Positions 1-64,000 of a stretch of 64,000 bases of DNA are shown piece after piece. The DNA is from Solobacterium moorei (GTDB taxonomy: Bacteria > Bacillota_I > Bacilli_A > Erysipelotrichales > Erysipelotrichaceae). The stretch is from contig NZ_AP028934.1 of NCBI RefSeq assembly GCF_036323475.1, positions 1,612,001 to 1,676,000 of the forward strand, given 5' to 3'. Numbering within the stretch: position 1 is the stretch's first letter; every line of letters starts with the position of its first letter. Made by a program: the position numbers and the translations under genes. The notes below the pieces were generated by a model, which ran no database searches, was not told where the DNA came from, and saw nothing but the letters and a program-made list of their open reading frames with translations.

Positions 1-932
1 TGAAGGAAAGACATGAAGTACACGGAAAAACGATACGGGTAGCTGACAAGGGACTGAACTGTTCAGAGAATATACTTTCAGCTTTGGCAAACGGCGATGG
101 ATATCTCTTTTCCAAATCAGTCAAGCAGCTGCCTGAAACAGAAAAGGTATGGGTTCTACTACCTAATGACTACAAAGCAATCAAGGACAGAAATGGCAAG
201 ATCATTTATTACTGTAAAGAATGTATCGATGAATTTCCATACACATATACAGATGAAAGCGGAAAAAAGAAAAAAGTAAACATCAAAGAAAAAAGAGTCG
301 TCACATACAATCCGACACTGGCAAGAAAACACAAATATGAAATAAACAAGCTTGTAGAAAAAGCCAAAGGTCTGTCCGTATCACTTGTAAAGAAAAATGA
401 ATATGGGGAAAGCGCAAAATATGTCACTTTCAGATCTACTTCAAACGGAGAAGAAGCAGAAGATAAAGTAAAGGCCATCATCAATCAGGAAACGATAGAT
501 AATGACTTGAAACTGGCCGGTTACAATATGCTTGTCACATCTGAAACAAAGGTGGATGCCAGACAGATATATGAAACATACCACAACCTGTGGAGGATAG
601 AAGAATCATTCAGAATCATGAAATCAGACCTAGATGCAAGACCTGTTTATTTACAGCTTGAGAATACGATCAAGGGACATTTCTTAATATGTTATCTTAC
701 TGTACTGCTGCAGAGAATATTTCAATTTAAAGTCTTGGAAAACAAATATTCCTCTTCAGAGCTGAATGAATTCTACAAAGCATTCCAGTTCGTTGAAGGA
801 GAAGACAGTTATACAAACATATCCATAGGAACCAACTTCATTACCGAATTATCAGACATGACAGGATTACCTTTAGACAATTATTTTTTATCTCCAACAA
901 AACTAAAAAAGGTGTTGAACTATAGATTCTAA
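1..932 (+). CDS. IS1634-family transposase, 3' part (5' end outside window)
   Basis: The reading frame is open from base 3 and stops at 932, so only the C-terminal ~309 residues are seen. The part from about residue 180 carries the spaced Y-x-x-L-W-R-I-E-E-S-F-R-I-M-K block, the Y(2)R(3)E(6)K signature around the catalytic Glu of IS4-superfamily DDE transposases; the IS1634 branch fits best by memory of related proteins. The enzyme would cut and paste its own IS by acting on terminal inverted repeats. Downstream is an AT-rich tail, and a possible right IS end lies within about 940-990. The gene is cut by the window edge; nothing shows that it is inactive. Confidence 0.82.
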   Translation, partial: KERHEVHGKTIRVADKGLNCSENILSALANGDGYLFSKSVKQLPETEKVWVLLPNDYKAIKDRNGKIIYYCKECIDEFPYTYTDESGKKKKVNIKEKRVVTYNPTLARKHKYEINKLVEKAKGLSVSLVKKNEYGESAKYVTFRSTSNGEEAEDKVKAIINQETIDNDLKLAGYNMLVTSETKVDARQIYETYHNLWRIEESFRIMKSDLDARPVYLQLENTIKGHFLICYLTVLLQRIFQFKVLENKYSSSELNEFYKAFQFVEGEDSYTNISIGTNFITELSDMTGLPLDNYFLSPTKLKKVLNYRF

Positions 933-1159
933 TCTGTAGTTTTACACCATTTTTTAATGTTTAACTCTAAAGTCAGGTTACATACTGCTTGTAAAGTTCA
1001 AAAGACAAGGTTTGTAAAGTTGTTGTAAAATACATAATGAACTGCATCAAAATCTACATAATCATTTTAGAACCTCCGTTTGGCTATGAATATTGTCACT
1101 AATATCGTTAAAAGATAAGCCCTCCTAGAATTCAAATCTTTATTATCCATTTCCAATCA

Positions 1160-1227
1160 CAAAAATAAAGGCTTTCCAACAGCCAATCGTACTCATTAAC
1201 GATAGCCCTCTGAAAAGCCTTTTATTT
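1160..1227 (-). terminator. Terminator-like stem downstream of rumA-like tail
   Basis: Minus-strand AAAGGCTTTTC pairs across a ~35-base loop with GGAAAGCCTTT, followed by ATTTTT. It sits just after the stop codon of the rumA-like tail at 1249. The rest of 933-1248 holds no gene I can support. Confidence 0.55.
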
Positions 1228-1296
1228 ACTACATATTTTTTTTACTTGTTAGGCTGTAACTTTTGACATCAAGACTACGCACTCGACATGAGATTG
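1197..1296 (-). repeat. att-like direct repeat, copy 1 (rumA 3' end and flank)
   Basis: Shares, in the same order, TTAACGATAGCCCTC, AAGCCTT, TACTACA and the core TTGACATCAA-xAC-xAC with 3224-3310. The core codes for VVLMS in both copies. The two copies bracket a ~2-kb decayed segment. Confidence 0.6.
1249..1296 (-). pseudogene. 3' tail of a rumA/RlmD-like 23S rRNA uracil methyltransferase
   Basis: The minus strand encodes QSHVECVVLMSKVTA and a stop. The H-V-E-x-V-x-L-M/L-S pattern is typical of the extreme C-terminus of RumA-type rRNA (uracil-5-)-methyltransferases, with a terminator right behind. Immediately upstream the frame hits a stop, so only about 15 codons remain. This fits the 3' half of an attB site left after an element integrated in the end of rumA, a known target of some serine-integrase ICEs. 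The identification rests on a short peptide plus context. Confidence 0.6.
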
Positions 1297-1452
1297 TTAG
1301 GCTAATTTCGGAAATTGGTCAATAAACTTAATTTTCCTCACGTAATCAGGGTCCTTATGCTTTGTTTAATCTTATTTTTTTAACCTTAATTAGGCTATTT
1401 TTTAAAATTACAGCCCTATAGTAATTTTTCTCCTAATGATTTGAAAAGTTTT

Positions 1453-2040
1453 TTAGAATAGTTGCATCATCATTTTCTTTTGTTGAGTCTGCTGAATAGC
1501 AAAACTGATGCTACAGTCGTCTTTGTAATATTTGAATAAGTTCTTTCTGAGCAGTTTTGTTTTATCGGCATTAAACTCGCTTCTATTTTTTCCCTCAGGG
1601 TTTCTTTTGACACCAGTGCAATAAATTTTGTTTGGATCTTCCGAATCGCTTTTGTTTAGCGAACGAACCATCGCTTGTTTTTCTAGATTCGAAGGTTGGA
1701 GTTTAATCTCAGTAGGAATACATCCACCTAGTCTTTCTGTAAATTGTTGAAGTATATTGCCTAAATTATTAGCATATTCAATACCAAAGTATTCTCTTAA
1801 TGTCTTTGCATCGATAATTAACTTTCTGGAATTAGCTCCCATAATCAAAGAGTCATCTAGATTCGCTTCTTTCATAAACTCTAATTTCACTAAAGCATAT
1901 CGGTCTATTCTTTTTTCTCCACCAACAAATCTTTTTACCAAGACAATATAGTTAATACTTTTATATCGAAACGTGAAGGTACAAATTGTCCACCCTTTAT
2001 TCTCCATATCTTCTTTTAATAGTTTTAAGTTTCCAAGCAT
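1453..2040 (-). CDS. Hypothetical protein, possibly DUF6037 family
   Basis: A 195-residue product beginning MLGNLKLLKEDM. This start is preferred because GGGAG lies about 8 bases upstream; an earlier ATG seven codons upstream lacks this. The protein is K/E/N-rich, without signal peptide or membrane segment. I only weakly recall a resemblance to DUF6037 proteins, which are found in mobile and defence-rich loci; no catalytic motif is visible. It lies 14 bases below the broken serine recombinase and between the two rumA-like att repeats, so it is likely cargo of a decayed element. Confidence 0.55.
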   Translation of the reverse strand: MLGNLKLLKEDMENKGWTICTFTFRYKSINYIVLVKRFVGGEKRIDRYALVKLEFMKEANLDDSLIMGANSRKLIIDAKTLREYFGIEYANNLGNILQQFTERLGGCIPTEIKLQPSNLEKQAMVRSLNKSDSEDPNKIYCTGVKRNPEGKNRSEFNADKTKLLRKNLFKYYKDDCSISFAIQQTQQKKMMMQLF

Positions 2041-2054
2041 ACTTCTATCTCCCT

Positions 2055-3004
2055 TTACCAACGCTTCTTCGAGCTATATTTCTTACTCTTTCTGTATAGT
2101 TTTCCATCTTCTCCATGTTCCATATTACTGCGAGCTGCCATCTCTATCTCAACTGCTTCAAACGTTTCTTTAGAAATAATGCCTGCATGATGATCTGTAT
2201 TCAAACCGCATTTACTGACAATTCCCGGAACAGCAATCGCTACATCACCTGTATATTTACGCCTAGTCAAAGTGCTCTCAACAGCCCGTTTACTCCAGAT
2301 GTCTTTCCCCTTGGGAGACTTAACACCTCTACTTTTTAGCCTTTTAATAATACCGCCGATACTTAATCCTTTTAAATACCAGTCAAAGATATCTCTTACC
2401 ACTTGTGCTTTAGCTTCATCAATAATCAGCATCCATGCTTATCTTTCTTATAACCATAACAAACTCTGTTATAAAGACCCGACGTGCCATCTTATGCTCT
2501 ACGCCTTAATACCCAAACAATATTCTCGCTACGCCAATCATTCTCTGCTTGACTACAAGCCTGAACCACACTAATTAAAAGCTCATTATCAACCGTTTCT
2601 GTATCAATCTTATCGGTTTCAAAGATAATTTTTGTTCCACACGATCGAATCTTTCTAATAGCTTCTAAGCCTTCTTTCGTGTCACGACCAAAACGGCTCA
2701 CACTTTTAGTAAGAATAATATCAATGCTACCTTTCTCACACTCATCAATCATTCGGTTAAATTCAGATCTTGTTGAACCAACCTTAGCGGAAGCAACATC
2801 TAGGAAAATATCAGCAACAAACCAAGTCATGTGAGCTGCAGCAAGGCGAGTAAGACCAGACACCTGAACAGCAAGACTATCCAGCTGCTCTTTACGATTT
2901 GTGCTCACGCGAGCATAAATGCCCACCGCATAATCCTTAATTACACGCTGAGGGTGGATGACTATCACATCTTTATTTAGCTCATCTATCTTATCCATAG
3001 CCAT
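2055..3004 (-). pseudogene. Broken serine recombinase (resolvase plus recombinase domains)
   Basis: Minus-strand codons from 3004 give a resolvase N-terminal domain: GIYARVST with the catalytic serine, then LTKSVSRFGRD. The frame meets an in-frame TAA after RRRA (near 2490), continues as DGTSGLYNRVCYGYKK, and then shifts frame near 2435 into LIIDEAKAQVVRDIF and the recombinase (PF07508-type) domain. It ends before any zinc ribbon or coiled coil, so it is nonsense-mutated, frameshifted and C-truncated. Tandem serine recombinases are a feature of rumA-targeting ICEs, and this may be a remnant of one. Confidence 0.85.
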
Positions 3005-3278
3005 CCCTCTTATTTTTAGATTAACGAAACTTAGATTTCCTCTCCATGATAATTAGCCTAAACCTTATTTTCCCACTTCACCAGTTGGGTGCAAAGTGAG
3101 TGCACCTTTTAACGTTAACATCCTGTGCACTAGGCCCTAGAGCGTCGACATGTTTCCTTATACAGCCAAAACACACTCAAAAACCGCGAAAGCCCAGCTT
3201 AAAGCCGCTTCGCATTAAACCTTTTAACGATAGCCCTCGCTAAGCCTTACTACACAAAGGCAAATTTGCACCCGGCTA
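3005..3278. other. Junction region, ICE end / neighbouring element
   Basis: No gene is supported. It holds a small inverted repeat (GGTGCA/TGCACC, 3086-3104) and, from 3224, the second copy of the rumA 3'-flank-like repeat. The ICE boundary should lie at the end of the integrase gene, around 3288-3300. Confidence 0.45.
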
Positions 3279-3310
3279 TTAAGCCCTTGACATCAATACA
3301 ACACTCTCAA
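3224..3310 (-). repeat. att-like direct repeat, copy 2 (ICE integrase end)
   Basis: Contains TTAACGATAGCCCTC and, over the last integrase codons, TTGACATCAATACAAC coding VVLMS. This parallels the rumA-like tail at 1249-1296. In serine-integrase ICEs that use rumA, the integrase acquires the target gene's last codons on integration, which would explain the shared tail. Confidence 0.55.
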
Positions 3311-4955
3311 CTTGCTCATCATTGTCCAAACTTATATTTAGATCCTCATCAATGATAGGTAGCTTAAAAGTAATGGATTTTAGCCATTGTCCATTTGGCT
3401 GCTTCTCTTCATAAATTTGAATTTCTGAAATGAGTGCTTCTATTAACTGCCTTCGCTCTACATCATTCATGACTTTATAGAGCTTATCAAAATAGATCAG
3501 AACCTTATATATGTTATCTCCTGTAAGTTTTTCAGCTTCAATAGTTTGTTTCTTTGCTTTTGCATCAATTAACAATGATTCTAATTCTTCAATTTTATCG
3601 TACATACGATAAAGTCTATCATCTAAATCCTGTTTTCTTCGTTTGTAGTGCTTATCTTCAACATCTAAATTATCTATTTCCTCAATGAGCTTAAATTTTG
3701 TGGAATGACTTTTCCTTAGCTCTTTTTGATAATTATCTATCTCATTTTCAATCGCTGATGTATCAACTTTCATGTTAATTTTATCCTGCATCATAGATGC
3801 AAATTTAGGATTGCTAACTAACTTAATTATTACCTCAGCAACAGCATCATCTAACAATTCTTCTCTAATTTGCTTACTGAAAGTACACTTATAACCTCTT
3901 ATCATCTGCCTATGTTTACAACCATAATAATAAAAATCTTTATACTTTGTGCCATCTTTCTTTTTCTTGATACACTTGTTTCCAAACATTCCCACTCCGC
4001 ATATCGGGCATTTTACAATTCCAGAAAGCAAGTGTGTGCGTGTATCTTTTCCTTTATTCACATGCTCATATTTCTTTGCTTGAGATTTTAGCTTAACCTG
4101 AGCAGCTTGCCAAACTTCATCGGAAACTATAGCTTCATGTATCCCTTCAGATATTAGATACTCATCTTGTTCAACCTGCTTATATTCATTTCTTGTACCA
4201 TGAACTTTTTCTAAAGTTCTTCTTCCAAATGCTATTTTTCCATTATATACAGGATTCTTTAATATCTTTCTTATAAGACCTGCGTCAAACAATGGATTTT
4301 TCCCATTTTGCCTTGGTATTTTCCTTATACCATGATTTTCTAAATATTTTGAAATACCATTAGCTCCAATACTTGTATTTACATACTGATCAAAAATAGT
4401 TCTTATTGCAATTGCTTCTTCTTCATTTATTAACAACTTTCCATCAATCAGTTGATAACCATATGGAGCAAATCCACCGTTCCATTTACCCTCTCTTGCC
4501 TTTTGAATACGACCTTCCATTGTTTGGACACGAATATTTTCTCTTTCTATTTCAGCCACTGCTGATAAAACAGAAATCATCAATTTACCCGCATCTTTAG
4601 ATGAATCAATTCCATCTTCAACACAAATAAGATTTACTCCAAAATCTTGCATTATTTGCAAAGTCGAAAGTACATCAGCAGCATTTCTTGCAAATCTCGA
4701 TAATTTAAATACAAGAACGAAAGACACTCCATCCTTTCCGGATTTTATATCTTCCATCATACGAGTAAACTGAATTCTGCCTTCTATAGATTTTCCAGAC
4801 TTACCTGCATCTTCGTATTCACCAACAATCTCATAATCATTATAGAGAGCAAAAGCCTTCATTCTTGATTTTTGTGCCTCTAAAGAATAACCGTCTATCT
4901 GTATTGATGTAGATACTCTTGTATAGAGGTATACTTTTATTTTTTCTTTTGACAT
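3279..4955 (-). CDS. ICE large serine integrase
   Basis: 558 residues. The resolvase catalytic domain (1-150) has VYLYTRVS with the nucleophile Ser15 and the FKLSRFARN block. A recombinase domain (~160-270), a zinc ribbon (CPICGVGM, then YYYGCKH and CTF) and a coiled coil (~395-480) follow. This is the architecture of TndX/Tn5397-like large serine recombinases, which join attP and attB without homology and need a directionality factor for excision. The last residues VESVVLMSRA mimic a rumA tail, so the attachment core probably lies in the final codons. It has a typical size and an intact frame. Confidence 0.92.
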   Translation of the reverse strand: MSKEKIKVYLYTRVSTSIQIDGYSLEAQKSRMKAFALYNDYEIVGEYEDAGKSGKSIEGRIQFTRMMEDIKSGKDGVSFVLVFKLSRFARNAADVLSTLQIMQDFGVNLICVEDGIDSSKDAGKLMISVLSAVAEIERENIRVQTMEGRIQKAREGKWNGGFAPYGYQLIDGKLLINEEEAIAIRTIFDQYVNTSIGANGISKYLENHGIRKIPRQNGKNPLFDAGLIRKILKNPVYNGKIAFGRRTLEKVHGTRNEYKQVEQDEYLISEGIHEAIVSDEVWQAAQVKLKSQAKKYEHVNKGKDTRTHLLSGIVKCPICGVGMFGNKCIKKKKDGTKYKDFYYYGCKHRQMIRGYKCTFSKQIREELLDDAVAEVIIKLVSNPKFASMMQDKINMKVDTSAIENEIDNYQKELRKSHSTKFKLIEEIDNLDVEDKHYKRRKQDLDDRLYRMYDKIEELESLLIDAKAKKQTIEAEKLTGDNIYKVLIYFDKLYKVMNDVERRQLIEALISEIQIYEEKQPNGQWLKSITFKLPIIDEDLNISLDNDEQVESVVLMSRA

Positions 4956-5041
4956 AGCATTAACCTCAATATCCTTTTCTATATCTTTATATTTTTACCA
5001 ATTGTGGTTTGGACTTATATATCAAGTATATTATAGCACTT

Positions 5042-5206
5042 TTATTGCTTTTTCTCAATCTGTGTTTTTGCTATGTCAAATTTATTTTTATCTTCTATAT
5101 TTTTTACTGGAGTTGGATTTGGAAGATTATCTAAATCTAAAACTCCAGCGTACTTTGTAATCAGATTCGCAATTAAATCAGCCAATCCATTCCAGTCATT
5201 ATCCAC
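5042..5206 (-). CDS. Small ORF, 54 residues, upstream of the integrase
   Basis: GTG start preceded by GGAGGAGG at ideal spacing (5215-5222). The product is VDNDWNGLADLIANLITKYA followed by a K/D-rich tail. No family is recognised. In Tn916/Tn5397-type elements, small genes between the sigma-like ORF and the integrase often act in excision or its control, so an excision accessory is possible, but this is inference from position only. Confidence 0.5.
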   Translation of the reverse strand: MDNDWNGLADLIANLITKYAGVLDLDNLPNPTPVKNIEDKNKFDIAKTQIEKKQ

Positions 5207-5397
5207 TAACACACCTCCTCCGCTTTAAATTTTCCTTAATTAACTATTATTTATCTTACTAAGTTTTATGACATTGGTAGGTGCTTGGCAGCAACATAGG
5301 AATCTCACCTCCGCCTCTTATTAAGACGAGCCGGCTTAAACTATTGAAGTATCATTATCACTACTTGTATCACCGAACAGATTGCCACCTCTGTTTT

Positions 5398-5505
5398 TTA
5401 TGTATTCTTATTTATCGCTCGCTTTCTTATATCCTTGGCTAACCAGTATTCATAAAACCGAAAACTTTCAGCAGAAAGGTCATGGCGTAAGTCATAATCC
5501 TCCAC
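5398..5505 (-). CDS. Possible small ORF, 35 residues
   Basis: GTG start, product VEDYDLRHDLSAESFRFYEY and a basic tail. It has no strong ribosome-binding site and may be the 3' remnant of a longer gene, since the frame stays open only about eight more codons upstream. It lies between the sigma-like gene and the integrase, where excisionase-type genes are expected. The rest of 5207-5686 shows no other supported gene. Confidence 0.25.
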   Translation of the reverse strand: MEDYDLRHDLSAESFRFYEYWLAKDIRKRAINKNT

Positions 5506-5686
5506 AAGTAGATAAAGTCCTACCTTGGTCTATTCAGTTGTCAAAGATCAATATTTGAAAGGGATTGTTTTCTTTACATTTTCCTATTTGCCATAAGCAG
5601 GCTATCTCTTATTCAAGAAAGTAAAGGAGGTCAAACTCCCCTTCACTTTACATAAGGAAAATTTGACCCCTTTGGTTACCGAACTT

Positions 5687-6097
5687 CTAAAGTTCTTCGA
5701 TGAATTTTTTCAGCTTTTCAAGAATTTTGTTTCTTCTTTTGATTAAAGCCGGATGTGTAATACTTTTGAGCTTTGCCACTGAGCGAACCGTTTCATCATT
5801 GAAATACAAGCGTTCAATAATATCTCTTTCTTCTGCATTGAGCCTTGATATAGCATTTCTGACTGTTTCAATCATCATCTGTGTTTCAACAATCTTTTCT
5901 ACATCAACACTTTCATCAACAATATTATCTACAAAATGTCCGTCATGATCCAATGATGAAAAAAAGAGCAAGTGGTTTTTCCTGTCCACCTGCTCTAAAT
6001 ACTTCTCGTGTTCTCTTTCTCGCCAGTAGACTTTATATATCTGCTCGCTGACTTTGACCTTTTGCCCATTGACATAAAGGTAATATTCTTTTGGCAT
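5687..6097 (-). CDS. Sigma-70 region-4-like regulator (Tn916 ORF7-like)
   Basis: Start chosen at MPKEYYLYVNGQ because GGAGG sits nine bases upstream; another in-frame ATG lies five codons earlier. The 136-residue protein has the N-terminal YYLYVNGQKVKVSEQIYKVYWRERE block seen in Tn916 ORF7-type proteins. Its C-terminal helix-turn-helix contains ISRLNAEERDIIERLYF and a recognition helix. Such small sigma-like proteins control excision and transfer genes in Tn916-family elements. A terminator-like hairpin directly precedes it, suggesting attenuation of its own expression. Confidence 0.8.
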   Translation of the reverse strand: MPKEYYLYVNGQKVKVSEQIYKVYWREREHEKYLEQVDRKNHLLFFSSLDHDGHFVDNIVDESVDVEKIVETQMMIETVRNAISRLNAEERDIIERLYFNDETVRSVAKLKSITHPALIKRRNKILEKLKKFIEEL

Positions 6098-6139
6098 ACA
6101 TGTTTCCTCCATTCTTTTTTTGTCTGCTTGTTTTCAGGC

Positions 6140-6181
6140 AAAAAAAGGAGGACTCCTGCACCTTGGCATAAGAAGTCCTCT
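6140..6181 (-). terminator. Hairpin with U-tract just before the sigma-like gene
   Basis: Minus-strand GAGGACT pairs with AGTCCTC across a ~19-base loop and is followed by a run of T. It ends about 45 bases before the start codon, so it acts as a leader attenuator rather than a 3' terminator of a known upstream gene. 6184-6411 holds no gene. Confidence 0.6.
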
Positions 6182-6411
6182 AAAACGAAAGAAACTTGTT
6201 CTTCCTTTAATTATATTTAATTGTTTAGACAAGCATATGGAAAGATAAATAGCTATAAAGCTTATAGGAAAAAGGACTATTCTTATTGTGGTTTATTCTT
6301 TCAAATAAATATATAGACTTTTCCATTTCTATCCCTCCATTTTATAGCTAACTATTTCCCATAAATTAAATCCTTCTAATGTTTCAAATTCTAAACACCT
6401 AATAAGAAGTT

Positions 6412-7764
6412 TTATGCTTGAACTTTTTCTTTCCCCATTTTATTCAGTTCCCCAATCATCATGAAAATGCCAACAACAATCATAATGAAATCTACAAGTG
6501 GCTGTGTGAACCAAACAGCTTTTATTCTAAAGGCCATTGGTAAAAGAATCATTGCAGGAACAAATAAGAATAACTGTCTAAGCATAACAATAATTCCTGC
6601 TTTCTTTCCGTTTCCGATTGATTGGAAGAAAGTAACAGTCATAACCATTACTCCATACAAGATAAAGACGGAATAGAACAATCTAAAATTTCCAACCCCA
6701 TGTGCAATGATGTTTGCTTCTACACCAAATAGCGAAAGTATCTGACTTGATAGCAGTAGAGATGGAATCCAAAAGATTCCTGCAAGAACCAAACCGCCGA
6801 TAGAAAAGACCTTCATAGCTTCTCTTACTCTGTCATATTGCTTTGCTCCGAAGTTCGTTCCAATAACAGGCTGTAAGCCTTGACTCATTCCCCAAAGAGG
6901 AATAAATGAAAAGGCATATACACGAAGTGATGCCGCCATCAAAATTCCATTGGTATCTCCGCCATACTTAAATGCCATTTTATAAAGCATAGTTTGTTGT
7001 ATCATAAATAAAAGCTGCATCATCATAGCTGATGATCCTACCCCAAACATTTCTTTTTTTATTTCCGGATCAGACTTTATCTTATGGATTTTAACAACTT
7101 TACTCTTTTTCAAGAAATAATGTAGTGTTGCCACTGCCTGAACAAATTGTGCTGTGATGGTTGCAAGGGCAGCACCTTCAATCGCATATTCACCCATAAC
7201 AGTCATTAAGATAGGGTCAAGAATAATGTTCAGTAATGCCCCAAGTCCCATAATCGTCATAGCTTTTTTCATCAGTCCTTCTCCACGCATAACCATGTTT
7301 GCGGACTGTGTGAAGTTTACAAATAGAGAGCCTATAAAAATCACTCTAAGGTATCTAATACCATAGGCTTTGATTTCACCCGTTGCACCGACCATATCTA
7401 AAAAATGCGGAGCAAGAAGTATTCCTCCAACCGTAATAATTACAGAGAAGAAAATCACCCAATAGATTAGGTTACCCATAATTTTATCTACAGTTTTTTG
7501 ATCTCCTTTTCCTATCGCTCTGGAGAGAACGGATGCCGAACCAACGCCAAGAAGCGTAGATACACCGCTATTAAAGAATGTAAGCGGCATTGCAACGCCG
7601 CAAGCAGTCATTGCTGTTTGTCCTATAATTTTCCCTGCAAATATACCATCCATTAACGGATATAGACCGATTACTATCATTCCGATAACTGCCGGAATAG
7701 ATAACTGAAAGAGTAAATCTATCGGTCTTTTGGTTAGTAATTGTTCTTTCATATCTTGTTTCAT
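6412..7764 (-). CDS. MATE-family efflux transporter
   Basis: 450 residues with about twelve hydrophobic segments in two homologous halves. RPIDLLFQLSIPAVIGMIV opens TM1, and GVGSASVLSRAIGKGD is the MATE loop 2-3 signature. It would export cationic compounds or metabolites by Na+/H+ antiport. It starts at MKQDMKEQLL and lies 25 bases downstream of the ABC gene, so it ends an apparent operon of AraC regulator, ECF set and ABC pair. In yersiniabactin-like loci a membrane carrier also accompanies the YbtPQ pair, which makes a role beyond drug efflux possible. Confidence 0.88.
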   Translation of the reverse strand: MKQDMKEQLLTKRPIDLLFQLSIPAVIGMIVIGLYPLMDGIFAGKIIGQTAMTACGVAMPLTFFNSGVSTLLGVGSASVLSRAIGKGDQKTVDKIMGNLIYWVIFFSVIITVGGILLAPHFLDMVGATGEIKAYGIRYLRVIFIGSLFVNFTQSANMVMRGEGLMKKAMTIMGLGALLNIILDPILMTVMGEYAIEGAALATITAQFVQAVATLHYFLKKSKVVKIHKIKSDPEIKKEMFGVGSSAMMMQLLFMIQQTMLYKMAFKYGGDTNGILMAASLRVYAFSFIPLWGMSQGLQPVIGTNFGAKQYDRVREAMKVFSIGGLVLAGIFWIPSLLLSSQILSLFGVEANIIAHGVGNFRLFYSVFILYGVMVMTVTFFQSIGNGKKAGIIVMLRQLFLFVPAMILLPMAFRIKAVWFTQPLVDFIMIVVGIFMMIGELNKMGKEKVQA

Positions 7765-7789
7765 ACTAAAACTCCTTTCTAAAAATTTA

Positions 7790-9535
7790 CTATTCTATTA
7801 TCCATCCGATTGCTTTTTTCCTTTGGGAAATAAATTGTTTGTAAATATCAGATTTTTCGAGTAGCTCCGCATGGGTTCCAATATTTTCTATCTTACCCTT
7901 ATCCATCACAAGAATTTGATCAGCCCCTTGAATTGTCTCAAGTTTATGCGCAATGACAAGAACTGTCTTTCCCTGCAATAGATTTCTTAATGCGGACATA
8001 AGCTGTTCCTCATTTTCAGGATCAACACTTGAAGTTGCTTCATCAAGAATAACGATTCGGCTCGGTTTCAACATTGCTCTGGCAATAGAAATTCTCTGTC
8101 TTTCGCCTCCTGATAAATTAGAACCACCTTCTTGTAAAACAGTTTCATAGCCTTCAGGTAGATTCATAATAAAATCATGGCATTGTGCCTGTTTTGCAAC
8201 TTCTATCACTTCCTCATCGCTTGCATCTGGATTTCCAAACTTTATATTGTTTTTTACGGTATCATCAAAAAGGTACACATCTTGAAAAACAAAAGTGAAA
8301 TCAGAAAGAAGACTATCATATTGAAAATCTTTTACATTATTTTCATCAATTAAAATTTCTCCGCTATTCACATCCCAAAATCTTGCAATTAAATTACAAA
8401 GTGTTGTTTTTCCGCTGCCTGACCCACCTACAATAGCTGTAGTCTTTCCTTCAGGAATAAAAACATTGATATTTTCAAACAAAGGCTTTTCATCATACGA
8501 AAAATGTACATTGTTTAGACAAATTTCTGCTTTTCCTATTTCCGTTATAGTCCCTTCTGAAATTGTTGGAAGTTCACGAAGTTTTGCTATTTCATCTAAA
8601 TTTTGAACTGCCACACCTCTTATATTTTGCATACTTCCTGCCATTTCAAAACCGGCAAATACAATAAAGCTTGATACAATTAACATAACTGCTTTGTATG
8701 GTGTAATGTCTCCAGAACAAAATCGTACAACAGCTGATAAAATAATTGCACAAACACCCAATTTAAAAATAGATAGAAAAATCAGAACAGCAGGTGCAAC
8801 AGTTTTCTCGACATTGATAAATCCCTTTCGATTTTCAAGAATACTGTTATCTAATTCAGCTATCATTTCTTTCCCTTTTCCAAAGGATTTTATAACACTA
8901 ATACCTTTAACATATTCCAAAGTAGTTGCATTTAAGTTGATTTTTAACACTTGTAATTTCTTGGTTAGTTCATCTGCTTTCTTTTGGAACAAGGCATTAG
9001 TCAGCATTCCTAATAACAAGGTTACTAATATAATTAACCCTGTAACAAAATCAAAAGGAAGCATAAAAAGTGCCATTATTGTCGTTTGGATAACTCCCAC
9101 AAAAAGTGTTTCTATTATATTTACTCCTACCGTTTCAAGCTCACCGATTATTGTCGTTAATCCTCCGGAAATAGTTCCAAGACGATTACTGTTAAAGTAA
9201 CCCATATTAACTCGTTTTAATTGATCTCCGATATATAATCTGTTCTCTGCTCCCATATTATAAGTAGCAATGTACTTGTTACGGTCTGCCAAATAACTGC
9301 ACAATACTTTCCCTACAACGCTTAGCAATGCTACCCCAAAGACAATATATACATCTTGTATAACAACAGCTCTATGCTCAAAAATGTTTTGAAATACTCT
9401 AAGCAATAAAAGCATAATCGCTCCAAGTGCAACACCTTCAAAAATACTTTTAAGAACTTCAAATAATAACATTCTGCTGATTTTAGAGGATTCTTTTCCT
9501 GCAATCATATACAATTTCTTAATTAGCTCTTTCAT
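7790..9535 (-). CDS. ABC transporter, fused membrane-ATPase half transporter (pair member 2)
   Basis: 581 residues: an exporter-type TM domain (1-~310), then an ATPase with Walker A GGSGSGKTTL (~370), signature LSGGERQRISIARA, Walker B IVILDEATSSVDPE and a switch His in VLVIAHKLETI. The ATG directly abuts the stop codon of the upstream partner, implying translational coupling and a heterodimer. The pair with an AraC regulator resembles the YbtP/YbtQ and IrtA/IrtB exporter-fold importers of metal-siderophore complexes. A drug exporter is the alternative. Confidence 0.88.
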   Translation of the reverse strand: MKELIKKLYMIAGKESSKISRMLLFEVLKSIFEGVALGAIMLLLLRVFQNIFEHRAVVIQDVYIVFGVALLSVVGKVLCSYLADRNKYIATYNMGAENRLYIGDQLKRVNMGYFNSNRLGTISGGLTTIIGELETVGVNIIETLFVGVIQTTIMALFMLPFDFVTGLIILVTLLLGMLTNALFQKKADELTKKLQVLKINLNATTLEYVKGISVIKSFGKGKEMIAELDNSILENRKGFINVEKTVAPAVLIFLSIFKLGVCAIILSAVVRFCSGDITPYKAVMLIVSSFIVFAGFEMAGSMQNIRGVAVQNLDEIAKLRELPTISEGTITEIGKAEICLNNVHFSYDEKPLFENINVFIPEGKTTAIVGGSGSGKTTLCNLIARFWDVNSGEILIDENNVKDFQYDSLLSDFTFVFQDVYLFDDTVKNNIKFGNPDASDEEVIEVAKQAQCHDFIMNLPEGYETVLQEGGSNLSGGERQRISIARAMLKPSRIVILDEATSSVDPENEEQLMSALRNLLQGKTVLVIAHKLETIQGADQILVMDKGKIENIGTHAELLEKSDIYKQFISQRKKAIGWIIE

Positions 9536-11245
9536 TTATATCACCTCCGCTTTTTGATATGCACTAATGTGGGATTTCCACATTTTTGCGTAGGTTTCAC
9601 TTTTATCAAGAAGTTCTGTATGACTACCTTGAGCTTCTATTTCTCCGTTTTTTAGTACAATAATTTTATTGGCATGAACAATTGTAGAAAGTCTATGAGC
9701 AATCATAATCACCGTTTTATTTTGGACCAATGCATCTATAGATTTCTGAATTTCCGCTTCATTGTCCGGATCAGAATAAGCAGTGGCTTCATCCAAAACA
9801 ACAATAGGGCTGTCTTTTAATAATGCTCTTGCAATTGTAATCCTTTGTCTTTCTCCACCAGAAAGATTATTTCCAGCTTCACCGATGATTGTGTTATATC
9901 CATTTGGCAAACTCATAATAAAATCATGGCAACTTGCTTTCTTGCATGCCTCTTTAATTTCTTCTATACTTGCATTCGGTTTCGCTAATTTCATATTCTC
10001 TAAAATGCTTTTTCTGAAAAGATAATTTTCCTGTGAAACATAAGTAACAAGATCCATATTTCGTTCAAGTGAAAGGTCTCTCACATTCACATTCCCTATG
10101 CGAATTTCTCCACCATCAACATTCCAGTATCCTGCAATCAATTTTGCAATGGTAGATTTTCCACCTCCTGAATACCCAACAATCGCTGTAAGTTGATTTT
10201 CTTCTGCACTAAAAGATAAATTATTAAAAACTTTTTTTTCATTGTTATAGCCGAAGTTTACATTTTTAAAATCTATACTATAAGAGGATATTTGTTGATT
10301 ACTGTCTCCTCTTTCAAGTTCTGGCAAATTCATTACCGCTTTTATTTCATCAATTACAACTCTTACATTTGCCATAGTGTCCATATGGCTCATCGCCTTA
10401 ATTAAAGGCTTATAAGTAGCATATGATAAAAGTACGCACATGATTAAAATCCCAACAGATATGCTTCCCTTTAAATATAAGAATAACGAAACTGGCAAAA
10501 CAAATAATAAAGTAGAAGGAAGAATTTCCATTGCAGCTGTCATATAGAAACAAACACTTAAATACCAATTTAGCATACTGTCTCTATTCTTATTAACAGC
10601 GTCTACAAATTTCCCATAAGAAGAAGCTGATTTATTAAAAGCCTTTATAACCTGAATTCCTCTTATATATTCAACAGCTGTGGTGTTCATGTTTTTAGCA
10701 GCTTGTTGGTAGTTACGAGATTTTTCTTCGTATCCACCCATCATTAAAAAAGAAAACAATGCGCCAAGAGGAAGCGTTATAAGATTTGCAAGACCTATTC
10801 TCCAATCAAGTACAAATACTGTTATAACTAATACAATTGGAATAATAACATTGGCAACAACTTCTGGAATCACATGTGCAATAGGTTGTTCCATTTTATC
10901 AAGAGTTTCAACCATAAATTGTGTCCATTCTCCACTACTCTTTTTTTCAACTTCTCCCATAGATAATCTGCTTATCTTTCTCGTAAGTTTCTTTCTTTCA
11001 TCTTCGATAATACGGAAGGCAAGATTATGAGAAGTCAGTGTTGAAATCTCATGAAAAATAACACTTCCTAAAAGTCCGCTTAAAATTATAAGCATTGGTG
11101 CTTTATAAACCAAAAAATTTGTATTCCCCATTGCTATGTGTTCAACAATTTTTGCCATTGCAAAATAGGGTAAAACGCCACAAAGCACCCCTAATACTGC
11201 GACAAAAACTGCTAAAAAAATTTGTCCAAAATGTTTCTTTAACAT
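9536..11245 (-). CDS. ABC transporter, fused membrane-ATPase half transporter (pair member 1)
   Basis: 569 residues: six-helix membrane domain, then an ATPase with Walker A GYSGGGKSTI (~361), signature LSGGERQRITIARA, Walker B IVVLDEATAYSDPDNE and H-loop VIMIAHRLSTI. The E-A-T-A-Y-S-D variant of the D-loop region recurs in IrtB/YbtQ-like proteins as I remember them. It lies 15 bases after the EcfAA gene and abuts its partner, so it probably forms the other half of a heterodimeric transporter expressed with the ECF components. Confidence 0.88.
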   Translation of the reverse strand: MLKKHFGQIFLAVFVAVLGVLCGVLPYFAMAKIVEHIAMGNTNFLVYKAPMLIILSGLLGSVIFHEISTLTSHNLAFRIIEDERKKLTRKISRLSMGEVEKKSSGEWTQFMVETLDKMEQPIAHVIPEVVANVIIPIVLVITVFVLDWRIGLANLITLPLGALFSFLMMGGYEEKSRNYQQAAKNMNTTAVEYIRGIQVIKAFNKSASSYGKFVDAVNKNRDSMLNWYLSVCFYMTAAMEILPSTLLFVLPVSLFLYLKGSISVGILIMCVLLSYATYKPLIKAMSHMDTMANVRVVIDEIKAVMNLPELERGDSNQQISSYSIDFKNVNFGYNNEKKVFNNLSFSAEENQLTAIVGYSGGGKSTIAKLIAGYWNVDGGEIRIGNVNVRDLSLERNMDLVTYVSQENYLFRKSILENMKLAKPNASIEEIKEACKKASCHDFIMSLPNGYNTIIGEAGNNLSGGERQRITIARALLKDSPIVVLDEATAYSDPDNEAEIQKSIDALVQNKTVIMIAHRLSTIVHANKIIVLKNGEIEAQGSHTELLDKSETYAKMWKSHISAYQKAEVI

Positions 11246-11260
11246 ACCTGTTTTCGCCTC

Positions 11261-12727
11261 CTAAACATTCATTGACTTCAATAAATCTTCTATGTTTTTC
11301 AAATAATAATCTTCTGTAATTTCTCCTCTATCAAGTTTTAAGATTCTATTGCAAGTTCTTGCAACAAATTCAATATCATGTGAGATAATGAAAAATTTCG
11401 TCCCATTTTTTTGTTGTTCCTTAATTAAAGTTCTAACCTTCTCCATACTATTAAAATCTAAGCCGGATGTTGGTTCATCTAAAATAATCATTGGAACATT
11501 TCTCATCATAGCTACACCTAAAACAAGCCTTTGCTTTTGTCCGCCAGATAGAGTTGCGGGATGTTTCCTTTTTAAGTCAATCAATCCTAATTTTCTTAAT
11601 ATATCCTCTGCTTTATCTATATTCTTATCAGAATGTTTTAATCCCGTTGTTAGTTCATCTATTAAATCCTCTCCAAAAAGCTGAGAATCTAAATCCTGAG
11701 GAATATACCAAATTTCTCCAATACGTTGTTTATGCTGCCTCAATCTACCATCTACTAAAATTTTTCCGGAATTTTCTTTTATTAAGCCCGCAATGATCTT
11801 TCCCAATGTACTTTTGCCTACACCATTTGCCCCAACTAAAGCAATAATTTCATTGTTATCATATTGAAAGGTTATATTTCTTAATAAATGATTATTCTTG
11901 AAACTTTTGCTTAAATTCACCACTCTTATTGAATGCAATGATTTGCAATTGCTTGAATCCTTTTCCGGAATAGAAATGTCATCAAAACGCAAAGAACGAA
12001 GCCCTTTTTTGTTAAGAGCTTCAGATTTCTGTTCCTGTATTTCATTTGCTGTGTAATCCTTAACGACTTTTCCTTTTTCCATAAAAACATATCTATCTGC
12101 AATGCCACTTAAATAAAAAAGTCGATGTTCTGCAAGTATAATGGTTTTTCCATCATTTTTTAATTTTCTTATTAAGTCCGCAAGAAGATATGTCGCTCTT
12201 AAATCAAGGTTTGCTGATGGCTCATCAAAAACATATATATCTGGGTTCATTGCTTTTGCTGAACATATTGCCACTTTTTGCCTCATTCCATATGACAAGG
12301 CGTAGATACTTGTATCTAATAAATTTTCAATCTCCATTTCTTTTACAGTTCGACCTACTTGCTCTATTATCTCACTATGCGTAAGTCCCATATTTTCACA
12401 GCCAAAAGCGATTTCTCCCGCAACCTCATTAGAAAAAAATTGACTTCTTGGATCCTGAAAAACATTCCCTACCATTTTCCCTATTTCCCAAGAGGACAAT
12501 TTACATAAATCCTTTTGTTTTATTAAAGTTTGACCACTCAGTTCGCCTTTAAAAAATGATGGAATGAGTCCATTTATTACTCTTGTTAATGTTGATTTTC
12601 CACAACCTGAAGCACCTATAATTGCAACACATTCGCCTTGTGAAATATTTAGATTGATATCATTGAGTTGCAGTTCATTTTTATAGTACGAATAGTTCAC
12701 ATGACGAATCTGTACTTCGCATTCCAT
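11261..12727 (-). CDS. ECF transporter, fused double ATPase (EcfA-EcfA')
   Basis: 488 residues starting MECEVQIRHVNYSYYK; AAAGGAGGTG nine bases upstream decides this start over the GTG three codons earlier. There are two ABC ATPase domains. The N-half has Walker A GASGCGKSTL, LSYGMRQKVAICSA and IYVFDEPSANLD. The C-half has GANGVGKSTLGK, LSGGQKQRLVLGVA and MIILDEPTSGLD. It would power an energy-coupling-factor importer with the adjacent EcfT and EcfS. Fusion of both ATPases in one chain is a common variant in cargo of this type. Confidence 0.9.
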   Translation of the reverse strand: MECEVQIRHVNYSYYKNELQLNDINLNISQGECVAIIGASGCGKSTLTRVINGLIPSFFKGELSGQTLIKQKDLCKLSSWEIGKMVGNVFQDPRSQFFSNEVAGEIAFGCENMGLTHSEIIEQVGRTVKEMEIENLLDTSIYALSYGMRQKVAICSAKAMNPDIYVFDEPSANLDLRATYLLADLIRKLKNDGKTIILAEHRLFYLSGIADRYVFMEKGKVVKDYTANEIQEQKSEALNKKGLRSLRFDDISIPEKDSSNCKSLHSIRVVNLSKSFKNNHLLRNITFQYDNNEIIALVGANGVGKSTLGKIIAGLIKENSGKILVDGRLRQHKQRIGEIWYIPQDLDSQLFGEDLIDELTTGLKHSDKNIDKAEDILRKLGLIDLKRKHPATLSGGQKQRLVLGVAMMRNVPMIILDEPTSGLDFNSMEKVRTLIKEQQKNGTKFFIISHDIEFVARTCNRILKLDRGEITEDYYLKNIEDLLKSMNV

Positions 12728-12741
12728 TATTTTCACCTCCT

Positions 12742-13431
12742 TTAAATGACACAGACAAAGAGTAACAATGAACTTATTGTTAAAATCACAATATCTGTTT
12801 TGCTCATTTTCGTTTCATAATAACTTTGTTTTTTGCCAGGATTTTCGATTCCTCTGACAATCGCTGCTGCCGCAAGTTCATCTCCCACTTTGATGGAACG
12901 AAAAATTAGAGGCACTATAATATACTCCATAGTTTTTAACGGATGTAAAGCAACGTGTATTTTACTTCCCATAAAACCACGAACTCTCATTGCTTCTTTT
13001 ATAGTTTTTATTTCTCCTGATATAGTAGGAATAAATCTAATAATTACTACTATGAGCAGGAGAATATTTTGCGACATTAAGCTTTTTTGAAATACTGCAA
13101 TCAATTTCCCTGATGGTATTTTAAAAGTTAAATATGCTGCCATAATGGGAACAATAAATTTATATATCATACCTAAAAGCATAGGTGATATTACATAAAT
13201 CCCTTTAGGAAACATTATTATCAGCCAAAATGTTGTAAACGCATAAAGCAATACATATTGCACGCTTTGTCTTAGAAAGCCAAAGTACGCAAGAAGCAAA
13301 GCTAACCAAAGAACAAACAAAGCGTGCATATAATAACTTTTCGTAAAAATAGATACCATACAGGCGAGAAATGTTAATAATAGCGAACCTATACCGCTTA
13401 ATTTGTTTAATCTTTTCTCGCTACTCATCAT
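12742..13431 (-). CDS. ECF transporter transmembrane component EcfT
   Basis: 229 residues, about five hydrophobic segments. The cytoplasmic coupling helices carry the A-R-G motifs: KEAMRVRGFMGSK and AAAAIVRGIENPGKKQ. It links the S component to the ATPases. The gene touches the S-component stop codon at its start, and the EcfAA gene follows after 14 bases, giving the order S-T-A in one operon. Confidence 0.87.
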   Translation of the reverse strand: MMSSEKRLNKLSGIGSLLLTFLACMVSIFTKSYYMHALFVLWLALLLAYFGFLRQSVQYVLLYAFTTFWLIIMFPKGIYVISPMLLGMIYKFIVPIMAAYLTFKIPSGKLIAVFQKSLMSQNILLLIVVIIRFIPTISGEIKTIKEAMRVRGFMGSKIHVALHPLKTMEYIIVPLIFRSIKVGDELAAAAIVRGIENPGKKQSYYETKMSKTDIVILTISSLLLFVCVI

Positions 13432-14034
13432 TTAACTCAAGATACCTGCTTTCTCAAAATGCTTTTTAAGAATTTTTTGAGAAAGTAGTATACCAAGGGC
13501 AGATAATATTACTGTAACAATTACACCAACAAGCATCAATTTAGGAGAAGAAACCATATCATATTGAAGCTTCATTGTAGTATTTGTAAATCCGCTTGCA
13601 ATTGCCTGTTTTTGATAGCTTTCCCAAGCAATCCAACAAGGAACACCTATTCCTAACATCATACCAATCCCGTAGGTACTCCAACCAATCATATTTCTAA
13701 TCGGATTTCTATATGTGTTTTTCCCAATCATGACAAGTTCAGAAATTACCGCAACTGCTATAAAATATGGAACCATAAACATATAACCCATTGCTGCGGT
13801 GATAAGTGCATATATCATTACCCATACAAACAACAGACCATGTTTATTTACTCTATTGGCAGCCACCAAGTAAAAAATTGATCCTAAAAACATTTCAATG
13901 CCGGCTGTTCCATAAAGGTAAAGAATAGGAACAGCTACCGTACCCATCCCAATCACAAATGCTATTGCATAAAATAATGCCATCATAACGGCTACAGTTA
14001 CTATATCCTTTACCGTCATCTTTTCTTTCATCAT
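13432..14034 (-). CDS. ECF transporter substrate-binding S component (MptD/Trep_Strep-like)
   Basis: 200 residues with five to six membrane segments. The pattern VKDIVTVAVMMALFYAIAF near the start and conserved glycines fit the Trep_Strep (TIGR02185) S-component group sometimes labelled MptD. The true substrate of that group is not established to my knowledge. It starts the minus-strand transport operon, 160 bases downstream of the AraC-type gene. Its location next to a YbtPQ-like pair raises a metallophore or cofactor substrate, which is inference. Confidence 0.8.
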   Translation of the reverse strand: MMKEKMTVKDIVTVAVMMALFYAIAFVIGMGTVAVPILYLYGTAGIEMFLGSIFYLVAANRVNKHGLLFVWVMIYALITAAMGYMFMVPYFIAVAVISELVMIGKNTYRNPIRNMIGWSTYGIGMMLGIGVPCWIAWESYQKQAIASGFTNTTMKLQYDMVSSPKLMLVGVIVTVILSALGILLSQKILKKHFEKAGILS

Positions 14035-14075
14035 AAAAACGCCTCCTTTTTTAATTAGACAGAGCTAACATCTGT

Positions 14076-14105
14076 TTAAAAAAAATAGGAAAGCCTGATG
14101 GCTTC
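14076..14105 (-). terminator. Terminator after the AraC-type gene
   Basis: Minus-strand GGAAGCC/GGCTTTCC stem with an ATCA loop followed by a T-rich run. It separates the regulator from the ECF/ABC/MATE operon whose first gene starts at 14034. Confidence 0.65.
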
Positions 14106-14196
14106 CCTAAAACAAATGTCCATCTTTCATAAATATTTTACAATAAGATAGACATTTTCTTTATAACCTATAAGACCTTCTTTTGCTCCAAAAAGG

Positions 14197-15168
14197 TCAA
14201 ATAGATTTGTTCCTATATTGTTGTGGCGTTTCTCCAAAATGTTTCTTAAACGCCGAAGAAAATTTACCTTGATTTAAGTATCCTGCTAAATCTGCTATTT
14301 CTCCAATAGGCATACTTTGTTTATGAGCCAGCAAATCCGCCGCTGCTTCAAGACATGTACTTTTAATAAAACTACCTATTGAATTTCCAGTAATATACGC
14401 AAAACATCTCTTAAGGCTTGATTCAGAAATTGCATATTTTTTTGCTAACTCGGAAATAGAATACCTATCGAAAGGATTATCCATAATAGCTTTGTAACAT
14501 TCCTGAGTTGCTTCATACACCGGTTCAGAAAAAGATGGGAGCTTGTGAGTATCTTTACTTTCAATCAAACTCAAAAACAGCAATAATTCCATTGTCTTAA
14601 TTATTGAATATGGAAATCGTATCCTATCATCAACCTTATATAATTCGCTAATAATATGGTTTATTTCATGACGAGAACGAACAATTAACGCCGCTCCATT
14701 TTTACACAACTTATCACGCATTTCACTTAGATTTATATTTCCGTATGGGAAAAATTTAGAAATAGATTTTTGTGCTACTTCCATATCAATAAAGAGCGAT
14801 AACCCCACATATTTTTTCATAGGAATACAGGAGTTTTCAAACGGTACTTTACCAAGTTCAAGAACACTTAGATCACCTTTTCCAATAAATGCACGCTCAT
14901 TGTTTTCAAGTTTAAATTCATAGCACCCTTCAAGACAATGATCAATCTGTAAAATTCCTTGTTTGGGTGATATTTTTTGGTGAGATGTTTCCATATTTAA
15001 GTTGTTATAGGATAACTGCATCCCTTCAAGCAAATCATAACAACGCATTTCTCCTGTGCCTGTTTCATTGCTAAAACGATAAACTTTAACATTATCAATA
15101 CTTTTCTTTTCAGAAAAAACATAACCCTCATAGGCTGTTTCTATAATATCATTTTCGTTAGGTTTCAA
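14197..15168 (-). CDS. AraC-family transcriptional regulator
   Basis: 323 residues. The N-terminal cupin-like sensor has LQIDHCLEGCYEF and GDLSVLELG, as in PchR/YbtA-type sensors of siderophores. The C-terminal ~100 residues hold two helix-turn-helix motifs (ISELAKKYAISESSLKRCF and IADLAGYLNQGKFSSAFKKHFG, ending PQQYR). It would bind a small ligand and activate the adjacent transport operon. A TATAAT-like -10 at 15204-15209 lies about 35 bases upstream. PchR/YbtA similarity is from memory of the motif pattern. Confidence 0.85.
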   Translation of the reverse strand: MKPNENDIIETAYEGYVFSEKKSIDNVKVYRFSNETGTGEMRCYDLLEGMQLSYNNLNMETSHQKISPKQGILQIDHCLEGCYEFKLENNERAFIGKGDLSVLELGKVPFENSCIPMKKYVGLSLFIDMEVAQKSISKFFPYGNINLSEMRDKLCKNGAALIVRSRHEINHIISELYKVDDRIRFPYSIIKTMELLLFLSLIESKDTHKLPSFSEPVYEATQECYKAIMDNPFDRYSISELAKKYAISESSLKRCFAYITGNSIGSFIKSTCLEAAADLLAHKQSMPIGEIADLAGYLNQGKFSSAFKKHFGETPQQYRNKSI

Positions 15169-15448
15169 ATTTCTTTCATCCCCTCTTAATTTTACATCAT
15201 ATTATTATACCATATTTTAATGTTGTCTATTCCTTTATTAACGAAAATTTGATATAATAAATAAAATACTTAATATGCTTAACGCTTGCTACCCTAATCA
15301 TTCTTTTGTAGCAAGCACAGTAAGTGTACGGACACTTACGAAAAAATTGATGAAGCAGCCCTCTGGGATCTGCTTCTTTTTTTATCAATTTTTAACTTGT
15401 TAGGGTGTACCCTAAGACCCCGAAATACATTCAAAGGAGGATTTACCT
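15169..15448 (+). other. Divergent promoter and oriT-like region of the ICE mob genes
   Basis: Contains four nested palindromic elements: GCTTGCTAC/GTAGCAAGC (15284-15316), GTAAGTGT/ACACTTAC (15320-15339), a long terminator-like stem GAAGCAG/CTGCTTC with T-run (15351-15383) and AGGGT/ACCCT (15402-15413). A TATAAT at 15253-15258 points to mobC. Clustered inverted repeats directly upstream of mobC and relaxase are what an origin of transfer looks like. The nick site is not identified; the CCCTAAGACCCCG stretch (15410-15422) is a candidate. Confidence 0.6.
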
Positions 15449-15799
15449 ATGGCAAATAGAATACGAAATGAAAGACTTGAAATTAAATTAACCGAAGAAG
15501 AAAAGGATCTTTTTGAAGAGAAAAGAAAACTTGCTAAGTGTAGAAATATGAGCCATTTCATTCGCAAATGCGTTTTAGAAAAGGAAATATATCAAGTGGA
15601 TTTAGAACCCTTTAGAGATTTACAGGGCTTGCTTTCCAACGCTACAAACAACATAAATCAGATTGCAAAGCGTGTAAATTCTACCGGCATAATTTACAAA
15701 GATGATATAAACGATATGAAAAAGCAGATTGAATATTTCTCAAAAGAGTTGTGGCAAATACATTCTCTGCTTCTTAACAGAACTTCCGGAGGTGATTAA
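15449..15799 (+). CDS. mobC: MobC-like relaxosome accessory protein
   Basis: 116 residues. The N-terminal ribbon-helix-helix region has RLEIKLTEEEKDLFEEKRK and MSHFIRKCV. The C-terminal part has LSNATNNINQIAKRVN, the conserved MobC signature. It would bind oriT and help the relaxase. An AAAGGAGG sits seven bases upstream of the ATG. It lies five bases before the relaxase gene, in the only plus-strand operon of the ICE. Confidence 0.88.
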   Translation: MANRIRNERLEIKLTEEEKDLFEEKRKLAKCRNMSHFIRKCVLEKEIYQVDLEPFRDLQGLLSNATNNINQIAKRVNSTGIIYKDDINDMKKQIEYFSKELWQIHSLLLNRTSGGD

Positions 15800-15804
15800 A
15801 TTTT

Positions 15805-17136
15805 ATGGCTATTACAAAAATACATCCTATAAAATCAACCCTTAATCTTGCCATTTCATATATTGTTAATGGAGAAAAAACAGATGAGCAAATCTTAGTA
15901 AGCACTCATAAATGCCATCAGGAAACTGCTCATACTCAATTTTTAAGAACACGAAATGATGCGGGAACAAACGGAACTGTTCTTGCAAGACACCTCATTC
16001 AATCCTTTTTACCCGGAGAAGCAAGTCCTGAAATAGCACATCAGATCGGTCTTGAACTATGTAAAAAGATATTAAAGGATGAGTACGAATTTGTCTTATC
16101 TACCCATATAGATAAAGGGCATATTCATAATCACGTCATATTTAATAATGTGAATATGGTTACTGGTAAGTGCTATCAATCCAACAAAAGAAGTTACCAC
16201 CAAATCAGGTATCAGAGCGATAAGTTGTGTAAAGAAAATAACCTATCTGTGATTGATGAGTTCTACGAGAGCTATAAGAGAAAGTACAAAACAAATGGAA
16301 AGTCTTGGTATGAAAATGAGCAATCTAAGAAAGGTACTTCTTGGAAAAGCAGGCTTCAATTTGACATTGATCGTTTGATAAAACAGTCTAAGGATTGGGA
16401 AGAATTTCTAAAGAAGATGGCGGAACTTGGTTATGAAATAAAACATGGCAAACACATTGCCTTTAAGCCAAAAGATAAGCAGAGATTTACAAGAGCTAAG
16501 ACGATTGGAGAAGATTATACAGAAAAAAGATTAAAAGAGCGTATTATAGAAAATCAATCTACTAAAGCCCCGCCTGTCAAAAAACGAATCGGAAATGTCA
16601 TCAATATGAATACCAATGCCAAAGTAAAAGAGAGCAAAGGCTATGAATATTGGGCAACAAAACATAACCTTAATACAATGGCTGAATCAGTTATTTTCAT
16701 CAGAGAACATGGCATTAACTCCGTTAAGCAGCTTGATGAATACATTAGGAAAAGTGCTGAAGAAAGACAAAATTTACAAGATAAAATCAAAGTTATTGAT
16801 AAGGAAATGCACGAGCTTTCCACAACTATGGAGCAAGTTCATACCGTTAAAAAGTATCGAGCCTACTACAAAGAATATAAGGCAAATCCTTCTGATAAGG
16901 CATTTTTTGAGGAGCATAAGGCTGAAATCACACGCTACGAAATGGCTCTTACAAAACTTAAAAAATCCTATTCAAAGCTGCCTGATTCAAAGGATATTTT
17001 AGATAAACTTGATAAATTGCAAGAAAAAAAGAATACCCTAATGCAAGAGTATTCTTCTACAAAATCTACTATGGACGAGCTTTATCAAATACGAAAGAAC
17101 TATGGAATTTACATGGGCAAGGAGATGGAGAGATAG
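15805..17136 (+). CDS. Relaxase/mobilization nuclease (MobP type)
   Basis: 443 residues. The PF03432-type relaxase domain carries the histidine motif HIDKGHIHNHVIFNNVN (~112-128). A candidate catalytic tyrosine lies in the N-terminal SYIVNGEKT region (YI at ~18). The C-terminal half is a long charged helical region including YEYWATKHNLNTMAES. It would nick oriT and pilot DNA into the VirD4/VirB4 channel. The GGAGG Shine-Dalgarno overlaps the mobC end. In this ICE family the relaxase and MobC often sit between integrase and SSB genes, so this is probably the ICE's own relaxase. Confidence 0.88.
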   Translation: MAITKIHPIKSTLNLAISYIVNGEKTDEQILVSTHKCHQETAHTQFLRTRNDAGTNGTVLARHLIQSFLPGEASPEIAHQIGLELCKKILKDEYEFVLSTHIDKGHIHNHVIFNNVNMVTGKCYQSNKRSYHQIRYQSDKLCKENNLSVIDEFYESYKRKYKTNGKSWYENEQSKKGTSWKSRLQFDIDRLIKQSKDWEEFLKKMAELGYEIKHGKHIAFKPKDKQRFTRAKTIGEDYTEKRLKERIIENQSTKAPPVKKRIGNVINMNTNAKVKESKGYEYWATKHNLNTMAESVIFIREHGINSVKQLDEYIRKSAEERQNLQDKIKVIDKEMHELSTTMEQVHTVKKYRAYYKEYKANPSDKAFFEEHKAEITRYEMALTKLKKSYSKLPDSKDILDKLDKLQEKKNTLMQEYSSTKSTMDELYQIRKNYGIYMGKEMER

Positions 17137-17177
17137 TGTTCTCTCCTCTTTTTAAATTCCTAAATTTGTTTTCATAA

Positions 17178-17909
17178 CTATTTTTTACGAACTCTCATTT
17201 TCTTTAGTATTCTATGTGAAATAAAACAGCAACCAATATTTACGATTATGCTAATCAGCAATTCCATAACTGGTGTTTTATATAGTCCCGATAAAACGAA
17301 TACAGATGATATTGGATATATGGCTCTTACAACTTCCTTTGAGGCAAAGAAAATTCCTATAAAGGAGTATATTTCAGCGATAATCAGAGCTATCCAGTAG
17401 CTTCTTTTTACAAGTCCAACAAATGCAATAATTGGAGATATTGCCATAAAAACACCTATTCCAGTTAATACATATACAACAAAATAATGAACTACCTCAC
17501 TCATGTTTACCGCATTTAAATGCAATACCGCTTCTATAATTAAAGATACCATAAACAATATTAGATAAACAAAAATGCTACCCAACAGAGTAATTATCAT
17601 TTTTGCAGTAATCATATTACTCTCATCTATCGGTATTAACTTTAATGATTTGAGTACATCTTCTTGTTCTTCACGACAAATAATATATCCTCCAAACAAT
17701 GCTATCAAACTTGGCAATACAAAATATGTTGTTAAAGACTGCACTTGTAAAATATACCATCCAAATGTGTCTATATACTTTTTCCCACCAAATGAAAATT
17801 GTCCTTGAAGAAATACAACTCCCAAAGTCATCATGAGTGCAAATACAAGCAAAAATATCAATTTTGATCTGTGAAGTTTTTTATATTCAGCTAATAAAAG
17901 CGTCTTCAT
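17178..17909 (-). CDS. ABC-2 permease, lantibiotic-immunity type (subunit 2)
   Basis: 243 residues with six hydrophobic segments, starting MKTLLLAEYKKLHRSK; GGAGAGG lies upstream and the ATG overlaps the stop of the preceding permease. N-terminal amphipathic LLxAExxKLxRSK is typical of NisG/SpaG/CprC-like subunits, which export or expel cationic peptides such as lantibiotics from the membrane. It is the last gene of an ATPase-permease-permease operon. Confidence 0.82.
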   Translation of the reverse strand: MKTLLLAEYKKLHRSKLIFLLVFALMMTLGVVFLQGQFSFGGKKYIDTFGWYILQVQSLTTYFVLPSLIALFGGYIICREEQEDVLKSLKLIPIDESNMITAKMIITLLGSIFVYLILFMVSLIIEAVLHLNAVNMSEVVHYFVVYVLTGIGVFMAISPIIAFVGLVKRSYWIALIIAEIYSFIGIFFASKEVVRAIYPISSVFVLSGLYKTPVMELLISIIVNIGCCFISHRILKKMRVRKK

Positions 17910-18640
17910 TACCATCCTCTCCTTTTCAATAATAATTTTGTAACTATTGTAAATCCAACTACCCATACCCCTATGCAAAGAAGAGAATAAAATATATTTA
18001 TATCTTGATTTAATATTATTCCCGGAACATCCCTCAAAACAATTGCTGTAGAGCTTGATAATGGATGCACATACATATTAACCATTAAAATTACAAATCC
18101 AGAAAACGCATAAACAATTGTCAAGCAAATAGGTAGAATATATTTTTTTGTCAAAAATGCGACAGATAAAATAGGAAGCATAGAAACTGCTAAAAGTCCA
18201 CTAATCTCAAAACACTTTCTAATAAGAAAAATAAACAAAGAATAATCTATCTCTATATGATGAATGATTTTCCCAAAAAGAAGCGTAAATAGAATTGAAA
18301 GACTCATAAATACTAAAGTGTAAATAAGCACAATTACAAATTTGCTAATCAAAAGTTTCGTCTTTTGTACCGGAACAATCCATAATGCTTTAAAAGTATC
18401 ATTCTCATACTCTGCTGACACAATCATTGTGGAAAATATACCTAATATAATTGGCAAAATCAGCCATAAATTATAACTAAAGATTGTCCATTTGAAATAT
18501 TTCATTGCATTATCTGAAAGATCTATATTCCCAAAATATATAGTGGCAAGCAATGGCATTAAGAGTGTTGCCAGAAACATCATCCAAACAATCTTTTTCC
18601 TTTTCAATTTAAGAAACTCTACTTTAACTAAATTAAGCAA
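17909..18640 (-). CDS. ABC-2 permease, lantibiotic-immunity type (subunit 1)
   Basis: 243 residues, six membrane segments, beginning MLNLVKVEFLKLKRKKIVW, the E-x-x-K-x-(K/R)-(R/K) entry helix of NisE/SpaE/CprB-like permeases. Eight bases of overlap with the ATPase gene indicate translational coupling. It would form a heterodimer with the neighbouring permease. Confidence 0.82.
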   Translation of the reverse strand: MLNLVKVEFLKLKRKKIVWMMFLATLLMPLLATIYFGNIDLSDNAMKYFKWTIFSYNLWLILPIILGIFSTMIVSAEYENDTFKALWIVPVQKTKLLISKFVIVLIYTLVFMSLSILFTLLFGKIIHHIEIDYSLFIFLIRKCFEISGLLAVSMLPILSVAFLTKKYILPICLTIVYAFSGFVILMVNMYVHPLSSSTAIVLRDVPGIILNQDINIFYSLLCIGVWVVGFTIVTKLLLKRRGW

Positions 18641-19556
18641 TTCCCTCTCCTCCGGTTATTTTTTTGAAGTAATCTTCCAAAGAATCATTACATATTTGTG
18701 ATGAAATCACTGATATTTCATTCATAACCAACGACTTGTTAATTTTTGCCATATCTAATCCATGACTATATATCCTTATATGATTATTATCTTCAACAGA
18801 ATAATTTGTTATTACAAACTCTTTTTCCAGAATAGTCGCAGCTTTTGATACATCTGATACTTCCAAAATAATGTACTTTCTATTTTTCTTATTTAATTCT
18901 TCCATACTGTTTTCTTCTAATAAAACTCCTTTATCTATAATGCCCACTGTATCAGCAAGGAGTGTTATTTCAGATAGAATATGACTGGAAATCAAAATTG
19001 TTTTTCCTTTTTTTACACTTAAATCTTTTATAAAATCTCTAACTTCTGCTATACCTATTGGATCTAATCCATTTGTCGGTTCATCTAAAATTAAAACTTC
19101 AGGATCATGTAAAATTGCATTAGCTATTCCCAGTCTTTGTTTCATTCCTAAAGAATAATTCCCAAAGAGTTTTTTATCTTTATATGGCAGACCAACTACT
19201 TCTAAAGCATTTTTAACTGCATTTGGAAAAGCCGTTCCTCTTAACATTGCAAATATTTCCAAATTTTCTGTCCCTGTAAGATTAGGATAAAATCCCGGTG
19301 TTTCAATAATTGCACCAATTCTTGGATAAATCTTTTTCTCATTACCTTTTATGTTTTGATTGAAAACACTTACTTCACCATTTGAAATATCCGTAAGACC
19401 CAATATCATCTTCATAATGGTTGTTTTCCCTGCTCCATTTCTCCCTAACAACCCATATATAGAACCTTTTTCAATGTGTAAATTTACAGAATTGACAACC
19501 GTTTGTTCTCCATAAACCTTTGTCAAATTCTTTGTTTCGATAATATAATTTTTCAT
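18633..19556 (-). CDS. ABC transporter ATP-binding protein, lantibiotic-immunity type
   Basis: 307 residues. Walker A GRNGAGKTTIMKM (~37), Q-loop, signature YSLGMKQRLGIANA, Walker B VLILDEPTNGLDP and H-loop ISSHILSE are all intact. A ~80-residue C-terminal extension is normal for BcrA/NisF/CprA-like subunits. It drives the two permeases encoded downstream. Together with the two-component pair at 20956-22566 this matches an inducible immunity module against bacitracin-, lantibiotic- or host-peptide-like agents. Confidence 0.88.
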   Translation of the reverse strand: MKNYIIETKNLTKVYGEQTVVNSVNLHIEKGSIYGLLGRNGAGKTTIMKMILGLTDISNGEVSVFNQNIKGNEKKIYPRIGAIIETPGFYPNLTGTENLEIFAMLRGTAFPNAVKNALEVVGLPYKDKKLFGNYSLGMKQRLGIANAILHDPEVLILDEPTNGLDPIGIAEVRDFIKDLSVKKGKTILISSHILSEITLLADTVGIIDKGVLLEENSMEELNKKNRKYIILEVSDVSKAATILEKEFVITNYSVEDNNHIRIYSHGLDMAKINKSLVMNEISVISSQICNDSLEDYFKKITGGEGIA

Positions 19557-19607
19557 TTCACTTTTCCTCCTTATTTTGTAACATCATTTTCTGCACTCTA
19601 TTACATA

Positions 19608-20024
19608 TTATTTTTTGCTAATCAAATCACTAATATTATTAAAAATTCCCTGTTTTAATTTCCAAATACCAGTATAGGGCTGTTCAATATAACAGTTGCC
19701 TTTCTCCTTATATAAATATGCTACACTTGGATTTTTTCCCTCATCTTTGTGATAGAATTTTATTATGATATAGCTATCAACATTCGTAGGTTGGTCATTT
19801 GCACTTTCTTTATTAGTATTTTCTGAATTATCTTTTATATCACTAACCAATTTTGATATTTCTTCATTAGTATTAATTATCTTAGATGTTTCGGAAGTAC
19901 TCTCCATAATTTCAACTTCTGCTATATTTTCAACTTCGGGCAACATTATCTCTTTTTTATTTACGCATGCCATTAAAGCTAACAAGCAAATAATAATTAG
20001 TGTTATTTTCATATATTTTTTCAT
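19608..20024 (-). CDS. Small lipoprotein (DUF5301-like)
   Basis: 138 residues. A lipobox LLALMAC follows a basic start and a hydrophobic stretch, so it should be lipid-anchored at Cys20 on the outer face of the membrane. The mature part is acidic and S/T/N-rich, followed by a small folded domain (YIIIKFYHKDEGKNPSVAYLY). Location between permease and ATPase genes suggests a LanI/NisI-like immunity lipoprotein that binds the peptide. The DUF5301 label is from memory, and function is inferred from context. Confidence 0.7.
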   Translation of the reverse strand: MKKYMKITLIIICLLALMACVNKKEIMLPEVENIAEVEIMESTSETSKIINTNEEISKLVSDIKDNSENTNKESANDQPTNVDSYIIIKFYHKDEGKNPSVAYLYKEKGNCYIEQPYTGIWKLKQGIFNNISDLISKK

Positions 20025-20068
20025 TTTCTCACACCTCTATCTAAAAACAATAATTTTTATGAATTAGC

Positions 20069-20836
20069 CTAATAGTTTTGTCTTTTCATGGATTTTATTG
20101 AAAGTATAAAAAATACTATTCCGATTGATAAAATAGATACTAAACAACTAAACGAGGATGCCTTTAGTGAATATCCACCAATACTATTTTCTACCATTTC
20201 TTTAGCAGCCGATGACACATTTTGATAAACTCCTAATAAACTTGCAAGCGGATGTATATGGACTAATATTGATGCTCCAAATATTCCAATTCCTAAATAA
20301 AGCAAGCACATAGAAATAGGTAAAACATAACTCTTAGAAAAAGTAGCAATGTAAATCACTGGAAGCATTGCAATCGGAATTAACAAAGCTGCTACTACAT
20401 ATAAAATAGCAGCTTCTTTCAATGTAATTAAATTAAAATCTACGAATCCAACACTTAATACTGCTCCCAAAACTGATGACATATATGTTAATATCATCAA
20501 AACTATAGTTAGTAATTCTATCAAAATGAATTTTGCAAAAAATACTTCAAATCTACTAATCGAAGTTATTAGTACATTCTTTAACGTGTCATTCTTCCTT
20601 TCGTCAAAAAATAACATCGTAGAAATCATTCCAATTATGATTGGCAAGAAGACAAAAGTTATATTCTTAAACGCTAAACAATATAAGTCTCCAAAACTAT
20701 CCATGATAGGACTTTCTCTTGAAATTGAAAATGCTCTTTCGATTGCAAATAAATTCAAAACAACAGTTAATATAAAAACACCTATCAAAATTCTGCTTCT
20801 CTTCCATTTTTTTATTTCAGCTTTTATTAAGAGCAT
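20069..20836 (-). CDS. ABC-2 permease, immunity module third permease
   Basis: 255 residues with six hydrophobic segments and the MLLIKAEIKKWKRSR start typical of this permease group. It is homologous in style to the two permeases at 17178-18640 but encoded on the other side of the lipoprotein. The module therefore has three permeases and one visible ATPase. It may replace a subunit or be the product of duplication. Confidence 0.75.
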   Translation of the reverse strand: MLLIKAEIKKWKRSRILIGVFILTVVLNLFAIERAFSISRESPIMDSFGDLYCLAFKNITFVFLPIIIGMISTMLFFDERKNDTLKNVLITSISRFEVFFAKFILIELLTIVLMILTYMSSVLGAVLSVGFVDFNLITLKEAAILYVVAALLIPIAMLPVIYIATFSKSYVLPISMCLLYLGIGIFGASILVHIHPLASLLGVYQNVSSAAKEMVENSIGGYSLKASSFSCLVSILSIGIVFFILSIKSMKRQNY

Positions 20837-20920
20837 ATCGCACCTCCTTACAATAAATATTGTAAATGATTAACCTTGCCATAATCTTGCGGCACTCTTG
20901 TTTTTATCTTGTTTCAATAA

Positions 20921-20943
20921 AAAAAGCCCCAAAAGAGGCTTTC
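20921..20943 (-). terminator. Intrinsic terminator after the sensor kinase
   Basis: Minus-strand AAAGCC/GGCTTT stem followed by seven T residues, 13 bases beyond the kinase stop codon. It separates the two-component genes from the transporter genes. Confidence 0.75.
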
Positions 20944-20955
20944 TAAATCAGCTAT

Positions 20956-21864
20956 TTACATTGCAAACTCTACAGTAAAAACAGTTTTTATATTTGGCAC
21001 ACTACTTACGCTTATTTTAGCATTATTTACTCGCAATAATTCTTTGGAGATTGATAATCCAAGTCCTGAACCTTTTGTTAATCTTGAACTATCTGCCTGA
21101 TACATTCTGTCAAATATATATGGTAAGTCCTTTTCACTTATACCATCTCCATTATCTAAAATCGTCAAAGTAACTTTTGTATCCGATTTTTCTAATTTCA
21201 AGTGTACTCTATCGCAATTACTATGAACGATAATATTGTTAATTATATTGTTTAAACTTCTAAAATAAGCATTCTCATCTATCCTTATATTACATTCCTG
21301 TTCCGGAATTTCAATTTCATAACTTATATGTTTTTCTTCAAAAATAGGAATCCAATCACTTATCACATTTCTTGTTAATTCGTTCAAATCCTTATCCGCA
21401 AAAGAAAACTTCCATTCTCCTGAATCCAATTTTACCCAATCAAAAAGTTTTTCTACAAAATCCTTTAAGTAATGTGCTTTACTTAAAGAAACTTTTATAT
21501 AGTCATCTTTTTCATCACCTGTAACAAGTCCTTCTTGAACTGCTTCCAAATACCCAACCATAGATGCTAAAGGAGTTTTTACATCATGAGATAAACTTGT
21601 CATGAGTGATTTATATGCCTGCTCGGATTGTTTCTGCTCTATTAGTTTATTTTGACTTCGTAGTGCTATCTCATTTATATCGTGGCAAATTTTTTCTGTA
21701 GTATCATTTTTCTTAATTAAAATTCTACGATTGTAATCACCATTTTTGATATCAACAAGTACCTCTTGAATCCTATCTATTTCCTTTTTTATATGCGTAA
21801 TCTTTTTTACTAAATATAGGATTACACATAAAAGCATCAAAATTATGATAGTTTTTATATCCAT
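20956..21864 (-). CDS. Sensor histidine kinase of the immunity module
   Basis: 302 residues. It has one N-terminal membrane segment (1-20) and a short HAMP-like linker. The phospho-acceptor His93 lies in SLSHDVKTPLAS, then N-box NIINNIIVH, G1 DNGDGISEKDL, F-box YIFDRMYQ and G2 GSGLGLSISKE. The very small input region and the KTPL box resemble intramembrane or CprK/SpaK-like sensors that detect peptides via the transporter or membrane. It lies three bases downstream of its response regulator. Confidence 0.88.
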   Translation of the reverse strand: MDIKTIIILMLLCVILYLVKKITHIKKEIDRIQEVLVDIKNGDYNRRILIKKNDTTEKICHDINEIALRSQNKLIEQKQSEQAYKSLMTSLSHDVKTPLASMVGYLEAVQEGLVTGDEKDDYIKVSLSKAHYLKDFVEKLFDWVKLDSGEWKFSFADKDLNELTRNVISDWIPIFEEKHISYEIEIPEQECNIRIDENAYFRSLNNIINNIIVHSNCDRVHLKLEKSDTKVTLTILDNGDGISEKDLPYIFDRMYQADSSRLTKGSGLGLSISKELLRVNNAKISVSSVPNIKTVFTVEFAM

Positions 21865-21867
21865 ACA

Positions 21868-22566
21868 TCATTCCCCCTTACTAAAACGGTAACCCACACC
21901 TCTTACTGTCAAAATATAAGTTGGTTCTTCAGGGTTAGGTTCTATTTTTTTTCGGAGTTTACTTATAAAGGACATTATATTACTATCATCAAAAAGGTAA
22001 TCTTCCTCCCAAACATTAGTATATATTTGTTTTTTTGTAAAAATTCTCCCTTTATTGGATGCGAGAAAATATAACAAATCAAATTCTTTACTTGTTAATT
22101 CGATATTGTTATCGTTTATTTTTACAGTTCTATTCTCTTTATCTATTCTCATATCTTCTATTATGATTTCTTTAAACTGGTCTATGCTTTTCTGATTAAA
22201 GTCTGTGAATCTTCTAACCATAGCTTCAACTCTTGCTTTAAGTTCATTGATATTAAAGGGCTTAGTTAGATAATCATCCGCACCTTGTTTAAGTCCATAA
22301 ATTTTCGAATCATCATCAGACTTTGCAGTCAACATTAAAACTGGAACAGTGTATTCTTCTCTTATCATCTCCAAAACTTGAAATCCATCAAAGTCAGGGA
22401 GCATAATATCTAATAAAATCAAGCACAGATTGTTTGAACTTCGGATTTTTTTATATCCATCTAATCCATTATTAGCAATGTCTACAGAATATCCATCTGT
22501 GCTTAAACATTTTTTAATTAAATTACATAATGCAATATCATCATCTATAATTATTATCTCTCTCAT
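21868..22566 (-). CDS. OmpR-family response regulator of the immunity module
   Basis: 232 residues. The receiver domain has the acidic pocket DDD (8-10), phospho-acceptor Asp53 in LILLDIMLPDFDGF and Lys near KPFN. The C-terminal winged helix includes ELTSKEFDLLYFLASNKG and YILTVRGVGYRF. It would activate the immunity transporter operon when its kinase senses the peptide. Confidence 0.9.
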   Translation of the reverse strand: MREIIIIDDDIALCNLIKKCLSTDGYSVDIANNGLDGYKKIRSSNNLCLILLDIMLPDFDGFQVLEMIREEYTVPVLMLTAKSDDDSKIYGLKQGADDYLTKPFNINELKARVEAMVRRFTDFNQKSIDQFKEIIIEDMRIDKENRTVKINDNNIELTSKEFDLLYFLASNKGRIFTKKQIYTNVWEEDYLFDDSNIMSFISKLRKKIEPNPEEPTYILTVRGVGYRFSKGE

Positions 22567-22663
22567 ATCTCATACCTCCATAATACCTATTCAACATAGT
22601 CATCATCAAAGGAAAATACATCATTTGATATACAATCTAAAGTCTAAAGGTTCTTTATAAAAA

Positions 22664-22885
22664 TTAAAACTTATTTATATTATTCGTCCTATTCAATGAA
22701 ATTAGTTCACCAAAATCTGTATCCAGTTCAATACAAATTCTATAGAGAATTTCCATGCTGACAAATTCACCTTTTCCCATTTTAGCTATCGTTGCAGGAG
22801 CTATACCAACTTTTTCCTGTAGGTCTCTTTTGTTCATATTTTTATCTATTAAAAGTTTCCACAGCCCATTATAGTTTATTTTCAT
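22664..22885 (-). CDS. Small XRE/Cro-type DNA-binding protein
   Basis: 73 residues from MKINYNGLWKLLIDKNM, chosen because AAGGATG lies upstream; an in-frame ATG seven codons earlier has no such site. Helix-turn-helix KRDLQEKVGIAPATIAKMGKG is followed by short helices. It is a common small Cro/CI-like regulator in mobile elements and probably controls the ssb/helicase block or the immunity module next to it. Confidence 0.75.
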   Translation of the reverse strand: MKINYNGLWKLLIDKNMNKRDLQEKVGIAPATIAKMGKGEFVSMEILYRICIELDTDFGELISLNRTNNINKF

Positions 22886-22950
22886 ATTACCATCCTTAAT
22901 ATTCATATAGTTGAACTTTTATTTCATTAATTATATCATAATTTCACCAA

Positions 22951-22989
22951 ATAAAAAAGAGTCGGTGCAGTCCTAAGACCACACCGACC
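22951..22989 (-). terminator. Strong intrinsic terminator after ssb-like gene
   Basis: Minus-strand GTCGGTGTGGTC/GGACTGCACCGAC stem, three-base loop, then CTCTTTTTTAT. It lies directly behind the stop codon of the SSB-like gene and would end the long conjugation transcript. Confidence 0.85.
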
Positions 22990-22995
22990 GTAAAT

Positions 22996-23655
22996 TTATC
23001 TCTCAGTTTCTTTGCTTACTTCTTTCTTTTCTTTCGGCTTTTCCTTATCTTCAGCCTGATATTTTTTGATAGCCCCAAGTACAGATTCTTTCTTTTCTTC
23101 TTGTCCTTTCATTTGTTCCTTTGCCTTTAACAGTTTTGAAGAAAGTATTCTGATATTGCTATGTTCCTTTCCGTTATCATCAATGGATGTTCTGATTTGT
23201 CCAAAGAGCTTAACAAAATCCCCCTGCTTAAAGTCCTTTGGGATATCACTCTTTTCTCCATAAGCGGAGCAATTATGATATACTTTGTTACCCTCATCGT
23301 CTTTGGATACTACGGAAAAGTTCGCTATCTTAAAGACTTCTCCGTTCTTATTTTCCCTTTCAACTACATCAACCTCTCCAACGATATTTCCAACAATATT
23401 GATAAGATTATCCTTTTCTTCCTCAACATAAGGCACATCTTTTATCTGCCCCTGTTCCCTTAAATCCTCAATCATATAGTCAAATTCCTCATGTAGCAAA
23501 TTAAGGCTGTCATTGTCCATATAAGCGTCATAGAGCTTATCTAAAGCACTTTCATCATTGATACCTTTTTCCATGCTTATAATCGCCTTTACAAAGTCCT
23601 TGTGGTTATCACTTACCATATCTTCAATCTGATTTCTCATTGTTTTGTAATCCAT
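22996..23655 (-). CDS. SSB-like OB-fold protein with N-terminal extension
   Basis: 219 residues. Residues 1-75 are helical and acidic. Residues ~75-170 form an SSB/OB fold (NIVGNIVGEVDVVERE, FKIANFSVVSK, HNCSAYGEKSD, GDFVKLFGQIRTS). The C-terminus holds SVLGAIKKYQ followed by a K/E tail, a motif also seen at the end of the neighbouring helicase. It would coat single-stranded DNA after transfer or during element replication. GGAG precedes the ATG, and a hairpin lies between it and the helicase stop codon. Confidence 0.82.
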   Translation of the reverse strand: MDYKTMRNQIEDMVSDNHKDFVKAIISMEKGINDESALDKLYDAYMDNDSLNLLHEEFDYMIEDLREQGQIKDVPYVEEEKDNLINIVGNIVGEVDVVERENKNGEVFKIANFSVVSKDDEGNKVYHNCSAYGEKSDIPKDFKQGDFVKLFGQIRTSIDDNGKEHSNIRILSSKLLKAKEQMKGQEEKKESVLGAIKKYQAEDKEKPKEKKEVSKETER

Positions 23656-23680
23656 GTTTTTATATCTCCTTTCATGGTAA

Positions 23681-23701
23681 AAGGGAGCTGTTCGCTCCCT
23701 T
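23681..23701 (-). terminator. Hairpin between helicase stop and ssb start
   Basis: AAGGGAGC/GCTCCCTT perfect 8-bp stem with a five-base loop and a short T-run on the minus strand. It overlaps the helicase stop codon, 26 bases before the next start. Confidence 0.65.
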
Positions 23702-26700
23702 ATCTTAAAATTTCCTGTTCTTTTGTTTTCTGCTTTTCTTCTGTTTTACTTTCATTTTGATAGGCTCTTATCTGCCCTAAAATAGATGGCTTATCCTCAG
23801 ATTTTTGTGCGATTTCTTCTTTGCTATGAAGATTGTCCTCCACATCATAGGTTGACTCAAAATAATCACTGTCCTTAAAGTCATTGTCATATCTGTCAGG
23901 AATACCGTCATTATCAAGGTCTTTAGAAAGTGGATCATAGAAGTTTCCTTCATCATCAATATCAAGTCCTGTTGCTGCCTTTAAGTCTTCGGAATCCACA
24001 TAGACTAAATCTTCAAAAGAGGATAGCTCTATTTCATTTTTCATATTCCTTAGAGCTTCATTCTCTCCCTTGTTTTCATAGTCGAAGCTCTCTGTTTTGA
24101 TAGGAGTATCATCAATATACTGTGTCCATGTTTTCTCCTCTAAATCAAGCTCATATTGAATACCATGTCTTTCATCCGGTGTATTGGTATAGGCGATGCC
24201 GATGTGCTTTTGGTCAGGATATAGAGTATTAAATTCATCATAACTATGGTTTTCTTCATATTCTCTGTTGCAAAAGTCTATGATAGCTCTTTTTACATCT
24301 TCTACAAGGGGATTATCATTTCTCATTTCTTCCACTTCTCCCATATCAAGGAGCTTATTTAACTCTGCCAAGCGAAGCACTTTTGATTTTAACTCATCTG
24401 CCTTTTCAAAAGGTTTCTTTAATTCTTCTTTGGCATTTTCAAGCTGTTCCTTTGTACTGATAAGTTTTTCTTCAAGCCTGTTTAATTTCTCGGGCATTTT
24501 CTCAAGAGCGTTATCAAGTCTTGTAATGTTACCATCCGCACTTGTTCCAAGCTCTCCTGAATGCTTTGCAGCACCATTTAGGCTAAAGTTATGTTCATTG
24601 GTAAAGAAGTTATAACTTACCTCTAAATCCATATTCCTATACTTACCTATAACCTTGCTTTCATTGATTTTCACTTTAGAAATGGCTTCAAGTAGCTTTT
24701 CTCCGGCTAATTTCTTATCGGTAATTTTTTCGCCTGCAATGGTAATAGAAGTAAACTTTTCCTCACCTTCCGCTTTTGGATCTACATTGGATATATCTTT
24801 TTTGACAGCTTCAATGAGCTTTTCCGTTCTTGCGATTTCATCCGGGTAGTTTTTTGCCACCTTATCCTCTAATCTGTAACGGTTAGACTTATAGTTTGCT
24901 TCAAGCATTTTAAGTTTTGTAACCTCATTATCCAAGTCCATCTTTTCTTTAATCTTAGGATCGCCAGTGGCAAGTGCTTTAATCTCTGCATAGTTAAGTG
25001 AGCTTTCGTCCACATCTTCTGCAACTCTGACGGGAGTCTTACTGGTCATAATCTGAGAAATGAATTTCTGCTTATTCTCTATCGTCTGCCATAAGTAGCT
25101 GTCAAATGTATTCTCTGTAACATAACGATAGATATTTACTTTCTCATTTTCGTTCCCCTGTCTTACAATTCTCCCTGCTCTTTGCTCTAAGTCAGCAGGA
25201 CGCCAAGGCACATCGAGGTCATGCAAAGCAATCAGTTTATTTTGCACATTCGTTCCTGCTCCCATCTTCTGCGTTGAACCCATTAAGATGCGAACTTCGC
25301 CTTTTCTTACTTTCGCAAAGAGTTCATCTTTCTGTTTGTCTGAATTTGCTTCATGTATAAAGGCGATTTCTTCTTTCGGTATTCCCATAGCTACAAGTTT
25401 TTCTCTAATATCATCATAGATGTTAAATTCTCCATCTCCTTTTGGAGTGGACATATCAGAAAAAAGTAGCTGTGTTGACCTGTTTTCTTTTGTATTATCC
25501 CAAATAGCAAATACATTTTTCACGCATACATTGACCTTGCTATCAGGATTATCAGGAAGAAGTGGATTGATTAAACGCTGATCCAAGGCAAGTTTCTTAC
25601 CATCATTGGTAATTTTAAGCATATTATCAACATCTGGCTCTACAACCCTATTTCTGACATCATCTGCTCTTTTAGAAAGGCTCTTTAGGATTTCCTTTTG
25701 TTCTTCAGAAGGCTCTGTCTTAATAACCTCGTAGTTAGCTTCAGGTGTAGGAAGATTAAGCATATCTGCCGTCTGAATATCAGCAACTTCCTTAAACATA
25801 GACATAAGCTCAGGCAAGTTATAGAACTTTGAAAATCTCGTCTTTACCCTGTATCCTGTTCCTTCCGGAGACAATTCAAAGGAGGATTGTGTTTCTCCAA
25901 AAGTGGAAGCCCATGAGTCAAAATGCTCCAGTCCGTTCTTTTTAAGACTTTCATACTGAAGATACCTTTGCATAGTATAAAGCTCGGTCATTGAGTTACT
26001 TACAGGTGTTCCTGTTGCAAAAACCACGCCTTTGCCGCCTGTCATTTCATCCATGTAGCGGCATTTCATAAACATATCAGAGGACTTAAAGGCTTCTGAC
26101 TGTCCGATACCTGCAACATTTCTCATTTTTGTATAGAGATAAAGGTTCTTAAAGCCATGTGCCTCGTCAACAAAGAGCTTATCAACTCCCAGTTCCTCAA
26201 AGGTAATCACATCGTCTTTCTTAAAATCATCATTTAATTTCTCAAGCCTTGTTTCCAGTTTTTTCTTTGTCTTTTCAAGCTGTTTTACTGTAAAGTTTTG
26301 GTTTCTGTCATGCTTGTATTCTTCTACATAGTTTACGATTTCATCAATCTGATCTTGGATGTGCTTCTCCTGATATTCCTTTGACATGGGGATTTTTTCA
26401 AACTGCGTATGTCCGATAACAACCGCATCATATTCCCCTGTGGCAATCTTTCCGATAAATCTCTTTCTGTTTTTCGGCTCAAAGTCTTTCTTATCAGCCA
26501 CCATAATGTTAGCTGACGGATATAGCTGCATAAACTCTCGACCGATTTGCCCTGTTAGGTGATTTGGGACAACAAACAAGGACTTACTGCACATCCCAAG
26601 CCTTTTACTTTCCATTGCAGAAGCTACCATTTCAAAGGTCTTTCCACTTCCTACTACATGGGCAAGTAAGGTATTTCCTCCATAAAGACTTCTTGCTATG

Positions 26701-29700
26701 GCATTTCTTTGATGAGTTCTTAAATCAATCTCCGTATTCATTCCTTCAAAAGAAAGATTGCTTCCATCATATTCTCTGTTACGGATGGAGTTAAAACGCT
26801 CGTTATACAGTTTTACAAGACGGCTTCTTCTTTCCTGATCGTTAAATATCCAGTTCTTAAATTCTTCTTTTAATAGCTCCTGCTTTTGTCCTGCAAGCAT
26901 GGTTTCTTTTTTATTTAAGACAGAAGTTTTAGAGCCGTCCGGATTTACAATTTGGTCAAATACCTTTGTTTCTTTAAGGTTTAAGGCATCTTCAATCAGC
27001 TTATAGGCATTTACCCTTGATGTACCAAAGGTCATTTCAGCAAGGTCATTTCCTCTGTCCCTGCTTTTTCCTTCTACATTCCATTCGCTTGTAAGATTGG
27101 AAAATTTAACCTTAATATCCCATTTGGCATACCCCGGAGTTTTTAGCGTTTCAAAGATGAATTTCTCAATATCTTTAATCGGTATCCAAGTTGCACCAAG
27201 ACGCACATTGATTTCACTTGCTTCAAGTTCCTTTGGAAGAACTTTGGTAAGCTCTGCTTTTTGGTATTCCAAACGGTTCATTTCATAGCTTATCAGCTCT
27301 TTCTCTTTTCCATTCTCGGCAAAACCAAGATGAGGGAGTTCTCTTTCCGTTTGTCTGAGCTTTGATAAGTAACTGTCTACTATGGCAATCTTATCCCTGA
27401 TATTTCCACTTAAATATTCATCCTTTGTTACATAGCCATATTTATAGGAATTACTGCCATTGGCACAGGCAAAAGGTAAATCACCATCTTCTAAGTTAAA
27501 GGAAAGCGGTCTGTAAAAGTTTTGTTCCTCTCTAATATTTAGGTAGATTTCCCCTCGAAGCTCCTCAATCAAAGTCGGTCTGTCTTTTCCTGTAAGACTT
27601 CCCATATAGTCAAAATCCACATAGCCTTTTTCAGACACCGATAAGACAAGGGCTTCTAAAGAAGTATCCACATGGTCTATAACTTTAGCCTTTGTAATAG
27701 TTCTTTTGGAGAAAATATCTCCCTTTGCCTTGAAATTTTCTTCTTCATCAAGGATTTCTATGGAGGAAACAAGAGGGAAGTTACTATCTTCTTTCAAGGC
27801 TCTGGTATTGCTTAAATTATTGACAAAGCCATGCTTCTTTGAAAAGTTATCATAGACTTCATTTAGTTTTTCCTGTGAAACCTTGATTTCTTCTTCGCTA
27901 AAATCTTCTTTCTGCTTGTAAATCACATCTTTTAAGGCAGCATTCAGCTCAAGGTAATCCTTGATTTTTTCTTTATTCTTGTCTGATACTTCCTTTCTAA
28001 TAAAGAGTGAATTTTCTCTGTAATAGACTTCATCATCAATCAAGGTGTATGAGAAGTTCTTTACATCATCGGTTGCAGGGATAGAAGTTATTTCATCATC
28101 AAGTAGCTCTATTTCTTCATACTTGGCATCTTTTGAAATTCTTTCTCCTGCAATCTCGATACGATCCTTTAACGAAGCCATATTTATCTCTGTACCTAAA
28201 AAAGCTATCGGTTCACAAGTTAGAGTTTTCCCAAACCTTCCGCTAACTTCACGCATAGAACCAAGCACCTGCTCAGGATGATCGACAAAGTATTTGTTAT
28301 ATGAAAGTCCATTTTCATCTTCCGCAAGGTGTATCCAGTCCTCATCTCGCTCTAATACACTATCTCTTTTCTTTAAGAAGATAATATCTGAAGTAACTTC
28401 TGTGCCGGCTACGCCCTTAAAGGTATCGTTTGGAAGCCTTATTGCTCCTAAAAATTCGGCTCTTGCTGCGAGATACCTTCTAACACTTTCGTCTTTTTTA
28501 TCCATCGTTCCTGAAGATGTGATAAAGGCGATAACGCCACCATTTCTAACCTTATCAATGGATTTTGCAAAGAAGTAGTCGTGAATAAGAAAGTTATTAC
28601 GATTGTATTCCCTGTCATTTACCTTATACTCTCCAAATGGAACATTTCCGATTGCGATATCAAAGAAGTTGTTGGAAAATCCCGTTTCTTCAAGTCCCTT
28701 AACCTGTATATCACTTTCAGGGTATAGCAGCTTTCCAATACGCCCGCTTACCGAATCAAGTTCCACACCATAAAATTTTGACTTATTCATTTCATCAGGT
28801 AGATTACCGATAAAGTTCCCAACACCCATTGACGGTTCAAGGATATTGCCCTGTTTAAATCCCATACCTGAAAGTGTCTTATATACGCCATCAATAACGG
28901 TTTTCGGTGTGTAAAAGCTCGTTAAGGTTGATTCTCTTGCAGCTTCATATTCTGATGACGATAGATTTTCCTTTAAGAAAGCTCTTGCCTCTTTCCACTG
29001 TCCATCCTTACTTTCATCAAAGACATCAGCAAGTCCACCCCAACCAACATATTTCGCTAAAACTTCCTGAGCTGTAATATCAAGCTCTCGTTCTCCGCTT
29101 CCCACTCTGTTAAGCATAGAGATTGCTTCAAGATTATTGTTTAACCTCTCACTTGGAGATAACTTTGAAGGAAGCGTTTCTTCTGTAATCTTGAAATTGT
29201 GAGCCTGATTTTTCTTTATCTCTGCTTCCTCAAAAGTCTTTTCGGATTTTATATAAGTCAGATTTTCAAAGATTTTATCAAGCTCACTTTCCTTACGATA
29301 AGGAATTACATCGGAGCCTGTAATCATACCTCCAAGATATTCGGTATTATCCTTAACCGTTACTGTGTTTAGGTTATTTCCCATATCATCAAATCTTGTG
29401 ATGGTATAGTCTTTTCCCTTATATTTCACTTCATCGCCGATGATAAATTCAGGTCTTTCAAGACTTACTTGTCTTAATAAATCCTCATTATCAGTAAAGG
29501 ATACAATCGGTATTTGATGATTACCTTGCCTTGCAGGATCAAGCCACAAATCATTTCTTCCTGTGATTTGATTTTTAGAAATCTCCCTTACTTTGTACTC
29601 CTCATGATTAAAATAGACGGTATCGCCTTCTTGAACTGCAAACTCATCTAAAGGGCTGTCCTCTTTTTCGTTAAGCTCTACTTCTTCTTTTTCCTTTAGA

Positions 29701-32456
29701 TAATCTAATAAGGTAGCCTGAAAAGGTTCTGCTTGTATTCTTTCTTCTACTTCTTCAGGTGCTTCAAGCTCTGCAATATTGTCCTCAAAGCTAAGTTCTC
29801 CGTTAAAAACATGCTGAAGCTCCTGCTCATCCATCTGCTTTTTAAGTTCACTATCTTTCAGTTCTCTAAAGGTCTTTGGGAAATCCTCTAAAACAAGCCT
29901 TTGGGCATTTAATTCCTTTAGTTCATCAAGATTAAAATATCCCCATTCAGGTTCAATTCCTAAAACAAGTCCAAAAGCGTCTTTGCTTTCTCTATCGTAC
30001 TCCGTCATATACCAAGTCCAGTTGCTTCTAAATGGAATGATATATGCTGCATGAACCTGTTTATCCGCTAAAGCGACATCCTCTTGTGCATAAAGCTCAG
30101 GAACTTTCTCAAGCATTTCATCAGTCATTAGATTATTTGGATCATCTTTAGAATAATAGCTTGGCTCTTTTTGTTCTTCTATCTCATCCTTTCTTTCAAT
30201 GTCCTTTTCTTCAAGATAAAGATTTTTTGAAAGCAGCTCGTCTATATGCTTTGCTACATTTGACCATGTAAGAAATACATCGTTACAATGATTCTTCTGT
30301 AATTTAAGTCCCTTTGCATCGTGCCATTCATCACTTCCCTTTGCTCCTGAAACAGCATGAGAATGACCTCCGATTCCATACTCATCTTTTAAGAAATTTG
30401 CTTTTTCCTGCAAGGTATGATTTTCTTTGAAAAACTTAGTAATTCGCTCTTTTCCCTTATCGACTCCACTTCCCCTTGAAATCGTAGCAAGGACTTCATC
30501 TTCTGTAATAAAGCCATGTACTTTTGGAAGTTCAGTTAGGTTAGAGATATATTCCTTTCTTGGAAGTGCAAGCTCCTGTAATTTCTGATAAAGGCTATCT
30601 ACCTTGTGATAATGAAACCTTAGTATGCCCCTATCCTCTCTATATGCTCTCAAGAAACGACCATATTCAGAAATAACATTTTTTAGGTAGTCGGGATTTT
30701 TAAGTTTTTCGGATAGCACTCCTGTTTCTTTCGGAAAGCCTCCACCTCTTTCTATAAAGTCAAAATAACCCTGTGCTTTTCCTTCTTCACTTAAATCGTG
30801 GTATAGATACCATAGCGATTCTGAAACTCTATCTCTTTCATAGTCCTGTGCTTCCAAAAGCTCTATATTTGCAGCAAACTCTCCTGTTTCTAAAAGCTCA
30901 CTGATTCTTCTTGCAGCATTACTCCAGCTTAAAATTTGCGTATCATCTTCTCTTGCAGAAGTTCCATAAGCTAAATGAATGCCTTTATCCGAATACCAGG
31001 AAGATACTTCTGCTCCATTAAGAAATAAACCGTTTCCACCTCTAAATGTATCTTTAAGGTATTCTCCCAATGCTTCTACTGTTTTACCTTTGGAAAATTC
31101 AGCAATGATAGGAAGTCTTTCGCCCTCATGGTTTCCACCGTTTACAAGAATACTGTCAATATCATTTTGAGTAAGAGGTATTGTAAGTTTAATCTGTCCT
31201 GATCTGTTTTCGGGTAAAGAAAAAGAAGCCTTATCAGCTTCTCTTATCTCTTTATCCGTATTTTCTTTTAGATTTCCACTACTTCCTTGATTGTCATTTC
31301 TTTGAGGGCTGAAATCATTGCTTTGTACTGCGGATGGCTCTCGTCCTCTATCTGCCAAGCCATCATCAGTTTCGGCTTCTCTGCTCTCATAAACTCTATC
31401 GCCTGTTTCTGAGTATCCATCAGGTGTTTTGTCAGCTTCTTCTCCTTGTATAGATCCACTAACATCTCGAAGTTGCTCTGCTCCTCGCTGCTTGAAAGAT
31501 AATCCAGCCTCATCACTGCGTATGTCGGATTCGGATATTCCCTCATAAAGTCCGTCTCTTCCTCTAACTGATTCAGTGTATTCTCTTTGATTTTCTCTAT
31601 TATCTCGTCCGTACTCTCCATTTCGGAAAATTCGCTCGTTTTCACTAATTCTTTCCTGATCATCTCGTCGAAGTACATTTTCTTCTACCTCCTCTAATTC
31701 TTCTTTTATTTTATTATATCCTGCTTCTTTACCTCTTAAAACTTCTTTTTGCAGCTCTAACTCTTTACTCTTTTGAATGGTCGCATCAATTATATTTCCA
31801 CTAATGTCTGATACGATTTCTCCCAAGCTCATAAGGGAAATACTGTCAAGCATTGCAAAGTTTTCCTTTAAAAGTTCATTATCCATAGGATAGTCTAACT
31901 TAAATCTTGAAGCTACTGCATAGCTTACTGAATCCCTAACAAATTTAGTAAAAGATATTCTGTCCTCATCGGATATTCTAAGCTCATTTATCAAGCTATC
32001 TATTTTTTCATCTCCGTAGAACCTGCTTAAAGAAAAGATATTTTCTAAGGTGCTTTCGCTTTCTTCATAGCCCTCAGCTTTTATCATTTCTTTTAATACA
32101 TCTCTATGAGCTTCTTTATCAAATCTCCAAAGATTTACCTCATTGACATCTCGGTTTCTTGAAACAGTCTGACTTATATCAAAGATATAGTCCACTTTTT
32201 TGTATGTGCCATAATCCTCTAAAATGGGGATACCTTTTTGTCCACGCATAACCGTTCTGTTAAAGCGTTCTCTCCAGTAATCAAACTTGGCACAAGCTGT
32301 CGCTTCAGGATTTTTATCATAAATACTTAACTGACTTCTAAAATCGTACTTCTGATTGTTCCCGACAACTTTTAAGAGCTTCAGATACTCTGCTTCACTC
32401 TGCAGAACATCTTGTTTTATAAGCTCCAAAATGTTATGAAAATCATTTATTCGCAT
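23700..32456 (-). CDS. Giant ICE DNA methylase/SNF2 helicase protein
   Basis: 2918 residues from [22 protein letters not shown] seven bases upstream fixes this start. Domains in order: ArdC-like ssDNA-binding N-terminus (1-~110, [17 protein letters not shown]); low-complexity R/E/G/S segment (~260-400); DUF2958-like region (~815); N6-adenine methylase with motif [10 protein letters not shown] (~1209) and IGNVPFG (~1272); SNF2 helicase with Walker A VVGSGKTF (~1930), DEAH box (~2097), TGTPVSN and the motif VI region [14 protein letters not shown] (~2430). An Asp-rich [14 protein letters not shown] module (~2850) and [10 protein letters not shown] (~2894) follow. It is thought to protect or remodel incoming DNA. 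The low-complexity segment overlaps a second ORF. Confidence 0.92.
31268..31678 (-). CDS. Out-of-frame ORF nested inside the helicase gene, TnpV-like
   Basis: 136 residues starting [13 protein letters not shown], read on the same strand in a different frame from the helicase. AGGAGGT lies exactly eight bases upstream of the ATG (31687-31693). The product has normal globular composition, with [10 protein letters not shown] and [18 protein letters not shown] resembling TnpV-type transposon proteins (from memory). The helicase frame over precisely these bases (~260-396) is low-complexity R/E/D/G/S, as expected when the other frame is under selection. I judge it a probable real overlapping gene; expression is unproven. 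Confidence 0.6.
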
Positions 32457-32481
32457 ATTTACCTCCTTCTTTTTTACAAAC

Positions 32482-32515
32482 AAAAAAGGCGGTTAGATTT
32501 TACTCTAATCACCTT
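32482..32515 (-). terminator. Leader hairpin before the helicase gene
   Basis: Minus-strand AAAGGTGATTAGA pairs with TCTAACCGCCTTT (one G-U pair, one mismatch) and runs into six T residues. It ends about 25 bases upstream of the start codon and just ahead of AAGGAGG. Confidence 0.7.
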
Positions 32516-32568
32516 TAAATTCTGTGTGCTGCAACTTAATGTTTTATAAATTCCTCAATGCTATTTTT

Positions 32569-33600
32569 CTACTCATTTTCTTCTTCTGCAATTTCTGTAT
32601 ACTCTTTCAGCTTTCTTTGCAACAGGTTCTTATCTATTAGTTTTAAGGTGTATTCCGATACCATAGTAGGAGAAAGGCTTCTACTAAGTGCAAATTCTAC
32701 AACCTCATCATCTTTTGAAGCACAAAGAATAACACCGACACTTGGATTTTCAGTTTTCTTTTTTACTTCTCTATCTAATGCTTCTAAATACAAGTTCATT
32801 TTGCCTATATATTCCGGTTTAAACTCCCCTATCTTTAGTTCAAATGCAACTAAGCAAGATAACCCTCTATGATAGAATAATAAATCTATATAGTAATCAT
32901 GATTGCCAACCTGTACCCTGTATTCATTTCCTATGAATGAGAAATCTTTACCAATTTCCAATATGAAATTCTTCAGATTTTCAAGAATTGATTTTTGAAA
33001 ATCTCTTTCACTTCCAATCTTTGGTGCATCAAGAAATTCCAAGACATAGCTGTCCATAAACAAATTATGTGTTTCTTTCTTTGCCTTTTGTGTGGCAGGC
33101 AAGCTCTCACCGCTTGAAAGCATATACCTCTCATAATAACCACTATCCATTTGTCTTTCCAACTCACGCTTTGAATACTTTTCTCTGACTGCCAGTTCAA
33201 TATAAAATTGTCTTTCTTCCTTGCTTTTTGAACCAGACATTATTTTCAAGTGATTTGTCCAACTCAATTGTGTCACCAGTGGTGACACTTTTTCATCGTC
33301 CTTATATAACTCGTAGAATTGCTTCATTCTATAAAGTCCTCTGCGAGTAAACCCTTTTAGATCAGGATAATTTTCAGAGAAAAAATCAGCAACATTTTCC
33401 ACAAAATTTGATCCATAACTTGCTTCTTTGCTTTTCTCACTTATATACTTTCCCACTTCCTGATACATCAAAATCAGTTCTTCGTTGACTTTTCTATAAG
33501 CACGATCCTTTGCACCTTCGATAATCTTAACAATATCATCAAACTGATGATTATCTTTTCCCACATTTGTATTCTGCAATACCATCTTATCTTTATCCAT
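32569..33600 (-). CDS. YhcG/DUF1016-family PDDEXK nuclease
   Basis: 343 residues. The N-terminal DUF1016_N region (IIEGAKDRAYRKVNEELILMYQEVGKYI; LSWTNHLKIM) is followed by a PD-(D/E)xK nuclease core in YYIDLLFYHRGLSCLVAFELKIG (Asp...Glu-x-Lys, ~235-260). The family is widespread in mobile elements and next to restriction systems, with suggested roles in Holliday-junction or recombination processing; no firm reaction is known. GAGGTAAAT lies before the start. It is cargo-like, placed between the helicase and a small AbrB-type gene. Confidence 0.87.
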   Translation of the reverse strand: MDKDKMVLQNTNVGKDNHQFDDIVKIIEGAKDRAYRKVNEELILMYQEVGKYISEKSKEASYGSNFVENVADFFSENYPDLKGFTRRGLYRMKQFYELYKDDEKVSPLVTQLSWTNHLKIMSGSKSKEERQFYIELAVREKYSKRELERQMDSGYYERYMLSSGESLPATQKAKKETHNLFMDSYVLEFLDAPKIGSERDFQKSILENLKNFILEIGKDFSFIGNEYRVQVGNHDYYIDLLFYHRGLSCLVAFELKIGEFKPEYIGKMNLYLEALDREVKKKTENPSVGVILCASKDDEVVEFALSRSLSPTMVSEYTLKLIDKNLLQRKLKEYTEIAEEENE

Positions 33601-33623
33601 TATTTACCTCTATAAATATACTG

Positions 33624-33803
33624 TTATTTATCAATATTTTCTTCAATAAAAATTTTGGAGTTTTGAATTTGCACTTTATCGTTATTAACTACAAAAGTAA
33701 CATAATCTCCATTTTGTAAGTCCAAAAGTTCTCTTATCCTTTTTGGAATAGTAACCTGCCCTTTTGACATAACTTTTGCAGTATCCATAAATGTATCTTT
33801 CAT
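33624..33803 (-). CDS. AbrB/MazE-type SpoVT-AbrB-fold DNA-binding protein
   Basis: 59 residues: MKDTFMDTAKVMSKGQVTIP, then KRIRELLDLQNGDYVTFVV and a short acidic tail. VMSKGQVTIPKxIR is the swapped-hairpin AbrB signature. GGAGAAAGG precedes the start. Proteins of this size are transition-state regulators or antitoxins; no partner toxin (MazF/VapC-like) is adjacent, though the nuclease gene lies 24 bases downstream and could be its regulated partner. Confidence 0.75.
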   Translation of the reverse strand: MKDTFMDTAKVMSKGQVTIPKRIRELLDLQNGDYVTFVVNNDKVQIQNSKIFIEENIDK

Positions 33804-33839
33804 ACCTGTTTCCTTTCTCCCTACTTTTCCTACAAAAGA

Positions 33840-34066
33840 TTATATCATTTTTAGGGCATTTTTTCCAGCTTGAAATTAGTGTCATATTACTTGATATAAG
33901 TGGAAACCACTTCTTTTATCTCATTTTCAATCGCTTCTAAAAAATTTTCCTTTGAAGATTTTCCCTGTGCAATATCCGATAGCTCCATTTCCCACTTTGC
34001 TGTTGTTTCTGCTGATTTAAAAGTATCGGCTACAATCGTTACAAGGCTGATTCCCTTATGTGTATT
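33840..34066 (-). repeat. Duplicated 3' end of topB, copy A (degenerate)
   Basis: About 226 bases matching 35582-35808 at roughly 95%, which is the 3' end of topB and its downstream flank. Copy A is not preceded by the rest of topB: similarity stops abruptly after TTATGTGTA at 34066. The pair forms direct repeats 1742 bases apart around a foreign segment. Confidence 0.85.
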
Positions 34067-34286
34067 AACTTATCTGTTGATTTAGCCACCTTACCATTTA
34101 TCTTTTTTTAATTCCATCAGGCTTTTGATGTTGTAGTTGTTATTCATCCCGTATTTCTTTCATGTCTGTTTTTTCGTTTTCTGCCATTTAGTTCATCATT
34201 TCGACTTCCACAAAAAAAGATTTCCTGCACTTAGGAAACCTCTTTTTCTCTTGCTTATATTTTGTTTTTCGTTTTCGGTATTGATT
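34067..34286. other. Noncoding scar with leader-type hairpin
   Basis: No convincing gene. On the minus strand a hairpin (34211-34247, AAGAGGTTTCCT/AGGAAATCTT plus seven T) precedes a 15-codon ORF MAENEKTDMKEIRDE, a pattern seen before other element genes here. It may be the leader of a gene that was lost in the rearrangement. Confidence 0.4.
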
Positions 34287-34673
34287 TTAAGTTGTGGATT
34301 GTAGCTTTTTTCTTGCTCTATATTCCCTTGCTTTTACTTTCTCATACTCTCTAAATTTTTCAATATTTTTAGCTCAGTATTTTTTGGAATATTCTCTATG
34401 GTAGGCTAGTGATTTTTCTTTCTTTGCTTCTTCAATTTCTTCTCTCATCTGTATCATTTCTTGTTCTGTTGGCTATATTTGTTTTGTGAGTTCATTCTCA
34501 AATCTGCCTATATAGTTAAAATAAACTTCTATACGCTGAACAACATATCTTGCTCTTTTGACATCTCGCTCATGCACTATATTATTGAAAAATAATATTC
34601 GATAATATTTTGCAAAAAGCTCAACTTGAAGTTGTATACTAATTATTTTTTCTCTTAGTGAAAATGTCTGCAA
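34287..34673 (-). pseudogene. C-terminal remnant of a large serine recombinase
   Basis: The minus strand reads NIVHERDVKRARYVVQRIEV, then YFNYIGRFE, a stop codon, PTEQEMIQMREEIEEAKKEK, another stop, and a basic tail ending YRARKKLQSTT. The H-E-R-x(n)-Q-x-I-E-V-Y-F-N-Y-I-G block is the DUF4368-like end of TnpX/TndX-type recombinases. Two in-frame stops and no N-terminal domains show decay. It suggests that a mobilizable element once sat between the topB repeats. Confidence 0.5.
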
Positions 34674-35049
34674 CTAAAAAACCAATTACACCACCTAAAA
34701 CATTTGTTATCACATCTGTTATATCTGATGCCCCAATAGACATAATATACTGCATTATTTCAAAAAATAAACTTACTACTAGAAAAATTAAAAATGCCTG
34801 GTTAATTTTAATACCACAACTTATTTTTTTTATTAAAATTCCAAAAGGAATAAATATTAACATATTAAAAATAGGTTCTAACCAAAACAAATCTCCTTCT
34901 ATAATATTGTCATAATAGAAAGGAATAAAGTTTACGTCTCTAACCCTCCTCATATCACTAATAGAAAAACCTAGCTTAAAAAGAACTAGCCAAGACAACA
35001 AAATCAAGTATATGAATAACAATATTTTTAATATATTTTTTTTCTTCAT
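34639..35049 (-). CDS. VanZ-family membrane protein
   Basis: 136 residues with four hydrophobic segments (ILLFIYLILLSWLVLFKLG; LEPIFNMLIFIPFGILI; AFLIFLVVSLFFEIMQY; ITNVLGGVIGFLVADI). N-M-L-x-F-x-P-F-G and the E-x-x-Q motif followed by D-x-x-D/N are VanZ-like hallmarks. VanZ proteins give low-level teicoplanin resistance or act on lipopeptides and cell-surface lipids. It overlaps the recombinase remnant and lies inside the region bounded by the topB repeats. Confidence 0.78.
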   Translation of the reverse strand: MKKKNILKILLFIYLILLSWLVLFKLGFSISDMRRVRDVNFIPFYYDNIIEGDLFWLEPIFNMLIFIPFGILIKKISCGIKINQAFLIFLVVSLFFEIMQYIMSIGASDITDVITNVLGGVIGFLVADIFTKRKNN

Positions 35050-35059
35050 TATTATAACC

Positions 35060-35278
35060 TCAACCTTTTATGCATTTGTAAAAAATATTCCCATAACACT
35101 CTCCCAAAACTTCTGCCAACTGAATTGCTCTCTGTATTGTCGGAACTATTATACCTCTTTCCACACTACTTATATACTGCTGCGAAATACCAGTCAACTC
35201 CGATAATTGAATTTGGGTATATCCTTTACTTTTTCGTATTTTTGCTAGTGAATTACACACTTTTATTTTTTGCATCAT
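35060..35278 (-). CDS. XRE-family helix-turn-helix regulator
   Basis: 72 residues starting MMQKIKVCNSLAKIRKSKG, with GGAGG eight bases upstream. HTH TQIQLSELTGISQQYISSVERG is followed by TIQRAIQLAEVL, as in short Cro/CI proteins. It lies 10 bases before the VanZ-like gene and probably controls it. Confidence 0.82.
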   Translation of the reverse strand: MMQKIKVCNSLAKIRKSKGYTQIQLSELTGISQQYISSVERGIIVPTIQRAIQLAEVLGECYGNIFYKCIKG

Positions 35279-35559
35279 TAATCCCTCCACTGCTTAACAG
35301 ATAAAATGAATCGATTAAATCCTGCTTCATTTTTAATTCCCTCGAATTCGGGGGAATTAAAATTTGTATTATACATTTCTTCCCAAATACCTAAAAACTC
35401 TATTGTGTTCTTGTTTCTAAGCCATTTTTCTATTAAAGCAGAACCGTTCTCAATATTTCTAACCATATCTGTCAAAGAAATGTAGTCCCTATTATCTATG
35501 GCAATAATGCTGATTTCTGAACCTTCAACATTTATTTTAGACACATAATCACCTCTCAA
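35278..35559 (-). CDS. KilA-N domain protein, truncated
   Basis: 93 residues. VEGSEISIIAIDNRDYISLTD, then MVRNIENGSALIEKWLRNKN and TIEFLGIWEEMYN is the KilA-N DNA-binding fold of phage and element antirepressor-like proteins, which usually exceed 200 residues. Here it ends shortly after ILSVKQWRD, so the C-terminal part is missing. A GTG at 35544 (five codons in) has the better-spaced AGAGGTG and may be the true start. Confidence 0.72.
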   Translation of the reverse strand: MRGDYVSKINVEGSEISIIAIDNRDYISLTDMVRNIENGSALIEKWLRNKNTIEFLGIWEEMYNTNFNSPEFEGIKNEAGFNRFILSVKQWRD

Positions 35560-35581
35560 TCATTAAATTGATTACCTTATA

Positions 35582-35808
35582 TTATATCATTTTTAGGGCA
35601 TTTTTTCCACCTTGAAATTAGTGGCATCTTACTTGGTATAAGTGGAAACCACTTCTTTTATCTCATTTTCAATCGCTTCTAAAAAGTTTTCCTTTGAAGA
35701 TTGCCCCTGTGCAATATCCGATAACTCCATTTCCCACTTTGCTGTTGTTTCTGCTGATTTAAAAGTATCGGCTACAATCGTTACAAGGCTGATTCCCTTA
35801 TGTGTAGC
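35582..35808 (-). repeat. topB 3' end, copy B (intact gene end)
   Basis: Matches 33840-34066. It covers the last ~60 codons and stop region of topB, so this is the parental copy. Confidence 0.85.
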
Positions 35809-37335
35809 AATAAGGTTCTTTTTATCTCTTTCTACAAATCCCTTGAAAATCAGATTTTCAATAATCCCTGCTCTTGTTGCAGGTGTTCCAAGTCCTTTTC
35901 GCTCAACTTCTACACCTTTTTCCAATGCGTCATTTCCTGCAAGCTCCATCGCCTTTAGGAGAAGATCTTCCGTAAAATGCTTAGCTGGTTGAGTGTATTT
36001 TTCTTTTATCTCTTTATCTTTAATATCAAGACTATAACCAATCTTTACATCCGGAAGCACTGTATCTTCATTTTTCTTTTTCGCATATTCGTTTAGGTAA
36101 TTGGTAAAGCCATCATCTACAATCACCTTTCCACTACTTGTAAATTCAAATCCATCAAATTCAGCCACAATCTTCGTTGTATTCTCAATTAAAGGATAGC
36201 CTACACTTGCATGTAGCTTATTTAAAATAAGTTCATATACCTTCAATTCACTTTCCAGAAGAGAAGTTAAGTTCTCATTCATACTGCTTGCTGTCGGTAT
36301 AATCGCATGATGGTCTGTAACCTTTTTAGAATTAAATACCGTCTTGATACGCTCTGTGTCAAAATCATTCTTTCCTAAAATGTTATTAACCGTACTTACA
36401 ATCATATCTTCCGTAAGGCATCTGCTGTCTGTTCTTGGATAGGTAATCAGTTTCTTTTCGTAAAGACTTTGAGCATAATCAAGTGTCTGCTTAGCTGAGT
36501 ATCCAAAATATTTATTGCACTCTCTTTGAAGCGTCGTAAGGTCAAATGGCAGCTCAGGCTTTGTTATCTTTTCCTTTTGAATAACATCGGTAATTTCTAT
36601 CTTATCGCCTACTAAATTTAAGAGCTGTTCCGCTGTTATTTCATCATCAATTCTATCTGTTGATAGTGTAAAGCCATTAAGGCTTAATTCCACTGTAAAA
36701 TATTTTTCTTTCTTGAAATTGGCTATCTCATCATCTCTTTTTACAATCATTGCAAGGGTAGGTGTCTGCACTCTGCCCACACTGTAATTTTGCTTGTATA
36801 GACACGAATACAGTCTGCTTAAATTCATTCCCACAAGCCAATCTGCTATTGCTCTTGCTTGTGCAGACTCAAATAGATTATCGTAAGAACTTCCATCTTT
36901 TAGGTTATCAAAGCCCTCTTTTATGGCACTATCTTCCATTGATGAAATCCAAAGACGCTTCATCTTCTTTTTACAATTTGCCTGATTATATACAAGCCTG
37001 AAGATGGATTCTCCTTCACGCCCTGCATCGCAGGCATTTATCACGATGTCTATATCCTTATCATTCATCAGCTTTTTAAGAATCGTAAATTGTTTCTTTG
37101 TGGACTTTGCAATCTCATACTTATATTCCTTTGGAATAATCGGTAAATCCGCCATATTCCACTTAGCATACTTTTCATCATAGCTTTCCGGATTTGCCAT
37201 TTTAATTAAATGTCCAACACACCAGCTTACCTTATATCCGTTTCCTTCATAATATCCGTCTTTCTTCTTTGTTGCTCCGATCACTTTTGCAATAGAAATT
37301 GCAACACTTGGCTTTTCAGCAATTACTAAATTCAT
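35629..37335 (-). CDS. topB: ICE type IA DNA topoisomerase III (TopB)
   Basis: 568 residues. The TOPRIM domain has NLVIAEKPSVA at the start and NACDAGREGE (~105). The active-site tyrosine is in LITYPRTDSR (~300), with HHAIIPT and the C-terminal GLGTPATRAGIIENL block. It relaxes negatively supercoiled or catenated DNA and is a standard gene in Tn1549-like ICEs, probably helping process element DNA. The zinc-finger tail of chromosomal TopB is absent, as usual for element versions. Confidence 0.92.
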   Translation of the reverse strand: MNLVIAEKPSVAISIAKVIGATKKKDGYYEGNGYKVSWCVGHLIKMANPESYDEKYAKWNMADLPIIPKEYKYEIAKSTKKQFTILKKLMNDKDIDIVINACDAGREGESIFRLVYNQANCKKKMKRLWISSMEDSAIKEGFDNLKDGSSYDNLFESAQARAIADWLVGMNLSRLYSCLYKQNYSVGRVQTPTLAMIVKRDDEIANFKKEKYFTVELSLNGFTLSTDRIDDEITAEQLLNLVGDKIEITDVIQKEKITKPELPFDLTTLQRECNKYFGYSAKQTLDYAQSLYEKKLITYPRTDSRCLTEDMIVSTVNNILGKNDFDTERIKTVFNSKKVTDHHAIIPTASSMNENLTSLLESELKVYELILNKLHASVGYPLIENTTKIVAEFDGFEFTSSGKVIVDDGFTNYLNEYAKKKNEDTVLPDVKIGYSLDIKDKEIKEKYTQPAKHFTEDLLLKAMELAGNDALEKGVEVERKGLGTPATRAGIIENLIFKGFVERDKKNLIATHKGISLVTIVADTFKSAETTAKWEMELSDIAQGQSSKENFLEAIENEIKEVVSTYTK

Positions 37336-37366
37336 CTATTTTTTCCTCCTGTTTTTCAAAATAATA

Positions 37367-37393
37367 GGGCGGAAGATGTTACTCTCCCGCCCT
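37367..37393 (-). terminator. Leader hairpin before topB
   Basis: Minus-strand AGGGCGG/CCGCCCT stem with a ~13-base loop, then ATTATTTTG, 32 bases before the topB start. A second inverted repeat TTGCACC/GGTGCAA (37402-37430) lies upstream, before the DUF4366 stop. Confidence 0.55.
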
Positions 37394-37432
37394 GTCTTTT
37401 GCACCAAATATTGTATAGTTTTGGGTGCAAAT

Positions 37433-39619
37433 TTATTCCAATTCATCTTCTTTATCTTCTGTTTCTGTTTCATCTACTTCATTTTCACTTTCTTCTGCCT
37501 CTGAAAAGAAATCATCATCTTCCTCCTCAAAGCCTTCAAGCTCCTTATCTTCTTTTTTCTTAACGACCTTGAAATAATATCCTGCACCTAATGCTCCTGC
37601 TACTACAAGAATGAGAATTAAGTAGGTTCCCATATTGCTGCTTTCTTCCTTTTTTACTGGCTTAGGTTCTTCTTTTTCAGGTTCTTCCTTTTTAATTTCC
37701 TGTTTCGGAGCTTCTTTCTTTTCAACCATATTGAGAAGATCATCTTCTGATACTTCTGTTAGGAGCATGACATTCTCGCTATCCTCATCGTGATTGATGA
37801 TTAGATGGAAAGTCTTGCCATTCTTAGTAGTAAAGGTAACAAACTGTCTTGCGTCCGCTGAATACATGTCCGTTTCTTTCTTATCACTGCTATCTCCATG
37901 ATGAATCGGATAATCCTTGTTCGCATTATCCTTATTTTCCGTAACAGTTCCTCGTGCCTTTGATGGAGCAGAAGCAACTCCTTTATTGGTATTTACATTC
38001 TTACTTGAACCATCCATAGAGGAATCCTGACCGCTGTTATTGGCAGGCTGTTTCGGTGTCAGCTTATTGGGATAACGAACTTCTTTTTCTTTTCCATCGG
38101 TCTTGTCAACATTTGTGTCCTTTGTAATCTTTCCTGTATTATCCTGTGATGATGAGCCTTTACCCGTATCACTTACAGATGTTTGAGGAAAGTTTCCTGT
38201 TCCTGTTTTCATTCCGGAGATAGGGCTGATTGGTGTTACAGTAGGATTATGCGTAACTGTAGCCTTGCCAACCTCATTCGTCTTTTTCTCAAGCTCCTTA
38301 ATTTTCTCAGTTAGCTTGTCTATCTCCTTTTTCATATCCGCCGATAAGTCCTTATCGTCTTTGCCCTTTTCAAGTTTTTCCTTCAGCTTATCTATTTTTT
38401 CCTCAAGGTCTTTGATTTTCTCCTTTTGCTTGTCGCTTAATTTATCCTTGTCCTTAATCTCCTGACTTAGCTTATCAAGTTTTTCCTGAAGTTCCTTAGA
38501 TTCCTTTTCCATTTTGGAAATATCATCTTTGCTAAGCTCTGTTTGAGTTCCCTTATCTTCTGTTTTTTGCTTTTCCGTCTGCGTCTGAGCATTACTTTCT
38601 AACTTTTTTACAATTCGGATAATACTATCGCTTCCATCACATTTTACTTTGTAGCTTACAAAATTGTCATTAAAGCTCATGTTATCAGGAAGCATTTCAA
38701 GATCAGAAGCGTCAATCACCTGATTTTTATCAAAATAAGCTGAATACTCCTTATATACCTTTCCATCCTGATATTGATATTTGACCTTTACTTCACTTTT
38801 TGTCTGACTTTCCTGATCCTTTGTATCCTTATTGTCTGTTTGAGTTGACGCATTCGATACTCTCTTATATAAATCCTCTAAAGGTAATTCAAGGTAGGGT
38901 ACACCGGTATGAAATCTGTTCCATGTTTCAATAATCAGCTTGTCTTTAACAATCTTAATTTCTTTTACATTGTTGATATTGGGATTTGCTTCCTTTACTC
39001 TGCCAATAATAGCGTTCTTTGTTTCCTCTTTAAGCTCTCCCTCATAATCAACCGTTACTTTCTCAATATTTCTATTTAACTGTAGAACAGGGCAGGTATA
39101 GACAATGACATTTGCTTTCTTTCCTTTTACAGTTCGTTCTTCTGCATTTTCTGTAATATCTCCAATATAGTAATTATCTTTATCTCTTGGAGAAACGATA
39201 CTTGTAAAAGCACCTGTCCCTACATTATGAATTCGATAATATGGATAAGTTTTCTTTGTCATATATCTTAGATCATCTAACTGATTTACCTTGTCCATAT
39301 TCTCATTGGTAAAGGTTTCATTATACTTATCGAGAACTACACCGCCCTTTTCTTCAAAGGATTTTGATAAGAAAAATTTAAAGTTCAATGGCTGACCTTC
39401 CTTATTTCCTTTTCCGAGATGATAAAATCCTCTAAAGGTGTCATCTGAAGTATGATCCTCAAATTTCAGTTCATAATATGTTTCATATTTTTCAGGCGGT
39501 TCATTTGACGCAAACACTGTCTTTGCACCAACTTTTAACACCCCTAAAACTCCACCCATTAACAGGGTAAAAGCTACAACAATGGCTGTAATTCTTTTAT
39601 TTTTCAAACTGGTTTTCAT
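37433..39619 (-). CDS. Large DUF4366/CD1107-type surface protein
   Basis: 728 residues, far longer than the ~230 residues usual for DUF4366 proteins. It has a signal peptide (~1-36, ending VFA), an N-terminal folded extracellular region (~40-330), and a long coiled coil of K/E/D heptads (~365-450). A low-complexity P/T/S/N linker follows, then the DUF4366 core (FVTFTTKNGKTFHLIINHDE), one membrane segment (~670-690) and an acidic cytoplasmic tail. It is probably a cell-surface component of the mating channel. Its start overlaps the DUF4315 gene by 23 bases. Confidence 0.82.
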   Translation of the reverse strand: MKTSLKNKRITAIVVAFTLLMGGVLGVLKVGAKTVFASNEPPEKYETYYELKFEDHTSDDTFRGFYHLGKGNKEGQPLNFKFFLSKSFEEKGGVVLDKYNETFTNENMDKVNQLDDLRYMTKKTYPYYRIHNVGTGAFTSIVSPRDKDNYYIGDITENAEERTVKGKKANVIVYTCPVLQLNRNIEKVTVDYEGELKEETKNAIIGRVKEANPNINNVKEIKIVKDKLIIETWNRFHTGVPYLELPLEDLYKRVSNASTQTDNKDTKDQESQTKSEVKVKYQYQDGKVYKEYSAYFDKNQVIDASDLEMLPDNMSFNDNFVSYKVKCDGSDSIIRIVKKLESNAQTQTEKQKTEDKGTQTELSKDDISKMEKESKELQEKLDKLSQEIKDKDKLSDKQKEKIKDLEEKIDKLKEKLEKGKDDKDLSADMKKEIDKLTEKIKELEKKTNEVGKATVTHNPTVTPISPISGMKTGTGNFPQTSVSDTGKGSSSQDNTGKITKDTNVDKTDGKEKEVRYPNKLTPKQPANNSGQDSSMDGSSKNVNTNKGVASAPSKARGTVTENKDNANKDYPIHHGDSSDKKETDMYSADARQFVTFTTKNGKTFHLIINHDEDSENVMLLTEVSEDDLLNMVEKKEAPKQEIKKEEPEKEEPKPVKKEESSNMGTYLILILVVAGALGAGYYFKVVKKKEDKELEGFEEEDDDFFSEAEESENEVDETETEDKEDELE

Positions 39620-39833
39620 TTGTTTTCTCCTTTTTCATTTCTGCTTTTTCTCTGTTTACTTTTGCCATTAAATCACTGATTGTAATGTTGTTCTTTCTGC
39701 AAATGGCAATAATTTCTTCGTTTTCAAGTTCTTCCTCACGAATGAACAAAGGCTCCAATTCTTCATCAATTAGAGCCTTTTTATCTTTTAACTTCTTTAT
39801 TCTGTTTTTTACTGCTGTCAGTTCTTTTTTCAA
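39597..39833 (-). CDS. DUF4315-family small conjugation protein
   Basis: 78 residues, a highly charged helical hairpin (ELTAVKNRIKKLKDKKALID; IAICRKNNITISDLMAKV). This family always accompanies DUF4366 and NlpC/P60 genes in Tn1549-like ICEs; its function is unknown. It overlaps the next gene's start and lies 12 bases after the hydrolase gene. Confidence 0.82.
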   Translation of the reverse strand: MKKELTAVKNRIKKLKDKKALIDEELEPLFIREEELENEEIIAICRKNNITISDLMAKVNREKAEMKKEKTNENQFEK

Positions 39834-39845
39834 ATTGTGTCCTCC

Positions 39846-42005
39846 TTATCTGTTTACATTTGGCGGAAAGCCGAAGCCTACTGGATGGTGCTTGCAGAAA
39901 GACGCTATCCAATCATCTAAAGTTGTTACTCTGATTCGACCGATATTATCTATTACCTTGCCATCGCCTATATAAATGCCTACATGACCATAGGTAAGTC
40001 CTGCACTGCTTCCACTACTACTACTTTCAACTGCAATAAGCATTCCTACCTTGAGTTTTGATTTATCTGATGTAAAGGTGTGGTTTCGGTACATATCACA
40101 GGCATTTCCTCCGATATATCCAAGTCCTGCATTTTGATAAACCTGCGATACCCACATAGCACACCAGCCTGCACCCGGAGATGGCGTAATGTATGCAGCA
40201 TTTACAATCTTCTTTTGAACTTCCGTAGAAGCTTCATATTCTTTTCCACCTCCGATACCTCCATTGGAAGCAATAAGGTCGCTATTACCAAAGGCTTCTC
40301 CCATATTGCCTTGAGCAAGGAATAAAGCTTCATAGTGTTTCAGATTGTCAGGATAGTTTGCAAAGACTTCCTTTATAATGCTGTCCATTTCCCTTTTATG
40401 AAGGGTTACAATGAGTTTCTTGTACTCGTAAGGTTCTTCATGGCTTTCGGTATATTCATTTCCATCTTCATCGGTATAGGTTTCTGTAACTGTCCTGTAT
40501 CTGATTTCTACTTCTTCCTTATACTCAAGGTCATACATGGACTTAAAAAGCTCATTTAATACAGAGCTTACTTCCGATACATTCTTTACTTCTCCGCACC
40601 TTGATGTAATGTAGGATAAAAGCTCATGTACATTATGCCCGATGTACTCTGTGTTATTTAGGATGTACTCGTCATATCCGGGATAATTCTCTTTGACATG
40701 ATCAACCTCGTTTTGAAGCTCACTTTCCATAGCGGAAAAGTTCTGATTGATTTCATTTAGGACATTTGGCTTTGACAAATAGCTTGTTGTAAGAACAGAA
40801 CTTGTGGAGTTCATAAAGCCTGTCATTCCCGTTCCTGCAAAGTTGATAAAGAAAGTTCCCAAAATAATAAGACCTATGAAAATAATCATAAGTCCCTTCG
40901 CTTTTCTTAATATAACTTCCTTTGAACTTTTAAGACTTCCTATAAGCCCTTCCTTAATGCGATCTCTAAGCCTTGACTTATTCTGCCTTTTAATGGAATC
41001 TTTCATCTGCTTTCGCTTTTGAAATCGCTTAAAGTTATTTGCTTTTTGATACTCCTGTGTCTTTTTTAGCTCCTCTTTGGCATCTCGAAACTCTAACTTG
41101 GATTTTCGCTTTCTGATTTTATAGTCCTTATTCGTAAGGTCATATCCTTTTTTTGCTCTTTTCTTATCTGAATAGTTCTTAATGCCATGAATGAGTTTTG
41201 AGCTTGTATCGGCTGTTTTTTCTCCTGCCTCTACCCCTTGATTTTCATCACTTCCATGTGATAAGTAATCTCTTACAGTTTCACTTCCTTTAGCAAGTCC
41301 TGATAAAGCGGACACCTTAGAAGCCTTATCCCTAAAAGTTCTTTCCTGTTCTTTAGAAAGCCTGTTTTTCTTTTCTCTATCCAGAATGGCTTCTTTTCCC
41401 CTTTGTTTATTGTCAGCCTTTTCCTCTTTGGCTTCTTTGTCCTTTTTTCTGGTATAGAGCTTATCGGAATAGTTTTTTCTCTTATAATTTTTCCTTTGAG
41501 CCTTTTGGCTTTTTGAAAAGCCTTTTGTATCTTCTACTTTATGATGAAGATTGTCCTCCACATCATAGGTTGACTCAAAATAGTCGCTGTCCCTAAAGTC
41601 ATTGTCATATCTGTCTACAATCCCATCATTGTCGAGGTCTTTTCCTAAAGGATCATAGATTTTTCCATCCTTAACCTCAGTAATATAATCAACTTTTCCA
41701 ATTTCTTTATAAATTACACCTTCTGTTTCAGTTACAGAAGCTACGCTATCCTTATCGGAAGCTCTATACCTTGCGTTTCTTTTAGAAGTTTTTCCATTTA
41801 ATTCAGTTTCTGCAATTCTCTTACTGACCTTTTCATGAACCTTATCTTGAAAACGGTCTTTGTCATGGACGATTTTCCCTCTGTAATCATCGTTATGCTT
41901 TAACTTACTTTCTTCAGGCTCTATGCTGCCATTACTTTGCAGCCTTTCCTTTTCAATCCTTGCCCTTTGCCTTTCCTTAAAGTCCTTTTTCAGTTTCTTT
42001 CCCAT
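39846..42005 (-). CDS. Membrane-anchored NlpC/P60-type cell-wall hydrolase (CD1108-like)
   Basis: 719 residues. The cytoplasmic N-terminus is basic and contains the Asp-rich module DLDNDGIVDRYDNDF (~118-132). One membrane segment (GLMIIFIGLIILGTFFI, ~373) follows, then an extracellular part. This has a lysozyme-like region (~430-560) and a C-terminal NlpC/P60-CHAP domain with catalytic Cys in GAGWCAMWVS and His in YGHVGIYIGDG. It should open peptidoglycan for the mating channel, like VirB1/Tn916 ORF14. It lies 4 bases after the VirB4 gene. Confidence 0.88.
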   Translation of the reverse strand: MGKKLKKDFKERQRARIEKERLQSNGSIEPEESKLKHNDDYRGKIVHDKDRFQDKVHEKVSKRIAETELNGKTSKRNARYRASDKDSVASVTETEGVIYKEIGKVDYITEVKDGKIYDPLGKDLDNDGIVDRYDNDFRDSDYFESTYDVEDNLHHKVEDTKGFSKSQKAQRKNYKRKNYSDKLYTRKKDKEAKEEKADNKQRGKEAILDREKKNRLSKEQERTFRDKASKVSALSGLAKGSETVRDYLSHGSDENQGVEAGEKTADTSSKLIHGIKNYSDKKRAKKGYDLTNKDYKIRKRKSKLEFRDAKEELKKTQEYQKANNFKRFQKRKQMKDSIKRQNKSRLRDRIKEGLIGSLKSSKEVILRKAKGLMIIFIGLIILGTFFINFAGTGMTGFMNSTSSVLTTSYLSKPNVLNEINQNFSAMESELQNEVDHVKENYPGYDEYILNNTEYIGHNVHELLSYITSRCGEVKNVSEVSSVLNELFKSMYDLEYKEEVEIRYRTVTETYTDEDGNEYTESHEEPYEYKKLIVTLHKREMDSIIKEVFANYPDNLKHYEALFLAQGNMGEAFGNSDLIASNGGIGGGKEYEASTEVQKKIVNAAYITPSPGAGWCAMWVSQVYQNAGLGYIGGNACDMYRNHTFTSDKSKLKVGMLIAVESSSSGSSAGLTYGHVGIYIGDGKVIDNIGRIRVTTLDDWIASFCKHHPVGFGFPPNVNR

Positions 42006-42009
42006 AAGC

Positions 42010-44439
42010 CTACCTCACTTCTTCAGGCTTAGTTGTCATCTTCTGATAAAGGATTGTGTCTTTCGGGAATTTATCAAGGAAAGGGACAATGGTATTTCCA
42101 AAGAACAAAAGTCCTTCTCCTGCATTGGAATTGGTTACATATTTTAGCTGTGGCTGTGAGATTTTAAGTTTCCTTGCTAAAATTTCTCTATCGCCTGAAG
42201 CCTGATTGAGCATTAAAACAAAGTCCGTATTGTCAAAGATATTTTCTATCTCCTTACTCATCAGTAGGTCTTTGACATTCTGTGTAATGCCTGTCGGAAT
42301 TCCTCCCCACTTACGAAATCTTTTCCAAATTTCTACGGAATAGGAAGCTGTCTGCTCGTCTTTTAACAATAAGTGAAACTCGTCGATATAGTACCTTGTA
42401 GCCTTATTTCCTCGGTTTTGCGACACCTTGTTCCACACCTGATCCTGAATAACAAGCATTCCGATTTTTTTAAGCTGTGAGCCTAACTCCTTAATGTCAA
42501 AACAAAGAAGCTGCTTATTTAAGTCCACATTGGACTGATGGTTAAATACATTAAGAGAACCTGTTACATAAATCTCCATTTCCGTTGCCAGCTTTTTACC
42601 GACTTTTTCTTCCTGATTTTTTAACATATCATACAGGTTTTGAAGAATCGGCATATTATAAGGCTTTGGATTTTCAAAATACTTTTCATAAATCTTAGGA
42701 AGGCATCTATCTATGACCGACTTTTCTTCTGCTGTAAGACCGCTGCCACCTACAACAAGCTCCAGCATGGACATAATAAAGTTTGCTTTGTCCTTTAGTG
42801 GTGCATCCCCATCGCCATAGTTCATATTGATGTCAAGGGGATTGAGATAGTCCTTTGACTTACTGCTTACCTTTATGACTTCTCCTTTAAACTGACGCAC
42901 AAGGTTTCCATACTCGCCCTCCGGATCGCAGATAATCACATCATCATCGGTTGTAAGAATCGCATTTGCCATTTCTCTTTTAGCACTAAAGGACTTACCA
43001 CTTCCCGGAGTTCCGAGGATTAGACCGTTCGGGTTTTTCAGTTTCTTTCTATCTGCCATAATCAGGTTATGACTTAGGGCATTTAGTCCATAATACAAAC
43101 TGTTCGCCGAATTTATGAAAAGCTCCTCTGTGGTAAAAGGCATAAATACTGCCGTAGATGATGAGGTTAGTCCTCTGTCAATTTCAATCTTATTTACCCC
43201 AAGTGGAAGTACACTGATTAATCCCTGTTCCTGTGAGTGATCAAGTCTTTTTAACTTGCAATTATGCTTATTGGCAATGGAGCTGATTTGAGAAATGGTA
43301 TTATCCAGCTTTTGAATTGTCCTTGCAAAGTTCATAAAGATAATGGTTACGACAAACATACGCTCATCTCTTGTCTGGAGATCTTTTAAAAGACTTTTTA
43401 CATCTTCTCCATAGGTAATTAAATCACTTGGAAGAATGTCCATATCATAACCACTTCTTACAGCCTTTTTATTTTCCTCAATCTTCATCTTGTCAATGTC
43501 GGTATTTTTTCTTTTGACCATCTTGATGGCTTCTGACTGTTCGATTGCCTTGATGTGAAAAGAAATATTGATGTTATCATCTATATCCAAAAACTCGGCA
43601 AGCATACGGTCTGAAAGCTCACTTGCAAGGATTTGAAAATGACTTGCCGCTCCGATAAACTTTCCAAACTTAAAATACCTTGACGGTGTAAAGTTAAATT
43701 CATCAGGCACAATATATGTCTTTGTGCTTTCCTTTTTCTTTAAGTCCTTATATGAAAATTCAAAGGTCTTATTGGGATTTAAAACATCATGAAGTATCTT
43801 TAGTCTTTCCTCTCCGTTCAGGCTTTCTGCTCTTACTCCCATACTTTTAAGACTTGATAATATATCTATCTCCAGTCTTTCCAGTTTTGATGTTGCCTGC
43901 TCTAAATTATCCGCTTCCACCGTAAAGGTTACATACTTTGATTTTTTCAGTCCGTTATTTCCCTTTACAATCTGACTTTTCAGCATTTCTCTAAACTCAA
44001 GGCGTATATCGTCAAAACCGTCCTTTTTATCCGGTATTTGAATAGCTGATTTCATTTCTTCATTTCTGCCAAGCTGATTGATATATGAAAACTCTATGCT
44101 GACACTTGGATCAAAGGAATTAAGGAAATTTGCAAACTGATTAAAAATCAAATCTCTATCTTCTTCTAAAGCAAGCTGATAGTTTATATCCTCAAAGGCG
44201 ATACTCTTATTAAAATGCTTTTCATCAATCTGACATATCCCGCTTTTTAAGAGTCTAAGATAGGGAATGGTATCTTCAACAGTGTATCTTTTCGGTTCTT
44301 TCCTAAAGATAAGGTCAAGTAATCCGCCCCTGTCTTTTTTAGACTTTCCCTTATTTTGCTTTAAGTCCTGTTTTTGACTTCTTAACTTCTTTTGGTTTTG
44401 TTCTAACTTTAGCTGCTGAATCTTTCTTTTGTCTTTCAA
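42010..44439 (-). CDS. VirB4-like conjugation ATPase
   Basis: 809 residues. The N-terminal TraC/VirB4 region is followed by Walker A LGTPGSGKSF (~480) and Walker B TRYYIDEFHLLL (~688), with ITQNVKDLLMS and a C-terminal arginine region. It energises the type IV secretion channel. Its start overlaps the PrgI gene by 89 bases, a tight coupling typical of this family. Confidence 0.92.
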   Translation of the reverse strand: MKDKRKIQQLKLEQNQKKLRSQKQDLKQNKGKSKKDRGGLLDLIFRKEPKRYTVEDTIPYLRLLKSGICQIDEKHFNKSIAFEDINYQLALEEDRDLIFNQFANFLNSFDPSVSIEFSYINQLGRNEEMKSAIQIPDKKDGFDDIRLEFREMLKSQIVKGNNGLKKSKYVTFTVEADNLEQATSKLERLEIDILSSLKSMGVRAESLNGEERLKILHDVLNPNKTFEFSYKDLKKKESTKTYIVPDEFNFTPSRYFKFGKFIGAASHFQILASELSDRMLAEFLDIDDNINISFHIKAIEQSEAIKMVKRKNTDIDKMKIEENKKAVRSGYDMDILPSDLITYGEDVKSLLKDLQTRDERMFVVTIIFMNFARTIQKLDNTISQISSIANKHNCKLKRLDHSQEQGLISVLPLGVNKIEIDRGLTSSSTAVFMPFTTEELFINSANSLYYGLNALSHNLIMADRKKLKNPNGLILGTPGSGKSFSAKREMANAILTTDDDVIICDPEGEYGNLVRQFKGEVIKVSSKSKDYLNPLDINMNYGDGDAPLKDKANFIMSMLELVVGGSGLTAEEKSVIDRCLPKIYEKYFENPKPYNMPILQNLYDMLKNQEEKVGKKLATEMEIYVTGSLNVFNHQSNVDLNKQLLCFDIKELGSQLKKIGMLVIQDQVWNKVSQNRGNKATRYYIDEFHLLLKDEQTASYSVEIWKRFRKWGGIPTGITQNVKDLLMSKEIENIFDNTDFVLMLNQASGDREILARKLKISQPQLKYVTNSNAGEGLLFFGNTIVPFLDKFPKDTILYQKMTTKPEEVR

Positions 44440-44740
44440 GGTAAACCTCCTTTCTCACTCTTTTTTGTGGCTGATAAAATTTGTGAAGGTAAATATACTT
44501 AAAATATTTCTCAAAGCTAAGTCCGTCCTTTTCAAAAAGAGTGATGAAAAATATAGGGAGAGTGGACACAATGAGAAAGATGACTGCTATATCATTTGGA
44601 ACAACCTTTCGCATAAATAAATAGATTGGTATTCCAATCAGTCCTGCAATCGTAAAACCGATGAGTTGTCTTTTTGTCAGGTTGAATGCAACCTTTGTTT
44701 TTACCTTCTTTAAGTCTTTTGGGATAGGTACATACGCCAT
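44351..44740 (-). CDS. PrgI-family membrane protein (VirB3-like)
   Basis: 129 residues starting MAYVPIPKDLKKVKTKV. Two adjacent membrane segments (LIGFTIAGLIGIPIYLFM; DIAVIFLIVSTLPIFFITLF) are followed by a basic tail. It is the PrgI/TcpE-like inner-membrane subunit that sits beside VirB4. It overlaps VirB4, and the upstream small gene ends three bases before it. Confidence 0.85.
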   Translation of the reverse strand: MAYVPIPKDLKKVKTKVAFNLTKRQLIGFTIAGLIGIPIYLFMRKVVPNDIAVIFLIVSTLPIFFITLFEKDGLSFEKYFKYIYLHKFYQPQKRVRKEVYLERQKKDSAAKVRTKPKEVKKSKTGLKAK

Positions 44741-44743
44741 AAC

Positions 44744-45010
44744 TTACCTCCCATCTTCTTTACCCTTTGAAAGCTCCTCTATATGCTCATATACGGAGCC
44801 GATTTCTTCCTGAATACTTGCAATCTGTTCATTTGTATTTCTGTTATATCTTTCCTGCATTAGACAAAAATCATTGTGGCAGCGACCGATGTCCTTTGTT
44901 CTTTCTTCCAAGTCATTCACTTTGCTGTGAAGCCTGATTCTATCCATCACTGCCAAAATACCTGTTCCAACTGCTACTGCTATCAATACTGTTTTTCTTT
45001 TGTTCATCAT
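44744..45010 (-). CDS. Small membrane-anchored coiled-coil protein
   Basis: 88 residues: one N-terminal membrane segment (TVLIAVAVGTGILAVMD) and a helical, E/K-rich body (LEERTKDIGRCHNDF; ASIQEEIGSVYEHIEELSKG). No named family is recognised; a similar gene occupies this slot in related ICEs. It probably belongs to the mating-pair complex. Confidence 0.7.
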   Translation of the reverse strand: MMNKRKTVLIAVAVGTGILAVMDRIRLHSKVNDLEERTKDIGRCHNDFCLMQERYNRNTNEQIASIQEEIGSVYEHIEELSKGKEDGR

Positions 45011-45024
45011 ATATTTCCTTTCTT

Positions 45025-45888
45025 TTAGTGTGCATTTAATACGCTTTTGGCCAGTGTTCCGCTCTTTAGCATCATTAACCCTAGCAAAACCGCATATCCA
45101 AGTATCGTAAAGGTACTTGTGTGTATATCTGTTATCTGTATTGTCTTAACTAATACTGCGTATATTCCAAGACAAACCATTAAAAAGAGTCCTTGTAAGC
45201 CTATGGCAAATAAGCCTTTGATATAGTTTGTTCCGATTTGTCCCCACTCTTTGTTTCCCATTGTGGCAAAAGGAATGGCTGAAACGGATGAGTAAACATA
45301 AATCTCAAACATTCTGCCGTATACCACAAGCATAATCACAATGGAAATGACCTGTATTGCCACCTTTATGAGCGAGGTTTCAAAGAGTATCATGACAAGC
45401 TCTCCAAGACCTTTATCTTTTAAGCCTTCTACCATCGTTACAATCTGATCTCCGGAGATAACGGCAGAGGTATTAATTACCCCTGCCGCTTTATTTACCA
45501 TGTGCTGTGCCACATCAAAGACTGCCATAGAAAACTGAAAAGCATGGGACACTAACCATACGGCAATCCACATCTTTATGATGTACTTGAAAAATTCAAA
45601 GGTATCTGTATCGTGCATATTGTTCTTTTGCATAACCATATTGATAAGCTCGATACAAAGGACTGCCGTTATGATTAGCCCTGCAATGGGGATAATGACA
45701 GAGTCGTTAATGCTTTTGATAAAACTAAAAACCTGTCCGTTCCACCCCATCGGTGTCTTTCCCACATCCGTTGCAATCGCACCAACTTTATCGTTGATGT
45801 CAAGAAACATGGACTCTAAGTTTGCTTGGATACCGCCCAGTAGAAGATCTTTGAAAAACTCCTCTATCTTGTCGAATATCCCAAACAT
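45025..45888 (-). CDS. VirB6/TrbL-like polytopic membrane protein (CD1112-like)
   Basis: 287 residues with six to seven membrane segments and conserved LLGGIQANLESMFLDI at the start. It matches the CD1112-type VirB6/TrbL channel protein by position and topology. AAGGAGAAATT lies before the ATG. Its natural upstream neighbour, maff2, is split by IME1, so its transcript from the ICE promoter would have to cross the 11.7-kb insert. Confidence 0.85.
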   Translation of the reverse strand: MFGIFDKIEEFFKDLLLGGIQANLESMFLDINDKVGAIATDVGKTPMGWNGQVFSFIKSINDSVIIPIAGLIITAVLCIELINMVMQKNNMHDTDTFEFFKYIIKMWIAVWLVSHAFQFSMAVFDVAQHMVNKAAGVINTSAVISGDQIVTMVEGLKDKGLGELVMILFETSLIKVAIQVISIVIMLVVYGRMFEIYVYSSVSAIPFATMGNKEWGQIGTNYIKGLFAIGLQGLFLMVCLGIYAVLVKTIQITDIHTSTFTILGYAVLLGLMMLKSGTLAKSVLNAH

Positions 45889-45907
45889 TTAATTTCTCCT
45901 TTTCTTC

Positions 45908-46000
45908 TTACTTGAGTATATTTGCAAGAAGCGGAATCAGCTTTAATCCGATAAGGACAATACCGCCTCCTGCCATAAGCTGCTTAATGCCCTGAGATTT
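45908..46000 (-). pseudogene. maff2, 3' half
   Basis: Codes for KSQGIKQLMAGGGIVLIGLK and IPLLANILK before the stop, the second membrane segment and end of a Maff2 mobile-element protein. It joins exactly with the 5' half at 57664-57789 if IME1 is removed. Confidence 0.88.
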
Positions 46001-46001
46001 T

Positions 46002-46021
46002 GCTTATGTGCGATAAAGAAG
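46002..46021 (+). repeat. IME1 left terminal inverted repeat
   Basis: GCTTATGTGCGATAAAGAAG, matching the reverse complement of 57644-57663 at 17 of 20 positions. It lies directly at the maff2 junction, so it is probably the recombinase attachment arm. Confidence 0.82.
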
Positions 46022-46090
46022 TAATAGAAGTGTAAAAAATTTTGCCGTTCCTATCCGGCACTTGCGCATTGTGTCGGATAGGTCGGGCGT

Positions 46091-47701
46091 TTATTCGGGC
46101 AAGTCCACCTTGCCAACAAAAGAATAATAAATCTCAATGTCCTGTCTGCGGGTCTTGTTCTCGTCATAGCTGCACTCATGCACAACGATTTTCTCTACAA
46201 ACTCCCGCAGCAGAGTAGGGGTAAGTTCTTCAAAGCTGGTATGCCGCCGGACAACATTCATAAACTTTTCTGCGTTCACGGTGGCTTCCTGTGCTTTGGA
46301 AAGCTCCGCTTGGATAGCGGCGGCTCTTTCTTTCAGTTCCCGTTGCTCTGCTTCATAGTCTGCCGACAGTTCTGTGAAACGCTCGTCTGATATGCGCCCG
46401 GTCACGCTGTCCTCATACAGCCGCTTGAAGATAGCGGATAACTCGGCTATGCGTTTCTCGGCGGCTTCCAGTTCCTTTTTCTTGGCGGCGTTCCTGCGTT
46501 TGCCTCCGTCCTCGTTCTGCTCAATCAAGAGCTTCATAAACCGGGCTTCATGCTTTGCCGCATAGCTTGTCACTTTCCGCAGATTGGAGAGTACACCAGC
46601 GGTCAAGAGGTCGGTGCGGATAAAGTGCGCCGTACAGTCATGGGTGCGTTTCTTGTAGTTGCCGCAGATATAACAGTCCTGCTTGCGTTTGTCCGTCTGG
46701 TATCGCTGCTGATACATCACACTGCCGCAGTCCGCACAGAACAGTATGCCGGAGAACAAGCCCACTTCATCATAGCGGTTGGGGCGTTTGCGCTGCTTGC
46801 GAAGCTCCTGCACCCGTTCCCATGTTTGGGGGTCTATGATAGGCTCGTGGTGATTCTCGAAAATCACTTGCTTTTCCGGGGGATTTTCTACACTGTGCTT
46901 GACTTTGTAAGAGAGTTTTTCCGTCTTGAAGTTTACCAGACAGCCTGTGTATTCCCGGTTTTCAAGGATATGCACAACGGTATTGGTCGCCCACTTGCAC
47001 TCATAGCCGGGGTGGTAGCGGCGGGTGCTGCCCGTCCTGCGGTATTCCAGCGTCCCCGGCGTGGGGATTTGCTGCTCTGTGAGCATACGGGCTATCTTGG
47101 TCGGACCATTCCCGGCAAGGCAGAGGTTGTATATCTGCTTGACTACGGGTGCAGCTTCCTCGTCAATAATGAAATTTTCGTCCTCGTCCATGAGGTAGCC
47201 ATACACAGGCTTGCTTGTGATGGGCTTGCCACTCATGCCTTTTGAGCGTTTTACTGCTTTGATTTTCTTGCTCGTATCTCTCACCAGCCATTCGTTAAAG
47301 ATATTCCGCAGCGGGGCAAAGTCATTGTCGCCCTGTGCGCTGTCCACTCCGTCATTGATAGCGATGAAGCGGACACCTTTCTGTGGGAAAATCATTTCCG
47401 TGTACATTCCCACTTGCAGGTAGTTTCGCCCTAACCTCGACATATCCTTTACGATAACTGTCCCGACTTTTCCGGCTTCAATGTCCGCAAGCATGGCTTG
47501 AAAACCGGGTCTTTGAAAGTTCGCACCAGAATAACCGTCGTCCGTGTACCAGCGCAGATTGGAAAAGCCGTTCTGCTTTGCATAGGTTTCAAGGATACGC
47601 TTCTGATTGGAAATGGAATTGCTCTCGCCTTGCAGCTCGTCCTCATGGGAAAGTCTTGGGTAAAGGGCGGTAATTGGTTGTTGGTTGGTCTGTCTTAACA
47701 T
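46091..47701 (-). CDS. IME1 large serine recombinase (TnpX-like)
   Basis: 536 residues. Resolvase domain with LYPRLSHEDELQG (nucleophile Ser18) and VKDMSRLGRNYL. Recombinase domain ~165-290. Zinc ribbon CADCGSVMY with CYICGNY. DUF4368-type C-terminal block (FVEKIVVHECS, IEIYYSFVGK). It should excise and insert IME1. It lies at the element's left edge and is transcribed toward it, 70 bases from the terminal repeat, as usual for Tn4451-like elements. Confidence 0.92.
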   Translation of the reverse strand: MLRQTNQQPITALYPRLSHEDELQGESNSISNQKRILETYAKQNGFSNLRWYTDDGYSGANFQRPGFQAMLADIEAGKVGTVIVKDMSRLGRNYLQVGMYTEMIFPQKGVRFIAINDGVDSAQGDNDFAPLRNIFNEWLVRDTSKKIKAVKRSKGMSGKPITSKPVYGYLMDEDENFIIDEEAAPVVKQIYNLCLAGNGPTKIARMLTEQQIPTPGTLEYRRTGSTRRYHPGYECKWATNTVVHILENREYTGCLVNFKTEKLSYKVKHSVENPPEKQVIFENHHEPIIDPQTWERVQELRKQRKRPNRYDEVGLFSGILFCADCGSVMYQQRYQTDKRKQDCYICGNYKKRTHDCTAHFIRTDLLTAGVLSNLRKVTSYAAKHEARFMKLLIEQNEDGGKRRNAAKKKELEAAEKRIAELSAIFKRLYEDSVTGRISDERFTELSADYEAEQRELKERAAAIQAELSKAQEATVNAEKFMNVVRRHTSFEELTPTLLREFVEKIVVHECSYDENKTRRQDIEIYYSFVGKVDLPE

Positions 47702-47812
47702 AAAATCCTCCGTTTCCGACAGCCAGCCCCACTATTCCGTACCTTGATTGTACCACATGGGGCGGCTGTCTGTATAGCGGCAAAAGCGTCAAATCTGCTT
47801 CTTTATGGTCGG

Positions 47813-48001
47813 TCAAATCGCCGTTTTTTGTGTAGCAGCTTCCGCTTCCAGCACTTTCATCATCTTGTCGGCTGCGGTGTCGGTTGCGCCCTGCTTGAAG
47901 AAGCCGGAAACGGTAAGGACGGAGTTGCCCATGCGGATTTCCGTCACACAGTCCGGGCGGCGGTCTGTTTTGGTGGTGCTTGTCTGTTTCGTTTCTGTCA
48001 T
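47813..48001 (-). CDS. TnpW-type small protein
   Basis: 62 residues: MTETKQTSTTKTDRRPDCVT then EIRMGNSVLTVSGFFKQGA and TAADKMMKVLEAE. The core resembles TnpW proteins of Tn4451-like elements, thought to be small accessory or directionality-type factors, though function is unproven. Its ATG overlaps the DnaC stop codon (ATGA). Confidence 0.75.
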   Translation of the reverse strand: MTETKQTSTTKTDRRPDCVTEIRMGNSVLTVSGFFKQGATDTAADKMMKVLEAEAATQKTAI

Positions 48002-48855
48002 AGGCTCTCCTTTCGCTGCTTCATCAGTTGCTTTAAGCGTTCCAGCTTTTCCTGTGCGGTTTCCTTTCGGAAGTTGCTGCCCGTGAAGCGGACGGGGGCG
48101 CACATGGAAGTCAGCCTGTCATAAATACGGGCGTGGGGCGTGTCCTGCGGGTGCTGCAATTCCTCCAGCGTGAGGTTGGTCGTGGCGATCAGCGGCTTGC
48201 CGCTTCGGTAACGGCTGTCAATCACGCTGTAAACCTGTTCCAGCCCGTATTCTGTCCCTCGCTCCATACCGAAATCATCAAGTATCAGCAGGGGGTAGCT
48301 GCAAAGGCGGGAAATATATTCGTTCCTGCCCTCAAAGCTGGCGGCAAGGTCACCCAGTATCGTTGCAAAGTTTGTCATGCGAACGGCAACCTCTTTTTCC
48401 ATAAGGGCGTTGGCAATACAGGCGGCAAGGTAGCTTTTTCCTGTCCCCACGCCGCCCCAAAACAGGTAGCCGATATTTTCAGCCTGCATGGTTTCCCAGC
48501 TCTCCACATAAAAGCGGGCGGTTTCGGTCTGTGGGTTTCTGCCGTTGTCATGCTCAAATGTCCAGTTCCGCATAGCGGGGTCGGTAAAGCCCCGGCGTTT
48601 CAAGTCCTCCACTGTTTCAAGGTGCTTCTGTCGGCTTTCGGCGGCTTGCTGCTTTTCACGGGCTGCCCGCTGGCAGTCGCACTCTGCCGGGTGTCGGTCA
48701 TGCCCTAACCATTGGGCGGTTTCTTTTGAAAAGTAGGCTTCTTTTGGCGTATGGCACTTGCCGCAGTATAAAAGCCCGTCCTCGCCTGTGTAGTCCTCCG
48801 CTTCGGCGGTAGTGGTTGTAATGTCCGTAATCATAGCTTCAATCTCGTTTTTCAT
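47998..48855 (-). CDS. DnaC-like helicase loader ATPase
   Basis: 285 residues from MKNEIEAMITDI. Zinc-binding CGKCHTPKEAYF region with later CDCQ; AAA+ domain with Walker A WGGVGTGKSYLAA and Walker B LLILDDFGMER. It would load the replicative helicase at the element's origin. Its start overlaps the end of the RepA-like gene by four bases. Confidence 0.88.
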   Translation of the reverse strand: MKNEIEAMITDITTTTAEAEDYTGEDGLLYCGKCHTPKEAYFSKETAQWLGHDRHPAECDCQRAAREKQQAAESRQKHLETVEDLKRRGFTDPAMRNWTFEHDNGRNPQTETARFYVESWETMQAENIGYLFWGGVGTGKSYLAACIANALMEKEVAVRMTNFATILGDLAASFEGRNEYISRLCSYPLLILDDFGMERGTEYGLEQVYSVIDSRYRSGKPLIATTNLTLEELQHPQDTPHARIYDRLTSMCAPVRFTGSNFRKETAQEKLERLKQLMKQRKESL

Positions 48856-49595
48856 AAGCTCTCGCCCTCCTTGCATGAATAATCGGGTATGCCCTGTTTC
48901 GGGGCAGCCTTGCCTTTGGCAACGTCCTCCTGCGCCCACTTGTAAATGGTGGCTGCATGGCTGTGGTACTGCTTCCCGGTGGAAGCGATATGGCAGGAAA
49001 GCCGGTCAATATAATACTCCCACTTGTCGGGCAGCTCTGTTTTCAGCCCGGAAAGCTCTGTATCGGTCAGTATCACATTGTTGTATCTGCCATAAGCGGC
49101 AGGGGCGGGGTGTCCCGTTTCTCCCTCTCTCTCTTTTTCTAACTCTATCTCTTTCTCTAACTCTATCTCTGGTGGACGAATGTCGGACAAATGTCCGCCT
49201 TTTGTCCGGGGCGGTAAAAGTGCCTTGTTTTCCAGCCTTGCAGCCCGTTTCCTCTCGGCTTCGGTAGAGGACTGTCCTATCATCAGCTCAATGTCGGTCA
49301 TATAGAAAGCCCCGCTGTCAAGCTGCTCCACAAGCCCCAACTGCCGGAAAATCTCTAAAGCCCTCTCAACCGTCCCTATCTGGTGGCGGGTCAGTGTCGC
49401 TATCATCTGCGCTGTGTAGGGGATATGCTCGTCAAGCTGCAATTTCCCGCCGTTTTTCAGCGATTTTAAGTACAGCTTCAAGAGGATATTGGAATATAAA
49501 ATCCCGTCTTTCATATCTTCCAGCAGCACAATGGAGTCGCTGTCAAAAAAGTTCTCTTTCAGCTTGAGGTAGTAATACTTGCGGTTATCTGCCAT
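48852..49595 (-). CDS. IME1 replication initiator (phage replisome organizer type)
   Basis: 247 residues starting MADNRKYYYLKLKENFF. The N-terminal winged-helix (1-~115) is of the replisome-organizer/RepA_N-like type; a Glu-rich linker IELEKEIELEKERE follows, then a DnaB/DnaC-interacting DUF6017-like C-terminal domain (YGRYNNVILTDTELSGL). It allows autonomous replication of the excised element. The linker DNA holds phased repeats that may be the origin. Confidence 0.82.
   Translation of the reverse strand: MADNRKYYYLKLKENFFDSDSIVLLEDMKDGILYSNILLKLYLKSLKNGGKLQLDEHIPYTAQMIATLTRHQIGTVERALEIFRQLGLVEQLDSGAFYMTDIELMIGQSSTEAERKRAARLENKALLPPRTKGGHLSDIRPPEIELEKEIELEKEREGETGHPAPAAYGRYNNVILTDTELSGLKTELPDKWEYYIDRLSCHIASTGKQYHSHAATIYKWAQEDVAKGKAAPKQGIPDYSCKEGESL
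49125..49211. other. Putative origin inside rep gene: pyrimidine tract plus three 11-bp repeats
   Basis: A 45-base pyrimidine-rich run (49125-49170, coding the Glu/Leu linker) is followed by tandem 11-base units with the core TGTCSG at 49181, 49192 and 49203. Their 11-base spacing puts them on one helix face. Initiator-gene-embedded iterons are known for lambda-like replicons. Confidence 0.5.
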
Positions 49596-49797
49596 TGTCC
49601 CTGTCCTCCTTTTTCCGGCGTTTGGAGTAGTAGCGGGGGCAGAGTATGATAACCGCCCGGAAGCTCTGCTTGCAGCTATGGGTACAGCCCCGGCAGAGGT
49701 CGTTGTATGTGATACGGTCGCAGGTGGTATTCCCGACTTTTACTTGCCGCAGGAAAAAAGACCATTCCAGCCGCCGTTTCTTGCTCATTCTTGGCAT
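49585..49797 (-). CDS. Small Cys-rich hypothetical protein
   Basis: 70 residues, beginning MPRMSKKRRLEWSFFL. It has CDRITYNDLCRGCTHSCKQS, a possible zinc knuckle, and a basic end. It overlaps the replication initiator start by 11 bases. No family is recognised; similar small genes sit between relaxase and rep in related IMEs. 49798-49981 holds only a weak 37-codon ORF (MYPNPYRTRGLPRTLPAIPK). Confidence 0.55.
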   Translation of the reverse strand: MPRMSKKRRLEWSFFLRQVKVGNTTCDRITYNDLCRGCTHSCKQSFRAVIILCPRYYSKRRKKEDRDNGR

Positions 49798-49981
49798 GGG
49801 TGCGCTCCTTTCTGCCGTTTCCGCTGGTGTGACGGTATCGGCGGTAATTCTGTATCATCTCGGTATCATTTTCGGGGTTTTTCTGCCCTGTAAGTCCCTT
49901 AAAAAATCCTTTGGTATTGCGGGTAAGGTACGGGGCAGCCCCCTTGTTCTGTATGGGTTCGGGTACATTTTGGGGTGGTTT

Positions 49982-51634
49982 TTATCGCTCCTGTTCCTGC
50001 CTTTTCACAGGCTTGCGCTCCCGGCGTAAAATCTGGTCGATATTGCACTTGACGGTCTGTAAGCGGCGGTATTCCTCCCGTTTTGCCCGGTAATCGTTGT
50101 AGCCGCTGTTTTTCTCTTTGATAAGGCTTTCAATCTCTGCTTGCAGGGCTTTATAGCTTGGCAGCTTGGAAATACCGTTCTCTTTGAAATAACGGGCGGC
50201 TGCGTCTGCTATGATAAAGTCGCTTTCGTGCTTCTGTCGGTAGGCTGCTTTTGCTTTGGCGTTTTTCTGCTGTTTCAGCCCGTCCCGGACAGGGCGGGTC
50301 TTGGAATAGGCAAGTACCTGCCGTTGCAGCTCCTTTTTCCCGTTCAGCGTCTTTTCCACCTGCTTCAGCTCTGTAAGGCTTTCCTGCATGGCGGCATAGG
50401 CGGCAGAACAGGCTTCGTCCAGTTCCTCCGGGGAAGAAAAGCCGTACTGCTGGTAGGCGGTAACAGTAGCCGCCATCTGCTTTAGATTGTGCTTTGCCGC
50501 CCAGCGGTCATAGCCCACGCCCTTGCCCTCGGCTCGCTTGGCTTCCCGGTCAACCATGCGCTGCAAGGTGTTGTCTGCCGGGGTGGTTTTTGCGGCTTTT
50601 TCCTCCCGCAAGCGTCCCTTTTGGGTGTGGGGGTATTCGGGTATGGCTGTGGTCTGTTCGACGACCCTGTGGGCGTTCTGCGTGAGCAGGGCAAGGACAG
50701 CAGCCTTGTCAAAATCGTCCCCCAGCTTCCGGGCTGTGATAGGCTTTGTCCTGTCCGGCGTGAGGTAGGAAAGCCGCCCCCGGCTCTCCTTGACGGTCAC
50801 GCCCTCCCGCAGCAAAAGGGAAGAAAACTCGTCAAAGCTGCCAGCTTGGGAAAGTGCTTGCCGTATCGTCCGGCGCAGCTTCGCCTTGTCCGTTTCAAAC
50901 TTGGTGGGCTTGGTCGGCTGTCCTGCGGCTTCTCTGACAGCGTTCTCTTTATCAAGGGCAAGCTGCCCTTTCTTTGCCGCCCAGTATTCCCGTTCGGTTA
51001 TCCGTTCCTTGCTGCCGTTCAAGAGGTCGATTTGGTAAAGCCCCTCCCGGTGGCACATCTCCATGACTTCACTCTTTAAATATTCCATAGCGGCGTTGGT
51101 GCAGCGGTGCTTGCAGCCCTCCCGTGTGTCGGCGGGTCTGTCCATGTAGGGCAGAAGCGGGACTTCATAAATCCGCAGGGAGTTGATGACGATATGCACA
51201 TGGATATTGCCGCTGTGGTTATGCCCGTCCGGGTGGGTGCAGATTAGGGCTTGGTGTCCGGGAAAATGCTCCTTGCAGAACTGCTCGCCCAGCTCCTGCG
51301 CCCGGTCTACGGTCAAGCCGTTGTCTGTCCCGTCCCGTGGGTCAAAGCTGATGATATAGTGGTGGTTTTTCACATCTTCCCGTTTTTGGTTTTTCTCATA
51401 GTGGAGATTGGCTCGCATACAGGCAACGGCGAAATCCTCGCCCCCGCAGTTAAGGGAAGAAATGCGGTAATCCTCCCTCGGTATCAGCCGCCCGTTTTCA
51501 TCAAGGGTGGGCTTCATGGTAAACTCGTCATGCTCAAATGTGAGGTAGGCTTCTGCTGCGCCATAGTCGGCATTTTTAGAGCTGATATGTTTGAATGTTG
51601 CCAACAGCGTCACCCACTTTCTGCAAGACTTCAA
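49982..51634 (-). CDS. mobA: IME1 relaxase MobA
   Basis: 550 residues if the first ATG is used. A GTG at 51613 (VTLLATFKHISSKN) gives a more usual relaxase N-terminus and is the likelier start. PF03432-type domain: CKEHFPGHQALICTHPDGHN, then HSGNIHVHIVINSLR is the histidine motif; a candidate tyrosine lies in ADYGAAEAYLTFEHDE. The C-terminal ~200 residues are helical and include VGYDRWAAKHNLKQMA, similar to the ICE relaxase. It nicks IME1's oriT for transfer through a helper channel. Confidence 0.9.
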   Translation of the reverse strand: MKSCRKWVTLLATFKHISSKNADYGAAEAYLTFEHDEFTMKPTLDENGRLIPREDYRISSLNCGGEDFAVACMRANLHYEKNQKREDVKNHHYIISFDPRDGTDNGLTVDRAQELGEQFCKEHFPGHQALICTHPDGHNHSGNIHVHIVINSLRIYEVPLLPYMDRPADTREGCKHRCTNAAMEYLKSEVMEMCHREGLYQIDLLNGSKERITEREYWAAKKGQLALDKENAVREAAGQPTKPTKFETDKAKLRRTIRQALSQAGSFDEFSSLLLREGVTVKESRGRLSYLTPDRTKPITARKLGDDFDKAAVLALLTQNAHRVVEQTTAIPEYPHTQKGRLREEKAAKTTPADNTLQRMVDREAKRAEGKGVGYDRWAAKHNLKQMAATVTAYQQYGFSSPEELDEACSAAYAAMQESLTELKQVEKTLNGKKELQRQVLAYSKTRPVRDGLKQQKNAKAKAAYRQKHESDFIIADAAARYFKENGISKLPSYKALQAEIESLIKEKNSGYNDYRAKREEYRRLQTVKCNIDQILRRERKPVKRQEQER

Positions 51635-51974
51635 ACTTTAGGGCAGCAAGGTCGGAAACCGCCGCCCGTACCTCCCCGGCAAGCTGCGGGTAGGGACTGT
51701 GCCACTCGTTCAGCGTCCGGGCTATCTGGTTTAAGTTGCCGCCGATCCTGCCGTATTCGGCGGTCAGCTTCCCGACAGCGGCAAGCAGCTCGTCATTGAC
51801 GGGGGAAACGGTTATGATGGGGCGTATGGCTGCCCCGGTTATGGCTTGCCGGATAAACTCGGCTTGGCTCATGTTGTAAGCAGAAAGCCTTTCCGCAAAC
51901 TCGGTGTATTCTTCCTCGGTCATGCGTGTCTTGACTACCCGGCTGCGGTGGGGCGTGTTATATCGTTTTCGCAT
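51576..51974 (-). CDS. mobC: IME1 MobC-like relaxosome protein
   Basis: 132 residues from MRKRYNTPHRSRVVKTRMTE, chosen for AAAGGAGG upstream. RHH-type N-terminus with MSQAEFIRQAITG, then the MobC signature YGRIGGNLNQIARTLNEW. It binds oriT and supports MobA. It overlaps the relaxase gene by about 40-60 bases, depending on the relaxase start. Confidence 0.88.
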   Translation of the reverse strand: MRKRYNTPHRSRVVKTRMTEEEYTEFAERLSAYNMSQAEFIRQAITGAAIRPIITVSPVNDELLAAVGKLTAEYGRIGGNLNQIARTLNEWHSPYPQLAGEVRAAVSDLAALKFEVLQKVGDAVGNIQTYQL

Positions 51975-52532
51975 GGTAAAAACCTCCTTTCGGCTGCCGC
52001 ATGGCTGCGGCGGGATAAGCGGCGTAAGCCGCATAAGCAGGGTTTGGGGAAGGCACTCCCCAACAAGATTCCCGCAGGGGCAAAAATAAGCGGAGAGCGA
52101 ATTTTGGCACCTCGGTAGAATCTTGCTCTGAAAAACTCCGGCGTTCCCCGGCTCCCGTCCTTTCCGCTAACAAAACGTTTCAAAAGGGCTTTGCTACCCG
52201 CTATTCCGGCTTATCTTGAAAATTTTCCTTTCACTACCTACAACACCACGCAAAGCAAAATGGACGGAGATTTTTAGAATTTCCCCTCTATTCCCTACAA
52301 CACCACGCAAGCCGGAATAGGCGGACAATGGCAGTATTTTTTTCTTTGATACCCTCTACGGATAAGTAAGGGATTTTGCCAACTGCGGCGGCTATTTTCC
52401 CTTTTGTTTTTTCATACTGGGGATTTTCAAAAATGCCAAACAGGAACGAAAAAAAGCAGCAAATCTGTTGAATAGATTTACTGCTTTCTGGTTGCCGGCG
52501 AAGCGGCGGTTATTCAGTTGTAGGCGGTAGGG
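51975..52532. other. IME1 oriT-like region with inverted and direct repeats
   Basis: No gene. Structures: GCGGC-GTAA-GCCGC (52019-52032); TTGGGGA/TCCCCAA (52044-52063); CAAGATTC/GAATCTTG (52064-52125); a 12-bp inverted pair CTATTCCGGCTT/AAGCCGGAATAG (52201-52212, 52309-52320) enclosing two direct copies of CTACAACACCACGCAA (52238-52253, 52295-52310). The part next to mobC is a good oriT candidate. Confidence 0.6.
52449..52486 (-). terminator. Intrinsic terminator after the HTH gene
   Basis: Minus-strand AGCAGTAAATCT pairs with AGATTTGCTGCT and runs into seven T residues. It is nearly the same sequence as the terminator at 58236-58273 behind virD4. Confidence 0.85.
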
Positions 52533-52736
52533 CTATCTCCCAAAGCGGAACTTGAAAATAGCTGTGAGAAGCGTCTGGGTGATGTAGTCCTCTGTATCTT
52601 GGTCTACCCGTCCATTCACACGGGCGGCACATTGTATGCGGCGGCGGTAATACTGCAATACAGTTCCCACCGCTTCCGGCTCCCCGCTGGCGGCTTGGAC
52701 GATTGTTTCATAGGGGAGAAGCCTATTATTTCTCAT
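52533..52736 (-). CDS. Small helix-turn-helix protein (Tn916 ORF8-like)
   Basis: 67 residues from MRNNRLLPYETIVQAASGEP. It matches the HTH_16-type pattern (LPYETIVQAASGEPEAVxxVLxYY ... DxDTEDYITQTLLTAIFKFRF) that follows sigma-like genes in Tn916-type and related elements. Its ATG overlaps the sigma-like gene's end, so the two are translated together. Confidence 0.8.
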   Translation of the reverse strand: MRNNRLLPYETIVQAASGEPEAVGTVLQYYRRRIQCAARVNGRVDQDTEDYITQTLLTAIFKFRFGR

Positions 52737-53172
52737 ATGCCATTCCCTCCATTTCCGCTTGGAGCTGCCGTAGGGCTTTTCGGATATGGTAGCCCGCTGT
52801 GCTGCGGCTGCGCCCGTACTGTCTGCCAATTTCGTGCTGTGGAATACGCTTGAAAAAGGACAGGTAAATCATTTCCCGCTCCCGTTCGTCCAGCCGTGAC
52901 AGGGCTTCCGCAAGTAAACCGCTGCTGAAAATGACCGTATCGCCGCAAAGGGTAAGTATGTATTCCTCGTCCGGCTCCGGGGCTTGGAAATATTCATCTG
53001 TCGTGCCTAAAGGGTAGTGCTTTTCGTCTGTGAGGTATTCAAGGGATATTTCTCTTTTGTGCTTCCTGCTCCGTGTCCTCGCTGCGTTGATCGTTGCATT
53101 TCGGATAACGACTTTGCAAAAGGCATGGAAAGTGTACTCGATATGTTCCCGATATTCTTCTGTACAGGTCAT
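52726..53172 (-). CDS. Sigma-70 region-4-like regulator of IME1
   Basis: 148 residues. Region-2-like N-terminus (EYREHIEYTFHAFCKVVIRN) and region-4 HTH (EALSRLDEREREMIYLSFFK, then IPQHEIGRQYGRSRSTAGYHIRK). It pairs with the HTH gene as ORF7/ORF8 do in Tn916 and probably controls IME1 excision or mob genes. 53173-53376 carries no gene. Confidence 0.82.
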   Translation of the reverse strand: MTCTEEYREHIEYTFHAFCKVVIRNATINAARTRSRKHKREISLEYLTDEKHYPLGTTDEYFQAPEPDEEYILTLCGDTVIFSSGLLAEALSRLDEREREMIYLSFFKRIPQHEIGRQYGRSRSTAGYHIRKALRQLQAEMEGMAYEK

Positions 53173-53376
53173 GGAAAATCCCCCTTTCCTCCCAAAAGGG
53201 CTGTGGCTGGTTAGTAGTTGCTTTTTATGATAGTAAGGGGCGGCAGCACTTTAGGCTGTCGCTCCTTGACTGCCTAACTGCAAAACCGGGCGGGGCTGTC
53301 AACGGCGGGCGAAGCCCGTTCATCTTGACCGTTGACTGGCTCGGCCGGGTTTGCTATTTATCCGGCAAACTTGAAT

Positions 53377-54144
53377 TTATTTTAAGCTATCACGTTTTAC
53401 CTTTTTAAGCCTTACTATCATTACCATAGGAATTTCTTTATTGTTTTTGAAACATTCTTCATAAAATCCATCAATGACAAATCCAGCTCTGAAACAAAGG
53501 TTAAAAATATCTTGTATGGAACGATGATAATAAATCTGCTCCTCCGGCTGCCCTTCGATCGCTATATCATAGTAACTGTGCGGTGTCATATATTTTTCAG
53601 TCAATGTGATAAAACAAGGGTGCTGCGTTGCAAAGACAAAAATCCCGTTTTCCTCCAATAGTTCATAAACAGCCATAAAAAGCGGTTCAATATCCGTAAT
53701 ATCCATAATTGCCATATTAGAAACTGCTTTCGTAAAGGCTCGATTTCTTTTTAATCCTAATAAGCTTTCTCTATTGGTCGCATCCGCTACGCAAAACTCA
53801 ATTTGTTTTGCATATTGTGATCGCCGTCTTTTAGCCAATTCTATCATTTTTTTGCTGTAATCAAAAGCGACGACCGAAGCGCCTCTCTGTGCAAGATACG
53901 AAGAATAATTTCCATTGCCGCACGCAATATCCAAAATGTAATCCGAAGGATCAGGAGAGAGAAGTTCCGTTACTTTGGGACGTACTACCTCTCTGTGAAA
54001 TTCATTGGATTCGTCACCCATTGCATCATCCCAAAATTGTGCGTTTTTCTCCCAGATCTTTTTGCTTTCCTCTGTTCCCATGTTCTCTCCCACTCCCAAA
54101 ATTTGCCTTTTTGCTTCCATTAAATCTTCCTTACTATATTCCAT
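53377..54144 (-). CDS. Class I SAM-dependent methyltransferase
   Basis: 255 residues. SAM-binding motif I ILDIACGNGNYSSYLA (~69), the acidic end of beta-2 in VVAFDYSKKM and motif IV-like FTKAVSNMAIMDITD. It belongs to the broad Methyltransf_11/25 group; the substrate cannot be read from sequence. AT-rich compared with the mob genes, it starts the cargo part of IME1 and sits next to a regulator and tet, a combination I recall from other tet-bearing clostridial elements. Confidence 0.82.
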   Translation of the reverse strand: MEYSKEDLMEAKRQILGVGENMGTEESKKIWEKNAQFWDDAMGDESNEFHREVVRPKVTELLSPDPSDYILDIACGNGNYSSYLAQRGASVVAFDYSKKMIELAKRRRSQYAKQIEFCVADATNRESLLGLKRNRAFTKAVSNMAIMDITDIEPLFMAVYELLEENGIFVFATQHPCFITLTEKYMTPHSYYDIAIEGQPEEQIYYHRSIQDIFNLCFRAGFVIDGFYEECFKNNKEIPMVMIVRLKKVKRDSLK

Positions 54145-54357
54145 TGTTACCCTCCATAACTTCTGATTGTTGCCGTCTTGACTATTATGTATCTTTTCTT
54201 TCCAAAATGGTATAGGCTTTTATTTTTATAATGCTGCAAAACTTTTCTTCTGTAAGGTATTCAAAGGATATTTCCCTTTGCCGCCGCTATTGGAAAGCCA
54301 AAAGCAGCGGCTTTTTTACGCGATATGACCGAAAAGACTAGAAAGCAGGATATGTCA

Positions 54358-54812
54358 TCATTTGTCATTTCTTCTCAATGTAATAACTGCATGGCATATC
54401 AAGCCAAATACAAGAGAAAAACAGCCACCGCCAAATAGTGATGCTCCCCACCCTGCACCCGACATTGTCATAAAACCGCCAACAAAGAAAATACCAATGC
54501 CAAGAAATATCCCGACACCATAAAAAAGTCCAATTGCCATATCATACTTATTAAATTGTCGTTTCTCTTTTTTTCACATGTTTCCATTTTTGTTATTACC
54601 TCCTTCGCAAAATCGTCCATGTGGACTCCAAAAAGAAAACAAATTTTTTTCAACGTATTTAAATCGGGTTCATTAACATCTCTCTCCCAATTCGATAGCG
54701 CCTGCCGGGTAACATTCAATTTCCCAGCCAGTTCTTCCTGTGTCATTCCCGATTGTGTTCGCAGATGACGTATTTGCTTTCCTGTTGTAATATCCGTCTG
54801 TTTCTGGTTCAA
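54358..54812 (-). pseudogene. XRE regulator with membrane tail, frameshifted in an A-run
   Basis: Residues 1-~85 form an XRE HTH (IRHLRTQSGMTQEELAGKLN, then VTRQALSNWERDVNEPD). The frame then shifts at the A7 run near 54570. One added A would read EKKEKRQFNKYDMAIGLFYG and continue into two glycine-rich membrane helices ending ITLRRNDK. As read, the first frame ends in a different hydrophobic tail (FFMVSGYFLALVFSLLAVL). The result is either a real mutation, phase variation or a sequencing error. Confidence 0.72.
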
Positions 54813-54893
54813 AATGGTTCCTCCTCTCTGATGCTGATTTTATCAATGATATTTCGCAATAGCCAGCAATGAACGTTTGCATTGCGCAAGATG

Positions 54894-56813
54894 TTACATT
54901 ATCTTCTGAAACATATGCCGGATCTTGTCTAAACGGCTGTTCGGGCGGCGTGGCTGAAACACAGGCTCGCCGGAAGTTTCCTGATACCCTTTTAATTCTG
55001 TAATGCAGACACTTCTTCCATTTGTATAAAAATTCAAATCATTTCTATATTCACCAATACAACGGGCAGGGATTTCCCCCTTAAAAATAACTTCATCTTT
55101 TTCAAGTCTGGTTGATTCAATGATTGCGCAATACTTTGGTGCGTCATTATAAGCCCGTGAAAGATATTCCTGCGGTGCAAAAAGGGTAAAGGAAAGGTAT
55201 GGTTCCAACAGTTGTGTTCCTGCTTTTTTCAATGCCTGCTCCAACACGACAGGCGCAAGAAAACGAAAATCAGCGGGGGTGCTGACCGGGCTGTAATAAA
55301 CTCCATAATCAAAACAAATTTGGCAGTCTGTCACTCCCCAGCCATATAAGCCCTGCTCCATTCCATAACGCACACCCTCCATGACGGCATTTTGAAAACT
55401 TTGGTTTAAATAGCCGAGAGATACCTCGCTTTTATATTGTGTTCCGCTTCCAACAGGAAGCGGTGTTACAGTCAAACCAATAGATGCCCAAAACGGATTC
55501 GGCGGCACTTCAATATGAATCGTGTAGCTCGCTTTTTTTTGCGGTCTTTCCAGATAAATAACCGAAGGCTCTTTCATAGCCACGCCCACATGATATTTTT
55601 CTTCTAATAGCGAACAAATAACTTCTAACTGTACTTTTCCCAAAAAAGATAATATAATCTCATGTGTAACAGTATCAATGTCAAAATGCAAAAGAGGGTC
55701 TGTATCAGCAATCTCTGTGAGGGCATTTAACAGGGCTTCCCTTTGCTCCGGCTTTTGCGGCTCTACCGTTGTCCGAAGTAATGGCATGGGATTATCAATC
55801 CGTGTTTTGTGAGGCAGGAGTTTTTCATTTCCCAGAATGTCGTTCAGTTTCAAAGTATCATCAGCTAAAATAACAATTTCTCCCGGACAGGCATGGTCAA
55901 CCGGGACGATTTCACCATTTGACGGAATACACATTTCTGTAATCTTTATTTTTTCCTTTTTTGACAGCAGCAGGGTATCCCGTAAATGGAGCGTCCCATG
56001 ATACAGGCGTAAATAAGAAAGCCGTTTTTTCCGCTCTGTATACTCAACCTTAAAAACATATCCACATAATTCAGACTGAATATCGTCTGTTTCTGTAATG
56101 AAAGTTTCTGTAATCGCTTCAATCAGTTTTTCTGTTCCTAAATTGTCTTTTGCACTCCCATGATAAACAGGAAACAAAGAGCAGCATCTGGTTCTTTTGC
56201 ACTTTTCATATTGTAATTCCTGTATATCCAAAGAATCCTCTGCAACATATCGTTCTAATAGTTCATCGCTTCCGGAAATAATCATATCCCATTTGTCCAA
56301 ATCAGAAATATCGGTCATGGTTATCTTTGGCGACAGGGAAACCTCCTGCATGACAATCATATCACTGGTAAGTTTATCTTTAATGCTTTGGTAAACACGC
56401 CGCAGGTCGATCCCATTTTGGTCTATCTTATTTATAAAGATAATTGTCGGAATGTCCATTTTCTGAAGCGCATGGAATAATATACGGGTTTGTGCCTGTA
56501 CGCCGTCTTTTGCCGAAATGACTAAAACAGCTCCGTCAAGGACAGATAAAGAGCGGTATGCTTCGGTTAAAAAATCCATATGACCGGGAGTGTCCACGAT
56601 ATTGATTTTATAATCATTCCAGCAAAAAGAAGTAACCGCTGTCTGAATGGTAATTCCGCGCTGCCGTTCCAAAATCATAGTGTCTGTTCTTGTAGTTCCT
56701 TTATCCACGTTTCCTTGTTCCGCAATCGCTCCACTGGTGTACAGCAGGCTTTCCGTCAATGTTGTTTTTCCTGCGTCTACATGGGCGAGAATTCCAATAT
56801 TGATTATTTTCAT
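54894..56813 (-). CDS. tet(32): Tetracycline resistance ribosomal protection protein, Tet(32)-like
   Basis: 639 residues, the exact length of Tet(M)/(O)/(W)/(32). EF-G-like GTPase with AHVDAGKTT (P-loop), DTPGHMDF and NKID; domain IV loop [12 protein letters not shown]; end of C-terminal helix RHMFQKIM. It removes tetracycline from the ribosomal A site using GTP. Class-diagnostic differences from Tet(M), (O) and (W) occur throughout; by memory the central and C-terminal parts fit Tet(32) best, and a mosaic allele cannot be excluded. Expression is controlled by the leader attenuator upstream. Confidence 0.93.
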
Positions 56814-56846
56814 GTGATTGTCCTCCTTTTACAGCCCCAAAAGGGC

Positions 56847-57078
56847 ATAAAAATCCCCAGCAGTAAAATACTTTTACCACTGGGGATTATAATTTGCGGA
56901 CATACACATATACAGCATACACCTGTTTGTGATTGCTGTTTTTCGGATATGTCAAAATTGATAAGGCAAAAGTATTCTTAAATTGGGTACAAAAAACCAA
57001 GCCCCCACAAAAGGGACTATCATAATCCTTTGTTCCCACTATTTGATTATAGTTTTATTTAAGAATACCTTGCCGCAT
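56847..57078 (-). promoter_or_regulatory. tet transcription attenuator with MRQGILK leader peptide
   Basis: Leader ORF MRQGILK at 57055-57078 with AGGAG eight bases upstream. Its 3' part (57057-57068) can pair with 56972-56983 over 12 bases. A terminator stem AATCCCCAG/CTGGGGATT plus T-run lies at 56847-56888. This matches the tet(M)/tet(O)-type leader, in which drug-slowed leader translation favours readthrough. The TATAAT -10 at 57108-57113 is clear; the -35 is weak. Confidence 0.85.
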
Positions 57079-57107
57079 ATTTTTTACTCCTTTTTTGGAA
57101 TGATGCT

Positions 57108-57113
57108 ATTATA
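57108..57113 (-). promoter_or_regulatory. -10 box of the tet promoter
   Basis: Minus-strand TATAAT, 29 bases upstream of the leader ATG. The -35 region around 57131-57136 reads TTTCTT, a poor match. Confidence 0.6.
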
Positions 57114-57175
57114 TCACATTAGTTTTAGGAAAGAAAGTACCTAAAAGAAATTTTTCTTCCCCTTATATGTAACAA

Positions 57176-57418
57176 TCATACCGACTTTCTGGCGTTCAGA
57201 ATGGTTTCTGCTGTCTGCTGTGGTGTTTGGTTGGAATTGTCCAGCCAAAAGCCGATCCGTGGTGTTGTCTGCATAAATGTATCGTATAAGGTTTCAACCG
57301 TAAAGCCGGAATAGCCTGTTTTCTCCCTGTATCGTTCCCTTCCTTTTATTGTTTCCACATCTGGACAAAGAACGACAACCTCAACAGGGTATTTATGCGG
57401 CACAAAAAATATGTACAT
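57176..57418 (-). pseudogene. Fragment of a P-loop kinase-like protein (C-terminal part)
   Basis: 80 residues with VEVVVLCPDVETIKGRERYR, then EKTGYSGFTVETLYDTFMQT and GFWLDNSNQTPQQTAETIL. The C-P-D-x(3)-R-x-R and W-L-D-N-S pattern resembles the C-terminal half of small AAA/zeta-like or chloramphenicol-phosphotransferase-like kinases. No Walker A precedes it, so it is truncated. A fragment of this kind is a likely relic of the locus where tet was captured. Confidence 0.5.
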
Positions 57419-57643
57419 GTAACTAATTCAACACATTTATAATTTGAATAGGGACATTATAGCATTTACTAAATACAAATTCAATGTATACGGAAATAAA
57501 GATATAAGGAGTGGGAAGGATTCCGCCGTAGTCGGCATTGTAGGAAAATCCAAAAGTTTAGATTTTCCCACAATGCTTATCTTTTGGTCTTTGGTTCGGA
57601 ATAGTGTAGTGCTGGCGGTCTATCTCTTGTTTTCGGTTGCTTG
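57419..57643. other. IME1 right-end noncoding region with inverted repeat
   Basis: No supported gene. A stem CATTGTAGGAAAATC/GATTTTCCCACAATG (57536-57575, one mismatch) lies about 70 bases from the terminal repeat; it could be a recombinase or regulator site. Confidence 0.5.
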
Positions 57644-57663
57644 CTTCCTTACCGCACATGAGC
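57644..57663 (-). repeat. IME1 right terminal inverted repeat
   Basis: Minus strand GCTCATGTGCGGTAAGGAAG, 17 of 20 identical to the left end. The TAA within it stops the truncated Maff2 frame. Confidence 0.82.
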
Positions 57664-57789
57664 ATTTGCACCCGGATTGTCATTACCATAACCTTCCATC
57701 AGGTTAATAACGCCCCATGCTCCAAGTCCTGCACCTACTGCCATAACTAAAATCTTTAATACATTTACTGCCTGTGTAAAAAATTCCAT
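57649..57789 (-). pseudogene. maff2, 5' half running into IME1
   Basis: Reads MEFFTQAVNVLKILVMAVGA, then GLGAWGVINLMEGYGNDNPG, then ANAHVR from IME1 sequence and a stop, 46 codons in all. The native part is the first membrane helix and loop of Maff2, a two-helix VirB2-like small protein of the ICE channel. The second helix is at 45908-46000. GGAGG lies upstream of the ATG. Confidence 0.9.
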
Positions 57790-57792
57790 AAT

Positions 57793-58104
57793 TTATTCCT
57801 CCTCGTGTTCTTCTTTCTTTTCAATCTTGTTGTATGACTTCACAACAAAGTTTTTGTAAGTCTTTCCATCTTTTTCACGCTTCTTAAAGTATCCAAAGAT
57901 ATGGATCAAATCGCCTTTTTCAAAGGCTTTTGCTGTTTCTGACTTTTCACCATAGGCTGCACAATTGATATATTCCTTGCCTTTCCCATACTTTTTTACA
58001 AGCGTAAAGTTTACAACTTCAACCGTTTCTCCCTCTTTGTCAAAACTTGAAAAAGTTGGTTCTGCCAATAAGTTGGCATTGATGTTAATCATTTCTTGCT
58101 TCAT
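57793..58104 (-). CDS. SSB-like OB-fold protein
   Basis: 103 residues with MININANLLAEPTFSSFD, VVNFTLVKKYGKGKEYINCA and GDLIHIFGYFKKREKDGK, an SSB/PriB-like OB fold without the usual acidic C-terminal tip. It is a paralogue of the OB domain at 22996-23655 (shared N-F-(S/T)-x-V and N-C-x-A-Y-G-E-K-S). It lies 3 bases before maff2 and behind a strong leader hairpin. Confidence 0.8.
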   Translation of the reverse strand: MKQEMININANLLAEPTFSSFDKEGETVEVVNFTLVKKYGKGKEYINCAAYGEKSETAKAFEKGDLIHIFGYFKKREKDGKTYKNFVVKSYNKIEKKEEHEEE

Positions 58105-58127
58105 TAAAAATTTCTCCTTTTCTTTTC

Positions 58128-58164
58128 AAAAAAAAGCGACTGGAGTTTTTTCTTTTCCAATCGC
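58128..58164 (-). terminator. Leader hairpin before the ssb-like gene
   Basis: Minus-strand AGCGATTGGA/TCCAGTCGCT stem followed by eight T residues, then AAAGGAG and the ATG. It ends 24 bases before the start codon. Confidence 0.8.
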
Positions 58165-58235
58165 TGATACTCTTGCTATTTAGTTTTCCTTAGTGGGACT
58201 TCTTATCCTTACCATCTTTCCTCCTGATTTTGAGT

Positions 58236-58273
58236 AATAAAAAGCAGCAAATCTATGTTCTTTAGACTTACTG
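58236..58273 (-). terminator. Terminator overlapping the virD4 stop codon
   Basis: Minus-strand GCAGTAAGTCT pairs with AGATTTGCTGC (two G-U pairs) and runs into TTTTT. The TAA stop of virD4 is part of the stem. The sequence is close to the IME1 terminator at 52449-52486. Confidence 0.75.
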
Positions 58274-59080
58274 CACTCTTGTAATAACCGTTTCTCTATT
58301 TAATTTTGCTTTCCCTTTTCTCTTGATATATTCCTCAATATCAAAGGCATTTTTCTTATTAAAATCTTCAAGTAACTTGTAATTCTTATGCTTTGTAATA
58401 TCAAATTTATCTGATAAAAACGGTCTTACACCTCGAAGCTGAAAAATACATTTACTTCCATCCATAACCGTTATTTCGTCTTGGCTCATCAGCTCCTTTC
58501 CTGTCTTTTGATAATTGAGTCCATAACTATTAGCATTGGAGCGTGTTTCAGAAGTGTTATATAGATCTATTGTTTCCTTTCCAAGCGTTTCTGATAGCTC
58601 TTTAAGTGTTGTTTTCTCCTTTCCACCCAAGAATAGCGTGCTATCACAGTTACCTACAATCGTATCTGCATTGTCCTTGTAGATTGCCTTTAGCTGAGAT
58701 TGTGCCTGAAGAATTATACTTGCTGAAATTTCTCTTGAACGGATTGTCGCAATCAATTTCTCAAACTTTGGAATTAAGCCTATATTTGCAAACTCGTCAA
58801 GCAAGCACCTTACATGAACAGGTAATCTTCCTCCATACTCATCATCTGCCTTATCACAAAGTAGATTAAATAACTGTGAGTACATGATAGACACCACAAA
58901 GTTAAAAGTATCATCTGTATCGGAGATAATAACAAAAAGTGCTGTCTTTCTATCTCCAAGAGTATCAAGCTCAAGTTCATCTTCTTTCATCAAGTCCCTA
59001 AGTTCCTGAATATCAAAAGGAGCAAGTCTTGCCCCACATGAAATAAGAATAGACTTTGCTGTTTTTCCTGTAACAAGTTG
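58268..59080 (-). pseudogene. VirD4/TcpA-like coupling protein, 5' part lost
   Basis: About 270 residues remain of a family usually near 600. The frame starts abruptly with QLVTGKTAKSILISCGARLA and keeps Walker B VRCLLDEFANIG, ILQAQSQLKAIYKDNADTIV and the C-terminal region. The N-terminal membrane anchor and the Walker A region are absent, and a TGA lies immediately upstream of the frame. An internal ATG at 58993 could yield a 241-residue product, but it would lack nucleotide binding. The loss coincides with the junction to the second mobilizable element. Confidence 0.85.
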
Positions 59081-59091
59081 TCAAGGACTTT

Positions 59092-59277
59092 CTAATCATT
59101 TTTATGAGGTTTTTTATCTTTTTCTCGCTCCATTTCTCTAAGCATTATCCTTTTCAATTTATCTTGCATAGTTTCAGTCGCATTTTCATTAAAATGGACA
59201 ATAACCTCATAAGTTACTTTTCCAATCTTCTTTATAGTCTTTGTTCCTGTATTATGTTCATTTTTATTTTCGTGCAT
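59092..59277 (-). CDS. TnpW-like small protein
   Basis: 61 residues: MHENKNEHNTGTKTIKKIGK, then VTYEVIVHFNENATETMQD and LKRIMLREMEREK. The I-G-x-x-x-Y-x-V-x-V-H-F-x-E-x-(A/S)-x-E-T-x-x-D-K pattern is the TnpW core. It lies 11 bases from the truncated virD4 frame and has a strong leader hairpin upstream. Confidence 0.72.
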   Translation of the reverse strand: MHENKNEHNTGTKTIKKIGKVTYEVIVHFNENATETMQDKLKRIMLREMEREKDKKPHKND

Positions 59278-59303
59278 ATTATTTTCCTCCTATTAGTTGC
59301 AAT

Positions 59304-59337
59304 AAAAAAAGACGATAGAGTTTTATTTCTACCGCCT
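59304..59337 (-). terminator. Leader hairpin before the TnpW-like gene
   Basis: Minus-strand AGGCGGTAGA pairs fully (two G-U pairs) with TCTATCGTCT, followed by seven T residues. It ends about 27 bases upstream of the ATG and just before TAGGAGG. Confidence 0.8.
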
Positions 59338-59386
59338 TTCACAAGTCTTATAGCTATTCATTTAATAACGCTTTACCATTTACATA

Positions 59387-60394
59387 TTAAATTTTCAAAT
59401 CCTTATTGTTCAGCATTCCGCCAAACATCGTATGATACATATCCTTGGAAGATTCCTCTATCTTTGTAATACTTGATATTTTATTTCCTGCATCTTTTGA
59501 TGATGCTCCGCAAAGATAAAAGGCTTCATTTTCTGTTCCATAGTCAATAGCAATATACCTATCGTGATATTTTTTCCCTGCGACTTTCATCTTAAGATTG
59601 ATATTAGGGTAATCTTTTCTAAAATCGTTTAGGATATTTTTTGTCAGCATATCCTTGTTTTTCACATTGTCGCTAAAGACTATAATTTCAACATTGTCTT
59701 TTGCAGCCCTTAATAATTCTAAGGTTTTCAAGCCTATATAGTTGTCTATCACATAAATACTTTTCTTTGCAGACTTATATATTTTGGTATAGGCAACATC
59801 TGCTTCAATCTTATCTCCGTTCATTAAAAGGAAATGCTTGTATGTGTCCGGATCTATAAAATTATCCATAACCTTTTTCAAATCTTCTTTTGTAGCCATT
59901 TGCGACTTTATTTCAGCTATATCCTTTGTGTTTTGATTTGTCTGTACTGCTATTTGAACTAATTCTTTTGAACCGATAAAATCTTGGTTTTCTATGATAA
60001 AATCTTTCATTTGCTTAAATGTTCTAACTAAAGCTCTACTTTGCCTAACAGCAAGTTCACCTCTTAGTACAGTCATAAGCATATAGATTCCTTGTTCTGT
60101 AAAGGCATAAGGATTGTATTTAATATTACTTCCTCTACCAGTCCCTCTGTTCAAGGTGAAATTTTTGCACCTTGAAAGTTCTACCATTTCTTCGTCCGTT
60201 AATTGGAACATGAAGTCTTCACCTTCAAATTTTTCTGCGTTGTTTTTCACCTGTCTATTAAAGTTTTTAGTTTCATACCCATATATTTCGGCTAAATCTG
60301 AATCAAGCATTACTTTTTGCCCACGAATAAAATATATTTTTTCTTGTATAGTTTTATTATCCACAATAACGATCTCTCTGTTTTCTTCTGCCAT
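59387..60394 (-). CDS. ORF6N-domain protein with PLD-like C-terminal domain
   Basis: 335 residues. The N-terminal ORF6N domain (KVMLDSDLAEIYGYETKNFN, then RQVKNN and DFMFQLTDEE) is a phage antirepressor-type DNA-binding fold. A helical middle part precedes a C-terminal region (~200-320) with IYVIDNYIGLKTLELL, VEIIVFSDN and YHDRYIAIDYG, plus LCGASSKDAGNKISS, matching a single PLD-type half-site (H-x(n)-D). Such fusions are common in element and prophage cargo and may regulate or act in defence. Confidence 0.8.
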   Translation of the reverse strand: MAEENREIVIVDNKTIQEKIYFIRGQKVMLDSDLAEIYGYETKNFNRQVKNNAEKFEGEDFMFQLTDEEMVELSRCKNFTLNRGTGRGSNIKYNPYAFTEQGIYMLMTVLRGELAVRQSRALVRTFKQMKDFIIENQDFIGSKELVQIAVQTNQNTKDIAEIKSQMATKEDLKKVMDNFIDPDTYKHFLLMNGDKIEADVAYTKIYKSAKKSIYVIDNYIGLKTLELLRAAKDNVEIIVFSDNVKNKDMLTKNILNDFRKDYPNINLKMKVAGKKYHDRYIAIDYGTENEAFYLCGASSKDAGNKISSITKIEESSKDMYHTMFGGMLNNKDLKI

Positions 60395-60466
60395 GAATGC
60401 ACCTCCAACATTATCTAAATATCCTTTTCCAATTTGCTATGCAGTGCGTAGCTATTTGAATAAGTC

Positions 60467-60790
60467 TTATATTTTTTTGTATTTTTCTACTCCACCTTCA
60501 GCTTTTCCGATGTGTTCCACATTTTTTACAAGTCTCTTATTTACATTTTCGTAAAACCATCTGCCAATCAATGCCGGAGGTGTTGCGATTAACTCTCTCA
60601 AAACAAATTCTTTGCCCTTCGGTAAAGAGCTAATTTTGTTTAATAAGGTAGTATATAAGTCAGCATAGCTTGTATTTTTTTGTAAACTGCTACACTTACA
60701 ATATTCAGTAACGCTTGGGAAACCTCCCTCTATTGCTTTTTTAGTTAAAATTTTCAGTTCTTCATCGTTTACTGTAAATTGAATTCGCAT
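60467..60790 (-). CDS. RHH-like DNA-binding protein with DUF1413 domain
   Basis: 107 residues. N-terminal IQFTVNDEELKILTKKAIEG has ribbon-helix-helix character. C-terminal LPKGKEFVLRELIATPPALI, then GRWFYENVNKRLVKNV and YKKI fits DUF1413. Proteins of this type accompany mob genes and may be element repressors or relaxosome helpers. 60791-60971 holds no gene. Confidence 0.6.
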   Translation of the reverse strand: MRIQFTVNDEELKILTKKAIEGGFPSVTEYCKCSSLQKNTSYADLYTTLLNKISSLPKGKEFVLRELIATPPALIGRWFYENVNKRLVKNVEHIGKAEGGVEKYKKI

Positions 60791-60971
60791 TTATATATCC
60801 TCTCTTTATAACTGAGTTTATTATCATATCACTGTCATTTTATCATAAATACGATGATTTTTCCATACTGCAATTTTAAGCCCTCACATGATGTTTTCAC
60901 ACTTAGCTATATTCTGATACCTCTTTTGCCATTAACGCTCTAAAAAAGCCTCTCCACCGTCTTATATGAGA

Positions 60972-61718
60972 TTATAAATGTTCTCCATTGTCATAATCTT
61001 CAAGGGTATATACTGTTGATTTACTACACTCCTTTAATTTCCCTTTATCTTGTTCATACCAATGAATTAAGGTCGCATAATGGTCTTTGTAGTTTCTTCC
61101 TGTGCTTTGCATATAAGTCGAAAGCTTTTCTATCATTTTCTCCCTATGACCTTGCATTTTATCCTTTAACTTTCCATATTCTTCATCTGTTAAGGAAACA
61201 TTTTTATATTCTCCGTAAAAAACGGGGGATATTTTTTCTATCTCCCCCTCTTTTTCTAACTCTATATCTATTTCTTTCTCTATATCTCCGTTGCAATTTT
61301 GTTGCAAAAGGTTGCAATGTGTTGCATTAGTGTTGCATTGCAACGCTTTTTGTCCTCTCGATTTTCTCGAACGCCTTGTAGACGCTGTTTCTGAACCTAT
61401 AAGACTTGGGATTTCTGTTAAAAAATACTCGTCATTTTCTGTGATTATCTCCATCAATCCTTGTGCCATAAGATAGTTCACTATAACCATTACATCATCT
61501 TCCGTTTCATCAATCGTTAAGGCAAGCTCTTTGATAAAGTCTGTTTCTACTCCATCATAATACAGCTTCCCACTATCTTTTAAGCTAAGTAAAAGCAATT
61601 TAAGATAAATGATTGTATAGGTATCTCCTCCTGATATTTTTCTTAGCCTTTTGATTCTCTTATCTGTAAAAAAATCTTCTTTCAATTTTAACCAATAGTA
61701 TCTTCTGTTGTCTGCCAT
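60972..61718 (-). CDS. IME2 replication initiator (replisome organizer type)
   Basis: 248 residues starting MADNRRYYWLKLKEDFF, homologous to the IME1 initiator in both domains. Winged-helix N-terminus, Glu-rich linker IDIELEKEGEIEK, C-terminal domain YGEYKNVSLTDEEYGKLKDK. A stretch coding QCNTNATHCNLLQQNCNG overlaps phased DNA repeats. The start is 2 bases after the MobL stop codon. Confidence 0.82.
   Translation of the reverse strand: MADNRRYYWLKLKEDFFTDKRIKRLRKISGGDTYTIIYLKLLLLSLKDSGKLYYDGVETDFIKELALTIDETEDDVMVIVNYLMAQGLMEIITENDEYFLTEIPSLIGSETASTRRSRKSRGQKALQCNTNATHCNLLQQNCNGDIEKEIDIELEKEGEIEKISPVFYGEYKNVSLTDEEYGKLKDKMQGHREKMIEKLSTYMQSTGRNYKDHYATLIHWYEQDKGKLKECSKSTVYTLEDYDNGEHL
61232..61341. 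other. Putative origin inside rep gene: pyrimidine tract plus five phased GTTGCA repeats
   Basis: GTTGCA begins at 61290, 61301, 61311, 61321 and 61332, spacings of 11, 10, 10 and 11 bases, i.e. one helical turn each. An inverted copy TTGCAAC follows. A pyrimidine-rich run (61232-61289) precedes it. The arrangement parallels 49125-49211 in the IME1 initiator gene. Confidence 0.6.
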
Positions 61719-61720
61719 TT

Positions 61721-63373
61721 TTATCTTTCCTCCCCTTTATTTTTATAATTTTCTTTAGCCTTTTCTTTTGCTTTTTGTTTGTACTGCCCCTTTCTTTCCT
61801 CTTGCTCCTGAAATTTTTTCAGTTGTGCAATAACACTTGGTTTATCTCCTCTCTTAATTGCCTTGTCTATTTCTATGATTAGGTCTATTCCATACTCGTC
61901 ATTGACAATCTTTACTGCATATTTGATATGGTCTATCTGCTTAAATTCATCTTGTACTTTAGCTTTATCTTCGGTTAAATTTTGTATCTCTTTTTCAAGG
62001 ATTAATATTTCTTTTTGCCAAACACTCGACTTTATGGCTGATGTCCCGGTAAACTTTTCTATGGTCTTTCTTGCTCTTAGGTATCTGTCTATTTCCTTTT
62101 TATGAGAATTGTAAAAACTGTCTTTGAATATGGTTTTGCTTTTGTATTCCTGATAGACTTCTTTGTTTTCTTTTATAGAATCTATGCAGCGTACACACTG
62201 ATTTAGGTCTTTAATTCTTTGTGTTTTACTCTGAATATCACCACTTATCTTTTTACTTTGCTTTGCCAGTTCAATGACTTTTTCTTGTAGGTCTGCTATG
62301 GTTTGAAGATGATTATCTTTTAGATAGTAGATTGCTTTTACAAATCTCTTTAGGTCTGCATTTCCCTTTTTTATCTGTCCATAGTAGGATAGATTTTTTG
62401 TTTTTTCTCCCTGTATTTCGTTGTAGATAGAAATATATTCATAAAGGTTAAAGAGTTCTGCTTTGTTCTCCAGTTCATCTTTCTTGGTCTGTTTATACCC
62501 ATCGTATTTTGCTTGCAGATTTCCAAGTAAAGAGTCTATCCAAGAAGTGATTTCTTTTATCTTGTTCTTGATAGCTTTTACTAAAGAGTTATGTTTTTTT
62601 ATTTCTCTGTTGATGTTTCCTTTGTCGGTTTCGATTCCTTTTTTCTCTAAGGCACTGGCACTTGCTCCCATGTGAATGGTTGGGATTTCTTCTATCCCTT
62701 GCCTTTTGTAGGAACGATGATCCACTCTCTTTTCTTGATGATTTTTTTCTAAATACTGATTACAAAGTCTTGCAAAATTCTCTCTCCATTTCTCTGCGTT
62801 TCCTTTATTGTTCCAGTCTGTCAGCTCTACTTTTCTTGTTTTGTAGTTCCCGCTTTTTAGTTTTATCTTTTCTCCATTTTCATCAATTACATATTCTTTT
62901 TTGCTTTTTGCCTGCCACTCTCCTTTTTCATTGATTGGTCTGAGGGTAGTCATAATATGTGCATGGATATTATTATTTTCTTCATCACTTTCATCATGGA
63001 TTGCAAGGTCTGCTATCATTCCTTTTGATACAAAATTTTCTTGTATGAAGTCGGTAATGAGTTTCTTATTTTCTTCAAAGGATAATTCTTTTGGTAAGGC
63101 GATAATGAAGTTTCTTGCAAGCTGTGCGTTACTTGCTTTCTCATTTAGTTCAACGCTATTCCATAAAGTAGTTCTATCTTTTAATGCTATGGGAACATTC
63201 TCCGGCAAGAAGATTTCTGAATGTAAAAGTCCTTTTTTATTATGATAGTCATGAACTTCTCCGTCCCATTCATTTTTGATTTTCTCACAAGAGATATATG
63301 CTGCACTTGCAACTGCTGATTTACTCTTACCTCTGCTTATCATGGAAATATTAAAGTGAAATGTTTCTGCCAT
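61721..63373 (-). CDS. mobL: IME2 relaxase MobA/MobL (MobQ type)
   Basis: 550 residues. The MobA_MobL domain starts MAETFHFNISMISRGKSKSA with the tyrosine in SAAYISCEK (~26). The histidine motif is ENNNIHAHIMTTLR (~140). The C-terminal half is a long coiled coil, ending GDKPSVIAQLKKFQ and a K/E/N tail. It should nick the oriT found just upstream at ~63525. GAAAGGAGC precedes the start. Confidence 0.92.
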   Translation of the reverse strand: MAETFHFNISMISRGKSKSAVASAAYISCEKIKNEWDGEVHDYHNKKGLLHSEIFLPENVPIALKDRTTLWNSVELNEKASNAQLARNFIIALPKELSFEENKKLITDFIQENFVSKGMIADLAIHDESDEENNNIHAHIMTTLRPINEKGEWQAKSKKEYVIDENGEKIKLKSGNYKTRKVELTDWNNKGNAEKWRENFARLCNQYLEKNHQEKRVDHRSYKRQGIEEIPTIHMGASASALEKKGIETDKGNINREIKKHNSLVKAIKNKIKEITSWIDSLLGNLQAKYDGYKQTKKDELENKAELFNLYEYISIYNEIQGEKTKNLSYYGQIKKGNADLKRFVKAIYYLKDNHLQTIADLQEKVIELAKQSKKISGDIQSKTQRIKDLNQCVRCIDSIKENKEVYQEYKSKTIFKDSFYNSHKKEIDRYLRARKTIEKFTGTSAIKSSVWQKEILILEKEIQNLTEDKAKVQDEFKQIDHIKYAVKIVNDEYGIDLIIEIDKAIKRGDKPSVIAQLKKFQEQEERKGQYKQKAKEKAKENYKNKGEER

Positions 63374-63416
63374 CGGTATAAGCTCCTTTCATTTTTTGTT
63401 TATTTTTCATATAAAG

Positions 63417-63458
63417 AAAAAAACAGACAGGTTATTTTTTGTATCTTTTCCTATCTGC
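63417..63458 (-). terminator. Leader hairpin before mobL
   Basis: Minus-strand GCAGATAGG pairs with CCTGTCTGT (G-U pairs) and runs into seven T residues, about 45 bases before the start codon. Confidence 0.7.
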
Positions 63459-63509
63459 TTTATCCGTATATTTTTATTAAGTTTTGTGTGTTTAAAGACT
63501 TGCTAAAAT

Positions 63510-63600
63510 CCCTTAGTTTACTAAGGGCGCAATTATACACCCTAAAGAGTGCTTTGCGTTCTGCGAAGCTTTTTGCCCTTGCAGGGAGCTTCTGAAAAAA
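63510..63600 (-). other. MobQ-type origin of transfer of IME2
   Basis: Perfect inverted repeat CCCTTAGT-TT-ACTAAGGG (63510-63527) directly abuts GGGCGCAATTATAC (63525-63538). On the minus strand this reads TAATTGCGCCCTTAGT, close to the T-x-x-GCGCCCT nick region of IncQ/pMV158-era MobQ origins. Position upstream of mobL supports it. A second stem CTTCGCAGAACGCAAAG-like lies at 63550-63570. Confidence 0.65.
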
Positions 63601-63611
63601 CTAAAGTTTTT

Positions 63612-63950
63612 TTATGCTGTTCCCTCAATATCTGTTTCATCTTCCATATCTTTTCCATTTATCATTTCTTCATAGGCTTGTCTGTATTCTTCTGTGTGAG
63701 TAGAGATGTTTAACAGCTTTTCTATATCCTCATTGGTAAACATAAGAGGATTTTTAATTACCTTTTCTACTATCAAGCCTCTTTGAATAAGCCTATGATT
63801 TCTTCTTGTTCTCTCTTTTTTATTTGCTAACTTGACTAACATTTTTTCTCTATTCTTTAGTTGTCGTAACTGAATTTCATAGCTTTCTTTTTCTTCCTCA
63901 AGCTCTGCAATTTCTATTTGTACTTCTTGTAATGTTTTTTCTTTTTTCAT
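63612..63950 (-). CDS. DUF3847-family small protein
   Basis: 112 residues, a highly charged coiled coil (EVQIEIAELEEEKESYEIQL) followed by RTRRNHRLIQRGLIVEKVI, the DUF3847 signature. The family regularly precedes MobL genes in Bacillota elements and may be an accessory relaxosome protein. Upstream, the window ends in another A/T-rich hairpin start (63974-64000). Confidence 0.8.
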   Translation of the reverse strand: MKKEKTLQEVQIEIAELEEEKESYEIQLRQLKNREKMLVKLANKKERTRRNHRLIQRGLIVEKVIKNPLMFTNEDIEKLLNISTHTEEYRQAYEEMINGKDMEDETDIEGTA

Positions 63951-64000
63951 TTTCTATTTTCCTCTCTTTCTAATTTTGAGCAAAGAAAAAACAGTAAACC

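Follow-up and report, generated by a model that had tools for sequence, protein, structure and literature searches.

A diverged TnpV-family gene, very probably coding, nested out of frame within the helicase gene of Tn1549-like ICEs

TnpV (PF14198), known from Tn4451/Tn4453-type elements, is a small acidic protein found on mobile elements, and annotated TnpV genes are free-standing. The TnpV of Tn4451 has been postulated to act in excision on the basis of homology to lambda Xis (PMC3158075), and we found no tested biochemical function for TnpV in the accessible literature. In Streptococcus ICEs, smaller elements integrate into the snf2 gene, and TnpV has been reported there as cargo only (PMC9815147), with no mention of an overlap. 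Long overlapping genes have been described in bacteria, for example in E. coli O157:H7, in which a protein gene is likewise embedded in another, and in the accessible parts of these papers (PMC4683798, PMC7103648, PMC9927249) the overlaps are antisense or have recently arisen in one species. According to the accessible part of PMC8665328, standard annotation programs disallow long same-strand nested genes. Our literature search, which covered mainly open-access papers, found no prior description of a nested TnpV.

We analyzed a 64,000-nucleotide stretch of Solobacterium moorei DNA (the window), which contains a Tn1549-like ICE with topoisomerase, CD1107-like, CHAP-protein, VirB4/TraG-type ATPase, TrbL and serine recombinase genes. 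Immediately upstream of the helicase lies a gene for a YhcG/DUF1016 PDDEXK nuclease (32569-33600, minus strand). The element also carries a gene for an EF-G-like protein of 639 aa (54894-56813, minus strand), probably a tetracycline ribosomal protection gene. Two near-identical plus-strand ORFs (33900-34085 and 35642-35992) lie antisense to the topoisomerase 3' end, and a piece of the topA tail thus appears to be duplicated about 1.7 kb apart, flanking the 34-35.6 kb stretch. The helicase gene of the window is, like Streptococcus snf2 (PMC9815147), an SNF2-type ICE gene, and an S. suis plasmid helicase (L012) also has a nested ORF. The features of the locus are as follows.

23700-32483, minus strand: SNF2/DEAD-type ICE helicase, 2927 aa, with Eco57I-type methylase-like and SNF2/Helicase_C domains.
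31720-32453, minus strand: conserved N-terminal region of the helicase, about 240 aa, directly upstream of the nested gene, with which it co-diverges.
31687-31693, minus strand: Shine-Dalgarno sequence AGGAGGT, 8 nt upstream of the nested ATG.
31268-31678, minus strand: putative nested gene of 136 codons and a stop, in frame +1 with respect to the helicase; product assigned to the TnpV family as a diverged member.

Unlike annotated TnpV genes, the window gene is completely enclosed by a second gene that is read in a different frame. It also differs from the published overlaps, as far as the accessible parts of those papers describe them, in being on the same strand, in being kept across Bacillota classes, and in that an established family is overlapped by a putative helicase linker.

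A first-pass annotation had reported a 136-codon out-of-frame ORF with AGGAGGT eight bases before its ATG, and this ORF is present as described. The start region reads GAGGAGGTAGAAGAAA-ATG, that is, AGGAGGT, 8 nt and ATG. The ORF has no internal stops, and it is fully contained within the helicase frame, which runs uninterrupted through the whole nested gene (residues ~269-405 of the helicase with the TTG as start, 259-395 with the ATG at 32453). The predicted product of 136 aa is acidic, with a pI of 4.7. No other +1 ORF of more than 60 aa exists in the 2927-codon helicase frame, and the longest +2 ORF has 18 aa. When the helicase codons were shuffled synonymously, a +1 ORF of at least 136 aa arose anywhere in 8.3% of the shuffles, and outside the overlap in 1.0%. 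The length of the nested ORF is therefore weak evidence by itself and not significant alone. What places it beyond chance is the combination of intact homologues in the same phase, purifying selection specific to its frame, and homology to a known family. An AGGAGG-like site is retained before the nested start in homologue groups A-C wherever the sequence is unmasked, and a Shine-Dalgarno sequence also precedes the starts of nested canonical TnpV genes; upstream of the start in the diverged S. suis member L012, there is no clear AGGAGG at the usual spacing. A scan for internal promoters gave no excess over shuffled sequences.

About 90 loci have an intact nested ORF, with identities from 100% down to 28%, and it always lies in the same phase within an SNF2/DEAD-type ICE helicase; this bears out the earlier proposal of a conserved, unannotated gene. 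In a six-frame search of 60 relatives, the source genome proved to contain two further copies, 96% and 87% identical, and a second genome of the order another two. Plasmid matches by tblastn, all four within an ICE-type helicase frame, came from Streptococcus agalactiae (64%), Aerococcus tenax (43%), Anaerococcus prevotii (42%) and S. suis (28%). Scanning genome contigs yielded 80 loci, in Streptococcus, Peptoniphilus, Anaerococcus, Peptostreptococcus, Bulleidia, Eubacterium and others, and viral contigs contributed six loci with a nested homologue; a search of a phage collection with the nested protein found no match. Stops in the nested frame of most homologues would have spoken against dual coding, and none was found in any homologue checked: the nested frame is open in all, in the same phase, while the third frame, where unmasked, meets a stop after a few codons. 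In the helicase-annotated records NC_013164, NZ_CP135064 and NZ_CP033047, the helicase alone is listed (the plasmid gene table being incomplete). The source genome itself has at least four related ICE helicase genes, at 0.51, 0.69, 1.64 and 2.06 Mb, each of these four enclosing a TnpV-type ORF (three belong to the window subfamily, one is canonical). Two loci with nested gene and helicase (L058 and L066) come from assemblies named Haemophilus massiliensis and Necropsobacter massiliensis (Pasteurellaceae), which reflects either transfer out of Bacillota or contamination. At three loci the nested gene is intact and the helicase frame stops early, shortly past the nested gene in L010 and L034 (436 and 512 aa) and inside it in L101 (398 aa).

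Substitution patterns show which of the two frames is constrained in its amino acids. We computed dN/dS by the Nei-Gojobori method within three homologue groups, A, B and C, and obtained values of 0.16, 0.17 and 0.13, respectively, for the nested frame. Over the same bases, the corresponding values were 1.32, 1.50 and 1.75 for the helicase frame, and 1.18, 0.86 and 1.75 for the third frame. Outside the overlap, the helicase flanks gave 0.09-0.29 and the N-terminal domain 0.09-0.17. The sites that change most in the three groups are third positions of nested codons, equivalent to first positions of helicase codons, and the third codon position of the helicase, which is nested position 2, changes slowly. 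Four sets of canonical nested TnpV genes behave in the same way, with a pN/pS of 0.21-0.36 in the nested and 1.2-2.0 in the helicase frame. From this per-frame pattern it follows that, within the overlap, it is the nested gene whose amino acids are constrained, and no such constraint is seen in the helicase frame. Constraint confined to the helicase frame had been named beforehand as grounds for rejection; the opposite was found, and dual coding with the nested frame dominant, as first suggested, holds. The +1 ORF could instead be a chance by-product of biased helicase composition, with the helicase as sole product, and 8% of synonymous helicase shuffles do reach its length; but a product of chance would not account for purifying selection that is present in the nested and absent in the helicase frame, nor for a product whose family is also known as free-standing genes. 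Already refuted by the substitution pattern, this explanation has virtually no chance of being correct.

The helicase frame across the overlap is nonetheless still used. A T at nested codon position 3 before AA, AG or GA creates a stop in the helicase frame, and such a T occurs at 0/1232, 0/359, 0/729 and 0/25 sites in groups A, B, C and D (0/2345 in total) and at 0/267 in the four canonical nested sets, whereas T occupies 36-44% of other positions (about 37% overall) and 46-65% in the flanks. When the codons of the window nested ORF were shuffled synonymously, the helicase frame remained open in 0/20000 shuffles. The helicase-frame product is also more hydrophilic than expected: with flank codon usage as the null, hydrophobicity over the overlap in the window is 0.168, versus 0.242 (SD 0.019) in stop-free recodings, and the excess hydrophilicity is about 3.5-4.5 SD, two other groups being similar. 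The constraint on the host frame thus comprises stop avoidance and hydrophilicity, and no constraint on amino-acid identity was seen. A helicase frame that became charged and of low complexity exactly over the nested ORF had been noticed from the sequence, and R/E/D/G/S/K/N/Q/P do make up 76% of its residues there. A charged R/E/D/G/S segment is what would be expected from an E/K/M-rich helical protein read one base back, together with selection for openness and hydrophilicity; we infer that the charged stretch of the helicase is a by-product, a hydrophilic linker spanning the nested gene. Were the nested gene alone to matter, the helicase N terminus would be separate or decayed and its frame open by accident. 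This would fit helicase-frame residues that evolve in the overlap as fast as an unused frame, and the early ends of the helicase frame in L010, L034 and L101 beside intact nested genes. It is very improbable given that stop-creating T is wholly absent from groups A-D and the canonical sets, that the N-terminal domain is under purifying selection, and that most loci have long open helicase frames.

We therefore favor dual coding, in which 31268-31678 would encode two proteins, the dominant one being an acidic, helical TnpV-family protein of 136 aa. This protein would be translated on the helicase mRNA from its own Shine-Dalgarno sequence and ATG. A ribosome translating the helicase would read the overlap one frame back and produce a charged, fast-evolving hydrophilic linker, which may join the N-terminal domain of the helicase to its methylase-like and helicase part. 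Selection in the helicase frame would act mainly for openness and hydrophilicity, and in the nested frame for a folded TnpV. Shine-Dalgarno-like elements within genes can also promote frameshifting. Programmed ribosomal frameshifting from the helicase N terminus, giving a fusion of the N-terminal domain with TnpV and no separate protein, would accord with such an element on the same strand and with the +1 phase; it is highly unlikely, since homologues keep an ATG at Shine-Dalgarno spacing, the nested frame usually has a stop a few codons before that ATG, and TnpV also occurs as free-standing genes of comparable length. Judged on these sequence patterns, the nested gene is very likely real and protein-coding, a grading that leaves its function aside, and one stretch of DNA very probably yields two proteins where the annotation shows one.

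While the proposed likeness to TnpV stands for the family, the window protein itself falls short of the Pfam threshold. It matches PF14198 over residues 49-115 with 12.3 bits (E 0.17), below the 27-bit gathering score, and so we based the family assignment on intermediates and profile comparison. Two nested relatives, G390 and G295, score 63.4 and 49.8 bits against PF14198 and also match the profile of the window nested set; all nine aligned members match PF14198 (best E 1.8e-14). A comparison of that set with nested canonical TnpV by hhalign gave 97.1% probability (E 6.3e-11, 63 columns). By these comparisons, the nested product is a diverged TnpV, whose subfamily differs from canonical TnpV in lying under the Pfam cut-off and in having an extra N-terminal stretch. 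NCBIfam gave no meaningful match for the nested protein, and in PHROGs one unnamed family, phrog_24764, matches 19 of 40 members, the window protein not among them. Searching 392 genomes of the phylum with PF14198 found TnpV in 40 genomes, and 60 matches were examined, of which 47 are free-standing (no spanning frame of at least 200 aa) and 13 nested. The 13 nested copies share an identical offset and phase, 12 within helicase-like frames of at least 900 aa and one (G295) in a broken helicase. Nested canonical TnpV also occurs in the source genome, in a fourth element (509885-510211), and further nested cases were seen at L221, L225, L232, L234, L235, L236 and L245. In the same genomes, all long helicase frames with a full N-terminal region have a +1 nested ORF (the G036 copies being partly masked), with the caveat that one nested product, in G196, was missed by the profile and is TnpV-like by eye alone.

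A confident model of the nested protein computed with AF2 from a 40-sequence alignment (pLDDT 90.1, pTM 0.83) has seven helices and no strands. A PDB sequence search with the nested protein returned no match, and a fold search of PDB and BFVD, with VIA re-alignment, found nothing with E <0.001, the best Z of 4.1 being to unrelated helical proteins, which gave no lead on function. Eight of the 47 free-standing TnpV genes closely follow a large serine recombinase, and single cases follow a relaxase-like ORF or ParA/ParB-like ORFs, recognized by eye; such neighbors are consistent with a general DNA-processing accessory on mobile elements. At four loci (L185, L188, L189 and L191), free TnpV frames start within or right after the end of the large serine recombinase, forming tnpX-tnpV-like pairs that overlap by up to about 200 bases, stop to stop. 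The lambda Xis fold is a winged helix with β-strands. A TnpV acting as an Xis-like excision factor rather than as a partner of the helicase or of transfer would be compatible with a real nested gene, and it finds support in the proposed homology to lambda Xis (PMC3158075) and in the eight recombinase-adjacent copies. We consider it rather unlikely: the AF2 model has helices only, as opposed to a winged helix (a comparison with the fold as generally known), and no same-strand recombinase ORF was detected within some 3 kb of the nested copies. Because of the all-helical fold and the position within a helicase gene, we argue for an accessory role other than that of Xis; tentatively, TnpV would most likely function as a DNA-processing factor for the element and be produced together with the helicase.

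The nesting arrangement is old and common to this class of Tn1549-like ICE helicases. Distances between nested proteins correlate closely with those between helicase N termini (Mantel r 0.92, reached in 0/5000 permutations), and the distance correlations with the 500 aa downstream are 0.59 for the nested protein and 0.63 for the N terminus. A single clade of all nested copies on the TnpV tree was rejected (p-AU 3e-5, on a short alignment). Our preferred reading of the sequences is that nesting probably occurred once, long ago, with some free copies derived later; repeated nesting or repeated exchange is possible instead. At L216 (G040:C17, ~643-3327 in gene orientation), a free-standing TnpV gene follows ParA- and ParB-like ORFs and is the nearest relative of a nested TnpV of that genome, a kinship that suggests that TnpV genes have moved between the nested and the free state.

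In bacteria, few long same-strand nested genes are clearly supported by evolutionary evidence, and the present one adds a well-controlled natural case of frame-specific selection, in which an odd charged helicase segment is explained as a by-product. A known family has a substantial hidden share within another gene of conjugative elements, in Streptococcus, Aerococcus, Anaerococcus, Peptoniphilus, Erysipelotrichales and others. With some reserve, we propose that this is an ancient, obligate gene-within-gene, fixed in phase, in the main helicase of a widespread class of conjugative elements of Gram-positive bacteria, in which TnpV may partner the helicase in DNA transfer, both being made from one mRNA segment. 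The finding suggests that a component of ICE transfer has been overlooked.
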